64,000 nucleotides of DNA from Bacteroidetes bacterium B1(2017) (lineage in GTDB: Bacteria > Bacteroidota > Bacteroidia > UKL13-3). Below are positions 1 through 64,000 of the stretch, piece after piece. Below the pieces are notes generated by a model. It saw only the letters and a program-made list of their open reading frames with translations. It made no database searches and had not been told where the DNA came from. Both the position numbers and the translations under genes were made by a program. The stretch covers positions 186,001 through 250,000 of the forward strand of contig NKJG01000004.1 of NCBI GenBank assembly GCA_002256395.1, written 5' to 3'. The first letter of the stretch is position 1. Each line of letters starts with the position of its first letter.

Positions 1-3000
1 ACTGGAGCCACATTTAATATTGCTTCTTATACCATTTCAATAAAAGATATTCTTGTTTCATCTTCTGCTAATTTTAAAGCTACTACTGGCACCCTTAACG
101 TTTCAGGAAATTTTATAAATAATGGAACATTTAGTTATGGTACAGGAACAGTTAATTTTAATTCTCTTTCAGATCAAACCATTTATGGAGGTTCATATTA
201 TAATTTAGTGCTTTCTGGTTCAGGTTTTAAATCACTCCAAGTTGGAACCACTAACATAGTTGGAAACCTTACTCTAAATGGCTCAGTTTCCTGTTCTACA
301 GTTGTAGGATTAACAATAGGTGGGAATTTTGTTGTTGGTGATGGCAATACTATTGCATCTTTTCATGCTCATTCTTATCCATTAACCATAATGGGTACCA
401 CCGCAGTTACAAATCATTCTTCTCTAATTATTTCATCAAGTATTGGAGCGAAGTTATTTACAGGATTTGTTCAAATTAATTTGGGTGGCACATGGAATAA
501 TTTATCCAATTCTGATATTGAGTTAAGGGGAGGTTTAGGCAATAATGGAACCTTTTTATCAGGTTCAGGAGTTTATTCGTTTACAACAAATGCACAAACT
601 ACAACGGGAACTATTTCCATTCAAAATTCAACCGTTCCTATTATTACCCTCACAAATGCGAATAGTTTGAATATTGGATCTAACATTACTGGAACTGGTA
701 CCCTAATTAATAGTGCAACTGGAACATTAACTATTGAAGGCGCTATTACCATTACTACTCTTATTGCAACCTCAGCAGGTAATACTGTAAATTATACTGG
801 CTCAGCCCAAACCTGTAAAGTTACTACCTACCAAAATCTTGGTGTTTCAGGTTCAGTAGCTAAAACATTTGCCACAAGTCCAACAGTAAATGGTATCCTT
901 ACAATTGAAGGCACAGCAAATATCAATGTGATTTCTGGAGTTGTTACCTATGGTAGTTCTGCAGCTTTGAAATATAATAAGGATGCTGCCTACACAGCTA
1001 CAATGGAAGAATGGCCAGCCTCCTTTGTTGCCACAGGTGGAGTTATAATTTCAAATGTGGGTGTTATTACTCTTAATGCCAGCAAAACTAGTATTTCAAA
1101 ATTAACTATTGGTATAGGATCAAAACTAAATTTGGGGGGCTTCACAAATACGAATTGCGGGTCTTTAATTTTAGGTAATAACGGACAAATCGCTACTGGA
1201 ACATGGGGGTATTCTGGAGCAAATAATAATAATACAGTGTTTTTTGCTAATAATACTGGAACCATTGATGTTATTGGGGCCATTTACACATGGACAGGAT
1301 CAACAAGCACCTCCTGGAATACTGCCTCCAATTGGAGTACCAATTTGGTACCTACAAGCTATTCAGAAGTTATTATTCCAAGTGTTGTTAATCAACCTAT
1401 TATTTCTTCAATCGCTGGTTTAGCAAAAAATCTAAGTTTAAAAAGTGGAGCAACCCTAACTAATACCGCTGGATTAACGCTTACAAATGGAACTCTTTTC
1501 CTTGAGGGGGGAGCCGCTAACTCAAGCTCAATCATTGGAAGTGGAACCTTAACATTAGGTGGAAATATTATTCTTATTGGCCTAGGACAGGGAAATAATG
1601 GAGTTACCATTTTTTGTCCAATTACACTTGCTGCGGATAGAACCATAACCGTTAATGATGGTTTAACGAGTGCGGTGGACTTAACACTATCTGGCATAAT
1701 TAGTGGAAATTACACTTTCATAAAAGATGGCTCTGGAACCCTTTTAGTTTCTGGTACAAATACTTTTTCTGGCTCATGTATAATTAGCTCCGGAACACTG
1801 AAACTAGGAAGTACAATGGCCTTGGGAACCATAGTTGGTCCCACAATAATTAATTCAGGGGCTGTTTTAGATCTAAATGGGTTTACCCCTTTAACTGCTG
1901 AACCAATAACCTTAAATGGTTCTGGTTTGGCCACTATGCCACTTGGGGCCTTAACCAATACTGGGGCAAATGCATCCTTTTCTGGGCCAATAACTCTGGG
2001 GTCTGCATCAACAATTACAGTAAGTGCTTCTGGCTCTCTTACATGTAGTGGTTCTATAGCAAACGGTTCTTTTGTATTATCCTTAGACGGTGCAGGGTCT
2101 GGTACCATTTCAGGTATTATTTCTTCACCTGTTGCCATAAATAAATATGGATTAGGTTCATGGAAATTAAGCGGAAATAATACCTATTCTGGTGCAACAA
2201 CAATTTATGCTGGAACACTTTCTGCTGGAATAAATACAAATGCATTTGGAATTAATTCTGATTTGATAATTGGAAATGTGGCTAGTGCTACTTTAAATAT
2301 TAATGGCTTTTCAACTTCTATTGGTTCATTAAATGGGGGAGGTGTGAATGGTGGTGCTGTTGTTCTTGGTGCCGCTACATTAACTATTGGAAGTGATAAT
2401 TTAAATACAGATGTTTTTGCGGGTATTATAAGTGGAACCGGTGGAGTAACAAAAAATGGAGTGGGCGCCCTTACTCTTAGTGGAGCAAATACGTATAATG
2501 GAACAACAACAATTGGAGCTGGAACTCTTATTTTAGGTAATCCTTTAGCTTTGGGGTCAAATTCGGGAATAACCATTGTTGCCTCTGGTGCTTCATTAGA
2601 TTTGGATGGGTATACTCTTTCAATTGCCGAACCAATTACATTAAACGGAACCGGACTAGCATTACAACCACAGGGGGCGTTAATGAATACAGGGGTTAAT
2701 GCAACATTCTCAGGTAATATAACTTTAGGTTCGGCTACTACCATTACAACAAGTATTTCGGGTACACTAACCTGCAGTGGTACTATTTCAAATGGTTCGT
2801 TTGAATTAACCTTGGATGGCCCTGGCGATGGTACAATATCTGGTTCTATTTCTACTCCAATTTCTGTAATAAAAAATGGTTCAGGATCTTGGACATTAAG
2901 TGGTGCAAATACGTATACAGGTCCAACTTACATTAATGAAGGTTCTCTTGCAGCAGGTAGAATTACCAATTCTTTTGGCATTAATTCAGCTTTTATTTTA

Positions 3001-6000
3001 GCCGATGTTCCGAGTGCATTATTAAATATCTCTGGTTTCTCTAATACCATTGGCTCCATAACTGGTGGCGGGTTTAATGGCGGAAATGTGAATTTAGGAA
3101 CTTCCACCTTAACGGTTGGTTCCGACAATACAAGCCCAAGTGCTTTTGCGGGTATTATAATTGGAACCGGTGCTATAACAAAAATAGGCACGGGTACTCT
3201 TATTCTAAGAGGAGCCAATACATACACAGGAATCACAACCCTTAGTGCAGGAACACTTAAACTTGGCGCTAGTACATCTGTTTTAGGCACTACTAATGGG
3301 CGAACAACAATTTCATCTGGGGCGGTTTTAGATTTAAATGGATATACACTTTCAACTGCAGAATCACTAACCTTAAACGGAACAGGATTAAGCGTTTCAC
3401 CTTCTGGTGCATTAACCAACACCGGTGGCAATGCAACCTATTTGGGTAATATTACTTTGGGCTCGGCCACAACTATCACAACTTGTGCAACTGGTTCACT
3501 TACGTGCGCAGGTACCATTGCAAGTGGAGCCAATGTTCTTACTTTAGATGGAGTAGGTATCGGTACCATGTTGGGTAATATATCTGCACAAAATAGTATT
3601 CTTAAAAAAGGAATTGGCTCCTGGACTTTATCTGGCGCCAATACCTATAGTGGAGGTACCACATTAAATGCAGGAACTTTAAATTTAAATTCTCAAAATG
3701 CAATAGGTTCAGGCCCCCTAACAATAAATGGAGGATACATAGATAATACCAGTGTTGGGAGTATCACTCTTTCAACTAATAATGTTCAAATTTGGAATTC
3801 AAATTTTGTGTTTTTGGGTACTCAAAATTTAGATTTAGGAACGGGGGCCATTACTCTAGCGGGCTCAACAACAATTACTACCAACGCAAACAATTTAAGT
3901 GTGGGTGGTGCAATTTCTGCAAGTAACTTTAACCTTACAAAATTAGGTCCAGGGGCTTTTTCATTAGGTGCAAATACTGCGGCATTTAAAAATCTGATAA
4001 TTGCAGAAGGCACATTTACCTCAACTAGCAATACACTTACTTTATCTGGTAGTTTTACAAACAACGGAACCTTTACTAATAAAAATGGAACAATAAGCTT
4101 TGCTGGTGTTTTTAGTCAATCCATTTCGGGTGAAACATCATTTAATAATTTGACTTTAAATAACCCAGCAGGGCTAGTTTCTATTAGTAATTTAAGTGTA
4201 AATGGAACTCTTACACTTTCAAGCACCAATGTGTCTTCATCAATTGGGGCGCTAAGTATGAGTGCTGCAACTATTTTAACAATGGGACCAAATGCTACAA
4301 CTATTGGAATTGGGGATGTTTCGGGCTTAGTTAGAAGAACATCAATAGCTGCAAATACAAATTACACTTTTGGAAATCAATTTACCGTACTTAACTTTTC
4401 AAATACGGGTACACTGCCAGGTGATATTACTATGAAAATAGTATTAACCCCAAGCCATACTTGGAACTCACAATCTATTAATAGGTATTACTCAATAATT
4501 AGAACAGGAGGCGACAGCGCAAACAAAGTGGACATTCAATTTCATTATTTAGCTAGTGAACTGAATGGAGTAATTGAAAATAGTAACATCGATTTTTTTG
4601 ATTACCATTTATCAAATGGAACCGGACACGATCATGGACATAATTCTGAAAATACGCTGAATAAATGGATTGGAAAGAGTGGGTTATCTTTAACCTATTT
4701 AATTACAAGTACAAATAATTTTGATGATCTGTATTGGACATTGGCACAGTCTACTACTCCAAATTATACATGGATAGGAACGAGTAGTAAGGATTGGAAT
4801 TTAACAGATAATTGGTCGAGTGGAGTACCAAATTCCAGTAGCGATGTTATAATTCCAAATGCTTCCTTAACAAGTTTTGATCCAAGCTTACCAGCCTCGG
4901 CAACTATAAATTCTATAAGTTTGGCAAATGGTAGCATTTTAAATGGAGGCAATTCTACTAGTTTAACTCTTTTAGCTAACTCTATTTCGGCTTGGATGAG
5001 CGATAATGCAATCTTTAATTATGGTAGTAGTACCATTATTTTTGCAGGAACATCTGCCACTATTGGAGGGATAGATACTTTTTATAATATTACTATAAAC
5101 ACTGGTGCAACTACATCCGTAGTGCCATCTGCAGGGAATAAAGTAAATGTAATAAATAATTTAGTGGTTAATGGAGCTTTCACAAGTAATGGAAATTTAA
5201 CTCTAAAATCGAGTGCCACGCAAACAGCAAGGTTAGCAACTAGTGCAGGAACTATAATTGGAAATTTAAATGTTGAACAATACTTTCCTGGAGGTAAACG
5301 TGCCTCTCGGTTTTTAGCACATCCATTTAATACCGCCATTAATTTATCCCAATTACTAGATGATATTGATATTACTGGTAACCCAGATGGAATTACCGAT
5401 GCAAACATTAAAGCCTTAGGAATTGGTTTTACTCCAACTACGCTCAATAATCCTAGTTCTTATTGGTTTAATCCAGCTGCAACTTCTGCAAGCTCATCAA
5501 GCTCTGGGTGGGTAGCATTTAATTCGGCAAATGGTTCAGGGGCAAACAATACATGGGGCCTTGGCGAAGGAATTAGAGTATTGATCCGTGGTGCAAAAGG
5601 TGAAGGAATAGATGTAAACAATTATACTCCAAGTGGCACCATAATTACCATGAGTGGAACCCCTAATCAAGGTAATAACAATTCGGTTTCTCTATCGTCT
5701 TTGGGGGCAGGAAGCGGACAAGGATTTAATTTAATTGGAAACCCATTTGCCTCTCCTGTAGATATTAGCGCAGTGGTTTATGCCTCTACAGGATCTGCAC
5801 AAATAAATAAAACTATTTATACACGGAACCCATATTCTGGTGCATATATCTCACAATTATTAGTGTCGGGTAATCCCAAAATAATTCCAGCCTATACGGC
5901 CGTTTTTATAAAAGCAACTAGTGGTTCGCCAGTGCTTAATTTTACTCAAGTAAATAAAGCAACCTATTCAAATGAAACCGTTTTTAAAAAGAACTCCTAT

Positions 6001-6696
6001 ATAACCAATGGTATCCAATTAAAAGCTAGTATTGATACCTTAGAATATGATGTTCTGAATTTTGCTTTTGATACTGCATTTAATGAGCGATTTGAACCCG
6101 CAAATGATGCTGCTAAATTAAACAATGATTTGTTTGATCTCTATAGTATTAGTTTCGATTTGAAAGCACTTTCAACAGATATGCGACCTATAACTGTAAA
6201 TTCTATTATACCTTTAGGTTTACGTTTAAATACAGGTTCAAAAAGGATTAGAATTTCGGCCTCTGCAAATACCTTAGAAAATAATTTGGAAGCCTATTTA
6301 CTTGATAAGTATACAAGCGTTTTAACTAAGTTAGATGAAGGAGCTTATTATGACTTAACTATTGATGGCACCAATTCACAATCTTATGGAGAGAATAGAT
6401 TGCAATTAGTTTTTAAACCAGAAATTACGGGTATTAATCAATTGGAACAAGAACCCAAAATTACACTATTCCCTAACCCTGCAAGTACTTTTATAGGCCT
6501 TACTATTCCAAGCAAGTTTAATTCAGAATTTAAATATTCAATTTTTAATCAGATAGGAGTGGAGGTAGCTGCAGGTTCTATTGAACCTAGTGTAGGAAGC
6601 CCTAATAACCTTTCCATTGAAGAGTTAGCGTCTGGTGTGTATTATATAAAAGTTACAAATCTTCAAACTTCTCAAACCATTACGTTTGTTAAATAA
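1..6696 (+). CDS. Giant T9SS-exported beta-repeat surface protein, 5' end outside window
   Basis: The reading frame is open from base 1 (2231 codons visible), so the gene begins upstream; GTG 208 is only an internal codon. The product is almost entirely Gly/Ser/Thr/Asn-rich beta-strand repeats of the autotransporter-associated kind (units containing GANTYSG...AGTLKLG), which form a long beta-helix. A W-x-NWS-x-VP motif occurs twice (about 1288-1380 and 4765-4850), and a His cluster GHDHGHN lies at 4624-4644. The last ~75 residues, from LFPNPAST (about 6466) to the Lys end, are a T9SS type A sorting domain, so export across the outer membrane and surface attachment or release are expected. It is a paralogue of the next gene; the last ~2.7 kb of the two are closely similar. 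An adhesin or matrix role is inferred; no enzymatic domain is seen. Confidence 0.85.
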   Translation, partial: TGATFNIASYTISIKDILVSSSANFKATTGTLNVSGNFINNGTFSYGTGTVNFNSLSDQTIYGGSYYNLVLSGSGFKSLQVGTTNIVGNLTLNGSVSCSTVVGLTIGGNFVVGDGNTIASFHAHSYPLTIMGTTAVTNHSSLIISSSIGAKLFTGFVQINLGGTWNNLSNSDIELRGGLGNNGTFLSGSGVYSFTTNAQTTTGTISIQNSTVPIITLTNANSLNIGSNITGTGTLINSATGTLTIEGAITITTLIATSAGNTVNYTGSAQTCKVTTYQNLGVSGSVAKTFATSPTVNGILTIEGTANINVISGVVTYGSSAALKYNKDAAYTATMEEWPASFVATGGVIISNVGVITLNASKTSISKLTIGIGSKLNLGGFTNTNCGSLILGNNGQIATGTWGYSGANNNNTVFFANNTGTIDVIGAIYTWTGSTSTSWNTASNWSTNLVPTSYSEVIIPSVVNQPIISSIAGLAKNLSLKSGATLTNTAGLTLTNGTLFLEGGAANSSSIIGSGTLTLGGNIILIGLGQGNNGVTIFCPITLAADRTITVNDGLTSAVDLTLSGIISGNYTFIKDGSGTLLVSGTNTFSGSCIISSGTLKLGSTMALGTIVGPTIINSGAVLDLNGFTPLTAEPITLNGSGLATMPLGALTNTGANASFSGPITLGSASTITVSASGSLTCSGSIANGSFVLSLDGAGSGTISGIISSPVAINKYGLGSWKLSGNNTYSGATTIYAGTLSAGINTNAFGINSDLIIGNVASATLNINGFSTSIGSLNGGGVNGGAVVLGAATLTIGSDNLNTDVFAGIISGTGGVTKNGVGALTLSGANTYNGTTTIGAGTLILGNPLALGSNSGITIVASGASLDLDGYTLSIAEPITLNGTGLALQPQGALMNTGVNATFSGNITLGSATTITTSISGTLTCSGTISNGSFELTLDGPGDGTISGSISTPISVIKNGSGSWTLSGANTYTGPTYINEGSLAAGRITNSFGINSAFILADVPSALLNISGFSNTIGSITGGGFNGGNVNLGTSTLTVGSDNTSPSAFAGIIIGTGAITKIGTGTLILRGANTYTGITTLSAGTLKLGASTSVLGTTNGRTTISSGAVLDLNGYTLSTAESLTLNGTGLSVSPSGALTNTGGNATYLGNITLGSATTITTCATGSLTCAGTIASGANVLTLDGVGIGTMLGNISAQNSILKKGIGSWTLSGANTYSGGTTLNAGTLNLNSQNAIGSGPLTINGGYIDNTSVGSITLSTNNVQIWNSNFVFLGTQNLDLGTGAITLAGSTTITTNANNLSVGGAISASNFNLTKLGPGAFSLGANTAAFKNLIIAEGTFTSTSNTLTLSGSFTNNGTFTNKNGTISFAGVFSQSISGETSFNNLTLNNPAGLVSISNLSVNGTLTLSSTNVSSSIGALSMSAATILTMGPNATTIGIGDVSGLVRRTSIAANTNYTFGNQFTVLNFSNTGTLPGDITMKIVLTPSHTWNSQSINRYYSIIRTGGDSANKVDIQFHYLASELNGVIENSNIDFFDYHLSNGTGHDHGHNSENTLNKWIGKSGLSLTYLITSTNNFDDLYWTLAQSTTPNYTWIGTSSKDWNLTDNWSSGVPNSSSDVIIPNASLTSFDPSLPASATINSISLANGSILNGGNSTSLTLLANSISAWMSDNAIFNYGSSTIIFAGTSATIGGIDTFYNITINTGATTSVVPSAGNKVNVINNLVVNGAFTSNGNLTLKSSATQTARLATSAGTIIGNLNVEQYFPGGKRASRFLAHPFNTAINLSQLLDDIDITGNPDGITDANIKALGIGFTPTTLNNPSSYWFNPAATSASSSSSGWVAFNSANGSGANNTWGLGEGIRVLIRGAKGEGIDVNNYTPSGTIITMSGTPNQGNNNSVSLSSLGAGSGQGFNLIGNPFASPVDISAVVYASTGSAQINKTIYTRNPYSGAYISQLLVSGNPKIIPAYTAVFIKATSGSPVLNFTQVNKATYSNETVFKKNSYITNGIQLKASIDTLEYDVLNFAFDTAFNERFEPANDAAKLNNDLFDLYSISFDLKALSTDMRPITVNSIIPLGLRLNTGSKRIRISASANTLENNLEAYLLDKYTSVLTKLDEGAYYDLTIDGTNSQSYGENRLQLVFKPEITGINQLEQEPKITLFPNPASTFIGLTIPSKFNSEFKYSIFNQIGVEVAAGSIEPSVGSPNNLSIEELASGVYYIKVTNLQTSQTITFVK
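1753..3633 (+). repeat. Alternating A-B-A-B-A coding repeat array
   Basis: Within the first giant gene, the G-[AN]-N-T-[YF] signature recurs at 1753, 2173, 2482, 2902, 3211 and 3634. The spacings are 420, 309, 420, 309 and 423 bp. Long A units (140-141 aa, with the DLNGYTLS-AEPITLNGTG segment) thus alternate with short B units (103 aa, with the NAFGIN-SIGSLNGGG segment), giving a 729-732 bp higher-order period. Units are diverged but keep length almost exactly. Confidence 0.85.
4021..6696 (+). repeat. C-terminal module duplicated in the neighbouring giant gene
   Basis: About 2.7 kb at the 3' end of this gene and about 11251-13924 of the next encode closely similar proteins in the same order: the end of the repeats, GHDHGHN, W-x-NWS-x-VP, a GKRASRFLAHPF-like segment, and the sorting domain. 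The two copies are directly oriented and about 7.2 kb apart. They show that the genes arose by tandem duplication and are possible substrates for recombination. Confidence 0.75.
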
Positions 6697-7034
6697 GGAA
6701 CGCCATTTTGCCTAGGTATCAATTCCTTAATGCATAATTGGTTTAACTACTTGTTTTTCTACAGATTCCTTCAATCTTTTCCTTTCTTTTATTTTGGTCG
6801 GTATGAATCAAATTTTCTGCTACCAAAAAGGTCTAATATCCTGCTATTACAGGTGTTTATCCTCGTAAGGAATGCTTTATTTCATTCTTTAATTCTGAAA
6901 TAAATTCTATTGCATTAAACATACTAAAGAGAACGAATTGAGAAAAAATAATTCGCATTTTTCGTTTTTTACGACAGATTTGAAAGGCAAACTCCATTCA
7001 AGAATTTAACTTTTTTCCTCTTTTTGTCTCATTT

Positions 7035-7064
7035 AAAAAAAACCGACTTGCTTCGGTTTTTTTT
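7035..7064 (+). terminator. Rho-independent terminator, symmetrical
   Basis: Perfect 12-bp inverted repeat: eight A then CCGA (7035-7046), a 6-nt loop, TCGG then eight T (7053-7064). A-tract and T-tract make it functional in either direction. It lies about 340 bp beyond the stop of the first giant gene. Confidence 0.7.
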
Positions 7065-7265
7065 ATGGCTCCCATTAGTGCTATTCAACAGCCCAAAAAC
7101 TGCCAACCATTAATTAAAATCAAAATATTGTCCATTGAGTTTATTTTCTGCCTAATTCGAGATTCAGTTAGTGTAAATTTAGTCATGTCTATGTGCTTTG
7201 TTTTTTAAAGTTTTATAAAACAGATAGTTGGATTTAAGTAATTTATTCTTGTCTATTCAAATTGT

Positions 7266-7309
7266 GCAATAGTCTATGCTTGGTGAATCAACAAAACCAT
7301 AGACATTGC
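7266..7309. promoter_or_regulatory. Dyad built on GTCTATG, possible operator
   Basis: GCAATAGTCTATG (7266-7278) faces CATAGACATTGC (7298-7309); arms match apart from one inserted base and are separated by 19 nt. Two further copies of the heptamer core flank it (7188-7194 direct, 7390-7396 inverted), all upstream of the second giant gene. A regulator-binding region is an inference. Confidence 0.4.
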
Positions 7310-7408
7310 TTTCTATTTTTCTGAATTCAATTATGCTTGCTCACAACTTGCATAAATTTTTTTTATAACATTTCCGTTTTTGGTCTAATCATAGACTTCT
7401 AAAAATAG

Positions 7409-7437
7409 CTGTGTAAATCCTGTTAATAATAGTTTTG
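7409..7437 (+). promoter_or_regulatory. Possible promoter of second giant gene
   Basis: TAGTTTTG at 7430-7437 matches the Bacteroidota -7 consensus TAnnTTTG. A weak -33 element (CTG, 7409-7411) lies 18 nt upstream. The resulting leader would be about 50 nt before ATG 7496. Confidence 0.35.
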
Positions 7438-7495
7438 ACCCGTTCGCTTTTCACCATTCATCAGATTCAAAAAGCAATACAAAACTGTTATTACT

Positions 7496-10400
7496 ATGAA
7501 AAAACTAAAGGCCTTATTTCAATCAAAAATCAAATTTGTAAGCATAGCACTGCTTATGCTTATTTGTTTTTCTAATGCGCAAGGCGCCACAATTACGAGT
7601 GCTCAAACGGGTAATTGGAGTGCAACTTCTACCTGGGTAGGTGGAGTGGTGCCAAATTCTTCCGCTGATATTATAACAATTGCATCAGGACACATAGTAA
7701 CCGTAGATGTAACAGCAACTGTTGCCTCTTTAACGGTTACAGGTTCCATAACAAATAATAGTTCCCTAACTGTTTCTACCACATTTGCAGGGGCTGGTTC
7801 TTTAACAAATTCAGCAACAGGAGTATTAAATATTGGAGGAACTTCTACCATAAATACTCTGACAGCCACAGCGGCTGGAAATACGGTAAATTATTCGGGT
7901 GCAGCACAAACAGCATGTATCGTAACAACCTATGATAACCTTACATTATCTGGCACCCTAGCTAAAACTTTTGCTAATGCCATTACCGTTAATGGAACAC
8001 TTTCAATGGAGGGTACAGCAACATTAACATTAACTGCAGGGGCGTTGACCTATGGTCCCTCAGCAACTCTAAAATATAATACATCGACTTTAAGAACTGC
8101 CACGGCAACTGAATGGCCAACCTCAATTGTTAATTTAGAAATTGCGGGTACGGGTGTTATAACATCTCCAGGTGCAGGAAACTTAGCTGTAACAGGTACA
8201 TTTACAGTTAATGCAAATGCTTCTGTAACCATACAACGTCAATTCACAGTAACTGGGGCAAGTATTATTTCAGGTACTGCAAATTGGATTTCAAGCAGTG
8301 GAACAACCCGTGCAATGACCTTTAATGGAAATGTTACGCTTAATAACACAGCTACCTGGACTGAGCCTGCTTCTGGAAATGGATCAGCTAATACCTTTGT
8401 TTTTGCGAGTAATTTTATAAATAATGCCTTAAGTTTTAGCGCACTTTCAACCGCAACTGCCGGGCATACATTTAGCGGTACTAATAAAACAATTAGCGGT
8501 TCAACAATTACATCTTTTGTTAATGTTGCTGTTACAGGTACAATTACGAATAAAAATACACTAACTGTTACAACTGCTTTAACAGGTGGAGGTACTTTAA
8601 CGCAATGGGCAACTGGTGTATTAAACATTGGAGGTACCAATACAATTACAACCCTAATAGCTACCTCCCTTGGTAATACGGTAAACTATACTGGTGCAGC
8701 GCAAACTGTTAAAACTGGAACGTATAATAATCTTACCTTATCTGGTACTGGTTCAAAAACTACCTCAACAGTAACGGTAAATGGCGTGTTATCTATGGAA
8801 GGTTCTGCCACAGCTTCTGCTAATATTACTTATGGCGCCAATGCAACTCTACAATACAATACATCAGCAACACCTAGAACCAGCGGAACAACAGAATGGC
8901 CTGCCTCATTTACTGCCACAGGTGGTGTGATAATTAAATCTGGAACTATAACACTTAATGGGGCAAAAACAGCTTTGCCAAAATTAACTATTTCAGGTGG
9001 CGTTTTAAATTTAGGCGGTTTTACAAGTACCGGTTGTTCGGTATTAATATTAGGAACATCTGGCCAAACAGCAACTGGTACTTATGGCTTCACTGGTTCG
9101 GGTGCTTCAAACATTAATGCAACATATTTTGCTGGAACAGGAACAGTAAATGTTACTAACGCTATCTGGACCTGGACAGGATCTTCTTCTACAGAATGGA
9201 ATACAGCTGCAAATTGGAATCCAACATCGGTACCCACTAATTCCTCCGAGGTCATAATTCCTAGTGTTGCCAATCAACCTACCATTACAACTACATTAGG
9301 CGCAGCAAAAAATATTACCATAAAAAGTGGAGTTACCTTAACCAATACTGGTGGTTTAACACTTACCTCTGGAATTCTTATACTTGAAAATGGAGCCTTA
9401 AATGCAAGCACAATTAATGGAGCAGGCACCTTAACATTAGGCGGGAATATTATTTTATCAAGCATTGGTACAGGTACAAATGGTGTTACTATTTCTTGCC
9501 CCATAGCTTTAGGAGCAAATAGAACCTTTTTTGTTTCAGACGATGGCACAAATGCTGACGATTTAACTCTTTCAGGAATAGTAAGTGGTAATACCTTTAC
9601 CCTTACAAAAGATGGAACGGGTACCTTGCTTTTGTCGGGTGCAAATACTTATACTGGTTCTACAACAATAAGTGCAGGAACATTAAAACTAAACAATGCC
9701 ACTGCTTTGGGAACAGTTGCTGCTGGTACAACTATCACCTCAGGAGCAGTTTTAGATTTGTATGGAACAGATTATTCAACTGCAGAAACATTAACAATAA
9801 ATGGAACAGGTATTGCAAATTGGGGTTCAATTATTAATAGTAGCTCTAGTCCAGCTACCTTTTCAGGTCTTATAACTTTAGGCAGTGCAAGCAGTATAAT
9901 TGGAGGCACAGGCTTAATTTCAATAAGTAATATTGGAACTATATCTGGCGCAACCTTTGGTTTAACTTTAGGTGGAGCCCAAGGAGGTACCTTAACTAGT
10001 ATTTTAGGTACCACTTCAGGTACGCTTACCAAACAAGATGCTGGAACTTGGACATTATCTGGCGCAAATACCTTTATTGGTGCCACAACAATTAGTGCAG
10101 GAATATTAAAATTAAATAATGCATCAGCCTTAGGAACAACTGCCGGTTCAACATCCATTACCTCAGGAGCTTCCTTAGATTTAAATGGAATAAATTACTC
10201 AACATCAGAACCATTAACCATTAATGGCACAGGTATTTCAAATGGAGGTGCAATTATTAATAGTAGCTCCAGCACGGCAACCTTTGCAGGCTTAATAACT
10301 TTAGGAAGTGCAAGCAGTATAATTGGAGGTACAGGCTTAATTTCAATAAGTAATATAGGAACTATTTCTGGTGCAACCTTTGGTTTAACTTTAGGAGGTG

Positions 10401-13400
10401 CCCAAGGAGGTACCTTAACTAGTATTTTAGGTACCACTTCAGGTACGCTTACCAAACAAGATGCCGGTACCTGGACAGTATCAGGTGCGAATACCTATAC
10501 GGGTGTTACCACTATAAATGGTGGAACTTTATCTGCATCTACAATAGTGGTATCTGCAAGTGCTAGTAATTTAGGAAATGCAAGTTCTGCAGTGGCATTA
10601 TCGGGCGGTAATTTAAGTTATACTGGATCAACAGCTGCCTTTACTAGGGGTTTAACCGTTTCAGCGGCAGGTGGTACTTTAACAAATACTTCAGCTAATG
10701 TGTTAACAGTAAGTACCGGTACTATTGTTACCACAACAGGAGGAGCACTTACCTTAACTAATACTAGCACAGGTGGTACTACCTTAAGCAGTGCTATTTC
10801 TGGTGGTGGATCTGTTATTGTAAATAATACAAGTACAGGAATTACCATCTTGAGTAGTGCAAATACATACTCGGGTGGAACAACATTAACTGCCGGAACA
10901 TTAAATATTAATAATGCGGGATCGAGTGGAACAAGTTCTTCAATAGGTACTGGAGCATTTACGTTAAATGGTGGAACTATTGATAATTCAACTGGAGGTG
11001 CTATTGTACTTTCAACTAATAATGCAATTACACTTGGTGGAGATTTTACATTCACTGGAACACAAAATTTAGATTTAGGAACTGGAACAATAACCATGAG
11101 TGCAGATAGAATAATTACCTCTTCTGCTAATACGCTAACTCTTGGAGGTTCTTTATCTGCTAGCACTTACAGCCTTACAAAAGCAGGTGCAGGTGGTTTA
11201 TCTTTTGGAGCAAATAGTATTTCAATTAAGGATTTTACCATCTCTGCAGGAACTTTAACCTCCACAAGCAATACACTTTCCCTTACAGGAAACTTCACAA
11301 ATAATGGAACCTTTACTCATAATAGTGGAACATTAAGTTTTGCTGGTTCCTTGGCGCAAACTCTTACGGGCGTTACAACATTTAATAATTTAACGGTTAA
11401 TAACGCTGCAGGATTAACTTCTACTAATAACATTACCGTAAACGGAATTCTTACTCTTACAAGTGCAAATGCATCTGCTACTGCTGGTGCCTTAAGCATG
11501 GGTGCATATACCTTAAACATGGGAGCTACCGCAACCACTGCTGGCACAGGCGATGTAACCGGAATGGTAAAACGTAGCACCATTGCTGCCTCCACAAATT
11601 ATAGTTTTGGAAATCAATTTACCGTTTTAAACTTTTCAAATACAGGTACACTTCCAACAGATATTACCGTGAAAATTATTTTAACCACGAGTCATTCTTG
11701 GAAAAGCGATGCTATTAATCGCTACTATGATATCATAAGAACCGGTGGAGATGTATCAAACAAAGTAGATATTCAATTGCATTATTTGGCAAGTGAACTG
11801 AATGGAGTTTTAGAAAATAGTAACATCGATTTTTTTGATTACCATGTTTCAAATTCGTCGGGTCATGATCATGGACATAATACTGAAAACACAACGGATA
11901 AATGGATTGGAAAAAGTGGTTTATCATTAACGTACCTTTTTCCAACTGTGTTTAGTGATAAATATTGGACCCTTGCTCAATCTACTATTCCAAATTATAC
12001 TTGGATTGGAGCCACCAGTAACGATTGGACTTTAGCTGATAATTGGTCAACTGGTGTTCCTATTTCAACTAGTGATGTAGTTATTCCTGATGCTACCACA
12101 ACAAGTTTTGATCCAACTTTACCAGCCTCTACTACCATTAAATCTATGAGTTTAGCAAATGGTAGTGTTTTAAATGGTGGTACAGGAACCATCCTAACAC
12201 TTAATGGAAGTAATGGCTCTGCTTGGATGAATGATAATGCAAGTTTTAATTATGGAACCAGTAAATTAGTTTTTACAGGCACCACTGCAACCATTGGTGG
12301 AACCAATACTTTTTATGATGTTACGATTAATTCAGGGGGAATAACTTCCGTTTCTACATCCGGAAGTAGTGTAAATATTAAGAATGCATTAGTTGTGGAT
12401 GGAGCCCTAAACACGAATGGTTTTTTAACCCTAAAATCAACTGCATCCGCAACAGCAAGAATTTCCCAAAGTGCTGGAACTATTACTGGTAATGTAAACG
12501 TAGAGCAATATATTCCAGGCAATAAACGCGCATCTAGGTTCCTTGCTCATCCTTTTAGTAGCGCCATTAATTTATCTCAATTAATAGATGATATTGATAT
12601 CACAGGAAACCCTGATGGTATAAACGATGCCACCATAAAAACAGTTGGTCCTAGTTTTACTTCCACGCTTACAAATAACCCAAGTTCATACTGGTTTAAT
12701 ACCGAAGGTGCAAATAGTGCATCTGTAAATGGGGGATGGGTTCCTTTTAAATCTGCCGATGGTACTGGTACTAATAATACTTGGGGAGTTGGAGAAGGAA
12801 TAAGAATTTTAATAAGAGGTGCTAAAGGCGAAGGATTGGATGCGAATGCCTACACTCCAAGTAGTACCACATTAACCATGACTGGTACTCCAAATCAAGG
12901 AAATAGCACCAGTGTTACTCTTTCTTCTTTAGGTTCGGGTAGTGGTCAAGGGTTTAATTTGGTAGGGAACCCGTTTGCTTGTCCTGTTGATTTTAGTGCG
13001 GTAGTTTGGTCTTCAACTGCTGCTGCCAATATCAATAAAACCATTTATTTAAGAAACCCTCAATCTGGAGCCTATACGCCACAGTTATTAGTGTCTGGAA
13101 ATCCCAAAATTATTCCTGCCTATACTGCAGTTTTTGTTCAGGCAACAAGTGGATCTCCCGTATTAACATTTACAGAAGCAAACAAAGCTGGTGCCAGTAA
13201 TGAAACAGTTTTTAAGAAGAATTCTTATATCGCAAATGGCCTTCAACTTAAAGCTAGTATAGATACGGTGGAGTATGATGTCTTAAACTTTGCTTTCGGC
13301 GATACCTACAAAGAAGAGTATGAAAGAACCAACGATGCCAATAAACTTCAAAACGACCTGTTTGATTTATATAGTATAAGCTCTGATGCTAAAAACCTGT

Positions 13401-13924
13401 GTACTGATATGCGCCCATTGAATAGCAACTCAGTTATTCCTTTAGGCCTAAGGTTAACTTCTGGTTCAAAAAGAATTAGAATAACAGTATATGCAAATAC
13501 CTTAGAAAATTACTTAGAGGCATACCTATTAGATAAAAATACACAAGCCTTAACCAAGTTAGAGGAAGGTAATTATTATGATTTGGATGTAGATGCTACA
13601 AATACTTTAAGCCTTGGTAACAATAGATTGCAAGTGGTATTTAAACAAGGTACAACTGGATTATCTCAAGTTTCAAAGGAGCCTAAAATCGGGTTATTTC
13701 CCAACCCAGCAAGCACTTTTATAGCTATTTCTTTTCCAACCAAATACGTAGGTGAATTTAATTATACCATCTGCAATCAATTAGGTGAAGAGCTTTGTAA
13801 TGGGGCAATTGAACCGAGCTTTTCTAACCCAAATCAAATCAACGTTGAAAATTTGGCAGCTGGCATTTACTTCATTAAAGTTAGCAATAGCCAAACAACA
13901 CAGACAATAAAATTCATTAAATAA
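7496..13924 (+). CDS. Giant T9SS type A beta-repeat surface protein
   Basis: 2142 aa. ATG 7496 is followed by a Sec signal peptide (MKKLKA..., hydrophobic core SIALLMLICFS, cleavage near residue 30 after NAQG). The body consists of beta-strand repeats. A module with TATGVLNIGG-type strands occurs at about 7800-8120 and 8590-8990 and also in the upstream paralogue. W-x-NWS-x-VP motifs, a duplicated 141-aa unit (9638-10483) and GHDHGHN (11861-11881) follow. The end, from LFPNPAST (about 13696), is a T9SS type A sorting domain. Expected path: Sec to the periplasm, T9SS across the outer membrane, processing by a PorU-type sortase. No catalytic domain is recognisable; an adhesin or extracellular matrix role is inferred. 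The next gene starts 31 bp downstream and may share the transcript. Confidence 0.88.
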   Translation: MKKLKALFQSKIKFVSIALLMLICFSNAQGATITSAQTGNWSATSTWVGGVVPNSSADIITIASGHIVTVDVTATVASLTVTGSITNNSSLTVSTTFAGAGSLTNSATGVLNIGGTSTINTLTATAAGNTVNYSGAAQTACIVTTYDNLTLSGTLAKTFANAITVNGTLSMEGTATLTLTAGALTYGPSATLKYNTSTLRTATATEWPTSIVNLEIAGTGVITSPGAGNLAVTGTFTVNANASVTIQRQFTVTGASIISGTANWISSSGTTRAMTFNGNVTLNNTATWTEPASGNGSANTFVFASNFINNALSFSALSTATAGHTFSGTNKTISGSTITSFVNVAVTGTITNKNTLTVTTALTGGGTLTQWATGVLNIGGTNTITTLIATSLGNTVNYTGAAQTVKTGTYNNLTLSGTGSKTTSTVTVNGVLSMEGSATASANITYGANATLQYNTSATPRTSGTTEWPASFTATGGVIIKSGTITLNGAKTALPKLTISGGVLNLGGFTSTGCSVLILGTSGQTATGTYGFTGSGASNINATYFAGTGTVNVTNAIWTWTGSSSTEWNTAANWNPTSVPTNSSEVIIPSVANQPTITTTLGAAKNITIKSGVTLTNTGGLTLTSGILILENGALNASTINGAGTLTLGGNIILSSIGTGTNGVTISCPIALGANRTFFVSDDGTNADDLTLSGIVSGNTFTLTKDGTGTLLLSGANTYTGSTTISAGTLKLNNATALGTVAAGTTITSGAVLDLYGTDYSTAETLTINGTGIANWGSIINSSSSPATFSGLITLGSASSIIGGTGLISISNIGTISGATFGLTLGGAQGGTLTSILGTTSGTLTKQDAGTWTLSGANTFIGATTISAGILKLNNASALGTTAGSTSITSGASLDLNGINYSTSEPLTINGTGISNGGAIINSSSSTATFAGLITLGSASSIIGGTGLISISNIGTISGATFGLTLGGAQGGTLTSILGTTSGTLTKQDAGTWTVSGANTYTGVTTINGGTLSASTIVVSASASNLGNASSAVALSGGNLSYTGSTAAFTRGLTVSAAGGTLTNTSANVLTVSTGTIVTTTGGALTLTNTSTGGTTLSSAISGGGSVIVNNTSTGITILSSANTYSGGTTLTAGTLNINNAGSSGTSSSIGTGAFTLNGGTIDNSTGGAIVLSTNNAITLGGDFTFTGTQNLDLGTGTITMSADRIITSSANTLTLGGSLSASTYSLTKAGAGGLSFGANSISIKDFTISAGTLTSTSNTLSLTGNFTNNGTFTHNSGTLSFAGSLAQTLTGVTTFNNLTVNNAAGLTSTNNITVNGILTLTSANASATAGALSMGAYTLNMGATATTAGTGDVTGMVKRSTIAASTNYSFGNQFTVLNFSNTGTLPTDITVKIILTTSHSWKSDAINRYYDIIRTGGDVSNKVDIQLHYLASELNGVLENSNIDFFDYHVSNSSGHDHGHNTENTTDKWIGKSGLSLTYLFPTVFSDKYWTLAQSTIPNYTWIGATSNDWTLADNWSTGVPISTSDVVIPDATTTSFDPTLPASTTIKSMSLANGSVLNGGTGTILTLNGSNGSAWMNDNASFNYGTSKLVFTGTTATIGGTNTFYDVTINSGGITSVSTSGSSVNIKNALVVDGALNTNGFLTLKSTASATARISQSAGTITGNVNVEQYIPGNKRASRFLAHPFSSAINLSQLIDDIDITGNPDGINDATIKTVGPSFTSTLTNNPSSYWFNTEGANSASVNGGWVPFKSADGTGTNNTWGVGEGIRILIRGAKGEGLDANAYTPSSTTLTMTGTPNQGNSTSVTLSSLGSGSGQGFNLVGNPFACPVDFSAVVWSSTAAANINKTIYLRNPQSGAYTPQLLVSGNPKIIPAYTAVFVQATSGSPVLTFTEANKAGASNETVFKKNSYIANGLQLKASIDTVEYDVLNFAFGDTYKEEYERTNDANKLQNDLFDLYSISSDAKNLCTDMRPLNSNSVIPLGLRLTSGSKRIRITVYANTLENYLEAYLLDKNTQALTKLEEGNYYDLDVDATNTLSLGNNRLQVVFKQGTTGLSQVSKEPKIGLFPNPASTFIAISFPTKYVGEFNYTICNQLGEELCNGAIEPSFSNPNQINVENLAAGIYFIKVSNSQTTQTIKFIK
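9638..10483 (+). repeat. Two tandem 423-bp coding repeats
   Basis: Units 9638-10060 and 10061-10483 are each exactly 423 bp (141 codons) and both start at the GANT signature, which recurs at 10484. The second half of each unit (about 9867-10060 and 10290-10483) is almost identical at protein level (GLITLGSASSIIGG through TKQDAGTWT), so the duplication or a conversion event is recent. The unit length matches the A units of the upstream paralogue. Confidence 0.85.
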
Positions 13925-13955
13925 TTCAACCTCGAAAAACATAAAATATAATCAT

Positions 13956-14159
13956 ATGAAAAAGAACTTATTCACCTGCCTTTTAGCCCTAGGCCTAACC
14001 CTTTCAGCTACCAGTTTATTTGCCCAACCGGGTTTCGATGATAATGAAATTGTAGATACCCCTATTGATGGAGGTGTTGGAGTTTTAATGGCTCTTAGCT
14101 TGGTATATGGCGCTAAACGCACTCTTTCAAAAGATAAAAATCAATCATCTATAAACTAA
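13956..14159 (+). CDS. 67-aa exported peptide with PID-CTERM-like tail
   Basis: ATG 13956 begins a signal peptide (MKKNLFTCLLALGLTLSATS, cleavage after LFAQ near residue 24). The mature part is only about 43 residues: an acidic segment (DDNEIVDTPIDGG), a short hydrophobic stretch (VGVLMALSLVYG) and a basic end (KRTLSKDK). The order PIDGG motif, hydrophobic helix, basic cluster matches the PID-CTERM-like sorting tails of small Bacteroidota proteins, a tripartite arrangement similar to exosortase/rhombosortase substrates. No processing enzyme is encoded in the window. It lies 31 bp after the giant protein and 17 bp before the next gene, suggesting one operon. The function is unknown; a membrane-tethered or surface-processed peptide is an inference. 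Confidence 0.7.
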   Translation: MKKNLFTCLLALGLTLSATSLFAQPGFDDNEIVDTPIDGGVGVLMALSLVYGAKRTLSKDKNQSSIN

Positions 14160-14176
14160 TTAGAAACTTAAAATTT

Positions 14177-14440
14177 ATGCAAATTTCATTTAATGTATAC
14201 ATAGTAATAGCAATTACTGTTGTATTAATATACCTCTTTAAAATTGCCTTTAAACCTACTTTTACAGGGAATTGCCCAAGCTGTAATTCAAACAGTGAAG
14301 TTGAAAGAGTAAAAAGAGGATTCGTTGGAAAATATGTGCTTTTCTTCCTTAAATTAAAGAAAATGCGCTGCAATAAATGCTATACAAATTTTAACCATTT
14401 ATTGGCACCACCAACCAAAGGTCAAGCAATTTACAAATAG
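14177..14440 (+). CDS. 87-aa membrane-anchored zinc-ribbon protein, unknown function
   Basis: ATG 14177 opens a hydrophobic N-terminal helix (about residues 5-25). The soluble part carries two Cys pairs, CPSC near residue 34 and CNKC near residue 67, separated by a basic, partly hydrophobic linker. The CxxC...CxxC pattern is a typical zinc ribbon. It is 17 bp downstream of the PID-tailed peptide gene and followed directly by a terminator, so it is probably the last gene of that transcript. I do not recognise the family. The N-in or N-out orientation cannot be settled here. Confidence 0.6.
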   Translation: MQISFNVYIVIAITVVLIYLFKIAFKPTFTGNCPSCNSNSEVERVKRGFVGKYVLFFLKLKKMRCNKCYTNFNHLLAPPTKGQAIYK

Positions 14441-14448
14441 CCCAAAAC

Positions 14449-14486
14449 AAAAAAACCAATCTATGGCTAGTAGATTGGTTTTTTTT
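14449..14486 (+). terminator. Rho-independent terminator
   Basis: CCAATCT (14456-14462) pairs with AGATTGG (14472-14478) across a 9-nt loop, with A-tract before and T-tract after. It closes the transcript ending with the zinc-ribbon gene. Confidence 0.8.
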
Positions 14487-14716
14487 ATATCAAGTAAAAT
14501 GATTTTAGATGTGAAGCATATAACCAAAACTTTGCCAAAGTGATATTAAGAAAAGTTTTATTATGTAAATGATAGATTATCAGTTAGTAAAAAATATAAA
14601 TTAGGGCTGGGGAATTAAAGGCGCATTAAAAGTGACTAGTTTATTGGATTTGCTTCGTATAAATTAGACACGGTTTTTGTACACTTTTTGGTTTAATTCT
14701 GATAATCAACTAATTA

Positions 14717-15913
14717 CTATTCTAATTCGCTGTACAATAAATACTTTTTTCGCATCATTTTGTATTTTTTTAATCCTGGCTGCCAAGATTTGCGAATTTC
14801 ATCCTCTGTTTTTCCAGCAATAATTTGCTTTCGTAATTCGCTTGTGCCAGCCAACTTATCAAAGAATGGGCTAAAAAAGGTATCCTTTGAAGAATCTGCC
14901 TTGTATAATTCAAGTAGCCAATAGAGATTAATTTTTTTCTGAAAGGGCGCAACATTCATTCCATATTCACTTAAATCAAAGCCTTTACATTCTTTTCCTT
15001 CAAAAGGAGGATGCTCTGCAATACCAGGAATATTTTGCGGTGTAAATAGGTCTGAACCAATCAAGCAATTTGGTCTTCCCACACATTCGAAAGGTTTATT
15101 TGTACCCCTTCCAATACTGTAAGGAGTACCTTCAAATAAACATAAACTAGGATATAAATAAATACTACTCATAGTAGGCAAATTTGGAGAAGGTTTAATT
15201 GGTAATTTGTAAGGAGTTTGATGCGTATAGTTTTTAATCTTAACTACATCTAGCTTACATGAAATATGATTTTTTAACCAGCCTTCACCATTTATCATTT
15301 GGGCATATTCGGCCATGGTGCATCCATGTACTATTGGCACAGGATGCATTCCAACAAAAGATTTATAGGACGAATCAAGTAAAGGGCCATCTACATAAAA
15401 GCCATTAGGGTTTGGCCTGTCTAAAACTAATAATGTCTTATTTTGCTCGGCACAAGCTTCCATTACATAATGTAAGGTAGATATATAGGTATAAAACCTA
15501 GCTCCTACATCTTGTATATCAAACAAAACGATATCTAATTTTTTTAGTTGTTCCTCATTTGGCTTTTTATAGGCGCCATATAAAGAGTAAACAGGGAGTT
15601 TTGTTTTTGAATCAATGCTAGATTTAACCTTTTCACCTGCAGAATGATCTCCCCTGAAACCGTGTTCTGGGGCAAAAATGCAAACAATTTCAATTTTATT
15701 TTTCTTAAGAAAATCAACCAAATGTTCTTTGCCAACCATTGCCGTTTGGTTCACAACAAGTCCAATTTTTTTCCCTTTTAGCATTGGAAGATATTTTTCT
15801 GGCTGCGCCGCTCCCGGAATTTGGGCAAATATTTTTGAACCCAAAAGGAAAAAGCATAAAAGAAAGGCCCAGTGTTTATATTTGAGCGGTATTATGAAAG
15901 TAAGTTTTTTCAT
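14717..15913 (-). CDS. Exo-beta-N-acetylmuramidase NamZ-like (DUF1343)
   Basis: 398 aa when started at ATG 15913; the frame stays open further upstream, but MKKLTFIIP with a signal peptide ending near GSKIFA is the natural start. DUF1343 proteins include NamZ, which removes N-acetylmuramic acid from the non-reducing end of peptidoglycan fragments. Visible family segments: GKKIGLVVNQTAM near the mature N-terminus, FAPEHGFRGDHSAGE with the conserved Glu-His, and LFDIQDVGARFYTYISTL. A periplasmic location is expected. The gene is divergent from the FtsX-like gene, and the two start codons overlap by 20 bp. A role in wall recycling is inferred from the family. Confidence 0.82.
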   Translation of the reverse strand: MKKLTFIIPLKYKHWAFLLCFFLLGSKIFAQIPGAAQPEKYLPMLKGKKIGLVVNQTAMVGKEHLVDFLKKNKIEIVCIFAPEHGFRGDHSAGEKVKSSIDSKTKLPVYSLYGAYKKPNEEQLKKLDIVLFDIQDVGARFYTYISTLHYVMEACAEQNKTLLVLDRPNPNGFYVDGPLLDSSYKSFVGMHPVPIVHGCTMAEYAQMINGEGWLKNHISCKLDVVKIKNYTHQTPYKLPIKPSPNLPTMSSIYLYPSLCLFEGTPYSIGRGTNKPFECVGRPNCLIGSDLFTPQNIPGIAEHPPFEGKECKGFDLSEYGMNVAPFQKKINLYWLLELYKADSSKDTFFSPFFDKLAGTSELRKQIIAGKTEDEIRKSWQPGLKKYKMMRKKYLLYSELE

Positions 15914-17132
15914 TGCAAAACGTTTAATGGCCGAAAAGCCGCTCCAAAGAAATGGAAAGAGAAGCGGATTTTCAAGGTTGATTATCAACCTTGCACTTAT
16001 TGCTGTATGCGTAAGTGTAATGGTTATGATTTTAGCCACAGCAATAGTAAAAGGTTATCAGCACGAAGTAAGAGATAAATTAATTGGATTTAATGCTCCC
16101 TTACAAATAAGTCACCTCGATTTAAATAATAGTTTTGAAAGCTTACCCATTGAACGAGATAGTATACTTGAAACACTTGCCATTAAAAAAGAGGGTGTTA
16201 CTTATTTTCAAATTTATGCAACTAAAGCGGGTATTATTAAAACAGAGGAGGCCTTCGAAGGAATTGTATTAAAAGGAATAGGTGCTAATTATAATTGGGA
16301 CTTTATTGGTTCAAACCTAAAGAGCGGCCGATTACCTAATCTTTCTGATTCCAATGCTTCACAAGAGATTCTGATTTCTGCCATCACAGCGAAAAGATTA
16401 AATTTTAAACTGAATGAGTACGCCTATATCTATTTTATTCAAGATCCACCTAGGGTTAGAAAATTGAAAATTTGTGGAATTTTTGATACTGGAATGGGTG
16501 AATTGGATGAACTATATGCCTATGTAGATATTAGACAGGTTCAGAAATTGAATAATTGGAACAAAGAGTCAATTAGCGGGTATGAAATTGGCCTGAAAGA
16601 TTATACTAAAACAGAGGATATGCGAAATGAAATGGCCTCAATAACGCCCTATAATATGGGTTTGAGTAGCATTTTTGACTTGTATCCAGCTTTGTTTGAT
16701 TGGTTGAATTTATTGGACATGAATGTTATTATTATTCTAATTTTAATGGTGGCTGTGGCATCCATAAATATGATTACAGCTTTGCTTATCTTAATTTTGG
16801 AGCGCACCCAAATGATTGGTTTAATGAAGGCAATGGGGGCAGAAGACAAAACAGTAAGCCAGATTTTTTTGTGGATGGCTGCCAATATTATAATTAAAGG
16901 TTTACTCTTAGGTAATTTTTTGGGAATTGGCTTAGCCTACCTACAAAACAAATTTTCTTGGATAAAATTAGATCAAAAATCATATTACCTAAATAGGGTT
17001 CCCATTGAAATAAATCTGAGTGATTTGGTATGGATAAATACCCTTAGTTTTATTATTTGCTTCCTACTATTGCTTTTGCCTGTTAAGATTATCAGTAAGG
17101 TAAAGCCCATTAAAACCATCCAATTTAATTAG
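15894..17132 (+). CDS. FtsX-like ABC transporter permease (LolC/E-type)
   Basis: 412 aa from ATG 15894. The start is chosen because MKVSFFIAKRL resembles the conserved N-terminus of LolC/E-type permeases, even though the frame is open further back. TM1 is near residues 28-50, followed by a periplasmic domain of about 220 residues (MacB core type). TM2 starts at about residue 275 (NVIIILILMVAVASIN); TM3 and TM4 follow in the FtsX domain. Family members form the membrane part of ABC machines that extract lipoproteins or transmit force. No ATPase is adjacent; the LolD-like ATPase at 49890-50576 is a candidate partner. Two glycosyltransferase genes follow within 8 and 17 bp. Confidence 0.82.
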   Translation: MKVSFFIAKRLMAEKPLQRNGKRSGFSRLIINLALIAVCVSVMVMILATAIVKGYQHEVRDKLIGFNAPLQISHLDLNNSFESLPIERDSILETLAIKKEGVTYFQIYATKAGIIKTEEAFEGIVLKGIGANYNWDFIGSNLKSGRLPNLSDSNASQEILISAITAKRLNFKLNEYAYIYFIQDPPRVRKLKICGIFDTGMGELDELYAYVDIRQVQKLNNWNKESISGYEIGLKDYTKTEDMRNEMASITPYNMGLSSIFDLYPALFDWLNLLDMNVIIILILMVAVASINMITALLILILERTQMIGLMKAMGAEDKTVSQIFLWMAANIIIKGLLLGNFLGIGLAYLQNKFSWIKLDQKSYYLNRVPIEINLSDLVWINTLSFIICFLLLLLPVKIISKVKPIKTIQFN

Positions 17133-17140
17133 TAAAGCCG

Positions 17141-17935
17141 ATGAAATCTTGGGTGCCTAATTCAATTAAATTTCCGTTTTGGTGGATTTTTAAATCGCCA
17201 CAAAGAAGCCTCGGGTGGTATACCCTTAAAAATGATTTAATTGGATTAGGTATTCAATTTAAAACTAGGATTAGTAAAGCTAATCCAAAACCTATTAGCA
17301 TTTGTGTTGGATTATTTAATAGGCAAGAAATTTTTCTTAAGTATTTTATTCCCAGTCTAGCCAATTGTGATAACCTTGATAAAATAGAACTTTCAATTGT
17401 GGTTTGTGGAAATGAGGATTTGGCAGAATTTGAAAGGCAAATTAAAATGGTATATACAGGTAAGTTGCTTATTCAAAAAACAGAACAAACATTTACTCGA
17501 GCTTGTACCTTGAATTTAGCCGTAAAACAATCTAGCCACGAAATTCTATTTTTGTGCGATGCAGATTTTTCAATTCCTAAGGAGATTGTTCAATTGTGCG
17601 CTAATAACACCTTTTCCAATGCCTGTTGGTTTCCAATTGTATTTTATTTATACAAAAATAAACCTCCCATTTACTCCTCGAAGAATGGCGAATGGATGAT
17701 TTGGGGAGGTAAGGGTTTGCTTTGCATGAACAGAACCCAATACGCCAATTTAGGTGGTTTAGATGAAAAATTTATTACCTGGGGTGGGGAGGATGAAGAC
17801 TTTTGGATGAGAGCACATAAAGCAAGCTATATTGTCATTAGAAGTCACGAAAAGGGTTTATTACACCATTGGCATCCTAGTTTAAATGCTAAATATAAAA
17901 AACTAGAAGAATTGTCGGATATGGGCTTACTGTAG
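17141..17935 (+). CDS. GT2-family glycosyltransferase with galactosyltransferase-type C-terminus
   Basis: 264 aa from ATG 17141, 8 bp after the permease gene. The fold is GT-A: an N-terminal Rossmann-like half (ISICVGLFNRQEIFLKYF), a DxD-type metal site in LFLCDADFSIP (about residues 141-151), and the acceptor-site motif GGLDEKFITWGGEDEDFWMR, shared with chondroitin-polymerase/beta-1,4-galactosyltransferase C-terminal domains. It transfers a sugar from a nucleotide donor, probably onto a surface polysaccharide or glycolipid. No membrane segment is seen, so it is cytoplasmic or peripheral. Donor and acceptor cannot be read from sequence. It is probably co-transcribed with the following GT2 gene. 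Confidence 0.8.
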   Translation: MKSWVPNSIKFPFWWIFKSPQRSLGWYTLKNDLIGLGIQFKTRISKANPKPISICVGLFNRQEIFLKYFIPSLANCDNLDKIELSIVVCGNEDLAEFERQIKMVYTGKLLIQKTEQTFTRACTLNLAVKQSSHEILFLCDADFSIPKEIVQLCANNTFSNACWFPIVFYLYKNKPPIYSSKNGEWMIWGGKGLLCMNRTQYANLGGLDEKFITWGGEDEDFWMRAHKASYIVIRSHEKGLLHHWHPSLNAKYKKLEELSDMGLL

Positions 17936-17952
17936 TATATTTGCAATTGAAA

Positions 17953-18714
17953 ATGAATCAGCCTTTAGTTACTATTATTACTCCCTCATTTAACCAAGCT
18001 CAATGGCTTGAGGCAACTATACAATCTGTATTAACGCAATCGTATAAAAATATTGAGTATATAATTATAGATGGTGGTTCAACAGATGGTTCAAAAGAGA
18101 TTATTGAAAAATACTCTCATAAACTTGCTTACTGGCAATCTGAAAAGGATAAGGGTCAGGCCTTTGCCATAAATATTGGTTTTAAGAAGGCAAAGGGAGA
18201 TTTGGTTGCGTATTTAAATTCAGATGATTTGTTAGAACCTAAAGCTGTTGAAGGAATTGTGAATGCCTTTGAGGTTAACCAGGAGTTTGCCATTTTATAT
18301 GGAAAATGTAAAACTATTGATGCCAACGGAAATTTAATTCACGAAGCTCAAGGCAACCCAATAAAGTTTGATTCTTTAGCTCGCAATGGAATGTTGCCAA
18401 ACATATTTCAACCAGCATGCTTTTTTAATGTTGCTTATATTACCAACTGGTATTTAGTAAATGAGGAGTACCAATTTGCATTTGATTATGATTTGATTCT
18501 ATCTCTAGCAAAAATCAAAACTATATTATTTTTGAACCGAGAAATAGCCTCTTATAGAGTGCATGAAAATAGTAAAAGCAGCAAGTTTATTGTTGAAGCC
18601 TATAAAGAAAAATTGAGTATTCAAGAAAAATACGATAGGGGAGGATTTCTATTTTTTAAATGGCAACGAATAAAATTGGCACTCGCCCAATTAACGGGCA
18701 AGATGCCAAAATAA
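17953..18714 (+). CDS. Family 2 glycosyltransferase
   Basis: 253 aa from ATG 17953; a TTG at 17941 could extend it by four residues, but MNQPLVTIITPSFNQ is the classical GT2 beginning. Nucleotide-sugar site: IDGGSTDGS (about residues 38-46). DxD-type site: AYLNSDDLL (about residues 92-100). Overall length fits a single GT-A domain with no membrane anchor. Its neighbours, another glycosyltransferase and an FtsX-type permease, point to cell-surface glycan synthesis, but the product is unknown. The pfkA gene converges 7 bp downstream. Confidence 0.85.
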   Translation: MNQPLVTIITPSFNQAQWLEATIQSVLTQSYKNIEYIIIDGGSTDGSKEIIEKYSHKLAYWQSEKDKGQAFAINIGFKKAKGDLVAYLNSDDLLEPKAVEGIVNAFEVNQEFAILYGKCKTIDANGNLIHEAQGNPIKFDSLARNGMLPNIFQPACFFNVAYITNWYLVNEEYQFAFDYDLILSLAKIKTILFLNREIASYRVHENSKSSKFIVEAYKEKLSIQEKYDRGGFLFFKWQRIKLALAQLTGKMPK

Positions 18715-18721
18715 ATTACTT

Positions 18722-19699
18722 TTAGTGATTTAGGATATCAATTAGTTTTAATAGGTCGGGATTTAATTCTTTGGTTTTAGTAATAGAATCAATAAAGGGG
18801 GTTAAGCTAATTTTGTTATCAATTAAGCCTACCATTTTATTTTTCTCTCCACTTAATAAAGCATTCACAGCTCCATAACCCAGTTTTGATGCTAAAACTC
18901 TATCGTATGCCGATGGTGATCCTCCTCTTTGAATATGGCCAAGTATGACTACCCTAGATTCAAAACCCGGTATCTCCTTATTGAGCATACTCGACATAGC
19001 CACAGCTCCACCTTCAAAGTTTCCTTCTGCAACTACTACCAAAGAAAATGATTTCTTACTTTGCTGGCGGTTTCTAAAGAAATCGATAAGTTTTAAATGG
19101 TCCATTTTCACCTCCGGCAATAATACCATTTCAGCACCACCTGCAATAGTTGCAGCTAGGGCAATAAAACCTGCATCTCTGCCCATAACCTCCACAAAGA
19201 AAACTCTTCCGTGGCTATCGGCTGTATCTCTAATTTTATCAATTGCTTCAACAGCCGTGTTGATTGCCGTATCAAAGCCAATGGTTAAATCGGTTCCATA
19301 TAAATCATTATCAATTGTTCCAGGCGCTCCAATAGAAGGGATTCCATATTCATTATAAAATATTTCGGCACCTGTAAAGGTTCCATTCCCTCCAATACAA
19401 ACGATTCCTTCAATGCCATGACTTACCAAATTTTCGTAAGCTGCTTTTCTTCCCTCAGGAGTCATAAAGGCCTTGCTGCGCGACGATTTTAAAATGGTTC
19501 CTCCTCGTTGTATAATATTTCCAACCGACCTAGAGCTTAGTGGCATAAAATTCTCTCCACCTTCTATCATGCCTTTATAACCTTGCATAACACCTATTAC
19601 CTCTACATCTTTTGAAATTGCTGTTCTAACAACAGCCCTCACACAAGCATTCATTCCAGGTGCATCTCCACCTGATGTAAAAACAGCTATTTTCTTCAT
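18722..19699 (-). CDS. pfkA: 6-phosphofructokinase
   Basis: 325 aa, the usual length of bacterial ATP-type PfkA, converting fructose 6-phosphate to fructose 1,6-bisphosphate in glycolysis. Visible motifs: TSGGDAPGMN (residues 9-17) at the ATP site, GAPGTIDND (124-132) with the catalytic Asp130, and VEVMGRDAGF (fructose-6-P binding). The loop that is usually GGDGS reads GGNGT (103-107), so the conserved Asp of the Mg-ATP loop is Asn here. A terminator hairpin for the upstream minus-strand gene lies just before the start, so pfkA depends on read-through or on a promoter inside or beyond that hairpin. Confidence 0.93.
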   Translation of the reverse strand: MKKIAVFTSGGDAPGMNACVRAVVRTAISKDVEVIGVMQGYKGMIEGGENFMPLSSRSVGNIIQRGGTILKSSRSKAFMTPEGRKAAYENLVSHGIEGIVCIGGNGTFTGAEIFYNEYGIPSIGAPGTIDNDLYGTDLTIGFDTAINTAVEAIDKIRDTADSHGRVFFVEVMGRDAGFIALAATIAGGAEMVLLPEVKMDHLKLIDFFRNRQQSKKSFSLVVVAEGNFEGGAVAMSSMLNKEIPGFESRVVILGHIQRGGSPSAYDRVLASKLGYGAVNALLSGEKNKMVGLIDNKISLTPFIDSITKTKELNPDLLKLIDILNH

Positions 19700-19712
19700 G
19701 GTGTAAAAATAA

Positions 19713-19744
19713 AAAAAGGCCGCTTCATTTGAAACGGCCTTTTC
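19713..19744 (-). terminator. Rho-independent terminator of lipoprotein gene
   Basis: AAAGGCCG pairs with CGGCCTTT around a short loop. Read on the minus strand, the stem is followed by a run of seven T. It sits between the stop of the 311-aa lipoprotein and the start of pfkA. Confidence 0.75.
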
Positions 19745-19763
19745 ATAATAATTTAGAAAAATA

Positions 19764-20699
19764 TTATAATTCTGTTTTTACAACCATTAGAATTTGACCA
19801 GTGGCAGTAGTTGCAATATTACCAACTAAGATAAAACCTCTTTTGCCATCAGATTTTTTGAAAGCAAATACTTGGTTAGTACCTAAGTTAGCTAATCTAT
19901 CAGTGGTTCCAGCAGTAAAATCTACTAAGTTAATTTCTGTCATGAAAGTACTTCCTGATAATGCATCAAAAGCAGATGATGTAATATCTGGAGTTAATTT
20001 ATAGATAGTTTTGTTTTTTGTAGGCCAAGTTGAAGTTTCAGCATTCCAACCAATACCAGCACCAAAAGCGTAATCAGGAGAATAAATTGCATTTTGAACG
20101 CTACCAGCTGAATTATAGTAATAAATGAAATCAATTTTAGATGAATTGTCTTTTGCAAGATCTGAACCAACTGAACCAGCACGGTATCTTCTAAAACCAT
20201 CTGCAACACCAAAGAAACGGTATTCATTAGTTGTTGATGTAGGGCCACCTAATAAAATTTGACCCGAAGTTACCATACTTGCAATTGTTACTTCATAAGT
20301 TGCATTAGTAGTTTTACCTTTATCATCTTCAACTGTTACTGAATAAGTAATTACATCCGCTTCGTCAATTACAATTTCGCCAGCAATTACATCTTTATGA
20401 GTATAAATTACATCTTTTGCATCATAAGATGAAGATTTGATTGTATTTGTACTTCCGCCAGTAATAGCACGGGTAATAGTTAATTTTTTGATTTTTCTAT
20501 CTGTGTCTGCTGATGCTAACACTTTTACTGAAATGGTATCTACACTTAATGAAGCATTAGATTTTTTAACACCATCATTTACAGTTAATGTAGGAGCGGC
20601 TGACTCGGTTGTTGTGGTAGTTTTATCACCACAAGATGTAAATAAAACAGACGTTGATAACGCTGCTAAAACGAAAATAGATTTAACTAGTTTTTTCAT
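19764..20699 (-). CDS. Hypothetical lipoprotein with Thr-rich linker
   Basis: 311 aa. The N-terminus is a lipoprotein signal: MKKLVKS, a hydrophobic core, and lipobox LFTSC with Cys near residue 23. A flexible Thr/Ser stretch follows (GDKTTTTTESAAP). Next comes a beta-rich domain resembling an Ig-like or cadherin-like fold (about residues 40-140; strands such as KKLTITRAITGG and VTYSVTVEDDKGKT), then a C-terminal domain of about 160 residues that I cannot assign. Outer-membrane or periplasmic attachment is expected. It is flanked by its own terminator and by a -7-like element upstream, so it is probably monocistronic. Confidence 0.75.
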   Translation of the reverse strand: MKKLVKSIFVLAALSTSVLFTSCGDKTTTTTESAAPTLTVNDGVKKSNASLSVDTISVKVLASADTDRKIKKLTITRAITGGSTNTIKSSSYDAKDVIYTHKDVIAGEIVIDEADVITYSVTVEDDKGKTTNATYEVTIASMVTSGQILLGGPTSTTNEYRFFGVADGFRRYRAGSVGSDLAKDNSSKIDFIYYYNSAGSVQNAIYSPDYAFGAGIGWNAETSTWPTKNKTIYKLTPDITSSAFDALSGSTFMTEINLVDFTAGTTDRLANLGTNQVFAFKKSDGKRGFILVGNIATTATGQILMVVKTEL

Positions 20700-20737
20700 T
20701 GTATTTGTTAATTGATTTATTTTAGATGTTTGTTTGG

Positions 20738-20745
20738 CAAATATA
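20738..20745 (-). promoter_or_regulatory. -7 element of lipoprotein gene
   Basis: Read on the minus strand this is TATATTTG, an exact TAnnTTTG match about 40 nt before the ATG at 20699. No TTG is found at the expected upstream spacing, so the call rests on one element. Confidence 0.3.
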
Positions 20746-20767
20746 AGCCTTAAATTTTAATTATTTA

Positions 20768-21091
20768 TTAATTCGCTTGTACTTCACGAGCCTCATTGTT
20801 CTCATATGAGTCGTGGCGAAATTCATCAAAGTTATAATCAGGCATTAAGTCAGTTTTGATGTGATTAACGGTTTCATTTAATGCTTCCAAAAATTTATTA
20901 AAGTCCTCTTTGTACAAGAATATTTTGTGCTTAACAAAATTTCCATCCTCAAAACTTTTTTTACTTTCAGTAATAGTAATGAAATAATCTTTTCCACGTG
21001 TTGATTTAACATCAAAGAAATACGTTCTTTTACCAGCGCGAATTTTTTTGGAAAATATTTCCTGGTTGTCATTTTTGTTGAACTCGTCCAT
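20768..21091 (-). CDS. PUR-domain nucleic-acid-binding protein (DUF3276)
   Basis: 107 aa from ATG 21091. The residues FSKKIRAGKRTYFFDVKSTRGKDYF... match the DUF3276 family, whose fold is that of Pur-alpha; a spirochaete member (BpuR) binds single-stranded DNA and RNA. The core beta-beta-beta-beta-alpha unit spans about residues 13-75, with aromatic residues in the strands (YFF, YFI) that would stack on bases. The C-terminal tail (about 80-107) is acidic. The product is cytoplasmic. It is common in Bacteroidota as a small single-copy gene; a role in post-transcriptional control is inferred from the family only. Confidence 0.8.
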   Translation of the reverse strand: MDEFNKNDNQEIFSKKIRAGKRTYFFDVKSTRGKDYFITITESKKSFEDGNFVKHKIFLYKEDFNKFLEALNETVNHIKTDLMPDYNFDEFRHDSYENNEAREVQAN

Positions 21092-21185
21092 GCAATTTTT
21101 TAACTATAAACGTCGGCAAAATATATGTTCATAGTTTGTTTTCAAAACATTTTTTCAACAAGAAGGAAATATCCTTATTTTAATC

Positions 21186-22985
21186 CTATTCAAGTGTTAG
21201 GTCTTCTTGAATTTGCTTGCTGTAAATAGCACTATATGAGCCATTTAATTCAATAAGTTCGTCGTGGCTACCAAATTCAAGCATTTTACCTTCGTGGAGA
21301 ACCAAAATTTTATCCGCGTCCTTTACCGAAGAAACTCGATGACTTACGATAATAGTTGTCTTATTTCTCTTAATTTCTTGAAGGTTTTTTAAAATCTCAG
21401 ATTCTGTTTTTGTGTCCAAAGCACTTAAACAATCATCTAAAATTAATAGTTCAGGGTTTTTTATAAAAGCTCTGGCAATAGCAACTCTTTGTTTTTGCCC
21501 TCCCGACAGTGTAATGCCTCTCTCTCCAACCCTTGTTTCATATTGCTGGGTAAATCCCATAATATTTTCATGTAAAGCCGCCATTTTTGACGCATTTACA
21601 ATTCGTTCATTCAAAAGTTCACTTTCATGACTTAGGCCAAAAGAAATATTATTTGCAATTGAATCGCTAAATAGGAAAACATCTTGAGGAACATACCCAA
21701 TCATTTCCTTCCATTGAACTAAGTCTAACTCTTCCAGGTTTTTGGAGTCTATTTTAATCTTACCAAAACTAGGATCAAACAGTCGTAACAATAATTGAAT
21801 AAGAGTACTTTTACCAGACCCCGTTGTTCCCAAAATAGCAAAGGTACTACCCTTTGGAATTGAAAAGCTTAGCTTATCCAAGGCAGGAATGGTTTTCCCT
21901 GGATAGGTAAATGAAATATTTTCAAATGTTATTTCCTCCTTAAAATCGAGCGGATTTCCAGTAGGATATTCTAAGGATGGTTTGGTTTCTAAAAATTCAT
22001 TAATTCTAGCTTGCGAGGCGGCAGCCCGTTGAATTAGGCTACTGGTATACCCCAAACTCGTAACAGGCCAAACCAAAATGGTTACATACATTACAAATTC
22101 GGCAATATTTCCCAGGCTAGCCCTTCCTGCAATTACTTCTAAACCTCCTATATAAATGGTAATTAAAGAACTTAATCCTGTTAAAAATAGCATTAATGGA
22201 AAGAAAAAGGCCTCCACTCCAGCTAAACTCATTTGTTTTTTGCGGTAACTTTCAGTCTCTTTTTCAAAACTTAAAGAACTTGCCTCTTCTGCTGCAAAAG
22301 CTTTTACCACCCTAATTCCAGAAAATGCCTCCTGTACAAAGGAAGTAATACTAGAAAGTTGATTTTGAATAGCATCACTGCGAGTGTTTATGAGATTGTT
22401 TATTTTAAAAATGGCATAGGATAATATTGGTAAAGGCGCAATTACCAACCAAGTTAACCTCACATTTACCGTAAACATTACCGATAAAACCAAAATAATG
22501 GTTACTACTAAATTGATAGAATACATAATAGCTGGGCCAGCATACATTCTCACTCTACCCACATCTTCACTAATCCTTGCCATTAAATCCCCAATGCGGT
22601 TGGCTCGGTAAAAGCCCTGATCCAACTCTTGATAATGTACAAAAAGCTCATTCTTAAGGTCATATTCAATATGCCTGCTCATAACTATTATGGTTTGGCG
22701 CATTAAATACATAAATACCCCTCTAATAATAGCAAAGGCAATAACTAAAAGGAAAAAATAAAAAACATTCGTTGCTAGTTCCTCCCTCAAAACAACCTTT
22801 TGAGAATCATTTGATTGTGTTAATTTTCCTAAGATTTCGCGAATTAAATCTATAGATTTTCGAACCATTTGAGCTGGGAAAATGGCAAAAAGGTTAGACG
22901 CAGCAACAAATAGAACCCCCAAAAGGAGCCTTTTTTTGTATAGGTAGAAGTATTTTCTAAGATGGCGAAGTGCTTTCAATACCAC
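21186..22985 (-). CDS. ABC exporter, fused permease-ATPase (MsbA/MdlA-like)
   Basis: 599 aa starting at GTG 22985 (no ATG nearby). Six membrane segments occupy about residues 15-315, followed by an ATPase domain: Walker A GTTGSGKST, Q-loop YVPQD, signature LSGGQKQR, Walker B LLILDD, and the H-loop His in IIVSH. The residue after the Walker B Asp is Asp518 rather than the usual catalytic Glu, as in degenerate sites of heterodimeric exporters, yet no second exporter subunit is adjacent. The substrate could be lipid or drug; the sequence does not say. It is divergent from leucine dehydrogenase with 113 bp between the starts. Confidence 0.9.
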   Translation of the reverse strand: MVLKALRHLRKYFYLYKKRLLLGVLFVAASNLFAIFPAQMVRKSIDLIREILGKLTQSNDSQKVVLREELATNVFYFFLLVIAFAIIRGVFMYLMRQTIIVMSRHIEYDLKNELFVHYQELDQGFYRANRIGDLMARISEDVGRVRMYAGPAIMYSINLVVTIILVLSVMFTVNVRLTWLVIAPLPILSYAIFKINNLINTRSDAIQNQLSSITSFVQEAFSGIRVVKAFAAEEASSLSFEKETESYRKKQMSLAGVEAFFFPLMLFLTGLSSLITIYIGGLEVIAGRASLGNIAEFVMYVTILVWPVTSLGYTSSLIQRAAASQARINEFLETKPSLEYPTGNPLDFKEEITFENISFTYPGKTIPALDKLSFSIPKGSTFAILGTTGSGKSTLIQLLLRLFDPSFGKIKIDSKNLEELDLVQWKEMIGYVPQDVFLFSDSIANNISFGLSHESELLNERIVNASKMAALHENIMGFTQQYETRVGERGITLSGGQKQRVAIARAFIKNPELLILDDCLSALDTKTESEILKNLQEIKRNKTTIIVSHRVSSVKDADKILVLHEGKMLEFGSHDELIELNGSYSAIYSKQIQEDLTLE

Positions 22986-23033
22986 AAAATAAAGGAAAAA
23001 CTAGCACAATTTGGGGTGGCTTTTTTTTTGAAC

Positions 23034-23062
23034 TTGAAAAACAAAAAATAAAACTACTTTTG
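23034..23062 (+). promoter_or_regulatory. Promoter of leucine dehydrogenase gene
   Basis: TTG (23034-23036), 18 nt, TACTTTTG (23055-23062). Both elements and the spacing fit the Bacteroidota sigma-A consensus; the leader to ATG 23099 is about 30 nt. Confidence 0.55.
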
Positions 23063-23098
23063 CGCCACTAAAAACTCAAAATTTAACCCATTACCGCT

Positions 23099-24172
23099 AT
23101 GGCAGAACAAGAAATTTTTACGCAACTCTCAACTTACGATCACGAACAGATTGTATTTTGTAATGACAATGCAACTGGTTTGAAAGCAATTATTGCTATT
23201 CATAATACTGTGCTTGGTCCAGGTTTAGGTGGTACTCGTGTTTGGAACTATAACAACGAGGCCGAAGCTATTAATGATGTAATGCGTTTATCACGCGGTA
23301 TGACATACAAGGCTGCTATTTCAGGTTTAAATTTAGGAGGAGCAAAAGCCGTAATTATTGGCGATGCTTCTAAAATTAAAACTGAAGCTTTAATGCGCAA
23401 GTTTGGAAGATTTGTTGAGAATCTACATGGTAAATATATTACTGCCGAGGATGTAAATACTACAACTAAGGATATGGAATATGTAAACATGGAAACAAAA
23501 CATGTTGTAGGTTTACCTGAAAGTATGGGTGGTGGCGGAGATCCTAGTCCAGTAACTGCTTATGGTGTTTATATGGGAATGAAGGCAAGTGCTAAACATG
23601 TTTTTGGAACCGATAGTTTAGCCGGTAAGAAAGTTGCCGTTCAAGGAGTTGGAAAAGTAGGTGGTCATTTATTAGAATTTTTACATAAGGAAGGTGCTGA
23701 GTTATTTATTTCTGATATCAACCAAGAAATGTTAAACCATTATGCTGGTGCCGTTGGAGCAACAATAGTTAAGGGTGAAGATATTTATGGTTTGGATGTA
23801 GATGTATTTGCTCCATGTGCCTTAGGTGCAATTTTAAATGATGAGCATATTGCAAAATTAAAATGTTCAATTATTGCTGGGGCAGCCAATAATCAATTGG
23901 CAGATGAAACCATACATGGCCCTGCTTTAATGAATAAAGGAATTACGTATGCACCTGACTTTCTAATTAATGCGGGTGGTTTAATTAATGTTTACCAAGA
24001 ACATATTGGTTACAACCGCGAAACTGCTTACAGAAAAGCAGAGCATATTTATGATGTTACATTAGAGATTTTAAAGATTTCGGCTACTGAGAAAATTTAT
24101 ACTCAAAAAGCTGCCATGAATTTAGCTGAAAAACGTATCAGTGATATGTCGAGAGTTAAATCTACTTATTAA
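23099..24172 (+). CDS. Leucine (branched-chain amino acid) dehydrogenase
   Basis: 357 aa from ATG 23099. Glu/Leu/Phe/Val dehydrogenases reversibly deaminate branched-chain amino acids with NAD, giving 2-oxo acids and ammonia. The N-terminal catalytic domain shows GPGLGGTR, the substrate-binding Lys in MTYKAAISGLNLGGAKA and the catalytic Lys of GGAKA (residue 83). A GGGGDPSPVTAYG linker leads to the Rossmann domain with VQGVGKVGGHL. Length and motifs fit leucine dehydrogenase rather than hexameric glutamate dehydrogenase (about 450 aa). It probably feeds branched-chain fatty acid precursors, which are typical of this phylum. It has its own promoter, and a large stem-loop follows the stop. Confidence 0.88.
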   Translation: MAEQEIFTQLSTYDHEQIVFCNDNATGLKAIIAIHNTVLGPGLGGTRVWNYNNEAEAINDVMRLSRGMTYKAAISGLNLGGAKAVIIGDASKIKTEALMRKFGRFVENLHGKYITAEDVNTTTKDMEYVNMETKHVVGLPESMGGGGDPSPVTAYGVYMGMKASAKHVFGTDSLAGKKVAVQGVGKVGGHLLEFLHKEGAELFISDINQEMLNHYAGAVGATIVKGEDIYGLDVDVFAPCALGAILNDEHIAKLKCSIIAGAANNQLADETIHGPALMNKGITYAPDFLINAGGLINVYQEHIGYNRETAYRKAEHIYDVTLEILKISATEKIYTQKAAMNLAEKRISDMSRVKSTY

Positions 24173-24194
24173 TACTATACACACAATTTTCTGC

Positions 24195-24256
24195 GCAAGC
24201 AGCAAACGTTCTTTTCATATTGTTTATTAAACCAATTGGATTTGTTTGCTGCTTGC
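24195..24256 (+). other. Long stem-loop between leucine dehydrogenase and nusB
   Basis: GCAAGCAGCAAAC (24195-24207) and GTTTGCTGCTTGC (24244-24256) are perfect 13-bp arms around a 36-nt loop. There is no real T-tract (TTTGATTTT follows), so it is at best a weak terminator. It ends 16 bp before the nusB start and could act on mRNA stability or on nusB translation. Confidence 0.55.
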
Positions 24257-24272
24257 TTTGATTTTATACATT

Positions 24273-25214
24273 ATGTTGAACCGAAGATTTTTACGCATCA
24301 AAGCCTTTCAGGCACTTTATAGCTTTTCTAGAGAGGAAGGTGGAGATGCATCTATTTTTAAGAAACGAATGCTATCTGGTTTAGATAAAACGTATGAATT
24401 GTACTTGTTTTTACTAGCCTTTGGTCCAGAGTTTAAGAATTTTTTGGCTCAGGAATTAGAAACTGAAAAGGCAAAATACATTCCATCTGAACAGCAAATT
24501 GAACGTTTTCAAATGCTAATTGGCAATAAAGCTATTGCCATTATTGAAAATAATTTGCCATTTGCCGAAGCACTTAAGAAAAATAAAGTGGCATGGAGCG
24601 ACCATACCGATTTACTACGTCAAATTTGGAATGAATTAAAAGGGCACGACCTAATCCAAAATTATTACAAGGCCGAAAACCATACTATTAACGAGGATAA
24701 AAACCTATTAGCTGGAATTTTGGAGTATGTTTCGGCCGACTCAGAATTGTTTGAAGCATTTGTGGAAGAGCGCTATTCTAATTGGGAAGATGATCAAGTT
24801 TTAGTATTGACAACACTTCAAAAGACTCTACAAATGCTAAAGGAAAGTTCTACCAGAGTGCTTCCTGATAAACACAAAGACGAGGAAGAGGATTTGAAGT
24901 TTGTGAAAAATCTGTTTGATTTGTGCGTTCAAAACGACAAAGAATTAATGGAGTTAATAGCAGCAAAGACAAAAAATTGGGATCAAGACCGTATTGCTTT
25001 AGTGGATTTAATTCTAATGAAAATGGCTATTTGCGAGGTGTTGTATTTTCCGTATGTTCCTCTTAAAGTTTCTATTAATGAATACCTTGAATTAGCTAAA
25101 CTATACAGTACTCCTAATAGTCACGGATTTATTAATGGCGTTTTAGATAAAGTTCAAATAGACCTAAGAAGCAATAACCGTATCCAAAAATTGGGTAGAG
25201 GTTTGGTTGATTAA
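24273..25214 (+). CDS. nusB: Transcription antitermination factor NusB, long Bacteroidota form
   Basis: 313 aa from ATG 24273 (MLNRRFLRIKAFQALYSF, the typical NusB beginning); a TTG at 24246 is less likely. NusB binds boxA RNA with S10 (NusE) in rRNA antitermination. Classical NusB is about 140 aa; here an insert of about 150 residues separates the N-terminal helix from the conserved C-terminal part (NWDQDRIALVDLILMKMAICE, then PLKVSINEYLELAKLYSTPNSHGFINGVLDK). This enlarged form is usual in the phylum. Short gaps to the DUF1573 and yajC genes suggest an operon. Confidence 0.88.
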   Translation: MLNRRFLRIKAFQALYSFSREEGGDASIFKKRMLSGLDKTYELYLFLLAFGPEFKNFLAQELETEKAKYIPSEQQIERFQMLIGNKAIAIIENNLPFAEALKKNKVAWSDHTDLLRQIWNELKGHDLIQNYYKAENHTINEDKNLLAGILEYVSADSELFEAFVEERYSNWEDDQVLVLTTLQKTLQMLKESSTRVLPDKHKDEEEDLKFVKNLFDLCVQNDKELMELIAAKTKNWDQDRIALVDLILMKMAICEVLYFPYVPLKVSINEYLELAKLYSTPNSHGFINGVLDKVQIDLRSNNRIQKLGRGLVD

Positions 25215-25238
25215 TACAACATTTTAATTGTAACAAAT

Positions 25239-25697
25239 ATGAATAAATTTTTTATTGTAGCAGGTTTGTTTCTACTAGTTGCATGTGGAAATAATTCTAA
25301 AATGGCTTCTGGAAATTTGGTTAACAACCCCATTAGCGCAACAGATACGGCGGCCGATTTATCTGCTGATGCACCCATTATGACATTTAATGAGAATATT
25401 CATGACTTTGGTAAATTAGTAGATGGAGAAGTTGTTACCTATAAATTTAAGTTTAAGAATACGGGTAAATCAGATTTAATAATAAGCAATGCAAGCGCAA
25501 GTTGTGGTTGCACTGTTCCTAGTTATCCTAGAGTTCCAATTGCACCAGGTGAAGAATCGGCTATAGACGTTCAATTTAATAGTAGCGGTAAATCTGGTAT
25601 GGTAGAGAAAAATGTAACCATTACAGCCAACACAATTCCTACCCAGGTTTATTTAGTTATTAGAGGAGAAGTAAATCCTAAACCAGAATCTAACTAA
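25239..25697 (+). CDS. DUF1573 lipoprotein
   Basis: 152 aa. Lipoprotein signal MNKFFIVAGLFLLVAC puts the lipidated Cys at about residue 16. After a short linker comes one DUF1573 domain (about residues 48-148), an Ig-like/ASH-type beta-sandwich with the typical segments HDFGKLVDGEVV, KFKNTGKSDLII, SASCGCTVP and the terminal VYLVIRGEV. The Cys-Gly-Cys is conserved in the family. The function is unknown; the envelope is the likely location. It is 24 bp after nusB and 39 bp before yajC, an arrangement I expect to be one transcript. Confidence 0.8.
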   Translation: MNKFFIVAGLFLLVACGNNSKMASGNLVNNPISATDTAADLSADAPIMTFNENIHDFGKLVDGEVVTYKFKFKNTGKSDLIISNASASCGCTVPSYPRVPIAPGEESAIDVQFNSSGKSGMVEKNVTITANTIPTQVYLVIRGEVNPKPESN

Positions 25698-25736
25698 ACA
25701 CTCAAATTTTAAAAACAAAAACTATACATATATCAC

Positions 25737-26075
25737 ATGAACCAAATTTTATTAATGGCGCCTCCGGCTGCCGGCGCTGCGCCTGGAAATCCAATTATGC
25801 AGTTTCTTCCTCTAATCTTAATTTTTGTTGTGTTTTACTTCTTTATGATTTATCCTCAAATTAAAAAGAATAAAGCTCAAAAGAAATTCCGCGAATCAAT
25901 TGGTAAAGGCGATAAGATTATTACCATTGGTGGTGTGCATGCCAAAATTATTGATGCAAATGAAACTACTTTCTTAATTGATAGCGAAGGTACTAAACTT
26001 CGTATTGATCGTACAGCAGTTTCTATGGAAGCTTCACAAGCTTTGAACCAACCAGCAAAAGAGGAAAAGAAATAA
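25737..26075 (+). CDS. yajC: Sec translocase accessory subunit YajC
   Basis: 112 aa from ATG 25737. A Pro/Gly/Ala-rich start leads to a single transmembrane helix (about residues 23-45, FLPLILIFVVFYFFMIYPQ) ending in the family hallmark FFMIYPQIKK. The cytoplasmic domain (GDKIITIGGVHAKIIDANE and VSMEAS) is characteristic. YajC associates with SecDF-YidC and supports Sec-dependent export. secDF is not in the window. A stem-loop follows before coaE. Confidence 0.92.
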   Translation: MNQILLMAPPAAGAAPGNPIMQFLPLILIFVVFYFFMIYPQIKKNKAQKKFRESIGKGDKIITIGGVHAKIIDANETTFLIDSEGTKLRIDRTAVSMEASQALNQPAKEEKK

Positions 26076-26087
26076 TAGTATATCAGA

Positions 26088-26122
26088 AGAACATTTGCTT
26101 TCTTTGAGAAAGCAAATGTTCT
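26088..26122 (+). other. Perfect stem-loop just upstream of coaE
   Basis: AGAACATTTGCTTTC (26088-26102) and GAAAGCAAATGTTCT (26108-26122) form a 15-bp stem with a 5-nt loop, ending 3 nt before the coaE ATG. No T-tract follows, so it does not look like a standard terminator. In mRNA it would lie across the ribosome landing region of coaE. Confidence 0.7.
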
Positions 26123-26125
26123 CTA

Positions 26126-26716
26126 ATGATTAAAGTTGGCATAACAGGTAATATTGGAAGCGGCAAATCTACTGTTGCACGAATTTTTTCCATTCTTGGA
26201 ATTCCAATTTATGATGCCGATACCCGCGCAAAGGCGGTAATGATTGAGAACCAAAGCTTGGTTCAGTCCATTAAAGAATTAATAGGAGAGGATTCTTACG
26301 CATCCGATGGCTCCTTAAATAGGGCTATAATTTCACAAAAAGTATTTTCAAATTCCACACTTCTTCAAGGTTTAAATGCCTTGGTGCACCCTGCCGTATT
26401 TAAGGATTTCGATGATTGGGTGTTACGTCAAGATTCACCCTATGTGCTAAAGGAGGCCGCCTTATTAATAGAAAGTGGTTCTTACAAAACCCTTGATAAA
26501 TTAATAGTTGTTAGTGCCCCAGAAGAGATTAGGCTCAAACGAAGTATAGAACGAGATGCAAGTAATGAAGCTGCTATTCGTGATAGAATGAAAAATCAAA
26601 TGCCAGAAGAAGAGAAACTAAAAATGGCTCACTTTTGCGTACAAAATCATGAGCAATTACTAATTCCTCAGGTAATAAAAATTCATCAAGAATTACTTAA
26701 ACTATCTTTAGTTTAG
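26126..26716 (+). CDS. coaE: Dephospho-CoA kinase
   Basis: 196 aa from ATG 26126. It phosphorylates the ribose 3'-OH of dephospho-CoA in the last step of CoA synthesis. P-loop GITGNIGSGKST (residues 5-16); IYDAD (about residues 31-35) matches the conserved (V/I)xDAD substrate motif; the lid region has RLKRSIERD. coaD, the preceding step, is at 47130-47588. The 3' end overlaps the convergent helicase gene by 20 bp. Confidence 0.94.
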   Translation: MIKVGITGNIGSGKSTVARIFSILGIPIYDADTRAKAVMIENQSLVQSIKELIGEDSYASDGSLNRAIISQKVFSNSTLLQGLNALVHPAVFKDFDDWVLRQDSPYVLKEAALLIESGSYKTLDKLIVVSAPEEIRLKRSIERDASNEAAIRDRMKNQMPEEEKLKMAHFCVQNHEQLLIPQVIKIHQELLKLSLV

Positions 26717-28976
26717 CAAATTTAAGTACCAACACTTTTTGGCCATTTTGTTCAAAATCAATGGTGGCTTTTCTATTATCCCCATTACCTTCCATACTAG
26801 CCACAGTTCCTGCGCCAAATCGTTGATGCTGTACTTTCATTCCTGCTGCTAAATTACTTGTATCGTCTGGTATGAAATTTGGATCTGCAGGAGGGGGCGG
26901 TGCTGCTGTCCTAGGTTGTACCTTGGTTAAAGTTAAAGCTTTCTTGGGCAATCCTGTCATTGTTCCACCACTTCTTGAAGAGGATTCTCTACCTTCATTA
27001 TATTGCCCTTTAGAGCTAAACATATTTTCGAAGTGCAAGAATTGAGGGTCTATTTCACTTAAAAACCTACTTGGTTCAGAATTAACAATATTGCCAAATT
27101 TAAAACGGCTAGTTGCAAAACTAATAGTTAGCTTTTTCATAGCTCTAGTTATGGCTACATAAAACAACCTACGTTCTTCTTCTAATTCTTGGCGACTATT
27201 TAAAGACAGTTGACTAGGGAATAAATTCTCCTCTAAACCTACCACATGCACATACTTATACTCAAGTCCCTTTGCCGAGTGAATAGTCATTAAACTCACA
27301 TGGTCTTGGTCTTGATCTTTGTCTTTATCATCGTTTGTAAGTAAGGCAACGTCTGCCATAAAATCGGCTAGGGTTCTTGATTTAAGAACCCCTTCATCGT
27401 CTACAGCTTCTTCCAAGCTAAACTCTTTTATACCATTTAATAAGGCCTCTGTGTTTTCATACCTAGCAATACCTTCAACGGTTTTATCTTCATATAATGA
27501 TTTCAAAACTCCGCTCGATTTAGCAATATGCATAGCCACATCATAGGCATTTTGCTCAGCCATTATTTGAAAACTTTTAATCATGGTAACAAAGTCTTCA
27601 ACTGGTCCCATATTCTTGAACCCAATTTGATTAACCTGTTCCATTACTTGCCACAAACTTACTTTGTGCTGATCTGCAACTAGTGCAAGTTTTTCCAAAC
27701 TTGTTTTACCAATACCTCTAGTTGGGTAATTAATCACACGTTTTAATGCTTCTTCATCTCTTGGGTTCAGCACCAACCTGTAATATGCCAATAAATCTTT
27801 TACCTCTTTGCGTTGGTAAAAAGAAAGACCGCCATAAATTTTATACGGAATATTTAATTTCCGCAGAGCCTCCTCCATAGATCTACTTTGGGCGTTGGTG
27901 CGATATAAAATAGCAAAATCTTTATTGAAGGCATGGGCGGTCATTTTCTCTTGAAAAATTGCCGAAGCCACCATTTTACCTTCTTCATTATCTGTTAAAG
28001 CTTTAAAAACTCGTATGCGCTCACCAGCTTCGTTATCTGTCCAAACTTTCTTTTTTATTTGGTCTTTGTTTTTTTCAATAATGCTGGTGGCAGCATTTAC
28101 AATGGTTTGAGTACTTCTGTAATTTTGTTCGAGCTTAAATGTTTTTACATCCGGAAAGTCTTTTTGAAAGCCTAAGATGTTTCTAATATTTGCACCTCTA
28201 AAAGCATAAATACTTTGTGCATCATCGCCTACCACAGCAATGTTTTCGTTAACAGCAGCAAGTTTTTTAATAATCATGTATTGTGCATGATTCGTATCTT
28301 GAAACTCATCCACCATAATATACTTAAACATATGCTGATATTTATGCAAGACATCTAAGTGGTTGGCAAAAAGTTTATGAGTGTTTACTAATAAATCGTC
28401 GAAATCCATGGCTCCAGCTCTAAAGCAACGATCTTGGTAGGCTTTAAAAAGGAAGCCAAATTTTGGACGACCACTGCTTGAATCATTTTCAGAAAACTCA
28501 GCATTACCTAAATATTCATCCGCAGAAATTAATGCATTTTTAGCGGATGAAATTCGAGCAAGCATATTAGATGGTTTATATAATTTATCATCTAATTTCA
28601 TTTCACCCAAAATAGTTTTAATTAAACTCTTTGCGTCATCTGTATCATATATGGTAAAGTTTCTTGGGTATCCAATTCGGTCACTTTCACTTCTTAAAAT
28701 GCGTGAAAAAATACTATGGAATGTGCCCATCCAAAGGTTACGCGATTCTGAGCCAACTGCCTCATGAATTCTATGGCGCATTTCTTTGGCAGCCTTATTG
28801 GTAAATGTTAGGGAAAGAATGTGAAAAGGATCTACATCATGCCTAAGCATATGCACAATGCGATAGGTAAGTACACGTGTTTTGCCTGAACCTGCACCAG
28901 CTACAATCATTACTGGTCCGTTTATTTGTTCTACAGCCGCACGCTGTGAAGGGTTTAAAGTTGCTAAATAATCCAC
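26697..28976 (-). CDS. ATP-dependent 3'-5' DNA helicase, UvrD/PcrA family
   Basis: 759 aa, starting at GTG 28976. Superfamily 1A helicase motifs in order: Q motif LNPSQRAAV, Walker A AGAGSGKT (residues 26-33), TFTNKAAKEM, Walker B VDEFQDTN, GDDAQSIYAFRGA, LEQNYRS, the VSLMTIHSAKGLEYKYVHVVG region, and EERRLFYVAITRA. The C-terminal ~60 residues carry the Tudor-like tail of PcrA (HQRFGAGTVASMEG), which contacts RNA polymerase in PcrA homologues. Role: repair and removal of nucleoprotein roadblocks. Last codons overlap coaE antiparallel by 20 bp. Confidence 0.93.
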   Translation of the reverse strand: MDYLATLNPSQRAAVEQINGPVMIVAGAGSGKTRVLTYRIVHMLRHDVDPFHILSLTFTNKAAKEMRHRIHEAVGSESRNLWMGTFHSIFSRILRSESDRIGYPRNFTIYDTDDAKSLIKTILGEMKLDDKLYKPSNMLARISSAKNALISADEYLGNAEFSENDSSSGRPKFGFLFKAYQDRCFRAGAMDFDDLLVNTHKLFANHLDVLHKYQHMFKYIMVDEFQDTNHAQYMIIKKLAAVNENIAVVGDDAQSIYAFRGANIRNILGFQKDFPDVKTFKLEQNYRSTQTIVNAATSIIEKNKDQIKKKVWTDNEAGERIRVFKALTDNEEGKMVASAIFQEKMTAHAFNKDFAILYRTNAQSRSMEEALRKLNIPYKIYGGLSFYQRKEVKDLLAYYRLVLNPRDEEALKRVINYPTRGIGKTSLEKLALVADQHKVSLWQVMEQVNQIGFKNMGPVEDFVTMIKSFQIMAEQNAYDVAMHIAKSSGVLKSLYEDKTVEGIARYENTEALLNGIKEFSLEEAVDDEGVLKSRTLADFMADVALLTNDDKDKDQDQDHVSLMTIHSAKGLEYKYVHVVGLEENLFPSQLSLNSRQELEEERRLFYVAITRAMKKLTISFATSRFKFGNIVNSEPSRFLSEIDPQFLHFENMFSSKGQYNEGRESSSRSGGTMTGLPKKALTLTKVQPRTAAPPPPADPNFIPDDTSNLAAGMKVQHQRFGAGTVASMEGNGDNRKATIDFEQNGQKVLVLKFAKLKIV

Positions 28977-29074
28977 CTCACGAAAGTAGCTCGATTTTTT
29001 TTTTACTAGCGCTTAAGATTTCAACAAAAAGCACATAATAATAACAACTCGTTTTTGCTATGAAGCAGAAAAAA

Positions 29075-29260
29075 CTAGTTAGGCTTATGACTTACCATTT
29101 CATCCAAATCAATAAAACTTACTGTTGGTGCAAGTGGCGACAATAATTTATTAATTAATAAAATTAATGAGATTGGTAATAAAAGGATAAAATAGACCCC
29201 ATATACCTGAATAGGAATATGTTTTTCCTCAAAATATTGTTTGGTTTTCATGGTCTTCAA
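29075..29260 (-). CDS. Small single-pass membrane protein, hypothetical
   Basis: 61 aa from ATG 29260 (or ATG 29251, which gives 58 aa). A charged N-terminus (KTKQYFEEKH) precedes one hydrophobic helix (about residues 20-40, VYFILLLPISLILLINKLL) and a C-terminal segment ending LDEMVSHKPN. The composition is protein-like and it lies in a gap with no overlapping gene, but I recognise no family, and a region this short could be open by chance. Confidence 0.4.
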   Translation of the reverse strand: MKTMKTKQYFEEKHIPIQVYGVYFILLLPISLILLINKLLSPLAPTVSFIDLDEMVSHKPN

Positions 29261-29381
29261 AATTAATCTACTAGGTACCCTTTTGCAGATTGATTTTAGG
29301 TTTCTTATTCACAGTCAAATATATAAAACATTTTTTTCTAGACAAAAACTTTTTTTACATGATTTATAGTGGGTTCAACAC

Positions 29382-29411
29382 TTGTTGAAATGCTTGAAAT
29401 GAATACTTTTG
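29382..29411 (+). promoter_or_regulatory. Promoter of M20 dipeptidase gene
   Basis: TTG (29382-29384), 19 nt, TACTTTTG (29404-29411), both matching the Bacteroidota consensus; ATG 29433 is about 20 nt downstream. Confidence 0.5.
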
Positions 29412-29432
29412 AGGTTCCTTAATTAACAAATT

Positions 29433-30809
29433 ATGCCGAACCAATATCTTGAACAAAACAAACAACGGTTTTTAGACGAACTATTTGAATTATTGCGTAT
29501 ACCCTCCATTAGTGCCGATAGTGCCTATCATAACGACACTATTTCTGCTGCAACTTATATTAAAAACAAATTGATATCAGCTGGTGCTGATAATGTTGAA
29601 TTATGCCACACACAAGGTAATCCAATAGTTTATGGAGAAAAAATTATTGATCCCCAATTACCTACAGTTTTAGTTTATGGTCATTATGATGTACAACCTG
29701 CAGTTCCATTAGAATTATGGGAAACACCTCCTTTTGAACCAACTATTCGTAAAACAGCCGTGCATCCAAACGGAGCAATCTTTGCTCGTGGTGCTTGCGA
29801 CGATAAAGGCCAGGCATATGCGCATGTTAAAGCTTTTGAAATTATGATGGCTACCAATACATTACCTTGTAATGTAAAGTTTATGATTGAAGGCGAGGAA
29901 GAAGTTGGTTCAACCAATTTAGGTCCATTTTGTATTGCCAATAAAGAGCGTTTAAAAGCCGATGTAGTATTAATTTCAGATACTTCAATTATTGCAAATG
30001 ACACACCAAGTATTGATTGTGGATTGCGTGGGTTGAGTTATGTAGAGGTTGAAGTTACGGGGCCGAACCGTGATTTACATAGTGGTGTTTATGGCGGTGC
30101 AGTGGCCAATCCAATAAATATATTGGCAAAAATGATTGCCAGCATGCACGATGAAAATAATCACATTACTATCCCTGGTTTTTATGATAAGGTTTTAGAT
30201 TTAACCATTCAAGAAAGAGCCGAATTAAATAAAGCTCCATTTGATATTGAAGACTATAAAAAAGACCTTGATATTAAGGATGTGTGGGGAGAAACAGGAT
30301 ATACGGTTTTGGAACGAACTGGAATTCGTCCAACTCTTGATTGCAATGGTATTTGGGGTGGATATATAGGGGAAGGCGCTAAAACAGTTTTGCCTTCAAA
30401 AGCATTTGCTAAAATAAGCATGCGTTTAGTGCCAAACCAAGTTTCGCATGATATTACCGAATTGTTTCAAAAACATTTTGAGAGTATTGCTCCAGCCGGA
30501 GTTAAAGTACTTGTTAAACCTCATCATGGAGGTGAACCAGTAGTTACCCCAATTGATTCACATGCGTATCTTTCTGCCGAAAAAGCCATGGAAAAAACCT
30601 ATGGCAAAAAGCCAATTCCTACACGTGGTGGAGGAAGTATTCCTATTGTGGCATTATTTGAACGCGAATTAGGCTTGAAATCTGTTTTGATGGGTTTTGG
30701 TTTGGATAGCGACGCATTGCATTCTCCCAATGAACATTATGGCCTTGAAAACTATTATAAAGGAATAGAAACAATACCCTATTTCTTTAGTTTTTTTGCT
30801 CAGAAATAA
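29433..30809 (+). CDS. M20-family metallo-dipeptidase
   Basis: 458 aa from ATG 29433. A di-zinc peptidase of the M20 (CNDP2/carnosinase-like) branch, hydrolysing dipeptides in the cytoplasm. Zinc and catalytic motifs: YGHYDVQP (metal His and catalytic Asp), ARGACDDKGQ (bridging Asp), EGEEEVGS (catalytic Glu and metal Glu), SDT, and SPNEHYGLEN near the C-terminus (last metal His). The dimerisation lid is inserted after DLHSGVYGG (about residues 210-330). No signal peptide. Own promoter upstream and terminator at 30814, so probably monocistronic. Exact substrate range is not readable. Confidence 0.9.
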   Translation: MPNQYLEQNKQRFLDELFELLRIPSISADSAYHNDTISAATYIKNKLISAGADNVELCHTQGNPIVYGEKIIDPQLPTVLVYGHYDVQPAVPLELWETPPFEPTIRKTAVHPNGAIFARGACDDKGQAYAHVKAFEIMMATNTLPCNVKFMIEGEEEVGSTNLGPFCIANKERLKADVVLISDTSIIANDTPSIDCGLRGLSYVEVEVTGPNRDLHSGVYGGAVANPINILAKMIASMHDENNHITIPGFYDKVLDLTIQERAELNKAPFDIEDYKKDLDIKDVWGETGYTVLERTGIRPTLDCNGIWGGYIGEGAKTVLPSKAFAKISMRLVPNQVSHDITELFQKHFESIAPAGVKVLVKPHHGGEPVVTPIDSHAYLSAEKAMEKTYGKKPIPTRGGGSIPIVALFERELGLKSVLMGFGLDSDALHSPNEHYGLENYYKGIETIPYFFSFFAQK

Positions 30810-30813
30810 ACAC

Positions 30814-30855
30814 CTATTGCCAAAATTCAATCTTGATTTTTGGCAATAGTTTTTG
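30814..30855 (+). terminator. Rho-independent terminator of dipeptidase gene
   Basis: CTATTGCCAAAA (30814-30825) pairs with TTTTGGCAATAG (30838-30849), followed by TTTTTG. Confidence 0.75.
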
Positions 30856-30961
30856 CTTATAATCGTTATACGGTCAAAATTTTGTTTTGGCGTATGTTTT
30901 TTACTGCCTAAATAGTATTTTGCAAAGGAGGTTAAATGGCCTTTCTCAGTTAATTCCCTAA

Positions 30962-33900
30962 ATGAAAAAGCAAGTACAAAAAATAAAGCTTATTCTTTTT
31001 TTATTTCTGTGCATTTGTGTTCATCCTTCATTGAATGCACAAAGCACGTATGGGTTTGAATGGATAAGGCCATACCAGCCTTATTTTAAATTCAAAATAA
31101 CCAAAGCCTCAATTTATAGAATAGACTCTCTTACCCTAAAATCATGGGGTAGTTTTGATCCAAGAAAAGTTCAAATCTTTAAGAATGGAATAGAACAGTC
31201 TGTTTTTGTAAAAGGAGAAAGCGATGGTACATTTAACGGGTCAGACTTTATTGAGTTTGTTGGTTTGCCCAATGATGGTTCATTAGACACCGAATTATTT
31301 AGAAATGCTAACGAGCAAGCCCACACCTTTCGTAGTTTGTTTTCGGATACTGGAATTTATTTTATTACTCTTTTGCCTGATACAAGTTTGGTTCAGCCTA
31401 AACGTGTACAAGCCTTTAATGATGCCGACTATGGCAATTACACAAGTGAGCCCAGTTTTAGTATCACTCAAAAAATAGCACCGCAAGAAGAGTATTATTA
31501 TGGTGCCTATTTACCTGCTAGCTCTAAATATTATATCTCAGAATATGGAGATGCAGAGGGTATGATGAGTGCCTTAATAGGGCAGGGGCAAAATAGAGTT
31601 TTCACGTTTAAATCACCTCATGCAGCAAGCGGACAAACTGCTTCCTTAGAGATAAAACTAATTGGCGCGTCCGATTTTTTTCTGGATAATCAAACTGCAC
31701 CAAATCATCATGCTAAAGTTTGGGCAATTAGTCCCAATGCAAGTCCTGCATTACTTATTGATACTACATTTAGAGGGTATGGCGAACATAAATTTAATAG
31801 AACTATTGCTAGCTCTTTAGTGGCAGATTCTATTCAAATTTATGTTGAAGTGATTAATGATATTTCCGTAAACAGCGATTTTATTGGCGTTTCGTATATT
31901 GTATACAACTATACTTCTACAAACGAATCCATATCTCTGAACCAATCATATGAGCTAAGTTCGAGCCAACCTGGAGCCAAAACAAAAATTCAGATTACAA
32001 ATTTTGTAGGTGCTCAACCAATTGTTTGGGATTTATTGAATTTGAAACGTGCAAGTGGAACAAAACAAGGGGCAAATGCATTGGCATTAATTCCTTATTC
32101 TGCTACCAAGAGACAAATTTGGGTGATTGATGAAAGCGAAATTTCTACGATTCAAAATCTACAATCGATAAATTTTGTGTACCCAAATGCGTTGCAAAAT
32201 TATTCGTATTTAATTGTTTCAAATAAAAGCTTGGCAAGTGCTGCCGAGGCCTATAAAAATTATAGAACAACAAACTATAAAACCTATTTAGCCTATATAG
32301 ACGATATTTCAAATTATTATTTTTATGGTCATTACCATCCCTTAGCCATACGAAGATTTTGTCACCATTTGTATGATAAACAAACTCTAAAACCTCAGTT
32401 TTTATTATTACTTGGAAGAGGGTACCAAAACAATTTACTTAAATCAAATATTGAAAATAATGCTTTAAATTTGGTTCCAGCCATAGGTGTTCCTTCTTCG
32501 GATAATATGTTTACCAATGGCTTTTCGGGAACGAATGGAGCGCCTTGTATTGCCACCGGAAGAATACCTGCAAGCAGCCTAAGTGAAGCAACTAATTATT
32601 TGCAAAAAGTAATTTATTATGAAAGTAACCCTGATTCAATAGAGCTGTGGCGTAAACATTATTTGCATTTAAGTGGTGGGGCAGATGAGCAACAACAAAG
32701 CGGATTTAAAAACACACTTAAAACATTAGGAACAATTATTTCTGACAAGCCAGTTGGCGCAAATATTTTTCCGTATTTCAAAAACAAAACTGCTCCAACC
32801 GATGGCGATTTAAAAAAGGTTTTGGTTGGACATTTAAATGATGGTGTAAACCTAATGACCTTTTATGGACATGGGTCGCTTACCGTTTTAGATATGGATT
32901 TTGGAGGCATAGATGATTTACAATCAAACCATCATACTGCTTTTTATTATTTTAATGGGTGCAATATTGGTAATGCCAATGATGTGGATCCATTAGGAAC
33001 AGGATTGGTTTATGGAAAAGATTATATCTGCGCCGATTCAAAAGGCGCAATTGGTTGGCTGGCTCATACAAATTTAACTTTTACCAATCACCTTGAAACC
33101 CAAATGGGCCAGTTTTACCAACAAATTGGTTCAAGCGCTTATGGTATACCTGTTGGACTTCAACTTAAAAAGGCTTTAGAAATTAGTTCGCAGTCAAACG
33201 AGGCTTTTTCTAGATCACATGCCTTGCAACTTTTGTTACAAGGAGATCCTGCAGTGGTATTGTATTCGCCGGCCAAACCTGATTATAAAATAACTAATCA
33301 AGATCTATTTATTAGTCCAGCCAATGCTTCTGTACAATCCGATTCACTTGCCGTTGCAATAATTGTACATAATTTGGCTAAGGCTCAATCCGATTCAATT
33401 TCTATAACTCTACAAAGAAAATTCCCTGACAATAGTAGTAAAGAATATTTTCTTAATAAGAAACTATCACCTTATTATATTGACACGTTCTACATTTGGA
33501 TCAAACCATTGCTCAAAAAAGATATTGGACTTAATAGTTTTAAAGTTACTGTAAACCCAGATAAATCTGTAAACGAAATTAGGTATTCAAATAATGAAGC
33601 CAATTTAGATTACTTCCTCCCTGGAAGTGGAGTTCAAGCTTTGTTTCCGCAACCCTACGAAATTGTGCACTCAGATTCAGTTCGGTTAATTGTTCAAAAT
33701 AATAATCTGCAGGTTGAAAATGCAGAATATATTTTTGAGTTAGATACTAGTCTTGCTTTCTCTTCCAGTAGTTTGTTTTATAAAAATAGCGGAGTAATTG
33801 CGGCAAATCAATTGGCTACATGGAGAGCCAAAGTTAGCGGAATTGATTCAATGGTTTATTATTGGCGAGCCAAATTAAATTTGCCCGAAAACGAAGGTGG

Positions 33901-35989
33901 AGTATGGGTTACTCAAAGTTTTGTTTATATAAATACGGGTAATGATGGATGGCATCAAAGACGCTATGAACAAATTAGGAATGCTGTTTCTAAAACTTTT
34001 ATTGAATTTAATGATAGCACAAAGAAAATTGAATTTAGTAGTAATGAATTAGTATTAGGAATTGAAAATCGTAGATGGGATCATAGCAGAATGGGTGTTA
34101 TTATTCCCTATTTGTTGAATGCTGGTGTAGGTAATTGTATTAGTCAAGGCACTGTTGCCTTAGTGTTCGAACCATTTCAAGTTGATTACCCGTATGAGCT
34201 TCCAAATTATCCTTTTAACTGTGCATGGGTTCAACAAAACAAATATGATCAAAGTGTTCGGTATTATTCCTTTAATACAAATACTATTGCTGGCGAAAAT
34301 GATTTGGCAAGGCTTATTGATTCTGTTCCAGAGGGGTATTATGTAGCCCTATTTTCAAGGTATAGTTCAAATATTCCGTATTGGCAAAATTCTACTAAAT
34401 CCCTTTTTTCAAAAATAGGTTCCTCAAAAGTACCTTTGGTTCATAGTGCAAATACAGCCTGGGCCGTTATTGGTAGAAAGGGCGAGTCTATTGGCTTAGC
34501 AGCAGAGGATACTGTAACCAACAATGAATTACAAAATGCGCCAAATTTACCTCCTCTTCCAACAGAACCTCAAGATGAAGTATACCTTAGAATTAGGAGG
34601 AACATAAAATTAAAATGGTATACGGGTAGTTTCGTTTCTTCACCCATAGGGCCTGCAACCTCTTACCATCAATTAAATTTAGCCTTAGGTTCAGATGATC
34701 CGATGCCTGCTGGTAGATGGTGGCTAAATGTAATTGGGCTTAACTCAAATGGAGTAGATACTTTATTACTCGTAAATTTTGTTGGAACCCAATTAGACCT
34801 AAGTTCTATAAATGCAAAGCAATACCCTTACATAAAATTAGATATTCATTTTGTAGATAGCACCTACAGAACACCACATCAAATTAATTACTGGCAAGTA
34901 AATTATGATGCCGCTCCAGAATTAAGTATTGATTTGAATAAAGGGTACTCTTTTTATTCGGATGTATTAGATCAAGGTGATTCTATTAAAGTAACTTTAC
35001 CAATTATTAATTTGGGCAAAAATACGATGGATAGTACCGATGCATTAATTGCTATCCAAGATGAGAATAGAACAATACCTTATAGTGCTTGGGTTAAGGT
35101 TCCACCAATTTCCTCAAATGAAAAGTATATTCTGAACCAAAAGGTAAGTACCCAATTTTTAAAAGGGGCGAACCAATTTCAAGTAACCGTAAATGCGAAT
35201 AAAAACCAGGCAGAGACTAATTTTAATAATAATTTTTATAAGCATAATTTTGTTGTAAAAGGAGATTTAAACAATCCATTTTTAGAGGTAACATTTGATG
35301 GACAAAGGATTTTGAATGGTGATATAGTTTCTCCAAATCCTGTCATTCGAATTAGTTCAACAGATAAAAATGCATTCTTACTGCAAAAAGATACAAGCAC
35401 ATTCGAACTTTTCATTAGAAGGCCAAAACAGTTTGATTTTGAGCAGATATTTATGAATAACGCAAACGTTCAATTTATTCCTGCCACTGAGAGAAATGAG
35501 GCACAATTGGTTTATCAACCAACGCAATTAGTAGATGGGGTTTATTCAATTCGTGTTCAGGCAACCGATGCTAGCGGAAATAAAGCTGGCTCAAATGATT
35601 TTGAACTTGATTTTAATGTAATTAATAAAAGTAGTATCAGTTATTTTTACCCTTATCCAAACCCATTTACCACTCAAATGCGGTTTGTGTATACACTTAC
35701 CGGTTCCAAAGTTCCAGATCAATTATTAATTAGAATACTTACTATAAATGGTAAGGTTGTTAGGGAAATAAGAAAGGATGAATTTGGTTCAATGCATATT
35801 GGAAACAATATAAGTGAATTTGCTTGGGATGGCACAGATCAATATGGAGATAGGTTAGCCAATGGAGTTTACCTGTATCAGGTATTTACTAAAATTGAGG
35901 GAAATGAAATTGAAAATAGGGCTACTAAGGCAAAAGACGAATCTAGTTTTTTTGTAAATGGAACCGGTAAGATTTATTTGATGAGGTAA
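30962..35989 (+). CDS. porU: Type IX secretion system sortase, long PorU-type (C25 peptidase)
   Basis: 1675 aa from ATG 30962 with a signal peptide (hydrophobic LILFLFLCICV, cleavage near LNAQ). PorU is the gingipain-family (C25) protein that cleaves T9SS sorting domains at the cell surface and attaches cargo. The C25 domain lies at about residues 400-780; the expected dyad is His637 in YGHGS and Cys667 in NGCNIG. CARDB/Ig-like beta domains follow. The end (YPNPFTTQMRF... to WDGTDQYGDRLANGVYLYQ) is the FlgD-like C-terminal domain of PorU proteins. Typical PorU is about 1100-1300 aa, so this fits the longer PorU2-like variant better. A terminator follows at 35993. Other T9SS core genes are not in the window. 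Confidence 0.85.
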   Translation: MKKQVQKIKLILFLFLCICVHPSLNAQSTYGFEWIRPYQPYFKFKITKASIYRIDSLTLKSWGSFDPRKVQIFKNGIEQSVFVKGESDGTFNGSDFIEFVGLPNDGSLDTELFRNANEQAHTFRSLFSDTGIYFITLLPDTSLVQPKRVQAFNDADYGNYTSEPSFSITQKIAPQEEYYYGAYLPASSKYYISEYGDAEGMMSALIGQGQNRVFTFKSPHAASGQTASLEIKLIGASDFFLDNQTAPNHHAKVWAISPNASPALLIDTTFRGYGEHKFNRTIASSLVADSIQIYVEVINDISVNSDFIGVSYIVYNYTSTNESISLNQSYELSSSQPGAKTKIQITNFVGAQPIVWDLLNLKRASGTKQGANALALIPYSATKRQIWVIDESEISTIQNLQSINFVYPNALQNYSYLIVSNKSLASAAEAYKNYRTTNYKTYLAYIDDISNYYFYGHYHPLAIRRFCHHLYDKQTLKPQFLLLLGRGYQNNLLKSNIENNALNLVPAIGVPSSDNMFTNGFSGTNGAPCIATGRIPASSLSEATNYLQKVIYYESNPDSIELWRKHYLHLSGGADEQQQSGFKNTLKTLGTIISDKPVGANIFPYFKNKTAPTDGDLKKVLVGHLNDGVNLMTFYGHGSLTVLDMDFGGIDDLQSNHHTAFYYFNGCNIGNANDVDPLGTGLVYGKDYICADSKGAIGWLAHTNLTFTNHLETQMGQFYQQIGSSAYGIPVGLQLKKALEISSQSNEAFSRSHALQLLLQGDPAVVLYSPAKPDYKITNQDLFISPANASVQSDSLAVAIIVHNLAKAQSDSISITLQRKFPDNSSKEYFLNKKLSPYYIDTFYIWIKPLLKKDIGLNSFKVTVNPDKSVNEIRYSNNEANLDYFLPGSGVQALFPQPYEIVHSDSVRLIVQNNNLQVENAEYIFELDTSLAFSSSSLFYKNSGVIAANQLATWRAKVSGIDSMVYYWRAKLNLPENEGGVWVTQSFVYINTGNDGWHQRRYEQIRNAVSKTFIEFNDSTKKIEFSSNELVLGIENRRWDHSRMGVIIPYLLNAGVGNCISQGTVALVFEPFQVDYPYELPNYPFNCAWVQQNKYDQSVRYYSFNTNTIAGENDLARLIDSVPEGYYVALFSRYSSNIPYWQNSTKSLFSKIGSSKVPLVHSANTAWAVIGRKGESIGLAAEDTVTNNELQNAPNLPPLPTEPQDEVYLRIRRNIKLKWYTGSFVSSPIGPATSYHQLNLALGSDDPMPAGRWWLNVIGLNSNGVDTLLLVNFVGTQLDLSSINAKQYPYIKLDIHFVDSTYRTPHQINYWQVNYDAAPELSIDLNKGYSFYSDVLDQGDSIKVTLPIINLGKNTMDSTDALIAIQDENRTIPYSAWVKVPPISSNEKYILNQKVSTQFLKGANQFQVTVNANKNQAETNFNNNFYKHNFVVKGDLNNPFLEVTFDGQRILNGDIVSPNPVIRISSTDKNAFLLQKDTSTFELFIRRPKQFDFEQIFMNNANVQFIPATERNEAQLVYQPTQLVDGVYSIRVQATDASGNKAGSNDFELDFNVINKSSISYFYPYPNPFTTQMRFVYTLTGSKVPDQLLIRILTINGKVVREIRKDEFGSMHIGNNISEFAWDGTDQYGDRLANGVYLYQVFTKIEGNEIENRATKAKDESSFFVNGTGKIYLMR

Positions 35990-35992
35990 TTC

Positions 35993-36018
35993 AAATTGCC
36001 CCTCTAGCAATTTTTTTT
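35993..36018 (+). terminator. Terminator after porU-like gene
   Basis: AAATTGC (35993-35999) pairs with GCAATTT (36007-36013), extended by a T-run to 36018. Confidence 0.6.
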
Positions 36019-36088
36019 ATATCAATTTTTACAATAGTTTTATTTTTCGAAGAAATATCTTTCATTCGTAAACTTAATACTAACAACT

Positions 36089-36505
36089 ATGACAGCACCA
36101 AAAGTAGGAGATGTGTTTACACATGATATTACCTACACTCAAGAACAAGTAGATCTTTATGCCCAAATTAGCGGCGATGTGAACCCTTTACATATAAATC
36201 CTGAAGTTGGCAAAGCCAGCATGTTTGGTAGAAATATTATCCATGGGCATTTTAGTGCCAGCGTATTCACTAAAATTTTTGGAACTCTATTATATGCTGA
36301 TGGTCATATTTACATGAAGCAAAATAATACCTTCTTAAAGCCAATGTTTGTAAACACGCCTTACCAAGCTGTAATTACCATTAAAGAAATTTACCCAGAA
36401 AAAAATAGAGTATTATACGAAACAAAAGTGGTTGACGTAGCTACTGGCGCTGACACAATTGTTGGCGAGGCCTTATTGATGAATAAAAAATCTTATGTTT
36501 GGTAA
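36089..36505 (+). CDS. phaJ: MaoC-like (R)-specific enoyl-CoA hydratase
   Basis: 138 aa from ATG 36089. Single hotdog domain. The hydratase-2 motif YAQISGDVNPLHINPEVG (about residues 24-41) supplies the catalytic Asp31 and His36, and IIHGHF follows. PhaJ-type enzymes turn trans-2-enoyl-CoA from fatty acid oxidation into (R)-3-hydroxyacyl-CoA, the monomer for PHA synthase. The genes for both synthase subunits follow at 36829 and 38243, which supports this role over a general MaoC function. A strong terminator separates it from phaE, so it is transcribed separately from its own promoter (not identified). Confidence 0.85.
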   Translation: MTAPKVGDVFTHDITYTQEQVDLYAQISGDVNPLHINPEVGKASMFGRNIIHGHFSASVFTKIFGTLLYADGHIYMKQNNTFLKPMFVNTPYQAVITIKEIYPEKNRVLYETKVVDVATGADTIVGEALLMNKKSYVW

Positions 36506-36525
36506 TTAAACCAGATACTTTCTAA

Positions 36526-36566
36526 AAAAAAAGTCCTAGTTCACATATTGAGCTAGGACTTTTTTT
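36526..36566 (+). terminator. Rho-independent terminator of phaJ
   Basis: Seven A plus GTCCTAG (36526-36539) pairs with CTAGGAC plus seven T (36553-36566), 13-nt loop. Its symmetry would allow use in both directions. Confidence 0.85.
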
Positions 36567-36739
36567 ATGGTATTTGTTTCAAAAAAAAATTGAGGAGTGG
36601 TATAAAATTGCGCCGAATTTTTAAAATTAAGGTTTGAGTTTAGCCTAATTTTAGACAAAAGTGATAAAAGTCAAACAAATTTCTTCCCTAGATAGTGGCG
36701 GGTTTGAATAGTGTTGATGATAAAATAATGCGCAGGGTA

Positions 36740-36768
36740 TTGAAAATAAAGAAATTGTCCTAATTTTG
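36740..36768 (+). promoter_or_regulatory. Promoter of phaE
   Basis: TTG (36740-36742), 18 nt, TAATTTTG (36761-36768), an exact TAnnTTTG match; leader of about 55 nt before ATG 36829. Confidence 0.5.
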
Positions 36769-36828
36769 CGCCCGATTTGAGAGCTACTATATAGTCTACT
36801 TAACGAAACAATAATATTAAAAATAAAT

Positions 36829-38127
36829 ATGGAAAACAAGAACATGTTTGAAACTTTTGCTGATATGCAAAAAAAAGCTTCTGAAACTTTTAACACAGCG
36901 GCAGAAACTATGCAAAAAGCAATGATGAATGGTGGGAATGTTGACTTTAATTCTGATTTCTTCAAAAAATGGTACGATAGCCAAATGAATTGGTTTAACC
37001 AAGCTCAAGGAGAAAACAAAAATGCACAATCATTTGAGTTCTTTAACAACTGGATGAGCAACCAAATGAACATGGCAAAAAATTGGCAAGAAATGAGTGC
37101 TAATATGTTTAAAGGTGTTCCTCAAATGAATACTATGAACACTGATTATAGCAACATGATGAATATGTTTAACTCATGGAAAGAAACTATGACGAATAGC
37201 TATTCTGAAATGATGACTAACATTAACAATGGTACAGCAAAAGAATCTTTCAGCGGTTTATTTAACAATGCTGAAATGTATATGAAAATGTTTGAATTGA
37301 TGATGCCAATGATGAAAAGTTTAAACGATAAAACGTTTACTCCTGAAATGTTTAAGCAATCATTCAATACAGAAATGTACAAAGACATGATGGACAAAAT
37401 GTTTAACATGCAACCTGATTTCATGAAAACCATGATGAACAATATGAATGGTGGAATGAAAGATCAAATGGGTAAGATGATGGACATGAACAAAAACATG
37501 TTTGATACCATGAAAAATAACATGAATGCCCAAATGGGTAACATGATGCCTAATGATATCTTTGGTTCGGCCATGAGCAACTATACAAACATGTATAACC
37601 AAATGAATTCAGCTTTTGCTCCTCTTACTAAGTTAATGCCTGTAAATAGCCAAACCAAAAATATGGAAGCTATGAAAGAAATTAGCAATATGTTAAGCGT
37701 TTACAATGTTAAAAATAGCCAACTTCAGTATATGATGTATACTACTGGATTAAAAGCTATGGATATTCTTTCAGAAAGTCTGTATACCAAGGTTAGAAAT
37801 GGCGAAGAGATGAAAGATTTTATGACTGTTTACCAAGAGTGGTTAAGCGTTCAAGATAAAGAATTTATCAGCTTATTTGAAACCGACGAGTATTCTAAAT
37901 TAATGGGTGAGGTTAGTGCTATGCAATTAACTTTAAAGAAAACCATTGAAAAAGAAATGGAAAAATCTATGAGTAGCCTGCCTTTGATTAACCGTACAGA
38001 AATGGATGAGTTATACAAAACAGTTTACGAATTAAGAAAACGTATCAATATGTTGGAAAAACAATTAGATACTGAAGTTGTAGTTGAAGAGCCAAAGGCG
38101 GCTAAGAAAACTGCTAAAAATGCATAA
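36829..38127 (+). CDS. phaE: Class III PHA synthase subunit PhaE, extremely methionine-rich
   Basis: 432 aa from ATG 36829. The C-terminal segment LPLINRTEMDELYKTVYELR with the following coiled coil (about residues 385-420) is the PhaE signature; the end is basic (KAAKKTAKNA), as in granule-associated proteins. PhaE is the non-catalytic partner that activates PhaC. About 66 residues are Met (~15%), most of them before residue 290, in amphipathic Asn/Met/Phe segments such as MMDKMFNMQPDFMKTMMNNM. This far exceeds ordinary proteins; a hydrophobic, flexible granule-binding surface is my inference. Own promoter upstream; a terminator lies between it and phaC. Confidence 0.85.
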   Translation: MENKNMFETFADMQKKASETFNTAAETMQKAMMNGGNVDFNSDFFKKWYDSQMNWFNQAQGENKNAQSFEFFNNWMSNQMNMAKNWQEMSANMFKGVPQMNTMNTDYSNMMNMFNSWKETMTNSYSEMMTNINNGTAKESFSGLFNNAEMYMKMFELMMPMMKSLNDKTFTPEMFKQSFNTEMYKDMMDKMFNMQPDFMKTMMNNMNGGMKDQMGKMMDMNKNMFDTMKNNMNAQMGNMMPNDIFGSAMSNYTNMYNQMNSAFAPLTKLMPVNSQTKNMEAMKEISNMLSVYNVKNSQLQYMMYTTGLKAMDILSESLYTKVRNGEEMKDFMTVYQEWLSVQDKEFISLFETDEYSKLMGEVSAMQLTLKKTIEKEMEKSMSSLPLINRTEMDELYKTVYELRKRINMLEKQLDTEVVVEEPKAAKKTAKNA

Positions 38128-38150
38128 AGTTTAGGGTTTGTTTATATTAG

Positions 38151-38195
38151 GCCGCAGTTATTTGGTTTACTCCTTATTTCTGCGGCTTTTTTTTT
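38151..38195 (+). terminator. Terminator between phaE and phaC
   Basis: GCCGCAG (38151-38157) pairs with CTGCGGC (38180-38186) around a 22-nt loop, followed by nine T. It would cut most transcripts after phaE, so phaC needs read-through or a promoter in 38196-38242. Confidence 0.7.
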
Positions 38196-38242
38196 ACAGA
38201 TATTTTCTATAAATCGCTCACATAACATTTAAATAACAATCT

Positions 38243-39298
38243 ATGGATAACAAGAATTTTGCAGGAATGATGGATGAACTCCATACAGCAAGCAAGAAAT
38301 TAGTAAAAGGTTACGAAGTATTATCGGGTATACAAGACGTTGAGGTGGCAACTACTCCAAAAGAATTAGTTTGGGAAAATGATTTGGTTAAATTATACCA
38401 TTACAAGCGCGAAACTCCTGCTAAATGCAAGATTCCTGTCCTTGTTTCATTTGCTATAATGAACCGTCATGATGTGTTGGATTTACAACCTGATAGATCC
38501 TTAATGAAAAAACTTTTAGATGAAGGTTTAGATATTTACATCATGGATTGGGGGTATCCAAAACAACAACATAAGTTCTTAACCATGGAAGATTATATCC
38601 TTGGTTTTATGAATGATGCTGTTGACTTTGTTAGAAAAAGTACAAAAAGCCCTAAAATTCATAAAATGGGAATCTGCCAAGGTGGTACATTTAGCGCCAT
38701 ATACGCAGCATTATATCCAGAAAAATTAAAGTCTTTAACAGTTTATGTTACCCCGTTTGATTTTAGTGGTAATGAGTGTATGCTTTATAAATGGACGAAA
38801 GACCTTAACGTAGATGCAATGGTAGATAGCCTTGGTATTATCCCTGCTGATATGTTAAATGCTGGTTTTGGTTCATTAAAACCAAGTGCCGATATTTCTA
38901 AATATTTTGGAATGGTAGATATGATGCAAGATGAAGCCAAATTGAGCAATTTCTTGCGCATGGAAAAATGGAAAAACGATTGCCCAGACTTAGCTGGTGA
39001 AATGTTCCGTAAATACATTAAAGACCTTTGGAGAGATAATAAATTAATTAAAGGTGAATTTGAATTAGGTGGTAAATTGGTGAATTTAAAAAATATCACT
39101 ATGCCTTTCCTAAACATCTTTGCCACCGAAGACAATATTATTCCAAACAGCTCCACTCGTCCAGTAATGAAGGTTATTGGTTCAAAAGATAAAGAAGAAT
39201 ATGCCTTCCCAGGTGGACATATTGGCGTGTTTGTTGGTGGTAAATCTCAAAAAGAATTAGGTCCTAAAGTTGCCCAGTGGGTAATAGATAGAAGCTAA
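38243..39298 (+). CDS. phaC: Class III polyhydroxyalkanoate synthase catalytic subunit
   Basis: 351 aa from ATG 38243, the length of class III PhaC (about 355 aa). It polymerises (R)-3-hydroxyacyl-CoA into PHA. The alpha/beta-hydrolase lipase box is GICQGG with nucleophile Cys145. Asp297 lies in FATEDNIIP and His326 in FPGGHIGVFVGG, completing the Cys-Asp-His triad with spacing close to known class III enzymes. The start of the fold (PVLVSFAIMNRHDVLDLQPDRS) is also typical. It works as a complex with PhaE; monomers probably come from PhaJ. A strong symmetrical terminator follows. Confidence 0.92.
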   Translation: MDNKNFAGMMDELHTASKKLVKGYEVLSGIQDVEVATTPKELVWENDLVKLYHYKRETPAKCKIPVLVSFAIMNRHDVLDLQPDRSLMKKLLDEGLDIYIMDWGYPKQQHKFLTMEDYILGFMNDAVDFVRKSTKSPKIHKMGICQGGTFSAIYAALYPEKLKSLTVYVTPFDFSGNECMLYKWTKDLNVDAMVDSLGIIPADMLNAGFGSLKPSADISKYFGMVDMMQDEAKLSNFLRMEKWKNDCPDLAGEMFRKYIKDLWRDNKLIKGEFELGGKLVNLKNITMPFLNIFATEDNIIPNSSTRPVMKVIGSKDKEEYAFPGGHIGVFVGGKSQKELGPKVAQWVIDRS

Positions 39299-39311
39299 TT
39301 TATATATACGT

Positions 39312-39350
39312 AAAAGGCTTGGTTCAGTGCACTGAACCAAGCCTTTTTTT
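39312..39350. terminator. Bidirectional terminator between phaC and polX-like gene
   Basis: AAAAGGCTTGGTTCAG (39312-39327) and its exact complement (39332-39347) form a 16-bp stem with a TGCA loop and flanking A/T tracts. It serves the convergent phaC and PolX-like genes and touches the stop codon of the latter. Confidence 0.88.
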
Positions 39351-41004
39351 ATGCCCTTTTTTTAGCAAAATGTGCTTCTATAAACGAAAGGTCTTGTGCA
39401 TTAAAGCACATCTCTTTGCTTAGTCCTCCTTTGCGGGCAACTTCTACACCCCAAAACATATCGTAAAAACCATCTACCTCATGGGCATCTGGGTTTATAC
39501 TAATCATAACACCTTTGTTTAAGGCATAATCAAGGTGTCTCCAATCCATGTCTAATCTATACGGGTTCGCGTTTAGTTCTATAATAACTCCGTTTGCCGC
39601 ACAGGCATCAATTATCTTTTCATGATTTATTGGATAGCCTTCACGCATTAATAACAAGCGTCCAGTTGGATGTCCCAAAATAGTAGTGTACTTGTTTTCT
39701 ATAGCGGTAATCAACCTACTCATGGCCTTCTCTTCATTCATTTTTAAAACGCTATGAACAGAGGCAACTACATAATCAAAAGTCTTTAATAGTTCTTCCT
39801 CATAATCTAAATTGCCATCATATAAAATATCACTTTCAATACCTGCAAATACTTTAAACTTGCCAGCAAATTTTTGGTTCAAGGCTCTAATTTCTTCCTG
39901 TTGTTTTAAAACCTTCTCCTCAGATAATCCGTTGGCATAAAAGGCACTTTTCGAGTGGTCTGCCATTCCTAAATAGGCATACCCTTTATCCAAACAAAAA
40001 TTGGCCATGGTTTCAATAGTATGAATACCATCACTCCAAGTTGAATGGTTATGCAAAGGGCCTGTAAGGTCTTTAAACTCTATTAAGGTAGGAAGTTTTC
40101 CTTGTTGAGCTTTTTCTATTTCTCCTCTATCTTCTCGCAGTTCTGCAACAATAAAAGGTAATCCAGCTTGGGTATAAATTTCTTCTTCATTATCAAATGT
40201 TGTTTGAGACGATTTAAACAAGGCAACCACCTTTTCGATATGCGTAGCTGAGGAGCTGAGTTGCCAAGCTTTATAAGCTCTTTCCGAGGGGTGACAAATT
40301 TCTATTTTTATTTTATATCCTTCAAACTTCAACTCTTCTTCGTCTAAATCCAATTCGTTTCCACTTAAACATTCATCTCTAAAAGATGCTTCATCCTCTG
40401 TACAAATTAAGATTTCTATTTCTGTTAGTACCTCAAATTTGCGTTTTATTTCACCTATTAATTCAACACTTTCAACGGTTTCAAATTGTTCAATGTGGGC
40501 AAGTAATCTTTGTGCAACTGGATAAGCTTTTGCATAATGAAATTTATCTGCCGACACAAACATGAATTCTATTTGCTTAATAACGGCTTCTTGTGTTTTT
40601 AACCCAAATCCCTTGTATTGAGCAAGTCTGTTTTCTTTGCACGCATAAAGTAATTCACCAATAGATTCTACTCCCATTTCTTTCCAAATAACAGCAACTT
40701 TCTTTGGGCCAATGCCTTTAATACGCATAATATCCCTAACTCCAGATGGAGTGGCCTCCATTAGTTCTGTGAGCTCTTGAAAGGTGTTTGTGCTTGTTAT
40801 TTCATAGATTTTTTGAGCAATACTTTTCCCAATACCCTCCATCTTTTCTAATTCTTCAACACTCTTCCCAAATAAGGGTTCGATAATTTTATCAATCCTA
40901 AAAGATGCTGAGGCAAAAGTCTTAATCTTAAAAGGATTTCCACCATGTAATTCACTTAAATCGGCATATAATTTAAAGATATCTGCTAAATCTGAATTTG
41001 TCAT
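39349..41004 (-). CDS. PolX-family protein with PHP domain, polymerase site degenerate
   Basis: 551 aa from ATG 41004, the normal PolX length. Domains: helix-hairpin-helix region (residues 1-140, MEGIGKSIAQKI and IKGIGPKKVAVI), X-family palm (about 150-290), and PHP phosphoesterase (from about 313). In PolX the palm carries GS...DxD plus a third Asp. Here the positions read GEIKR (184-188), EIE (Glu195, Glu197) and IEI (Glu235), so all three carboxylates are Glu and the nucleotide-binding GS is GE. The PHP metal ligands appear intact: HNHSTWSD (318-325), MADH (348-350), GIESDIL, SVHS, GHPTGR and NPDAH. I infer a 3'-5' exonuclease or other phosphoesterase with reduced or no polymerase activity. 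Confidence 0.85.
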   Translation of the reverse strand: MTNSDLADIFKLYADLSELHGGNPFKIKTFASASFRIDKIIEPLFGKSVEELEKMEGIGKSIAQKIYEITSTNTFQELTELMEATPSGVRDIMRIKGIGPKKVAVIWKEMGVESIGELLYACKENRLAQYKGFGLKTQEAVIKQIEFMFVSADKFHYAKAYPVAQRLLAHIEQFETVESVELIGEIKRKFEVLTEIEILICTEDEASFRDECLSGNELDLDEEELKFEGYKIKIEICHPSERAYKAWQLSSSATHIEKVVALFKSSQTTFDNEEEIYTQAGLPFIVAELREDRGEIEKAQQGKLPTLIEFKDLTGPLHNHSTWSDGIHTIETMANFCLDKGYAYLGMADHSKSAFYANGLSEEKVLKQQEEIRALNQKFAGKFKVFAGIESDILYDGNLDYEEELLKTFDYVVASVHSVLKMNEEKAMSRLITAIENKYTTILGHPTGRLLLMREGYPINHEKIIDACAANGVIIELNANPYRLDMDWRHLDYALNKGVMISINPDAHEVDGFYDMFWGVEVARKGGLSKEMCFNAQDLSFIEAHFAKKRA

Positions 41005-41034
41005 TGTCTGTTTTTATTAATGATAAAAATAGTA

Positions 41035-41970
41035 CTAAAATTGATTACGCCATACTAATATTAAAACTCCAATAATGGATACTAATACAGCTAAATACGA
41101 CTGAAAAGGAACTTTTTCTTTGAAGAAAATTACCGAGGCAAATAAAACACTTACAGGTAATAAAGAAAAGAGTGTTTGTGCAACAGATGCCTCCAAATAA
41201 GTGGCTGTTAGTAAGGATGAACTTACCCCAATAATAGGCCCAAATAAGGTCCCGAGCAAAATGGGTTTTAAATTTTTAATAGTGGTGCTTACTAGCTTAA
41301 ATTCTGTCCATAAATTAGTAGTAAAGGCACCTATTATATATACACAAACACTTGCCAAAAACATACGAATCCAAGTGGCATAAATAGGGCTGAACCCATC
41401 CCCAGATATTGAAAATCCTTTTTTTGCTAATACCAATCCTACCCCTTGACAAATGGCACCTAGCGCGCCAAATAAAATACCTTTTGTGTATTCTGCCTTA
41501 TCTGCAACTTTACTCTGTGTTTTTTCTTTTCTTGATAATACCAGAAGCATTATTCCAAAAACAGAAACACTCATGCCTACAATTCCTATAAAGTTAATAT
41601 GCTCGCCTATTAAGAGGTTTGCAGCCATTAATGCAGCACCGGGTGCAAAACAACCAAACAAGCTGGTTCGCCTTCCTCCTAATATTCTATATGCGGTAAA
41701 AGCAAAATAATCGCCTAAGGTTAACCCAATAAAGCCTGATAGGCCAAACCAAAAGTATTGCTCAACTGAAATTGTCGTAAAGAGGTTAATGGGCGAATAG
41801 GAGTTCATCACCATCACAATACAACTTAATGCTATAAAGGCATATAATAATCTTACTCTATTTACACTTGCAGGGTTAACTAATTGCGAAGCTCGTGTAA
41901 ATGCAAAGGTTCCAATTGTCCAGCTAAATAGAGTGGCGCAGGCTGCTATGTATCCAACACCAATACCCAT
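41035..41970 (-). CDS. DMT-superfamily transporter (two EamA domains)
   Basis: 311 aa from ATG 41970, which overlaps the stop of the upstream gene by one base (TAATG). About ten hydrophobic helices form two EamA repeats (about residues 5-145 and 165-305). The C-terminal repeat ends FFKEKVPFQSYLAVLVSIIGVLIL, typical of drug/metabolite exporters. The substrate is unknown. Translational coupling to the beta-CASP hydrolase gene is probable from the overlap; a functional link is not evident. Confidence 0.85.
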   Translation of the reverse strand: MGIGVGYIAACATLFSWTIGTFAFTRASQLVNPASVNRVRLLYAFIALSCIVMVMNSYSPINLFTTISVEQYFWFGLSGFIGLTLGDYFAFTAYRILGGRRTSLFGCFAPGAALMAANLLIGEHINFIGIVGMSVSVFGIMLLVLSRKEKTQSKVADKAEYTKGILFGALGAICQGVGLVLAKKGFSISGDGFSPIYATWIRMFLASVCVYIIGAFTTNLWTEFKLVSTTIKNLKPILLGTLFGPIIGVSSSLLTATYLEASVAQTLFSLLPVSVLFASVIFFKEKVPFQSYLAVLVSIIGVLILVWRNQF

Positions 41971-43394
41971 TAAAGAATAATTTCCTCCTCCATGCTAGGT
42001 ATAACGGCAGTAGTTAATCCATCTTCTAAAACAGATTTTTGCATAGCAAGTAATTGGGGTTCTTCGCCATGAACCAAAAATACTTTCTGTAAACCTTTTC
42101 CATTGGCTTTAGAATTAACGGCTGTCTTATGAATGTATCCAAATACCTCATCATGGTCGGGATGCGAACTAAACACATCTGTTTTGGCTATTTGGGCATA
42201 TACATTCTTTTCCTTATTCTTTATTCTAATGCTCGATTGACCTTGTAACAATCTATGTCCAAGTGTTCCTTCGGCGCAAAAGCCTGCAATTAATATAGTA
42301 GAGTAGGGGTTTTCAATATTATTCGAAACATGTTCTTGAATTCTTCCACCTTCAACCATTCCAGCAGCCGAAATTATAATACAGGGGTCGTAGTAATTCA
42401 TTAACTCATCGTGCTCATCCATCCCTTCTAAATACTCTATTCCTTCAAATTTAAAGAGACTACCATATTGGTTCATAAAATCATGTGCTTCCTGGTTTAG
42501 CAAATAATTATGGCGCTCATAAACGGGGGTGCTTTTTATGGCTAGTGGACTATCTACAAAAACCTTCAACCAGTCTGGAATTAATCCTCGTTTTTTTAAT
42601 TGATTTATGGTAAAAACAATGGCTTGGGTTCGGCCCACACTAAATGCTGGTATTACTAACCGGCCTCTAAACTCAACGCAGGTTTTTTGAATATAATGCA
42701 TCAACTCATCCTCGGCCGATTGTGTTACAATATGCTTACGACCGCCATAAGTAGATTCTGTTATGAGGTAATCTACATTTTCAAAAATTTCACCGTTCTT
42801 AACCAATTTACTATTCGATCGTCCTAAATCGCCTGAGAAACCAATGCGTGTTGTTTTGTTATTTTCAGTTATGGTTATTTCTATACTTGCTGCTCCTAAT
42901 AAGTGTCCTGCCTCTAAAAATTTAATAGAAACCTGTTCATTAACTTTATAATCTTTATTGAGAGTTATGGTTAAGAATTGTTCTACAGTTTGCTTAACAT
43001 TTTTTTCACTAAAAAGCGGTTTGGGTATTTGGTCTCGGCGTGTTTTTTTTGATCTCCCCAAACTTTTTCTATATTCATGAAATTGAATATTTGCCGAATC
43101 ATAAAGCAAGTATTCGGTAAGTTCTGCGGTTGCTGGGGTGCAACAAATATGTTTGCTAAATCCTTGGTGAACCAAAGCAGGTAGGTTGCCTGAATGGTCA
43201 ATATGGGCATGAGTTAATAATACCAAATCAATATCAACTGGTTCAAACGGAAATAAATTGGGTTTTTCAACTGGATTCTTTTTAACCTCATAATCCATTC
43301 CGCAATCAACCAAAATGGTATATCCCGAATCCAATTGCAGCATATACATACTCCCCGTTACCTGCTTAGCCGCCCCTAAAAATCTTAACTTCAT
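41970..43394 (-). CDS. MBL-fold beta-CASP hydrolase, RNA-processing type
   Basis: 474 aa from ATG 43394. Metallo-beta-lactamase motif HAHIDHSG (about residues 63-70) binds two zinc ions; further ligands are in EAGHLLGAA and SGDLGR. The beta-CASP insert (about residues 200-390) and the C-terminal RNA-specificity region (VFSSHPDHDE, VFLVHGEEPQ) match archaeal/bacterial CPSF-like nucleases. The expected activity is RNA endo- or exonuclease in the cytoplasm. The family is often annotated only as exonuclease; which RNA it cuts is unknown. Divergent from upp. Confidence 0.85.
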   Translation of the reverse strand: MKLRFLGAAKQVTGSMYMLQLDSGYTILVDCGMDYEVKKNPVEKPNLFPFEPVDIDLVLLTHAHIDHSGNLPALVHQGFSKHICCTPATAELTEYLLYDSANIQFHEYRKSLGRSKKTRRDQIPKPLFSEKNVKQTVEQFLTITLNKDYKVNEQVSIKFLEAGHLLGAASIEITITENNKTTRIGFSGDLGRSNSKLVKNGEIFENVDYLITESTYGGRKHIVTQSAEDELMHYIQKTCVEFRGRLVIPAFSVGRTQAIVFTINQLKKRGLIPDWLKVFVDSPLAIKSTPVYERHNYLLNQEAHDFMNQYGSLFKFEGIEYLEGMDEHDELMNYYDPCIIISAAGMVEGGRIQEHVSNNIENPYSTILIAGFCAEGTLGHRLLQGQSSIRIKNKEKNVYAQIAKTDVFSSHPDHDEVFGYIHKTAVNSKANGKGLQKVFLVHGEEPQLLAMQKSVLEDGLTTAVIPSMEEEIIL

Positions 43395-43475
43395 CGTGTT
43401 CTTCTCTTATTCCAACTCTTTTGTGAATAGCAAAGAAAGGAACTTTCTTTAACTTTGCTCAATAATTGCCCAAGT

Positions 43476-44120
43476 ATGCTTCAAATTTTGACCCAACAAA
43501 GCTCTATTATCAACGATTTTCTTGCCGAATTACGCGATGTTTCCATTCAAAAAGACCGCGCTAGGTTCAGGAAAAACGTAGAACGAATAGGCGAAATTAT
43601 GGCTTATGAAGTAAGTAAATACCTTGATAGAACTGAAGTTTCGGTTCAAACACCCTTAGGCCAACATGCCTCCATGCTCCAAAAAGAACAGCCTGTATTA
43701 GCTACTGTTTTAAGGGCTGGATTAGCTTTACATCATGGCTTTTTAAATTATTTCGACCATGCAGATAATGCCTATGTTTCGGCATATAGAAAGCATACAA
43801 ACTTGCATGAATTTGAAATTGTGGTTGAATACCTTGCCACTCCTAGTATCGAAGGCAGAACTCTTATCCTAATCGACCCAATGTTGGCCACAGGTAGAAG
43901 TATGTTTTTAACTTATAAAGCTCTTTTAACAAAAGGAAAACCAAGTAGAGTGTTTGTGGTAAGTTTAATAGCCAGTGAACAAGGTGTAGAATATATTCAA
44001 AAACATATGCCCAATGCCGATATTTTTATTGCTGCTGTTGACCCATCACTCGATGAAAACAGTTATATTGTGCCTGGTTTAGGTGATGCCGGCGATTTGT
44101 GTTTTGGCGAAAAATTATAG
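43476..44120 (+). CDS. upp: Uracil phosphoribosyltransferase
   Basis: 214 aa from ATG 43476 (a TTG at 43455 would add seven residues). It makes UMP from uracil and PRPP for pyrimidine salvage. The PRPP loop is LILIDPMLATGRSM (about residues 133-146); the uracil-binding C-terminal segment is DPSLDENSYIVPGLGDAGDLCFG. A TAnnTTTG-like box (TAACTTTG, 43450-43457) precedes the ATG, but no -33 TTG sits at the right distance. The next gene starts 4 bp after the stop. Confidence 0.93.
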   Translation: MLQILTQQSSIINDFLAELRDVSIQKDRARFRKNVERIGEIMAYEVSKYLDRTEVSVQTPLGQHASMLQKEQPVLATVLRAGLALHHGFLNYFDHADNAYVSAYRKHTNLHEFEIVVEYLATPSIEGRTLILIDPMLATGRSMFLTYKALLTKGKPSRVFVVSLIASEQGVEYIQKHMPNADIFIAAVDPSLDENSYIVPGLGDAGDLCFGEKL

Positions 44121-44124
44121 TCAC

Positions 44125-44610
44125 ATGAAAAAATTTGCTTTCCTTTTAGGAATTGGACTTTTACTTTTTGGGTCGAGTAAAGCTCAAGAAATACCCTTCA
44201 TTAAAAAAGAACAAATTTCCCTTTGGCAAAGCTCCATAACGGATACCATTTATGTAATTAATTTTTGGGCAACTTGGTGTAAACCCTGTTTAGAAGAACT
44301 ACCAAGTTTCGAGAAAATAACGCGCAACTATCCAAATTCCTTCGTGAAGGTAATTTTAGTAAGTAATGATTTTAAAAAGCAAATAGACACTAAATTAGTT
44401 CCCTTTCTTAAACATGCTAAAATTAAAAGCCAAGTAGTATTTATGGATGAAACCAATCCGAATACTTGGATTGAAATGGTTGACCCAAATTGGAGTGGGG
44501 CCATACCCGCAACCCTTATTTTTAAAGGAAGCACTGGTCAAAGGTTCTTTAAAGAAGGAACTCTTTCTTATGATCAATTAAATACTGAAATCACAAAACT
44601 CTTACGATGA
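44125..44610 (+). CDS. TlpA/ResA-like secreted thioredoxin-fold protein
   Basis: 161 aa from ATG 44125 (MKKFAFLLGIGLLLFGSSKAQ, a signal peptide); the frame is open into upp, but that extension is not a plausible start. Thioredoxin fold with redox motif FWATWCKPCLEELPSF (CKPC near residues 52-55). A periplasmic disulfide reductase role, for example cytochrome c maturation or repair of oxidised proteins, is inferred from the family. Overlaps the next thioredoxin-fold gene by ATGA, so the two are translationally coupled. Confidence 0.85.
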   Translation: MKKFAFLLGIGLLLFGSSKAQEIPFIKKEQISLWQSSITDTIYVINFWATWCKPCLEELPSFEKITRNYPNSFVKVILVSNDFKKQIDTKLVPFLKHAKIKSQVVFMDETNPNTWIEMVDPNWSGAIPATLIFKGSTGQRFFKEGTLSYDQLNTEITKLLR

Positions 44611-45218
44611 AAAATCACCTTCTAATTTTCCTATTTAGTCTTGCTTTTGTATTCAATAGTAAGGCACAAGTAACAACTACAAGCACCTTAAAACCTGGAG
44701 ATAGTGGAATTGATTTTAATCTAAAGGGTGTGGATGGGAAAATGCATTCTTTAGCTAATATGTCCGAAAATAAAGGCTTTATAATTGTTTTCACTTGCAA
44801 TCATTGTCCTTTTTCACAAGCCTATGAAGAAAGAATTATCGCTATCCACTCGAAGTATTCAATTCTAGGGATGCCCGTTATTGCCATCAATCCCAATGAT
44901 GCTAAACGCCAACCAGAAGACAGTTATAAGAATATGATTAAACGTTCAAAGGAACATGCCTATGCGTTTAACTATTTGGTGGATCCAACTCAATCAATAG
45001 CCAAAGCATATGGAGCTACAAGAACACCACATGTTTTTGTTTTAGATTCAACCCTAAAAGTAATTTATGTAGGCGCTATCGACGATAATTTTGAGGAACC
45101 GAAAGAGGTAAAAGAAAAATATTTGGAAGCAGCTTTAGATGCCTATTTGGCAAATATTCCAATATCTATTAGTCAAACAAAAGCTATTGGGTGTGGTATT
45201 AAATGGAAACTAGATTAA
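44607..45218 (+). CDS. Secreted peroxiredoxin/thioredoxin-family protein
   Basis: 203 aa from ATG 44607, coupled through ATGA to the preceding gene. A signal peptide (cleavage near NSKAQ, about residue 21) precedes an AhpC/TSA-type thioredoxin fold. The active site is FTCNHCPFSQAYEERI, that is CNHC with the Pro next to it. The later cis-Pro region is TRTPHVFVLD. This matches the thioredoxin family proteins often fused or linked to redox chains in Bacteroidota. Probably works in the periplasm alongside the TlpA-like neighbour; the substrate is unknown. Confidence 0.82.
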   Translation: MKNHLLIFLFSLAFVFNSKAQVTTTSTLKPGDSGIDFNLKGVDGKMHSLANMSENKGFIIVFTCNHCPFSQAYEERIIAIHSKYSILGMPVIAINPNDAKRQPEDSYKNMIKRSKEHAYAFNYLVDPTQSIAKAYGATRTPHVFVLDSTLKVIYVGAIDDNFEEPKEVKEKYLEAALDAYLANIPISISQTKAIGCGIKWKLD

Positions 45219-45222
45219 AATC

Positions 45223-45666
45223 CTAAACAGGTGTGTCTATAACGGCATATGTTGCACTTCCTTTAGCAATTAAGGTAAGAATACCATTGTTTTCGGTAAA
45301 TATTTCTGCTTCGGCAAAAATTAATTTCTGACCAGCTTTTAATACAAATCCTTTGCAAAAAGCTACTGGTCCAAGACCCGGATTTAGGTAAGAAACTTTC
45401 ATTTCGGCTGTAACCACCGTTTGATTCTTCTTTACCAAGGTAAAAGAGGCAAATCCTGCTGCTAAATCGGCAAGAGTAGCCACCACACCGCCATGTAAAA
45501 AACCAATTTGTTGTTTATGATGTTGTTCAATCCGAAGCTCGCCCTCTATAAATCCGGGTTCAATCTTACCTACAACAAAGCCTAAATGATTCATGAAATG
45601 GTTTTCATGCATTTTTCCTTTAATTAGCTCTAAAAATTCTGGGTTTTGGGGAACAAACTGCTGCAC
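45223..45666 (-). CDS. PaaI-type hotdog thioesterase
   Basis: About 148 aa if started at GTG 45666; TTG 45714 (163 aa) and ATG 45612 (130 aa) are alternatives. The hotdog domain carries the PaaI signature IGFLHGGVVATLADLAAGFA (catalytic Asp in the ADLA helix) and KVSYLNPG in the central strand. It hydrolyses acyl- or aryl-CoA thioesters; the actual substrate is not readable. Cytoplasmic. Divergent from the DUF3822 gene with almost no space, so its promoter must overlap that gene's beginning. Confidence 0.8.
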   Translation of the reverse strand: MQQFVPQNPEFLELIKGKMHENHFMNHLGFVVGKIEPGFIEGELRIEQHHKQQIGFLHGGVVATLADLAAGFASFTLVKKNQTVVTAEMKVSYLNPGLGPVAFCKGFVLKAGQKLIFAEAEIFTENNGILTLIAKGSATYAVIDTPV

Positions 45667-45719
45667 TTTTTTATTTTTTGAAAGGGTTTTACTACTTTGC
45701 GAAGGTAAGAACAATCCCT

Positions 45720-46574
45720 GTGCAATCCATCATCGTTAAAACCTATTCAGATAATTTGTATAATCCAGCCGAAAATGGCTCGTTTAATCAAGTTGTTTAT
45801 TTTGAAGCAAACCATATTAGTACAGTGGTTGTTGACCCAAATAATAATCAGGTTTTACAATTAACAATTTTCACAGCAGCTGATACAAATTTCTTAAATC
45901 TATCATACGATGATTTAAAATCTATTGAAGCCTTAAAAGCCGATTTAGCACACAAATTTAAAGATAGAAAAGTTCTTATTTCTTCAGCCAATACAACCCT
46001 CGTTCCTGAGTCATTATTAAACGTTGTTGAAACAGATGCATACTATGCTCTGAACCAAAAAATAATGCCGCAGTCGCAAATATTGTATTGTAAAATGCAT
46101 GTTCAACAAACAGCTGCCATTTTTAATGTAAGAAATGAATTATTAAAGCTTATTCGCTTTAATATGCCTATGGTGGATGTCTATCATTCATCCCTCTTAT
46201 TTATTAAAGCTGTGGAGGCTCAAGCCTTTGATAATTCAGCTTCAAAGCTTCATCTTCATTTGCATTCGGGTTATTTTGAGTTGCTAAATTTGGATCAGCA
46301 AATTAAATTCTATAATACCTTTACGTTTGAAACCGAAACCGAAATTGTGTATTACCTTTTAGCAGCTGCAGAGCAATTGCAAATTGCACATGGATGTGAT
46401 GTGGTTCTATATGGAAATTCTACTCATATTACTGAGTTAAATAGCCTCCTTTCTAAGTATGTTCGTTCGGTTCAATACGGTATTAAACCTAAAAGTTTTA
46501 CCTACCCAATTAGCTTCAAGCAATTTGGCGAGCATCAATTTTTTATAGAATCAGCTGCCCTCTTGTGCGAATAA
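45720..46574 (+). CDS. DUF3822 family protein
   Basis: About 284 aa from GTG 45720 (VQSIIVKTYSD); a TTG at 45678 is possible. The two-lobed sequence matches DUF3822, a Bacteroidota family with an actin/ASKHA-like look that is usually encoded beside rsmD and coaD, as here. No catalytic motif is obvious. The last 10 bp overlap the start of rsmD, so translation is probably coupled. The function is unknown. Confidence 0.75.
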   Translation: MQSIIVKTYSDNLYNPAENGSFNQVVYFEANHISTVVVDPNNNQVLQLTIFTAADTNFLNLSYDDLKSIEALKADLAHKFKDRKVLISSANTTLVPESLLNVVETDAYYALNQKIMPQSQILYCKMHVQQTAAIFNVRNELLKLIRFNMPMVDVYHSSLLFIKAVEAQAFDNSASKLHLHLHSGYFELLNLDQQIKFYNTFTFETETEIVYYLLAAAEQLQIAHGCDVVLYGNSTHITELNSLLSKYVRSVQYGIKPKSFTYPISFKQFGEHQFFIESAALLCE

Positions 46575-47101
46575 TTGGCGGTCATAAAAAGGGCATTCTT
46601 TTGCATGCTCCAGCTGGCCTACCTGTCAGGCCAACAACAGATAGAGCCAAAGAAAGCTTATTCAATATTCTTCAAAATAATTTTGATTTAGAGGAACTAA
46701 GTGTGCTCGATTTATTTGCTGGCACGGGTAATATTAGTTATGAATTTGCAAGTAGAGGTGCCATTGCAGTATTAAGCATCGATCAGGATAATGGCTGCGT
46801 AAAATTCATGAAAGAAACCGCTCGCAAATTAGATTTCACAGCCATGGAAGTGCGAAGACAAGATGTTTTTGCCTTTTTAAAAAATTGCGAGGAGCAGTTT
46901 GATATTATTTTTGGAGATGCTCCTTATGCCTTATCTCGTATAGCAGAAATACCAGGACTTGTTTTTGAGAAAAACCTATTAAAACCAGGTGCATGGCTCA
47001 TTTTAGAACATGCCACTTTAATGAGTCTTTCTCATTTGCCAAATTTCTTCGAAGAACGCAAATATGGTCAATCTACTTTTTCGTTTTTTAAATCAACTTA
47101 A
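46565..47101 (+). CDS. rsmD: 16S rRNA (guanine966-N2)-methyltransferase RsmD
   Basis: 178 aa from GTG 46565 (VRIIGGHKKG, the conserved beginning). SAM-binding motif VLDLFAGTGNISYEFASRG (about residues 47-65); RPTTDRAKESLFNIL (22-36) is family specific. The catalytic tetrapeptide, usually DPPY/F, reads DAPY (118-121), an Ala in place of the first Pro. It methylates G966 of 16S rRNA at N2. Overlaps DUF3822 upstream; coaD follows 28 bp downstream, an order common across bacteria. Confidence 0.9.
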   Translation: MRIIGGHKKGILLHAPAGLPVRPTTDRAKESLFNILQNNFDLEELSVLDLFAGTGNISYEFASRGAIAVLSIDQDNGCVKFMKETARKLDFTAMEVRRQDVFAFLKNCEEQFDIIFGDAPYALSRIAEIPGLVFEKNLLKPGAWLILEHATLMSLSHLPNFFEERKYGQSTFSFFKST

Positions 47102-47129
47102 AGTTTATTTTTGACTCAATTTATCTCAC

Positions 47130-47588
47130 ATGAAAAAGATAGCCCTGTTCCCCGGAACCTTTGATCCTATTACCATTGGACATGTAAATATCATTGAAAG
47201 AGGCCTGCCTTTATTTGATGAAATAATAGTTGGAATTGGGCATAATAGCAGTAAATCAACTTTATTTCCAGTAGAGAAAAGAGCCGAATGGATTAGTTTG
47301 GTTTTTAAAAATCAGCCTAAAGTTAGAGCGCATTTCTACGAAGGTTTAACGGTTAAATTTTGTGAAGAAATTGGAGCTCAATATATCCTAAGGGGCATTC
47401 GTAACATGGCCGATTTTGACTATGAGAAAAATATCGCTCAAATGAATAAAATTATTTACCCCCAAGCCGAAACTGTATTCTTAATGTGCGACCCTGCTTA
47501 TACCCCAATAAGTTCTTCTGTGGTGAGAGATTTAATTCGAAATGGAGGAGAAACCTCCGCCTTTGTTCCAAAAGAAGTTCAGTTTTAG
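47130..47588 (+). CDS. coaD: Pantetheine-phosphate adenylyltransferase
   Basis: 152 aa from ATG 47130. It transfers AMP from ATP to 4'-phosphopantetheine, the fourth step of CoA synthesis. Nucleotidyltransferase motifs: FPGTFDPITIGH (residues 7-18) with the T-x-GH site, and ISSSVVRDL (about 129-137). YILRGIRNMADFDYE is the CoaD substrate region. Length is standard. The stop codon abuts that of the convergent Nudix gene with no space between them. Confidence 0.95.
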   Translation: MKKIALFPGTFDPITIGHVNIIERGLPLFDEIIVGIGHNSSKSTLFPVEKRAEWISLVFKNQPKVRAHFYEGLTVKFCEEIGAQYILRGIRNMADFDYEKNIAQMNKIIYPQAETVFLMCDPAYTPISSSVVRDLIRNGGETSAFVPKEVQF

Positions 47589-48203
47589 TTATTTCCTAGA
47601 TTGTACCTCTATTAAAATTTCCCTAATCGATTCATACGTGTCATAGGTGCTCAAGTCTATTTCACTTAAATCAACCCATTTAACTTCGGTTATACTCTCT
47701 TCTAATTGAGGTACCAAATTTCCCTCAAATCCGGTTTCCATTAAATACCAATGAGTAGCCTTAAGAAACCTATGTCCTTGTAATTTATAGGTATGGTAAC
47801 TGTTTTCAAAAAATCGTTCAATTTTTAATTCATTTATTCCACATTCCTCTTCAACTTCTCTTTTTGCTCCCTCTTCAATGGTTTCTCCTGGATCAATTTT
47901 GCCCTTCGGTAAATCCCATTTTCCCAATCTCTTCATAATTAATAATTCTTTTTTCGAATTAAAAACTATGCCTCCCCCTGCATGAATCGTGGTAAAGTTA
48001 GATTTTAACATCATAAAAACTTCCGTACTATCCTCACAAATTAATACACATCCAGTGCTCTGAGGATCCTCAATTTGCCTTACCAAGTCCATCAAATTAA
48101 TGGCAGAAGTGTAGCTCACTTTTCTCAATTGTTGAAAACGTGGGATTAGTTCTTCAGAACTAGTAATGATTAGAGGCTTATCGTTAATGAAAAATTTATA
48201 CAT
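47589..48203 (-). CDS. Nudix hydrolase
   Basis: 204 aa from ATG 48203. The Nudix box GKIDPGETIEEGAKREVEEE with CGI (residues 101-123) is complete, including the REVEEE metal ligands. An N-terminal extension of about 70 residues precedes the domain. Nudix enzymes cleave nucleoside diphosphates linked to another group; the substrate here is unknown. It is divergent from pyrE, with only 8 bp between the start codons. Confidence 0.85.
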   Translation of the reverse strand: MYKFFINDKPLIITSSEELIPRFQQLRKVSYTSAINLMDLVRQIEDPQSTGCVLICEDSTEVFMMLKSNFTTIHAGGGIVFNSKKELLIMKRLGKWDLPKGKIDPGETIEEGAKREVEEECGINELKIERFFENSYHTYKLQGHRFLKATHWYLMETGFEGNLVPQLEESITEVKWVDLSEIDLSTYDTYESIREILIEVQSRK

Positions 48204-48211
48204 TTGTAGGC

Positions 48212-48853
48212 ATGCAAATTAGTGAACCAATCGCAACAAAGATAGCAGAATATTTATTGGAGATAAAAGCCATTAAACTTCAGCCTAATAATCCTTTTAC
48301 GTGGGCCTCTGGACTTAAGTCGCCAATTTATAGTGATAACAGATTATCGCTTTCACACCCACAAATTCGTACTTTTATTAAACAAGCTTTAGCTCAAGAA
48401 ATTAGCACTCAATATCCAACTGCTCAGGCAATTATTGGTGTTGCCACTGCTGGTATCGCTCCTGGAGCCTTAGTAGCCGATGAAATGAATTTGCCTTTTG
48501 GATATGTTAGGTCAGAAGCCAAAAAGCATGGCATGGGTAAACAAGTAGAGGGTGATATTAGTCCTGAACAAGCTGTTGTAGTTATTGAAGATTTAGTATC
48601 TACAGGTAAAAGTAGTCTTCAGGCCATTGATGCCTTGCGAGCACATGGGTCAACTGTTTTGGGCTTAATGTGTATTTTTACCTACGGCTTTGAATCGGCT
48701 CAAGCTAATTTTGATGCGGCAAATTGCAAATATGTTTCTTTATGTAATTACGACACTTTAATTGAAGTTGCTGTAGCAAAAGGATATGTGAGCGAAGGCG
48801 ATAGAGAAGTATTGGCAGCTTGGAGAAGAAGTCCAGAAACATGGGGAGTTTAA
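48212..48853 (+). CDS. pyrE: Orotate phosphoribosyltransferase
   Basis: 213 aa from ATG 48212. It joins orotate to PRPP, giving OMP in pyrimidine synthesis. PRPP loop VVVIEDLVSTGKSS (about residues 126-139); substrate regions TWASGLKSPIYSDNR near residue 31 and AKKHGMGKQVEG near residue 103. First gene of a compact plus-strand run (pyrE, plsC, gatC, ABC ATPase) with gaps of 10 bp or overlaps. Confidence 0.95.
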   Translation: MQISEPIATKIAEYLLEIKAIKLQPNNPFTWASGLKSPIYSDNRLSLSHPQIRTFIKQALAQEISTQYPTAQAIIGVATAGIAPGALVADEMNLPFGYVRSEAKKHGMGKQVEGDISPEQAVVVIEDLVSTGKSSLQAIDALRAHGSTVLGLMCIFTYGFESAQANFDAANCKYVSLCNYDTLIEVAVAKGYVSEGDREVLAAWRRSPETWGV

Positions 48854-48863
48854 TTGTTCAGGT

Positions 48864-49610
48864 GTGGCACTAAAATTATCTAAAAATCCTTTCAAAACGC
48901 TCTACGCCATTTATTTTGGTTTGTGGGTGGTATTTTGGTTTTTCCTATTATACCCGTTTATTTATTGGAGCTTATCAAATCCTAAACGGTATCGCTATGC
49001 CCATATAATACGTAAGTTTTGGGGCAAAATGCTTTTGGTTGGTGGTCTGATCCGTGTAAAAATGCATTATGAAGAAATGCCCGATCCTAATCAGGCTTAT
49101 ATGATTGTTCCCAATCATACTTCACAAGTTGATATTGTTACCTTAACGGCTAAACTACACCTGTATTTTAATTTCATGGCAAAAGCCGAACTTGAAAGGA
49201 TTCCTGTTTTTGGCATTTGGTTCAGAACAATTGATATAGCTGTGGAGCGTAAAGATGCTCGCAAAGCCGCTTTAGCCTACCGTAAGGCGCTAAACTGGAT
49301 TGAAGCAGGAAATAGTATGGTTATTTTTCCAGAAGGTACCATTGCCTCACAAGTGCCTAAAATGATTAAATTTAAAGATGGTCCATTTAGAATGGCCATC
49401 GAAAAACAAATTCCTTTGTTGCCCGTTACTATTATCGGAAACTGGCAAGTAATGCCCGATCAAGGTGTTTTTGAAGGTCGTCCAGGAATAGTGCATCAAT
49501 ATGTTCACAAGGCAATTCCAACAAAGGGATTAACCCTTAACGATATTGAAACAGTGAAAGAGCAGGTTTTTCAAGTAATTAGTGATAAATTGCAAGCAAA
49601 TGGATATTAA
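48864..49610 (+). CDS. plsC: 1-acyl-sn-glycerol-3-phosphate acyltransferase
   Basis: 248 aa from GTG 48864. It acylates lysophosphatidic acid to phosphatidic acid in membrane lipid synthesis. An N-terminal hydrophobic segment (about residues 10-35) anchors it at the inner membrane. Acyltransferase motifs: NHTSQVD (HX4D, near residue 85), the FMAKAELERIPVFG block, IFPEGTIAS (substrate-binding Glu-Gly) and LLPVTIIG. Last 11 bp overlap gatC. Confidence 0.9.
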   Translation: MALKLSKNPFKTLYAIYFGLWVVFWFFLLYPFIYWSLSNPKRYRYAHIIRKFWGKMLLVGGLIRVKMHYEEMPDPNQAYMIVPNHTSQVDIVTLTAKLHLYFNFMAKAELERIPVFGIWFRTIDIAVERKDARKAALAYRKALNWIEAGNSMVIFPEGTIASQVPKMIKFKDGPFRMAIEKQIPLLPVTIIGNWQVMPDQGVFEGRPGIVHQYVHKAIPTKGLTLNDIETVKEQVFQVISDKLQANGY

Positions 49611-49890
49611 TAACGAAACAGTTGATCGCTTGGCAGACCTAGCCAAACTAGAGTTCAACGAAACCGAAAAAGAAAATATAAAAAACGACCTCAATAGAAT
49701 TCTTAGTTATTTTGAAAAACTAAATGAGGTAAATACAGATGGGGTAGAGCCGCTTATTTTTATGAGCGACAATGTAAATTTGCTCCGTGCCGATGAACCT
49801 CATACAGATTTTACCAAGGCCGATGCCCTTTTAAATGCACCTGCAAAAGACAGTGACTATTTCCGCGTTCCTAAATTTATTGAGAAATAA
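49600..49890 (+). CDS. gatC: Asp-tRNA(Asn)/Glu-tRNA(Gln) amidotransferase subunit C
   Basis: 96 aa from ATG 49600 ([19 protein letters not shown]), overlapping plsC by 11 bp. GatC stabilises GatA in the GatCAB complex that amidates mischarged Glu-tRNA(Gln) or Asp-tRNA(Asn). Family features: helix 1 with [38 protein letters not shown] and the C-terminal FRVPKFIEK. gatA and gatB are elsewhere. The stop overlaps the next ATG by one base (TAATG). Confidence 0.93.
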
Positions 49891-50576
49891 TGGACGAATT
49901 TGTCATCAATATAAAAGGAATAGGTAAAGCATACAAAATTGGTGATGTTATTGTAAATGCCTTGCGTGAAGTTGATCTTCAAATTAAGCGTGGTGAATAT
50001 GTAGCGCTTATGGGTCCTTCCGGTTCTGGTAAATCTACCCTAATGAATATACTCGGTTGCCTTGATACACCTAGCAAAGGCAAGTATTGGCTAAATGGCA
50101 CCGATGTAAGTAATATGACGGACAATGAATTGGCCGAAATAAGAAATAAAGAAATCGGGTTTATCTTTCAAACATTTAATCTTCTAGCTCGAAATACTTC
50201 CCTCGATAATGTGGCATTGCCTCTTGTATACGCTGGTATTAGTAAAAAGGATAGAGTAGAAAAGGCAGAAGCAGCACTCAAAAGTGTTGGATTAGGAGAT
50301 AGAATGGACCATAAGCCTAATGAACTTTCTGGAGGTCAACGTCAACGTGTTGCCATCGCTCGTGCATTGGTAAATAACCCATCTATTATTTTAGCAGATG
50401 AACCTACAGGGAATTTAGATTCTAAAACTTCTGTTGAAATTATGGAGTTAATAGAAAAAATTCATGAAGCTGGTAATACCGTTATTATCGTTACCCACGA
50501 AGAAGATATTGCCAAACGTGCCAAACGTATAATTAGGTTGCGCGATGGCGTGATTGAAGATTATGGCTTAGGATAA
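49890..50576 (+). CDS. ABC transporter ATPase, LolD/MacB type
   Basis: 228 aa from ATG 49890. Walker [10 protein letters not shown] (about residues 42-50), Q-loop FIFQTFNLL, signature [15 protein letters not shown], Walker [13 protein letters not shown], and H-loop His in VIIVTHEED. The [16 protein letters not shown] and EPTGNLDS blocks are typical of LolD/MacB ATPases, which power lipoprotein release or periplasmic efflux with FtsX-type permeases. No permease is adjacent; the FtsX-like protein at 15894-17132 is a candidate partner. Its last 9 bp overlap the convergent ispE gene. Confidence 0.88.
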
Positions 50577-51407
50577 TTTACCCTCAAAATAATAGTGAGA
50601 TTTAAACGTACTTTTTAAGTTTGGCTCTTCTAAAAACAAACCAAAAAGGCTTGAACCACTTCCACTCATAGAGGCATAAACAGCCCCACTAGAATATAAT
50701 GTGTTCTTGATAGAATTCAGTTCTGAATGGTTCTTAAAAATGCTTGCCTCAAAATCGTTTACAAGAGCTTCTTTCCAGGTGTTTATTGGTGATTTAATAA
50801 TTTCTAAAAGAGAAGTGTTGAAATTGTTTTCAAGTTTATCTCTAGGAATAATTCCAGCAAATGCTTCCGCTGTACTAATATGAATATTGGGTTTTACTAA
50901 TGCAATCCAATAGGTACTTAAACTCAATTCTATTGGTTCAAGTTGCTCACCTCTTCCTTTGCCTACACACGGTTTATTAAGAATAAAAAATGCGCAATCA
51001 CTACCAAGTTTTGCAGCATAGTCTAACTGCTTTTCCGTTGAAAGGGATAATTTGAAATAGGTGTTCAATAGCTTAATTGCAAAGGCTCCATCACTTGACC
51101 CTCCACCCAAACCAGCACCCATAGGTATGTTTTTTAATAGGGCAATTTCAATAGGAGGTAATGAGTAATCAGTAGCTAATAAATGATATGCTTTTACAAC
51201 CAAATTCTGTTCTTCATTTCCCTGTACTTCTAAGCCACTGCAACTAAGTTTTACCTTTTGGTCTGAACCAAGCGGAGCTTCAATTATTTCTAATGCATCA
51301 TAAATTGGAACGGGATAAAATATGGTTTCAAGCTCATGATACCCATCTTGCCTCTTACTCAAAATATGTAAGCCTAAATTAATTTTACACGATGGAAATA
51401 CGATCAT
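50568..51407 (-). CDS. ispE: 4-diphosphocytidyl-2-C-methyl-D-erythritol kinase
   Basis: 279 aa from ATG 51407. GHMP kinase of the MEP pathway to isoprenoids. Motifs: [11 protein letters not shown] with the catalytic-side Lys near residue 8, [14 protein letters not shown] (phosphate-binding loop, about residues 95-108), and a third motif [10 protein letters not shown] near residue 250. Starts one base after the stop of the RES toxin gene, so it appears to be the third gene of the toxin-antitoxin operon and coupled to it. Confidence 0.92.
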
Positions 51408-51408
51408 A

Positions 51409-51870
51409 TTATTGAAAAAGTCTTGGGTCGAAATTAAACGGTTTTGTCCATAATACCCTAACCTGTTTGTGAAATTGTGGGTGCAAAGGATTTAATAAGT
51501 AATTGTTTTCTTCCGCCACAACGGCAGAGGGCACTTTCATAACTAAACTTTCAAAGCTTTCTATCCATTTGCTACCATAATTTTGCGAGTAAATTGTGCT
51601 TGGATACTGATTCCATTCATTTGGCAACTCTTCCTTGCTAGGTTTAAGAATTGTAGCTTGTTCTTTTATGCTTAGGCAAATCAATTGCATATCGGATAAA
51701 CTAACCAAACCGCCACTATTGCAAGCTAATTCTAGGGCGCAAAGTGAAATATGGCTTGAACAATACAACATAGAAGTGCCAATTTTATTCCATCTCCCTC
51801 CATATGTTTTTGCTCCAATGCCACTTAAATCAGAGGCAAATTTGGTTTTGCAAATTCTATATACCTCCAT
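51409..51870 (-). CDS. RES-domain toxin (NAD-consuming)
   Basis: 153 aa from ATG 51870. The RES family toxins of Xre/RES modules (for example MbcT) degrade NAD+ and arrest growth. Conserved positions visible: YRICK at the start (Arg5), GGRWNKIG (24-31, the Arg-Trp-Asn block), LYCSSH with Tyr36, and ALELAC with Glu47. Length fits a full domain. Separated by one base from the antitoxin stop (51872) and by one base from the ispE start (51407). Confidence 0.9.
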   Translation of the reverse strand: MEVYRICKTKFASDLSGIGAKTYGGRWNKIGTSMLYCSSHISLCALELACNSGGLVSLSDMQLICLSIKEQATILKPSKEELPNEWNQYPSTIYSQNYGSKWIESFESLVMKVPSAVVAEENNYLLNPLHPQFHKQVRVLWTKPFNFDPRLFQ

Positions 51871-51871
51871 C

Positions 51872-52390
51872 TTATGAGTAAACGCCGTGTTCTATTCTTC
51901 CGAGGGTTTGCAAAACCACTTTTACACCAAAGCCGGTATCTAATAACGAAACTGGACTAACGCCATTTAGCGCCAAAAGGGGCGTATTGAACCAACGTTT
52001 AACATGATTCTCATCCGAAAATATTTCCGAGGCTTTTGCCAATATAAGTGCTAATTCAATGGCCTGCTCTGAGGAATAGATATCAAGGATTGAATCTTCG
52101 GGAAGACGTTGAAAGGTTTTTGTACTAATGTGTAAAACGCCACAAAGTGTAGTTAAATCTAAGCCCATTTTTTTTGATATACTAAGCAAGGCTTCTTTTT
52201 TTATTCCCTTTCTGGTGGCAGCAATTAATAAAAAATCATCTGATAAAGGGCTGTTTAAACCCAATAATTGCGCAGCCACATACTCTACATTAGGCTTGTT
52301 TATAGTATACACAGCTTGGATATCTTCAACCTTATCAGGGGATTCCTTTGGTTCTGTGTATTTTTTGCGTGTATTTTTATAGGTTGCCAT
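51872..52390 (-). CDS. Xre/MbcA/ParS-type antitoxin (DUF2384)
   Basis: 172 aa from ATG 52390. The C-terminal antitoxin domain (about residues 108-172) shows SSEQAIELALILAKASEIF, RWFNTPLLALNGVSPVSLLDT and TLGRIEHGVYS, the standard toxin-binding part. A Xre-like helix-turn-helix is likely at about residues 60-100 (KEALLSISKKMGLDLTTLCG). A basic N-terminal tail of about 25 residues precedes it. It neutralises the RES toxin and probably represses its own promoter: a perfect 16-bp palindrome lies 28 bp upstream. Confidence 0.9.
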   Translation of the reverse strand: MATYKNTRKKYTEPKESPDKVEDIQAVYTINKPNVEYVAAQLLGLNSPLSDDFLLIAATRKGIKKEALLSISKKMGLDLTTLCGVLHISTKTFQRLPEDSILDIYSSEQAIELALILAKASEIFSDENHVKRWFNTPLLALNGVSPVSLLDTGFGVKVVLQTLGRIEHGVYS

Positions 52391-52407
52391 TTCTCTTTAA
52401 AACAAGT

Positions 52408-52433
52408 CAAAAATACAAAAATTCTAGAATTTT
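52408..52433 (-). promoter_or_regulatory. Promoter/operator of the toxin-antitoxin-ispE operon
   Basis: On the minus strand TATTTTTG (52415-52408) is an exact -7 consensus. Directly upstream lies AAAATTCTAGAATTTT (52418-52433), a perfect 16-bp palindrome filling the spacer where a repressor would block polymerase. No clear -33 TTG is present. Confidence 0.5.
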
Positions 52434-52435
52434 GT

Positions 52436-53395
52436 CTATTTTTTTTTCATTAAATATTTTTTTGCCTCTTCCACATCAAAGTGAAAAAGGAATTCTTGAT
52501 TTATTTGCTTTATTTTTTTTGATTTAATGGCCTCCAATACCTCTTCTATATTCTCTACAATTATTCCATTAGCTCCATCCAACAAATCGCCTAAGCCTCC
52601 TTTTTTGTAACCTATTACTTGAGTACCCACCAAAAAACTTTCATGTGCAATTCTATTCCAGCCTTCATTAATATATGGCAAGGCCAAGGTATATTCACTT
52701 TTAGCCATTTCACTCAAATACGCTTCAAATGTTTTAAAATACCTAATCTCGTAAGTCTCAAAATCACCTGCTTTTTCGGGGGCATTTGTGCTAAAGTAAC
52801 ACGCATATCCTAAGGCTGTGAGCCAACTACTTAAATCAATTACATCACGACTATTTTTAAACGACTCTTGTCCAAGGTGAATTTGTTTTTTCTTTGGTAG
52901 GTTACGATAAGGGATATATTGTTTTGAATCAAAAAAATTAGGAAAATACAGTACCTTATTGATGCCTATTTTTTTCTCAAAATAATTTTTCCAAAAGGGT
53001 GCTACACATACTATTTGAAGTTTCTGTGGGCTTATCCACCTTGCCAAAAAGAGTAGGATGGAATACCAAATTTTTAGAATGGTTTGCTTCTTGTCTGTTG
53101 GGTCGAAATAATGCCACACAACCCAAACCTTTTTTTTGTTAAACAGGTTTCTTAATAATACCGGTAGGGCAATTCTGGCAACGCAAATATTTTGGCTACC
53201 ATATCCTTCTTTAAAACTCCAAGTAAATAGTTTTAGATAGTCAAGTGGGGTTTCAAAATACTCCCAACGACGTTTTTCAATATAGGCACTTGGACTTAAA
53301 CCCAAATGCTCACATAAAGTTTGGGCAAATTGCTTCTCGTGCAAATAGCCTCCTGTTAGGTGTTTACCATGACTTAAATAAATTACGTTCTCCAA
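52436..53395 (-). CDS. Glycosyltransferase, GT-B fold, hypothetical specificity
   Basis: 319 aa starting at TTG 53395. The N-terminal half is poorly conserved (VIYLSHGKHLTGGYLHE, then a hydrophobic patch near residue 120, ILLFLARWI). The C-terminal half resembles GT4-type donor domains: IAHESFLVGTQVIGYKKGGLGDLLDG with the E...G..G..GG pattern that binds the nucleotide sugar. Acceptor unknown; a cell-surface glycan is likely. It lies upstream of the toxin-antitoxin genes on the same strand but is separated from them by their operator. Confidence 0.65.
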   Translation of the reverse strand: MENVIYLSHGKHLTGGYLHEKQFAQTLCEHLGLSPSAYIEKRRWEYFETPLDYLKLFTWSFKEGYGSQNICVARIALPVLLRNLFNKKKVWVVWHYFDPTDKKQTILKIWYSILLFLARWISPQKLQIVCVAPFWKNYFEKKIGINKVLYFPNFFDSKQYIPYRNLPKKKQIHLGQESFKNSRDVIDLSSWLTALGYACYFSTNAPEKAGDFETYEIRYFKTFEAYLSEMAKSEYTLALPYINEGWNRIAHESFLVGTQVIGYKKGGLGDLLDGANGIIVENIEEVLEAIKSKKIKQINQEFLFHFDVEEAKKYLMKKK

Positions 53396-53474
53396 CTACT
53401 TGTTCTATGAATATACCTCTGCAAAATAAGAATTGCACTTGTAAGATGGTCGAAATAAAAAAAACAATTTCTTG

Positions 53475-53490
53475 CCTAACAATTGTTAGG
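53475..53490. promoter_or_regulatory. Perfect 16-bp palindrome upstream of P450
   Basis: CCTAACAATTGTTAGG reads identically on both strands. It lies 82 bp before the P450 ATG in a gene-free stretch. Length and position fit an operator for a dimeric repressor such as a TetR-family protein; no regulator gene is adjacent. Confidence 0.55.
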
Positions 53491-53571
53491 GTTTTCGTAT
53501 GTGCCTGATTTTAATCATTTTTTATATTGCCTTATCGGTAGAATTTAGTGTTTTAAACCCAAAAAAATTTT

Positions 53572-54804
53572 ATGGAAACAGCTGCTTTAAATGATGATTT
53601 GATGGCTCCAGAAGTTATTGCTAATCCGCATGCGTATTATCATAAACTTAGAAGTGCCGAACCAATTCATTGGAATGCTCGATGGGGAGGATGGGTTCTT
53701 ACTGGTTACAATGATGTGGTGGAAGTGTTGAGAGATTCTCTTCATTTTTCTTCAGATCGTATGGGCTTTTTGGCTCAGGAGTTAACTCAAGAAGAACAAG
53801 AATCTATTGCCCCAATTTTCAAAGTTTTATCGTATTGGATGGTATTTCGCGATCCGCCAGAACATACAGCTTTAAGAATGCTCCTAAATAAACACTTTAC
53901 TCCAATAGCCATTGAGCGTTATAGACCAATGGTACGTAAAATCGTTCAAAAAACAATTGATCGTATGTTGGCAAAGGGTAAAATAGATTTTATTAAAGAC
54001 TTTGCATATGAAGTACCCATGACCGTTATTCTTGAACTTATTGGTGCGCCAGATTTGGATACAGATAAGATTAAAGAATGGTCAGAAAAATTAGGCTTAT
54101 TCTTCTTTATTAAAGCGGATGAGCCTCGCCGCAGGGAAATTGCTTGTGAAGGAATTGATTCCTTAGTAAACTATATTACACCATTAATTGAAAAACGTAG
54201 AGAACGCCCTGGTATAGATTTAATAAGCTTATTACTTTCTGCCGAAGAGGCTGGAAGCATTACCGCAAATGATGTTTTGGCTACATGTGTTCTTTTAGTA
54301 TTTGGTGGCCATGAAACAACCATGAACTTAATTGCCAATGGTACAATGGCTTTTATGAACCATCCCGATCAGTGGGATAAATTCCAGCAAAACCCAGATT
54401 TGTTGAAGAAAGCTGTAGAAGAATTATTAAGGTATGATGGTTCTGTTAAATCAACCGTACGTTGGGCAAAAGAAGATTGTAAAGTAGGGGATACCTTAAT
54501 TAAAAAAGGTGATCGCTTATTAGTGAGTCTTTCTGGTGCAAACCGCGATCCTCAACAGTTTACCGACCCTGATGGATTAGATATTACTCGTAATCCAAAC
54601 CTTCACGTGGCATTTGCTCATGGTATCCATGTTTGTTTAGGTGCATCTTTAGCCCGTATGGAAGTGGAAGAAGCATTTGCAGGTTTAATTAGTAGAATTC
54701 AATGCCCAGAATTGCAAGCAGATGCTCAACTATCGTATTATCCATCTGTGGTGCATAGAGCATTAAAAGAGTTGCCAGTTATTGTTAAACCGTTAAATAG
54801 TTAG
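53572..54804 (+). CDS. Cytochrome P450 monooxygenase
   Basis: 410 aa from ATG 53572, a soluble bacterial P450 (CYP107/CYP102-independent, class I type). Motifs: I-helix FGGHETTMNL (oxygen activation, Glu-Thr), K-helix ExxR in EELLRYDG, and heme loop FAHGIHVCLG with axial Cys355. The segment MVFRDPPEHTALRMLLNKHFTP is the conserved C-helix region. Electrons probably come from the ferredoxin encoded 4 bp downstream. The substrate is not predictable; there is no biosynthetic cluster around it. A perfect palindrome upstream suggests inducible control. Confidence 0.93.
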   Translation: METAALNDDLMAPEVIANPHAYYHKLRSAEPIHWNARWGGWVLTGYNDVVEVLRDSLHFSSDRMGFLAQELTQEEQESIAPIFKVLSYWMVFRDPPEHTALRMLLNKHFTPIAIERYRPMVRKIVQKTIDRMLAKGKIDFIKDFAYEVPMTVILELIGAPDLDTDKIKEWSEKLGLFFFIKADEPRRREIACEGIDSLVNYITPLIEKRRERPGIDLISLLLSAEEAGSITANDVLATCVLLVFGGHETTMNLIANGTMAFMNHPDQWDKFQQNPDLLKKAVEELLRYDGSVKSTVRWAKEDCKVGDTLIKKGDRLLVSLSGANRDPQQFTDPDGLDITRNPNLHVAFAHGIHVCLGASLARMEVEEAFAGLISRIQCPELQADAQLSYYPSVVHRALKELPVIVKPLNS

Positions 54805-54807
54805 GTT

Positions 54808-55047
54808 ATGGCAAACATAAAAGTAAGCGTAAACCTCAATAAGTGCGTTGGCTCGCAATTATGTATGATGTTTTCGCCCTCTGTTTTTGATAAGGATGAA
54901 AACCGTCAGGCTCGTGTTTACAACCCTGAAGGTGCAGATTTAACAGAACTCTTAGGCACCGCAGAACAATGTCCGCAATGTGCCATTAAAGTAGAAAATA
55001 CCGATACGGGAGAGGTGTTGTTTCCTCCTCCTGAATTGGCTTTTTAG
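54808..55047 (+). CDS. 3Fe-4S-type ferredoxin, P450 redox partner
   Basis: 79 aa from ATG 54808, starting 4 bp after the P450 stop. Cluster ligands follow the P450-ferredoxin pattern C-x5-C (Cys13, Cys19) and CP near residue 55, with the usual APDVF-like segment (SPSVFDKDEN) and CAIKVEN end. There is an additional Cys58, so CPQC replaces the common CPTGA; this residue may or may not contact the cluster. It delivers single electrons to the P450. A ferredoxin reductase is not in the window. Confidence 0.88.
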   Translation: MANIKVSVNLNKCVGSQLCMMFSPSVFDKDENRQARVYNPEGADLTELLGTAEQCPQCAIKVENTDTGEVLFPPPELAF

Positions 55048-55054
55048 GTGTGTT

Positions 55055-55090
55055 AAAAGCCTCCTTTGCTTCATGCATTGGGGGCTTTTT
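55055..55090 (+). terminator. Terminator after P450-ferredoxin operon
   Basis: AAAAGCCTCC (55055-55064) pairs imperfectly with the GGGGGC-T5 segment (55080-55090); T-run follows. Confidence 0.55.
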
Positions 55091-55142
55091 CTTTTCTATC
55101 TGTTTTAATAGTCTATCTTCCTTGCCTTAAGTACTACTATTT

Positions 55143-55694
55143 ATGCCTATTTACAGCAATCAAGAAATGATTAACCAAACTCGTAAATGGGTACAAGAGG
55201 TGGTAATTGGAACCAATTTTTGCCCCTTTGCAGCTAAAGAAATGAAGGCAAATACTATTCATTATGAAGTTGCTCCTGCTGGCAATATGGCGGCATCAAC
55301 CATGAGCCTTCAACTAGAATGTGAACGCTTAAATGAACATTCAGAAATTGAAACAACACTCCTGTTATTTCCATTTATGTTTAGTAGGTTCAGCCAGTAT
55401 TTAGAATTTGTAGAAGTGGCAGAAATAATGCTACACAAACAAGGGTATGATGGCATTTATCAATTAGCAAGTTTTCATCCAAACTATTGCTTTGCGGGTT
55501 CATCAGAAAAGGATGCAGCAAATTATACCAACAGATCCATCTACCCCATGTTGCATTTAATACGTGAGGCGAGTATAGAAAAAGCCATCGAAAAATACCC
55601 CAACCCTGAGGGTATTCCTGAGCGAAATATTCTCTATGCAAAGAAGAAAGGTCTAGCATACATGAAATTGCTTAAGGATAAGTGCTTGGAATAA
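55143..55694 (+). CDS. DUF1415 family protein
   Basis: 183 aa from ATG 55143. Matches DUF1415: TRKWVQEVVIGTNFCPFA near the N-terminus, LLLFPFMFSRFSQYLEFVE in the middle, and YQLASFHPNYCFAG with conserved His and Cys, then PYPMLH-like SIYPMLHLIRE. Soluble, no signal peptide. Family function unknown. It is separated from the P450 operon by a terminator. Confidence 0.8.
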   Translation: MPIYSNQEMINQTRKWVQEVVIGTNFCPFAAKEMKANTIHYEVAPAGNMAASTMSLQLECERLNEHSEIETTLLLFPFMFSRFSQYLEFVEVAEIMLHKQGYDGIYQLASFHPNYCFAGSSEKDAANYTNRSIYPMLHLIREASIEKAIEKYPNPEGIPERNILYAKKKGLAYMKLLKDKCLE

Positions 55695-55795
55695 GAGGAA
55701 GGTCGCTGGTGAGTTGGCCGCTAGGTTTTATATCCATTCAAATTTAGCAAAGGCAACTAGTAATTAGCCACCAAACATCCAACTACCAGCAACAA

Positions 55796-56401
55796 CTACC
55801 TCAATAATTGAACATTCCCTTTTAAATAATACCATTTCCCAGAATACCCTTGTGCTTCAATAAAGTAAAGGTAAATATCGGCCTCTACTCCAGCTCCTCT
55901 GTAGGTTCCGTCCCAACCAATATCTGGGTTTGTGCTTTCAAAAAGGGTTTCTCCCCACCTGTTTAAAATTCGTAAAGAATAGGTTTCTATTCCAAGTGTA
56001 ACAGGTTTATATGTTTCGTTTAGTCCATCGCCGTTAGGAGAAAAAGCATTTGGTGGAAAAATATGTTCCTCTCTTGGAGGTTTACTAATTTTTGGGTTTT
56101 GTTGAATTATTAGTACGTAACCTATTTGAATTGGACTCTCGCATCCTAGTTGATTTTTGGCGATAACACTTAGTTCAAAAATACCAGGTATTGAATCCCA
56201 ATCTACTTGTATGTTGTTTGTGCCATTTCCACTTACAATAGTGCCTCCTTCAATTTCCCATTGATACGTTGCACCCGGATTTTGAATCACATAATAATGT
56301 ATGTTTTTCTCACCGGTGCATACGGTATCAATTATCTGTGCCCTTAGGTTCAGGCATAGACAGGTAGCTGCAATCCCAATTATATATTTTAGATTATACA
56401 A
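55796..56401 (-). CDS. Secreted protein with T9SS type B (gliding-motility) sorting domain
   Basis: 201 aa starting at TTG 56401. Signal peptide (IIGIAATCLCLNLRAQ), then one PKD/Ig-like domain (about residues 24-110; DTVCTGEKNIHYYV, TYQWEIEGG). The C-terminal ~85 residues are the gliding-motility-associated domain: FPPNAFSPNGDGLNET, LRILNRWGETLFES, GWDGTYRGAGVEADIYLY. Type B cargo is secreted by T9SS and held at the surface. Last gene of the four-gene cluster, 21 bp after the Ig-like gene with which it shares the Ig domain type. Confidence 0.85.
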   Translation of the reverse strand: MYNLKYIIGIAATCLCLNLRAQIIDTVCTGEKNIHYYVIQNPGATYQWEIEGGTIVSGNGTNNIQVDWDSIPGIFELSVIAKNQLGCESPIQIGYVLIIQQNPKISKPPREEHIFPPNAFSPNGDGLNETYKPVTLGIETYSLRILNRWGETLFESTNPDIGWDGTYRGAGVEADIYLYFIEAQGYSGKWYYLKGNVQLLR

Positions 56402-56422
56402 GGTTTCTGCAATAGAAGAAAT

Positions 56423-57052
56423 CTAATAATGCATAATAGCTGAGGTGGCAGGTTTTGGCATTACAGTTACACTGGCCGAACCTGAATAGGTACCACTGCA
56501 ACCTAATCTGTCTGAAATACTAGTTGGTATATAGGCCTTAATACCTGCTGTAGTAAATAGTTGTGAGTTAAAATTGTACGGATTACTACTCGTACTAACT
56601 GTTCTTGCAACGCCCGCTTCGGTATAATTAACTAACCAAGGAGCTTGCCCTGTAAAATTCATTTGTAGCTTAGCCAAAACTGTGGCCGAGTTTAAACAAA
56701 TTGAATCGGTGCCACTTACTACAACTGTAGGCGGAGCAAGCCTTAATACCGCTAATGAAACAGTATCGCCAGGACAACCTAAGAAGTTAACTTCAACTAC
56801 CTTTAAGGTGTCAATTCCAGGTGTTGCACTCCAATTAATGGTAATTGAATCGGAGGTGCCACCACTAGCTTTGGTACCATTTTTTATTACCCAATTAAAG
56901 GTGCTTCCAGTTTGTCCACTTACTTTGTAAATTTTACCTGAGGCGCCGGCACAAACAGTATCTGGGGTAGCAGTACTTTGTGCAAATATGGAAGTTGAAA
57001 GGGTAAGGAATAGGCTAAAAAAGGCAAGTTTAAAAAGTAATGTAGTTTTCAT
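56423..57052 (-). CDS. Secreted PKD/Ig-like repeat protein ending in IMHY
   Basis: 210 aa from ATG 57052 (signal peptide MKTTLLFKLAFFSLFLTLST, cleavage near IFAQ). Two Ig/PKD-like domains: DTVCAGASGKIYKV... (about residues 30-110) and a second with DSICLNSATVLAKL (about 120-205). The protein stops right after the last strand with PKPATSAIMHY and has no recognisable T9SS sorting domain. The neighbouring 376-aa protein also ends in His-Tyr. A structural or adhesive role is inferred. Confidence 0.75.
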   Translation of the reverse strand: MKTTLLFKLAFFSLFLTLSTSIFAQSTATPDTVCAGASGKIYKVSGQTGSTFNWVIKNGTKASGGTSDSITINWSATPGIDTLKVVEVNFLGCPGDTVSLAVLRLAPPTVVVSGTDSICLNSATVLAKLQMNFTGQAPWLVNYTEAGVARTVSTSSNPYNFNSQLFTTAGIKAYIPTSISDRLGCSGTYSGSASVTVMPKPATSAIMHY

Positions 57053-57071
57053 GGTTTGTTTGGTTTTTGGT

Positions 57072-57197
57072 TTATTTGTTAGGGAAAAATTTGTCGAAAA
57101 ATGAGGATCCAAATTGAAGAAGTTTCTCTGGGGCATTTAGGCTAAAAAAAATGAGGGCAAGTAGTCCAGCATTTCTTAATAATTCTCGGTTTTTCAT
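57072..57197 (-). CDS. 41-aa hydrophobic microprotein within secreted-protein cluster
   Basis: From ATG 57197: MKNRELLRNAG, a hydrophobic helix (LLALIFFSL), then PEKLLQFGSSFFDKFF and a basic end. It fits between the 376-aa gene (10-bp gap) and the Ig-like gene (19-bp gap) with the spacing of an operon member, which is the main argument that it is real. A longer reading in this frame would run antiparallel to no gene but over the 376-aa coding sequence, and is unlikely. The helix could be membrane-embedded or a signal anchor. Confidence 0.5.
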   Translation of the reverse strand: MKNRELLRNAGLLALIFFSLNAPEKLLQFGSSFFDKFFPNK

Positions 57198-57207
57198 GAG
57201 TTGGTTT

Positions 57208-58338
57208 TTAATAGTGATATAAAATTGGGATTGGGTTTTGCGCAGTTGAATTTCCTTGGGCAAAGCTTGTTTGATTATAAGCTCTGCCTCTAGTTTCATG
57301 GTAGGAGTTTCCATTTGTCTCATCTTGTGAATACCTGTAGGCATACACTCTATAATAAATCTTCCCGCATTCGGCCGCATGAGAGTGTACAAAGCTTGAA
57401 AGTTGAGAAGTAGTTAAGGTGGCAATTATGGTGGCCGAACCAATGCTTGTTCCAGTTGTGTAGGTGGTTCCATCGACGGGGCTGCTAGAAAATATACCCG
57501 TATTGCTTTTTAAAATAAGATACCCTTGAGTTAAATCTGTTGAGTAGGGGTCAAGTGAAACATTCCATCTTAAGGTGTCTACAGTATGGGTTGTATTGGT
57601 GCTTATAGTTAGCGTTGGAGTGGTCCAGGTAGGTTCTCTTAATTGGTTCCAAAAGGCTTGGTTCGAACCTAAATTGCCGCTCCTAAAATTTGGAAGGCCA
57701 AGGCTTAGCCCTGTGCTGGTCATGTTTGTTTTTACCGTATCCTCAATTATATTATCATATCCTGCAAGGGTTGCTCCCGGACAAACCTGAATAAGTTTAT
57801 TGCTGGAACCTGCTTGGTTGTTTATTACTTTTGGGTTTGCTACCATAAGCCAATTGCTATGATTGGTTCCGTGGCCAAGGGAATGAATAGGGATGTCGTA
57901 TTTAATGGTAATCATTTCGGCCAAACTTTGTAAATCTAATTTTGGGTCTGAATTAGCAGGACAATCATCAAAAACAGCAGAGAATTGAGCATGCACCGAT
58001 ATAAATCCATCGGCTTTACTGGTGTCTATGGAATAGGGTACGTTTGAAGAATTAGTAGAACGGCAGTAAATTAAAATGATGGTACCTCTTCTGAGGTGGT
58101 TCCAAAAATTTATGCTTTTAAACTTTATACTGGCATAGTTACTTAAATGCCCTCCTCCGTTTACATCATAATCGCCAACTAGCCATTCTCTAATATCTAA
58201 ATTATCGCTGGTAACTAATAGCTCTATCCATGAATCTCTTTTATCGGCTGCAACATAATAGCTACTCACTACCATGTTCTGCGCATGTGCTAGTTGCAGC
58301 CAAGTTAGAAAAGCTATAAATGTTAGAGTTTTTTTCAT
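57208..58338 (-). CDS. Secreted protein with lamin-tail-like N-terminus, ending in YHY
   Basis: 376 aa from ATG 58338. Signal peptide (MKKTLTFIAFLTWLQLAHAQ). The mature N-terminus (SYYVAADKRDSWIELLVTS, then DIREWLVGD) resembles a lamin-tail beta domain (about residues 22-200, weak call). A second beta-rich part with fibronectin-like strands follows (about 240-350; TPTLTISTNTTHTVDTLRW). The end is PIPILYHY. No T9SS sorting domain is recognisable. First gene of the minus-strand cluster, with a 499-bp gap upstream that should hold its promoter. Confidence 0.7.
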   Translation of the reverse strand: MKKTLTFIAFLTWLQLAHAQNMVVSSYYVAADKRDSWIELLVTSDNLDIREWLVGDYDVNGGGHLSNYASIKFKSINFWNHLRRGTIILIYCRSTNSSNVPYSIDTSKADGFISVHAQFSAVFDDCPANSDPKLDLQSLAEMITIKYDIPIHSLGHGTNHSNWLMVANPKVINNQAGSSNKLIQVCPGATLAGYDNIIEDTVKTNMTSTGLSLGLPNFRSGNLGSNQAFWNQLREPTWTTPTLTISTNTTHTVDTLRWNVSLDPYSTDLTQGYLILKSNTGIFSSSPVDGTTYTTGTSIGSATIIATLTTSQLSSFVHSHAAECGKIYYRVYAYRYSQDETNGNSYHETRGRAYNQTSFAQGNSTAQNPIPILYHY

Positions 58339-58837
58339 GTTTGCTCAAAACGAATATAGCAGTTGAAATAAATTTTGCAACGCTTAAACTAAATTTTACG
58401 CTGTTTGAATTGTTTTTCAGGCAAATAAAATAATGGCATTGATTTTTGTAAAATGTGGATAATGTTGCTTAAATAGCTGATAGGCATATAGTTGTTGAAA
58501 ATACTTTGAAAATCTAATTTTGTGTTTAGTTTTCATAAAACGTCTAAAAATTAGCGAAAAAAGAATGTGAGTGGTTATAAAAATATGTTGGATGGTTAAA
58601 TGAGGATTGGTTGATGCTTTCTTTAATTAGATAATTTGCTTTTATAAAGCCATTTTTCATGCCATTTTATGGGTTAATTAGTAAGCCAAATCTGTCCATT
58701 TGAGGGTAGAAATACTACTTGCATCATTTTACCTTGCTTTCATTTGCGTCTCTTTTATATTTGTCGAATTCAAAATCATTCAATAGGAATACCTTACTAA
58801 ATTTACATAATCATACTCACCACTTAAACACTTACAT
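58339..58837. other. 499-bp intergenic region between divergent genes
   Basis: It contains the promoter of the SRPBCC gene (58734-58763) and must contain that of the minus-strand secreted cluster, which I could not identify. No coding sequence is seen. Confidence 0.55.
58734..58763 (+). promoter_or_regulatory. Promoter of SRPBCC gene
   Basis: TTG (58734-58736), 19 nt, TATATTTG (58756-58763), exact matches to the Bacteroidota consensus; ATG 58838 is about 70 nt downstream. Confidence 0.5.
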
Positions 58838-59368
58838 ATGAAAATTCTAAAAATTATCCTTATTGCCTTAGCAGGTATTGTTGCGTTGCTATTGCTAGTT
58901 GCTTTATTTATTAAAAAAGAATACGATGCTCAAAACGAGATAATCATTAATGCTCCAAGGCAAAAGGTATATGATTATTTAAAGACCTTAAAAAATCAAG
59001 ATAGTTTTAATAAATGGGTTATGGCTGATCCAAACATGAAGCGCGAGTATACAGGTACCGATGGCACGGTAGGTTTTGTGTATTCCTGGAATGGAAATAA
59101 GAAGGCAGGCGAAGGAGAATTAGAATTAAAAACACTAGTTGAAGGCGAACGAATAGAAACAGAAATACGCTTTGTACGTCCAATGAAATCAATAGCTTAT
59201 TCTATTACACAATTGGATTCTGTTTCAGAAAACCAAACCAAAATTACTTGGAATAGCAAAGGAGATATGCCGTATCCAATGAATATTATGATGCCAATGG
59301 TGCAAAGTATGTTGGCTAAGGATATGGGCATTAGCCTGCAAAACTTAAAAGCTATTTTAGAGAAATAG
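58838..59368 (+). CDS. SRPBCC (polyketide cyclase-like) protein with membrane anchor
   Basis: 176 aa from ATG 58838. One N-terminal transmembrane helix (about residues 4-26, ILKIILIALAGIVALLLLV), then a START/SRPBCC fold (about 30-176) with the family beginning IIINAPRQKVYDYL and a long C-terminal helix (MLAKDMGISLQNLKAIL). The cavity binds hydrophobic ligands in relatives; the ligand is unknown here. The stop is 3 bp from the stop of the convergent porin gene. Confidence 0.82.
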   Translation: MKILKIILIALAGIVALLLLVALFIKKEYDAQNEIIINAPRQKVYDYLKTLKNQDSFNKWVMADPNMKREYTGTDGTVGFVYSWNGNKKAGEGELELKTLVEGERIETEIRFVRPMKSIAYSITQLDSVSENQTKITWNSKGDMPYPMNIMMPMVQSMLAKDMGISLQNLKAILEK

Positions 59369-59371
59369 TAC

Positions 59372-60745
59372 TTATAAACGATATAAAAGCGCAAAGATTA
59401 GGCGTGTTTCAGATTTAACTAAATCGGGGCGCCAAGTAGGATCGAGTGGGGTAGTGGAATAACCTGTTTGGGAGGTAACACCGCCTCTTCCTGCAAAATA
59501 AGGAACATCTGCGTTTCTATAAACAAGCTCTGTTCTGAAAGTTAAGTTATCGCTTGGCATTAAATCTAAATTGGTTGATACATCCCATCCAATAAATTTA
59601 TCGCCAGGGTTGGCACTAAACGGAAAAGCTCCTGCTGTTTGGGTTGGGTTATTTGGGTTGGGCAATGGGCTAGCTTGGCCAGTTGGGTAAAGAACTAAAT
59701 ATCTTCCTGGGTTATCCATCCAACCTCCACCAAAGGTCCAGGCCATTTTGTTTTTAGCAAACCACATTCTGTTATAAAACATTATGCTGGCAAAGTACTG
59801 GGCCGGACCTTTTACTGCATCCGATTTTAATCCATTTACGCCATCTCCTTTTTCAAACCCAAAATCTCCTGTTAAAGAGAAAGCCATTTTGTTTACCCCC
59901 TTTTTTCCTGGTCTATTAAAATATCTAACTAATAAACTATTATCAGAATGGAATCTTGTTCTATGGGCAAAGCCAGCATCATCGGTGCCGTAATAATTAT
60001 TGGTAAGTGCTTTTACATGGCTGTTTGAACTCATATAGGTAATATTACCACCTACGCCAGGCATGCTATTAAACTTGCCATAACTTTGCCAACCATTAAT
60101 AATCCAAGGTTCTACTTTCCAGTTTTTGTTTATGAATATTTGGCACCTTACCCCATTAAAAAACCAAGGCGTATTGTCTGAGGTAAAGGAGGCTTGATAC
60201 TCCCAATTCTCGGCTTGATAGAAGGAGTTTAAACCTACATAACTCATAAATAAACCCGCATCAATATTTATTCCGTGAAGTTTATTAAAATGATACCCCG
60301 CATAGGCTTCACTTAAATAGCGATATACATCAGGTAGGTTATATTGCCCTTTAAACGTACTATAATCATTTCGCGGAATAACAGTAGAGCGGGTGCCAAA
60401 CTGAGTCATTATTCTAGCGCGTGTATTGTTGTAATTAAAATCACCGCCAAAGTGCAAGGCTGCAAGTTGAATTTCATTATGGCGAGCCATGGCGGTTGAA
60501 CCAACAACAGTATTATCTATTGGGTTGTTAAATGAGTAGTTGTAATTCACATCCACAAGAATGCTCGGACTAAAAATCTTCATGTTTTTAAAGGGCAATG
60601 AATCGCGGCGGTCGCTACCATTTTGCCAGGTTTGGTCAATTCCTTCAAAGGGTTCACCTTTTTGTTGAGCTAAAAGTTGGAAGGATGACAAGCTTGTAAG
60701 TGCTACAAGTAATAAAATACGAAAGGAGTTTATTTGAGTGTTCAT
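59372..60745 (-). CDS. Outer-membrane beta-barrel porin, BBP2/OmpL-like
   Basis: 457 aa from ATG 60745 (MNTQINSF, signal peptide cleaved near QLLAQQ). The mature protein shows alternating-hydrophobicity strands with many Tyr/Trp girdle residues throughout (ILVDVNYNYSFN, GINIDAGLFMSYVG, KMAWTFGGGW) and ends in RLIFALLYRL, a typical barrel-terminal strand with aromatic residues. The layout fits the putative beta-barrel porin-2 family. Solute specificity unknown. No plug domain, so it is not a TonB-dependent receptor. Confidence 0.78.
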   Translation of the reverse strand: MNTQINSFRILLLVALTSLSSFQLLAQQKGEPFEGIDQTWQNGSDRRDSLPFKNMKIFSPSILVDVNYNYSFNNPIDNTVVGSTAMARHNEIQLAALHFGGDFNYNNTRARIMTQFGTRSTVIPRNDYSTFKGQYNLPDVYRYLSEAYAGYHFNKLHGINIDAGLFMSYVGLNSFYQAENWEYQASFTSDNTPWFFNGVRCQIFINKNWKVEPWIINGWQSYGKFNSMPGVGGNITYMSSNSHVKALTNNYYGTDDAGFAHRTRFHSDNSLLVRYFNRPGKKGVNKMAFSLTGDFGFEKGDGVNGLKSDAVKGPAQYFASIMFYNRMWFAKNKMAWTFGGGWMDNPGRYLVLYPTGQASPLPNPNNPTQTAGAFPFSANPGDKFIGWDVSTNLDLMPSDNLTFRTELVYRNADVPYFAGRGGVTSQTGYSTTPLDPTWRPDLVKSETRLIFALLYRL

Positions 60746-60997
60746 TTTGAGTGTAGAAATCAATTGTTTTTAATTTCTTTAAAAGTAGGCATCAAATTTT
60801 AATAAAATAAATGACATAATTGCACACCCTGTAAAGGGGTGGAAATAAATTTTATTTACTAGTTAGTAAAAAAAATGTTTAATAAGTAAATAATTAGTCT
60901 ATTTATGTAAATCAACTAGGACTAACAATTTACCCCGCCTGCCATGAAATCGCTTCACAAAAATTTACTTGATTCTAAATTGAACTATTAAAAGAAT

Positions 60998-62383
60998 ATG
61001 AATGTGAAACTTGAAGCAGATGAATCATGGCATCAATCTACGGATGAGTATATTGATCTATTTAATTTAAGTCCCATTCCCATGTGGATTTTTGAAATAG
61101 AAACCTATAGATTTTTATTAGTAAATGAGGCTGCTTGTAAACAATATGGGTATACACAAGAAGAGTTTGCATGCCTTACTCTAAAAGATATTCGCCCAAT
61201 TGAAGAGTTAGATTTGTTGGACCAATTAGTTAAGATATGTTCAAAAAACAAATCTTATCAAATACCAGAGATGGTAAAACATAAGAAAAAAGGTGGAGAA
61301 CAATTATTAGTTAAGATAAAAAGCTCGGCAGTAACTTTTAAAGGAAAAGAAGCTCGTTTGGTTTTGCTCCAAGATGTTACAGAGGAAGCAGAAATCCAGA
61401 ACCAACTTGAAAAAAGTAATTCAAGGCTTAAATTAGCCAGCGAAATTGCCAAGCTTGGTTATTGGTCGCATGATTTACCATTAAATAAAATTCAATGGTC
61501 GGATGAATTGTACAAAATTTTTGAAGTAGACCCAAGTACTTTTAAACTTAATTTTGAGGAAATAAAAGAGCTTTACCACCATGAGGATCAAGGCTCCTTT
61601 AATTTTGATTTTGAAAATCATTTTGGAGAAATTGAAGTTAAGGAAAATGAAAGTAGAATTTATACTCCAAAGGGTGAATTAAAATGGATTTATGAAAGGC
61701 AATATTTAATTAATAACAAGGAGAATAAACCAATTAGGTTAGATGGAATTGCCTTGGATATTACGAAAAGAAAATTGCATGAACAGGAGTTGGTTGATAG
61801 CAATGAACGCTTTAAATTTATTGCCCAAGCAACAACAGAAGCAATAATTGATTGGGATGTTAAAAATAAAACTGTTTTTTGGGGCGAAGGTTTTACTACC
61901 ATTTTTGGGTATGATAATAAAACCACAAATATTCACTTATGGCAAAATAATATTCATGCCGATGACAAGGAAAAGGTATTAGTAGATTTGCATACCTATT
62001 TATGCAATAGAAATACAAAAACTTTTAATAGCGAGTTTAGGTTCATTAAATCTAATAGCCAAACAGCTTATGTGCAATTAAGGGGTATTATTATAAGAAA
62101 TGCAAATGGAACTGCCACTAGGGTTTTAGGTGCCATGATAGATTTAACAGAAACCTTGGAGCGTTTGAATAAGATTGAAAAACAAAGTAAGGTATTACAG
62201 GAAATTTCTTGGACTCAATCGCATATTGTTAGAGCACCTTTAGCAAATTTAATGGGTTTGGTTAGTTTACTTAAAGAAAATTCTAATCTGGATCAAGAAC
62301 AGGAAAATCTCCTGAATTTAATTGATACATCTGCCCAAAAACTAGATACTATTATTAGAGAAATTGTAAAGAAGTCAAATTAG
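60998..62383 (+). CDS. Multi-PAS protein with DHp-like end but no ATPase domain
   Basis: 461 aa from ATG 60998. PAS 1 about residues 15-130 (PIPMWIFEIETYRFLLVNEAA), PAS 2 about 140-258 (PAS-3 fold, GYWSHDLPLNKIQWSDELY), PAS 3 about 262-385 (IIDWDVKNKTVFWGEGF). A HisKA-like helical hairpin follows, with His409 in SHIVRAPLANLMG, and the protein ends 52 residues later. The HATPase domain of a histidine kinase is absent, and the stop is clean with a convergent gene 3 bp on. No membrane segment: it would sense in the cytoplasm. It may be phosphorylated in trans or act as a dimerising regulator; no response regulator is adjacent. Confidence 0.85.
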   Translation: MNVKLEADESWHQSTDEYIDLFNLSPIPMWIFEIETYRFLLVNEAACKQYGYTQEEFACLTLKDIRPIEELDLLDQLVKICSKNKSYQIPEMVKHKKKGGEQLLVKIKSSAVTFKGKEARLVLLQDVTEEAEIQNQLEKSNSRLKLASEIAKLGYWSHDLPLNKIQWSDELYKIFEVDPSTFKLNFEEIKELYHHEDQGSFNFDFENHFGEIEVKENESRIYTPKGELKWIYERQYLINNKENKPIRLDGIALDITKRKLHEQELVDSNERFKFIAQATTEAIIDWDVKNKTVFWGEGFTTIFGYDNKTTNIHLWQNNIHADDKEKVLVDLHTYLCNRNTKTFNSEFRFIKSNSQTAYVQLRGIIIRNANGTATRVLGAMIDLTETLERLNKIEKQSKVLQEISWTQSHIVRAPLANLMGLVSLLKENSNLDQEQENLLNLIDTSAQKLDTIIREIVKKSN

Positions 62384-62386
62384 GTT

Positions 62387-63013
62387 TTAGTAGGTCTTGG
62401 TAATTATTTTTAAGCAGGATTCACAAAAACCTGTCATTTCATTTAAGTGATCTTTTCCTTCTGCGTCTCGCATCAGGCAGGTTATAGTAGAGCAATGTTT
62501 AAGGCCTTGTGTGTGCCCGTATTCGTGTAAGGCTAATTTGCCAAGTTTCTCTAGTTTATTTGCCCCTTTTAATCTATAGTTTGAAATAATGCATGCCTTA
62601 CCAGGGCAATAACCTAAGCCCATTATTCCCCAGTCTTTGTGTATGCCCTTGGTAGAGCTTATATCGCTGTAGCAAATGCCTAAAATTACTCCATCGCTTG
62701 GGCATAATTTGTTTAATAGTTTTAATAAAGAATCGGCTCTATACCTAGTTTTTGTTTGGTTCAGCGCCCAAGCAGGCAAGCTTATTGGAGCTACTATTTT
62801 TATGTGTGAGGAGTCTAATTTAAGGGCAAATTGTAGTTGATTTTTTAGTCTTAGTATATCCTTTGTTGGCACATTGGTAAAAGCTTGCAGGTATATACTC
62901 TTGGCTTGGTTCGAACCTATGTTGGATGTGAGGTTTTGGGTTTTTAAAAGGCTAAGCCAAATGAATAAGCTTAGTAGACTTAGCAGAGAAATGAATACGA
63001 ATAGTTTTTTCAT
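62387..63013 (-). CDS. Archaemetzincin-type zinc metalloprotease
   Basis: 208 aa from ATG 63013. A hydrophobic N-terminal segment (about residues 5-22) is a signal peptide or anchor. The C-terminal part carries the M54 archaemetzincin signature: HEYGHTQGLKH (zinc His163, His167, His173, catalytic Glu164) followed by Cys174, Cys179, Met181, Cys197 and Cys200 in HCSTITCLM...CESC, a second zinc-binding group. The spacing between Met181 and Cys197 is 15 residues, close to that known for the family. Archaemetzincins are best known in archaea and vertebrates, less so in Bacteroidota. Extracytoplasmic protease activity is inferred. Downstream of the hypothetical gene at 63042 by 28 bp. Confidence 0.85.
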   Translation of the reverse strand: MKKLFVFISLLSLLSLFIWLSLLKTQNLTSNIGSNQAKSIYLQAFTNVPTKDILRLKNQLQFALKLDSSHIKIVAPISLPAWALNQTKTRYRADSLLKLLNKLCPSDGVILGICYSDISSTKGIHKDWGIMGLGYCPGKACIISNYRLKGANKLEKLGKLALHEYGHTQGLKHCSTITCLMRDAEGKDHLNEMTGFCESCLKIITKTY

Positions 63014-63041
63014 GGGTGATTTTCTGCCAAGGAACAATTGC

Positions 63042-63710
63042 TTATTGGACTATGCTTATTGTTAAGCAATTGTTTAACGGAGTTCTATATTCAAATTTAG
63101 TAAAGCCAAGTTTTTGATTAAACCAGGCTTTGGAGGTGTACCTGCCTGCCTTTGATACACCTATTCCTTCAACGAGATAGTTTACTTGAATTGGGTTTGA
63201 ACCAATTGTATCTATCTGCCTTAAGGTATATGAATATTCTACTTCCGAGCCACGTTCTTCTGAGCTATGTGTTCCTAAATTAAATTTATCTTTCCATGTG
63301 GCACCAATTTGTAAGGGGTATTTAATTTTTGGGAAAGGAGCCAATTCTGTGTATTCTTCATAGCCTTTAAAGCGCGGCGGATGAAGCCATAATTCTTGTT
63401 CAGTATCAACCAATCCTGTAACATTATCTGTGGTTTCAACCGAGGTTTGATTGGGCGCTGGAGAATAGGTATGTATTAATGTCCAAACAATTTTGTTTTG
63501 GGCTGCCATAAAAGCTTCGTCTTCTGTTTTAAGAATTAGGGTGTCTTGGCTTGTAACTATCTCATTTGAGTCATTGAAAGTGGCAAGAAAGGTCCACTTT
63601 TTATTGGCCGAATATATACCCGAATGACTATTAATTGGTTCGTGAAATAAAGAGCATTGGTTGACTACTAAAAGGAATAGTGCCAATAGGAGAGTAGAAG
63701 TTAGTTTCAT
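63042..63710 (-). CDS. Hypothetical secreted protein
   Basis: 222 aa from ATG 63710. N-terminal hydrophobic segment (LTSTLLLALFLLVVNQC) ends in a Cys at about residue 19; NQC is a poor lipobox, so lipoprotein status is uncertain. The rest is beta-rich with Trp-containing strands (KKWTFLATF, KIVWTLIHTY, GATWKDKFNLG), and the C-terminal part resembles DUF-type beta-sandwich proteins (YLVEGIGVSKAGRYTSKAWFNQKLGFTKFEY). No family recognised. Probably an operon with the archaemetzincin gene. Confidence 0.65.
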   Translation of the reverse strand: MKLTSTLLLALFLLVVNQCSLFHEPINSHSGIYSANKKWTFLATFNDSNEIVTSQDTLILKTEDEAFMAAQNKIVWTLIHTYSPAPNQTSVETTDNVTGLVDTEQELWLHPPRFKGYEEYTELAPFPKIKYPLQIGATWKDKFNLGTHSSEERGSEVEYSYTLRQIDTIGSNPIQVNYLVEGIGVSKAGRYTSKAWFNQKLGFTKFEYRTPLNNCLTISIVQ

Positions 63711-63780
63711 AGCGGGGTAATTTGTTGGTAGACCAAATTTAGAGAAAAAAGTTTAATGTCCATAGTCTATAGACCATAGA
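63711..63780. promoter_or_regulatory. Short intergenic region with GTCTAT dyads
   Basis: CATAGTCTATAGACCATAGAC (63761-63781) contains the palindrome GTCTATAGAC (63765-63774) and another copy of the CATAGAC heptamer. It lies upstream of the 222-aa gene. The same heptamer is clustered at 7188-7396. Confidence 0.3.
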
Positions 63781-64000
63781 CTAATCAACCTTTACTTTAG
63801 TTAAAATAAATTGGTTCAATTTCTCCTTTTCGCCGCGTTTGGTTTTTGCTGTCGAGTGAATAGAGGCAAAGGCTAAATAATAATCGCCGTACCAATAATT
63901 TAAGGCGTTGCCAAGTATTTCTTGATCTTTTTCTGGGATAGCTTTAAAGCCTAAATCTAGTTCACTTTCTTTTATAAATTCGCCCTTTGAAGTGTAGCTT
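63781..64000 (-). CDS. 3' part of an unidentified gene, cut by the window edge
   Basis: On the minus strand an open frame runs from the window end to the TAG at 63783-63781, giving 73 C-terminal residues. They include KAIPEKDQEILGNALNYWYGDYYLAFASIH, KTKRGEKEKLNQF and the end KVKVD, a plausible globular protein composition. The start lies beyond base 64000. No family recognised from this piece. Confidence 0.6.
   Translation of the reverse strand, partial: SYTSKGEFIKESELDLGFKAIPEKDQEILGNALNYWYGDYYLAFASIHSTAKTKRGEKEKLNQFILTKVKVD

Follow-up and report, generated by a model that had tools for sequence, protein, structure and literature searches.

Class III polyhydroxyalkanoate (PHA) synthases pair a catalytic subunit, PhaC, with a second subunit, PhaE (PF09712), and the means by which PhaE activates its partner and keeps hold of the polymer as it grows are, to our knowledge, still debated ground. 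The M domain of SRP54 has a Met-lined groove that binds hydrophobic chains. Another Met-rich system is yeast ataxin-2 Pbp1, whose Met-rich low-complexity region forms droplets that melt when Met is oxidised and come back through the action of Msr (PMC8394241). As far as open-access papers show, a Met-rich PhaE is new and was not previously described; no report of one was found among such papers on PhaE or polyhydroxyalkanoate and methionine.

The window, a stretch of 64,000 nucleotides from contig NKJG01000004.1 of Bacteroidetes bacterium B1(2017), encodes a PhaE of this kind, assigned by sequence and gene order to a class III PHA synthase; the genome is a Bacteroidota MAG from a Chitinophagales-related family. 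The two synthase genes and the parts of PhaE were located as follows.

36829 to 38127, plus strand: phaE (open reading frame and translation; 432 residues, 66 of them Met, 15.3%)
36829 to 37698, plus strand: Met/Asn/Phe-rich N-terminal part of PhaE, residues 1–290 (composition, 55 Met or 19.0%; helical periodicity)
37276 to 37407, plus strand: densely Met-rich stretch, residues 150–193 (in a helical region predicted by AlphaFold2, pLDDT about 77–84)
37699 to 38076, plus strand: conserved C-terminal PhaE helices, residues 291–416 (model confidence mostly 65–89)
38077 to 38124, plus strand: Lys/Ala-rich tail, residues 417–432 (conserved within the group in the alignment; low model confidence)
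38243 to 39298, plus strand: phaC, catalytic subunit of the class III synthase, 351 residues, 5.4% Met (TIGR01836, 412 bits, cut-off 365)

The product of 36829–38127 was matched by the Pfam PhaE model PF09712 at 67 bits (E 2e-18), exceeding the gathering score of 25.7. Against the NCBIfam PhaE model TIGR01834, a narrow subfamily model, it scored 38.9 bits, and because this is far under the cut-off of 154.95, the product is called a PhaE only as Pfam defines the family, and a divergent one. The original prediction had named a PhaE with roughly 66 Met among 432 residues (about 15%); its coordinates, strand and length were all exact, and the assignment to PhaE is upheld by the Pfam match and the gene order, though TIGR01834 stays below its cut-off. 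In common with other PhaE of class III PHA synthases, the locus has the Pfam match, the phaE-phaC order, the conserved C-terminal helices and a PhaC over the TIGR01836 cut-off; what sets it apart is the Met content, 15% here against a mean of 4.9% outside its group. Met was predicted to be concentrated before residue 290, and 55 of the 66 were counted in residues 1–290, where Asn makes up 16.2%, Phe 7.9%, and Met and Asn together 35%. The C-terminal PhaE signature had been called ordinary, and this part is indeed less extreme, but Met in residues 291–432 still reaches 7.7%, roughly threefold the mean of the proteome.

The phaC gene lies 115 bp downstream of phaE, and this order is kept in most near relatives. 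Upstream of phaE, three further features were noted.

36089 to 36505, plus strand: gene for a MaoC-like (R)-hydratase, phaJ-like (PF01575, 59 bits; synteny)
36526 to 36566, plus strand: hairpin resembling a terminator, in the gap that separates phaE from the phaJ-like gene (matches the consensus, but not beyond chance expectation)
36740 to 36768, plus strand: possible Bacteroidota-type promoter of phaEC (TTG, 18 nt, TAATTTTG; candidate read from the letters)

The Bacteroidota-type promoter consensus is TAnnTTTG. The phaJ-like gene adjoins phaE in most near relatives and is divergent from it in several; because of this divergence, phaEC is probably a transcription unit of its own. In two genomes of one related genus (L037 and L042), phaE and the phaJ-like gene were present and phaC was not found within about 8 kb. 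On the Taibaiella/Flavipsychrobacter side of the group (L092, L097, L101, L104, L105 and L115), phaE does not sit directly upstream of phaC; it is either found on the opposite strand downstream of phaC or lies at another place in the genome.

To sample the proteome, ORFs of 120 aa or more were taken without overlap from two contigs of the same genome (1.19 Mb), 885 in all. PhaE was the most Met-rich of these ORFs (mean 2.6%, sd 1.2; z 10.6 for PhaE), and the second-ranked was a small membrane-like protein with 7.8% Met. At a frequency of 2.5%, the binomial chance of at least 66 Met in 432 residues is about 2e-31. Enrichment throughout the proteome, a cause that the original prediction had itself raised, was not found. 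Proteome-wide Met use is ruled out by the mean of the 885 ORFs and by two control proteins, GroEL (3.0% Met in the group, 3.3% in others) and phosphofructokinase (3.8% and 3.3%), neither of which had a marked difference or a group-fixed Met gain. Slippage or tandem repeats were likewise rejected as a source of Met, there being no tandem DNA repeat of note in phaE. Within residues 1–290, the third position of codons for Lys, Glu and Gln is A in 51 cases and G in 5, and 3 Ile codons stand against 55 ATG codons, so the abundance of ATG does not come from base bias.

Met enrichment could still be an ordinary trait of PhaE or of AT-rich genomes, given that the 4.9% mean of PhaE outside the group is about twice the proteome mean of the B1(2017) genome. 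We consider this hardly credible; it is already contradicted by that proteome mean of 2.6%, by a MAG of 30% G+C (L128) whose PhaE holds merely 0.6% Met, and by the lack of correlation between Met and G+C in PhaE outside the group (rho −0.04). AT-driven composition as such is ruled out by the codon endings together with the low-Met L128 and the near-zero G+C correlation.

In order to place this PhaE among others, three samples were used. Among 60 related genomes, PhaE was found in 20, all from the window's own family, and the PhaE of near relatives had 9–17% Met. When 296 genomes were drawn evenly across the phylum, few PhaE came up, and those of distant Bacteroidota had 3–8% Met. A scan for PhaC in one genome per species (84,980 species) gave 80 loci, and the PhaE set was built from these loci and from genomes in which phaE does not adjoin phaC. 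Across 77 PhaE, Met ranged from 0.6 to 17.4% with a mean of 8.3%, and Met enrichment, which the original prediction had allowed might be typical of all PhaE, is not. Values were 5–13% in the wider Chitinophagales-related group and mostly 1–8% in other PhaE.

Met richness of PhaE is a lineage trait of one group of Bacteroidota. On a tree of PhaC, 20 of the 22 high-Met rows were clustered in one group of 37 rows. Relatives named in public genome data were mainly uncultured Chitinophagales-type Bacteroidota; the cousins that bear genus names are Taibaiella, Edaphocola and Flavipsychrobacter. Several rises and falls in Met level are needed on the same tree. Bernardetia-type PhaE (L118:2383-3816 and L131:2120-3643) have 10–11% Met and fall outside the main group, and the rise may for this reason have happened more than once. 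The opposite extreme was seen in the low-G+C MAGs L128 and L137, with PhaE Met of 0.6% and 1.3%. Plasmids were searched with PhaE by using tblastn, and no match was obtained.

The residues that Met displaced were examined by aligning PhaE at increasing distance. Across the 77 PhaE, Met was strongly inverse to the sum of Ile, Leu and Val (Spearman −0.87), although related sequences are not independent, and rank correlations and p-values therefore make the evidence look stronger than it is. In distant PhaE, the positions taken by Met here most often carry Leu, Phe, Met, Ala, Ile or Val. Of 54 N-terminal Met sites, 32 (59%) are hydrophobic in at least half of the distant sequences, compared with 11% of the sites that are non-hydrophobic here; of the remainder, 10 are intermediate and 12 (22%) are mostly polar or small, so that part of the gain would be new hydrophobic surface and not replacement. 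Residue 158 is Met here and Trp in all 27 mid-distance relatives. Hydrophobic residues together make up 32% of the N-terminal part in distant PhaE, 31% in mid-distance PhaE and 35% in near relatives; their share thus stays near 31–35% while Met climbs from 6% to 17%. As read from these alignments, Met has replaced Ile, Leu, Val and aromatics as the main non-polar residue of a predicted helical N-terminal domain in this lineage.

The shift in PhaE is held by purifying selection. For residues 2–290, dN/dS was 0.055–0.064 in the closest pairs, with a median of 0.17. In relatives more than 40% identical, retention was 0.68 for Met and 0.73 for Phe, followed by Asn (0.56), Leu (0.52), Val (0.28) and Ile (0.12). 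Within the genus, PhaE is 68–79% identical over the whole protein and its Met-rich region aligns well.

PhaC was then compared column by column between 44 sequences of the group and 35 other PhaC. Met averaged 5.8% in the group and 3.6% in the other PhaC found (p 1.5e-13, uncorrected for relatedness). In the group, 26 residues are close to fixed but rare outside it; Met accounts for 7 of them and is the commonest gain, and the converse occurred once. The group-specific Met are residues 88, 101, 123, 180, 193, 254 and 309, all rare in other class III PhaC; they appear scattered along the sequence and not clustered. Outside the group, residue 101 is Ile and residue 180 is Leu in 35 of 35 sequences, Ile prevails at residue 88 and Asn at residue 309, and all four are mostly Met within it. 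Because PhaC has fixed Met too, the comparison points to a change in the synthase complex as a whole and not in PhaE alone. The parallel change in PhaC is of lesser degree than that in PhaE and was absent from the original prediction.

The most serious of the dull rivals is a near-neutral interchange, in which these sites need only be hydrophobic and Ile, Leu and Val drifted to Met without functional gain. Such drift would account for the roughly constant hydrophobic total and for the several rises and falls on the PhaC tree. It does not sit well with the retention of Met far above that of Leu, Ile and Val in the same region, since a residue with one codon is expected to decay fast, nor with the general avoidance of G-ending codons (51 to 5 in Lys, Glu and Gln), nor with a joint shift of PhaE and PhaC that GroEL and phosphofructokinase do not share. 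We regard this interchange as unlikely.

Met in residues 1–290 follows an alpha-helical period, with windowed power at 100 degrees of z 4.9 and a lag-4 autocorrelation of z 3.4. The residues ILVFWY alone gave a helical periodicity of z 2.8, which became 8.9 once Met was added; in 16 near relatives, Met periodicity ranged from z 1.8 to 5.1. An AlphaFold2 model built from 78 sequences is helical throughout, with a moderate mean pLDDT of 61.9 (an earlier model from 19 sequences was poor, at 44.6). Confidence is fair for residues 150–193 and about 244–416 and around or under 50 for residues 1–145. Comparison of the model with known folds turned up nothing significant (the best E from Foldseek was 1.4; Z from VIA-align was no higher than 7.6, which is normal for helical proteins), and a sequence search of solved structures gave no PhaE relative. 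The Met-rich hydrophobic helix face of the original prediction gains support from the helical periodicity of Met and from the mostly hydrophobic character of the same sites in distant PhaE.

We favor, with a probability of roughly 60%, a Met-lined flexible hydrophobic face on the PhaE helices that serves packing or contact, and we infer its partner to be PhaC, other PhaE or nascent polymer. On amphipathic helices, Met would make up hydrophobic faces that can flex and deform, and through these faces PhaE would pack with itself, dock on PhaC and/or hold the emerging polyester at the granule surface. The M domain of SRP54/Ffh resembles this arrangement in using Met as a flexible non-polar residue on one side of a helix, fit for varied hydrophobic partners; no homology is indicated, and the parallel is one of mechanism and not ancestry.

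Three redox readings were weighed against this one. By analogy with Pbp1, the Met/Asn-rich region could cluster the synthase into granule-seeding droplets that dissolve on Met oxidation, and the 35% Met and Asn in residues 1–290, the low model confidence over residues 1–145 and the precedent itself (PMC8394241) speak for it. Unusual Met abundance is common to both proteins, but unlike the Pbp1 region, PhaE is predicted to be helical, and its Met residues follow the geometry of the helix and keep their sites in a region that aligns well in the genus. For a disordered protein that forms condensates, composition should matter more than position. We hold such droplets to be quite unlikely. About as doubtful is a joint turn of PhaE and PhaC to Met at hydrophobic sites that would make a flexible PhaE-PhaC-polymer surface; reversible oxidation of Met would act as its switch and let granule formation sense redox state.

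The least probable of the three is an oxidant sink, as put forward in the original prediction, in which abundant surface Met on a granule protein would scavenge oxidants and be recycled by methionine sulfoxide reductases. Met is readily oxidised, and PhaE could, on general knowledge, be abundant at the granule. No phasin model was over its cut-off in this genome, in a low-power search that is uninformative because control genomes were likewise below cut-off. The sink is weakened because it needs neither the positional conservation of Met, as opposed to its amount, nor the tie to helix geometry; Met on the hydrophobic side of a helix would moreover be shielded, PhaC gained Met where all or almost all of the other PhaC have Ile or Leu, which looks like packing and not scavenging, and no other similarly Met-rich ORF was found in the 1.19 Mb. 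The condensate and the sink are possible readings that fit the helix geometry and positional conservation less well than a Met-lined face.

The Met-marked hydrophobic sites of both subunits offer a natural map of candidate contact sites, testable by Met-to-Leu swaps. Should the Met face bind polymer, it would provide a soft polyester-binding module for bioplastic work; should it be redox-sensitive, carbon storage would be linked to oxidative state.

The Lys/Ala-rich tail of PhaE is much longer in two distant Bacteroidota (L045:906-2303 and L046:8723-10081), where it is of the PAKKAxxKPAAKK type. These Lys/Ala-rich tails resemble the DNA-binding tails of PhaM/PhaF.
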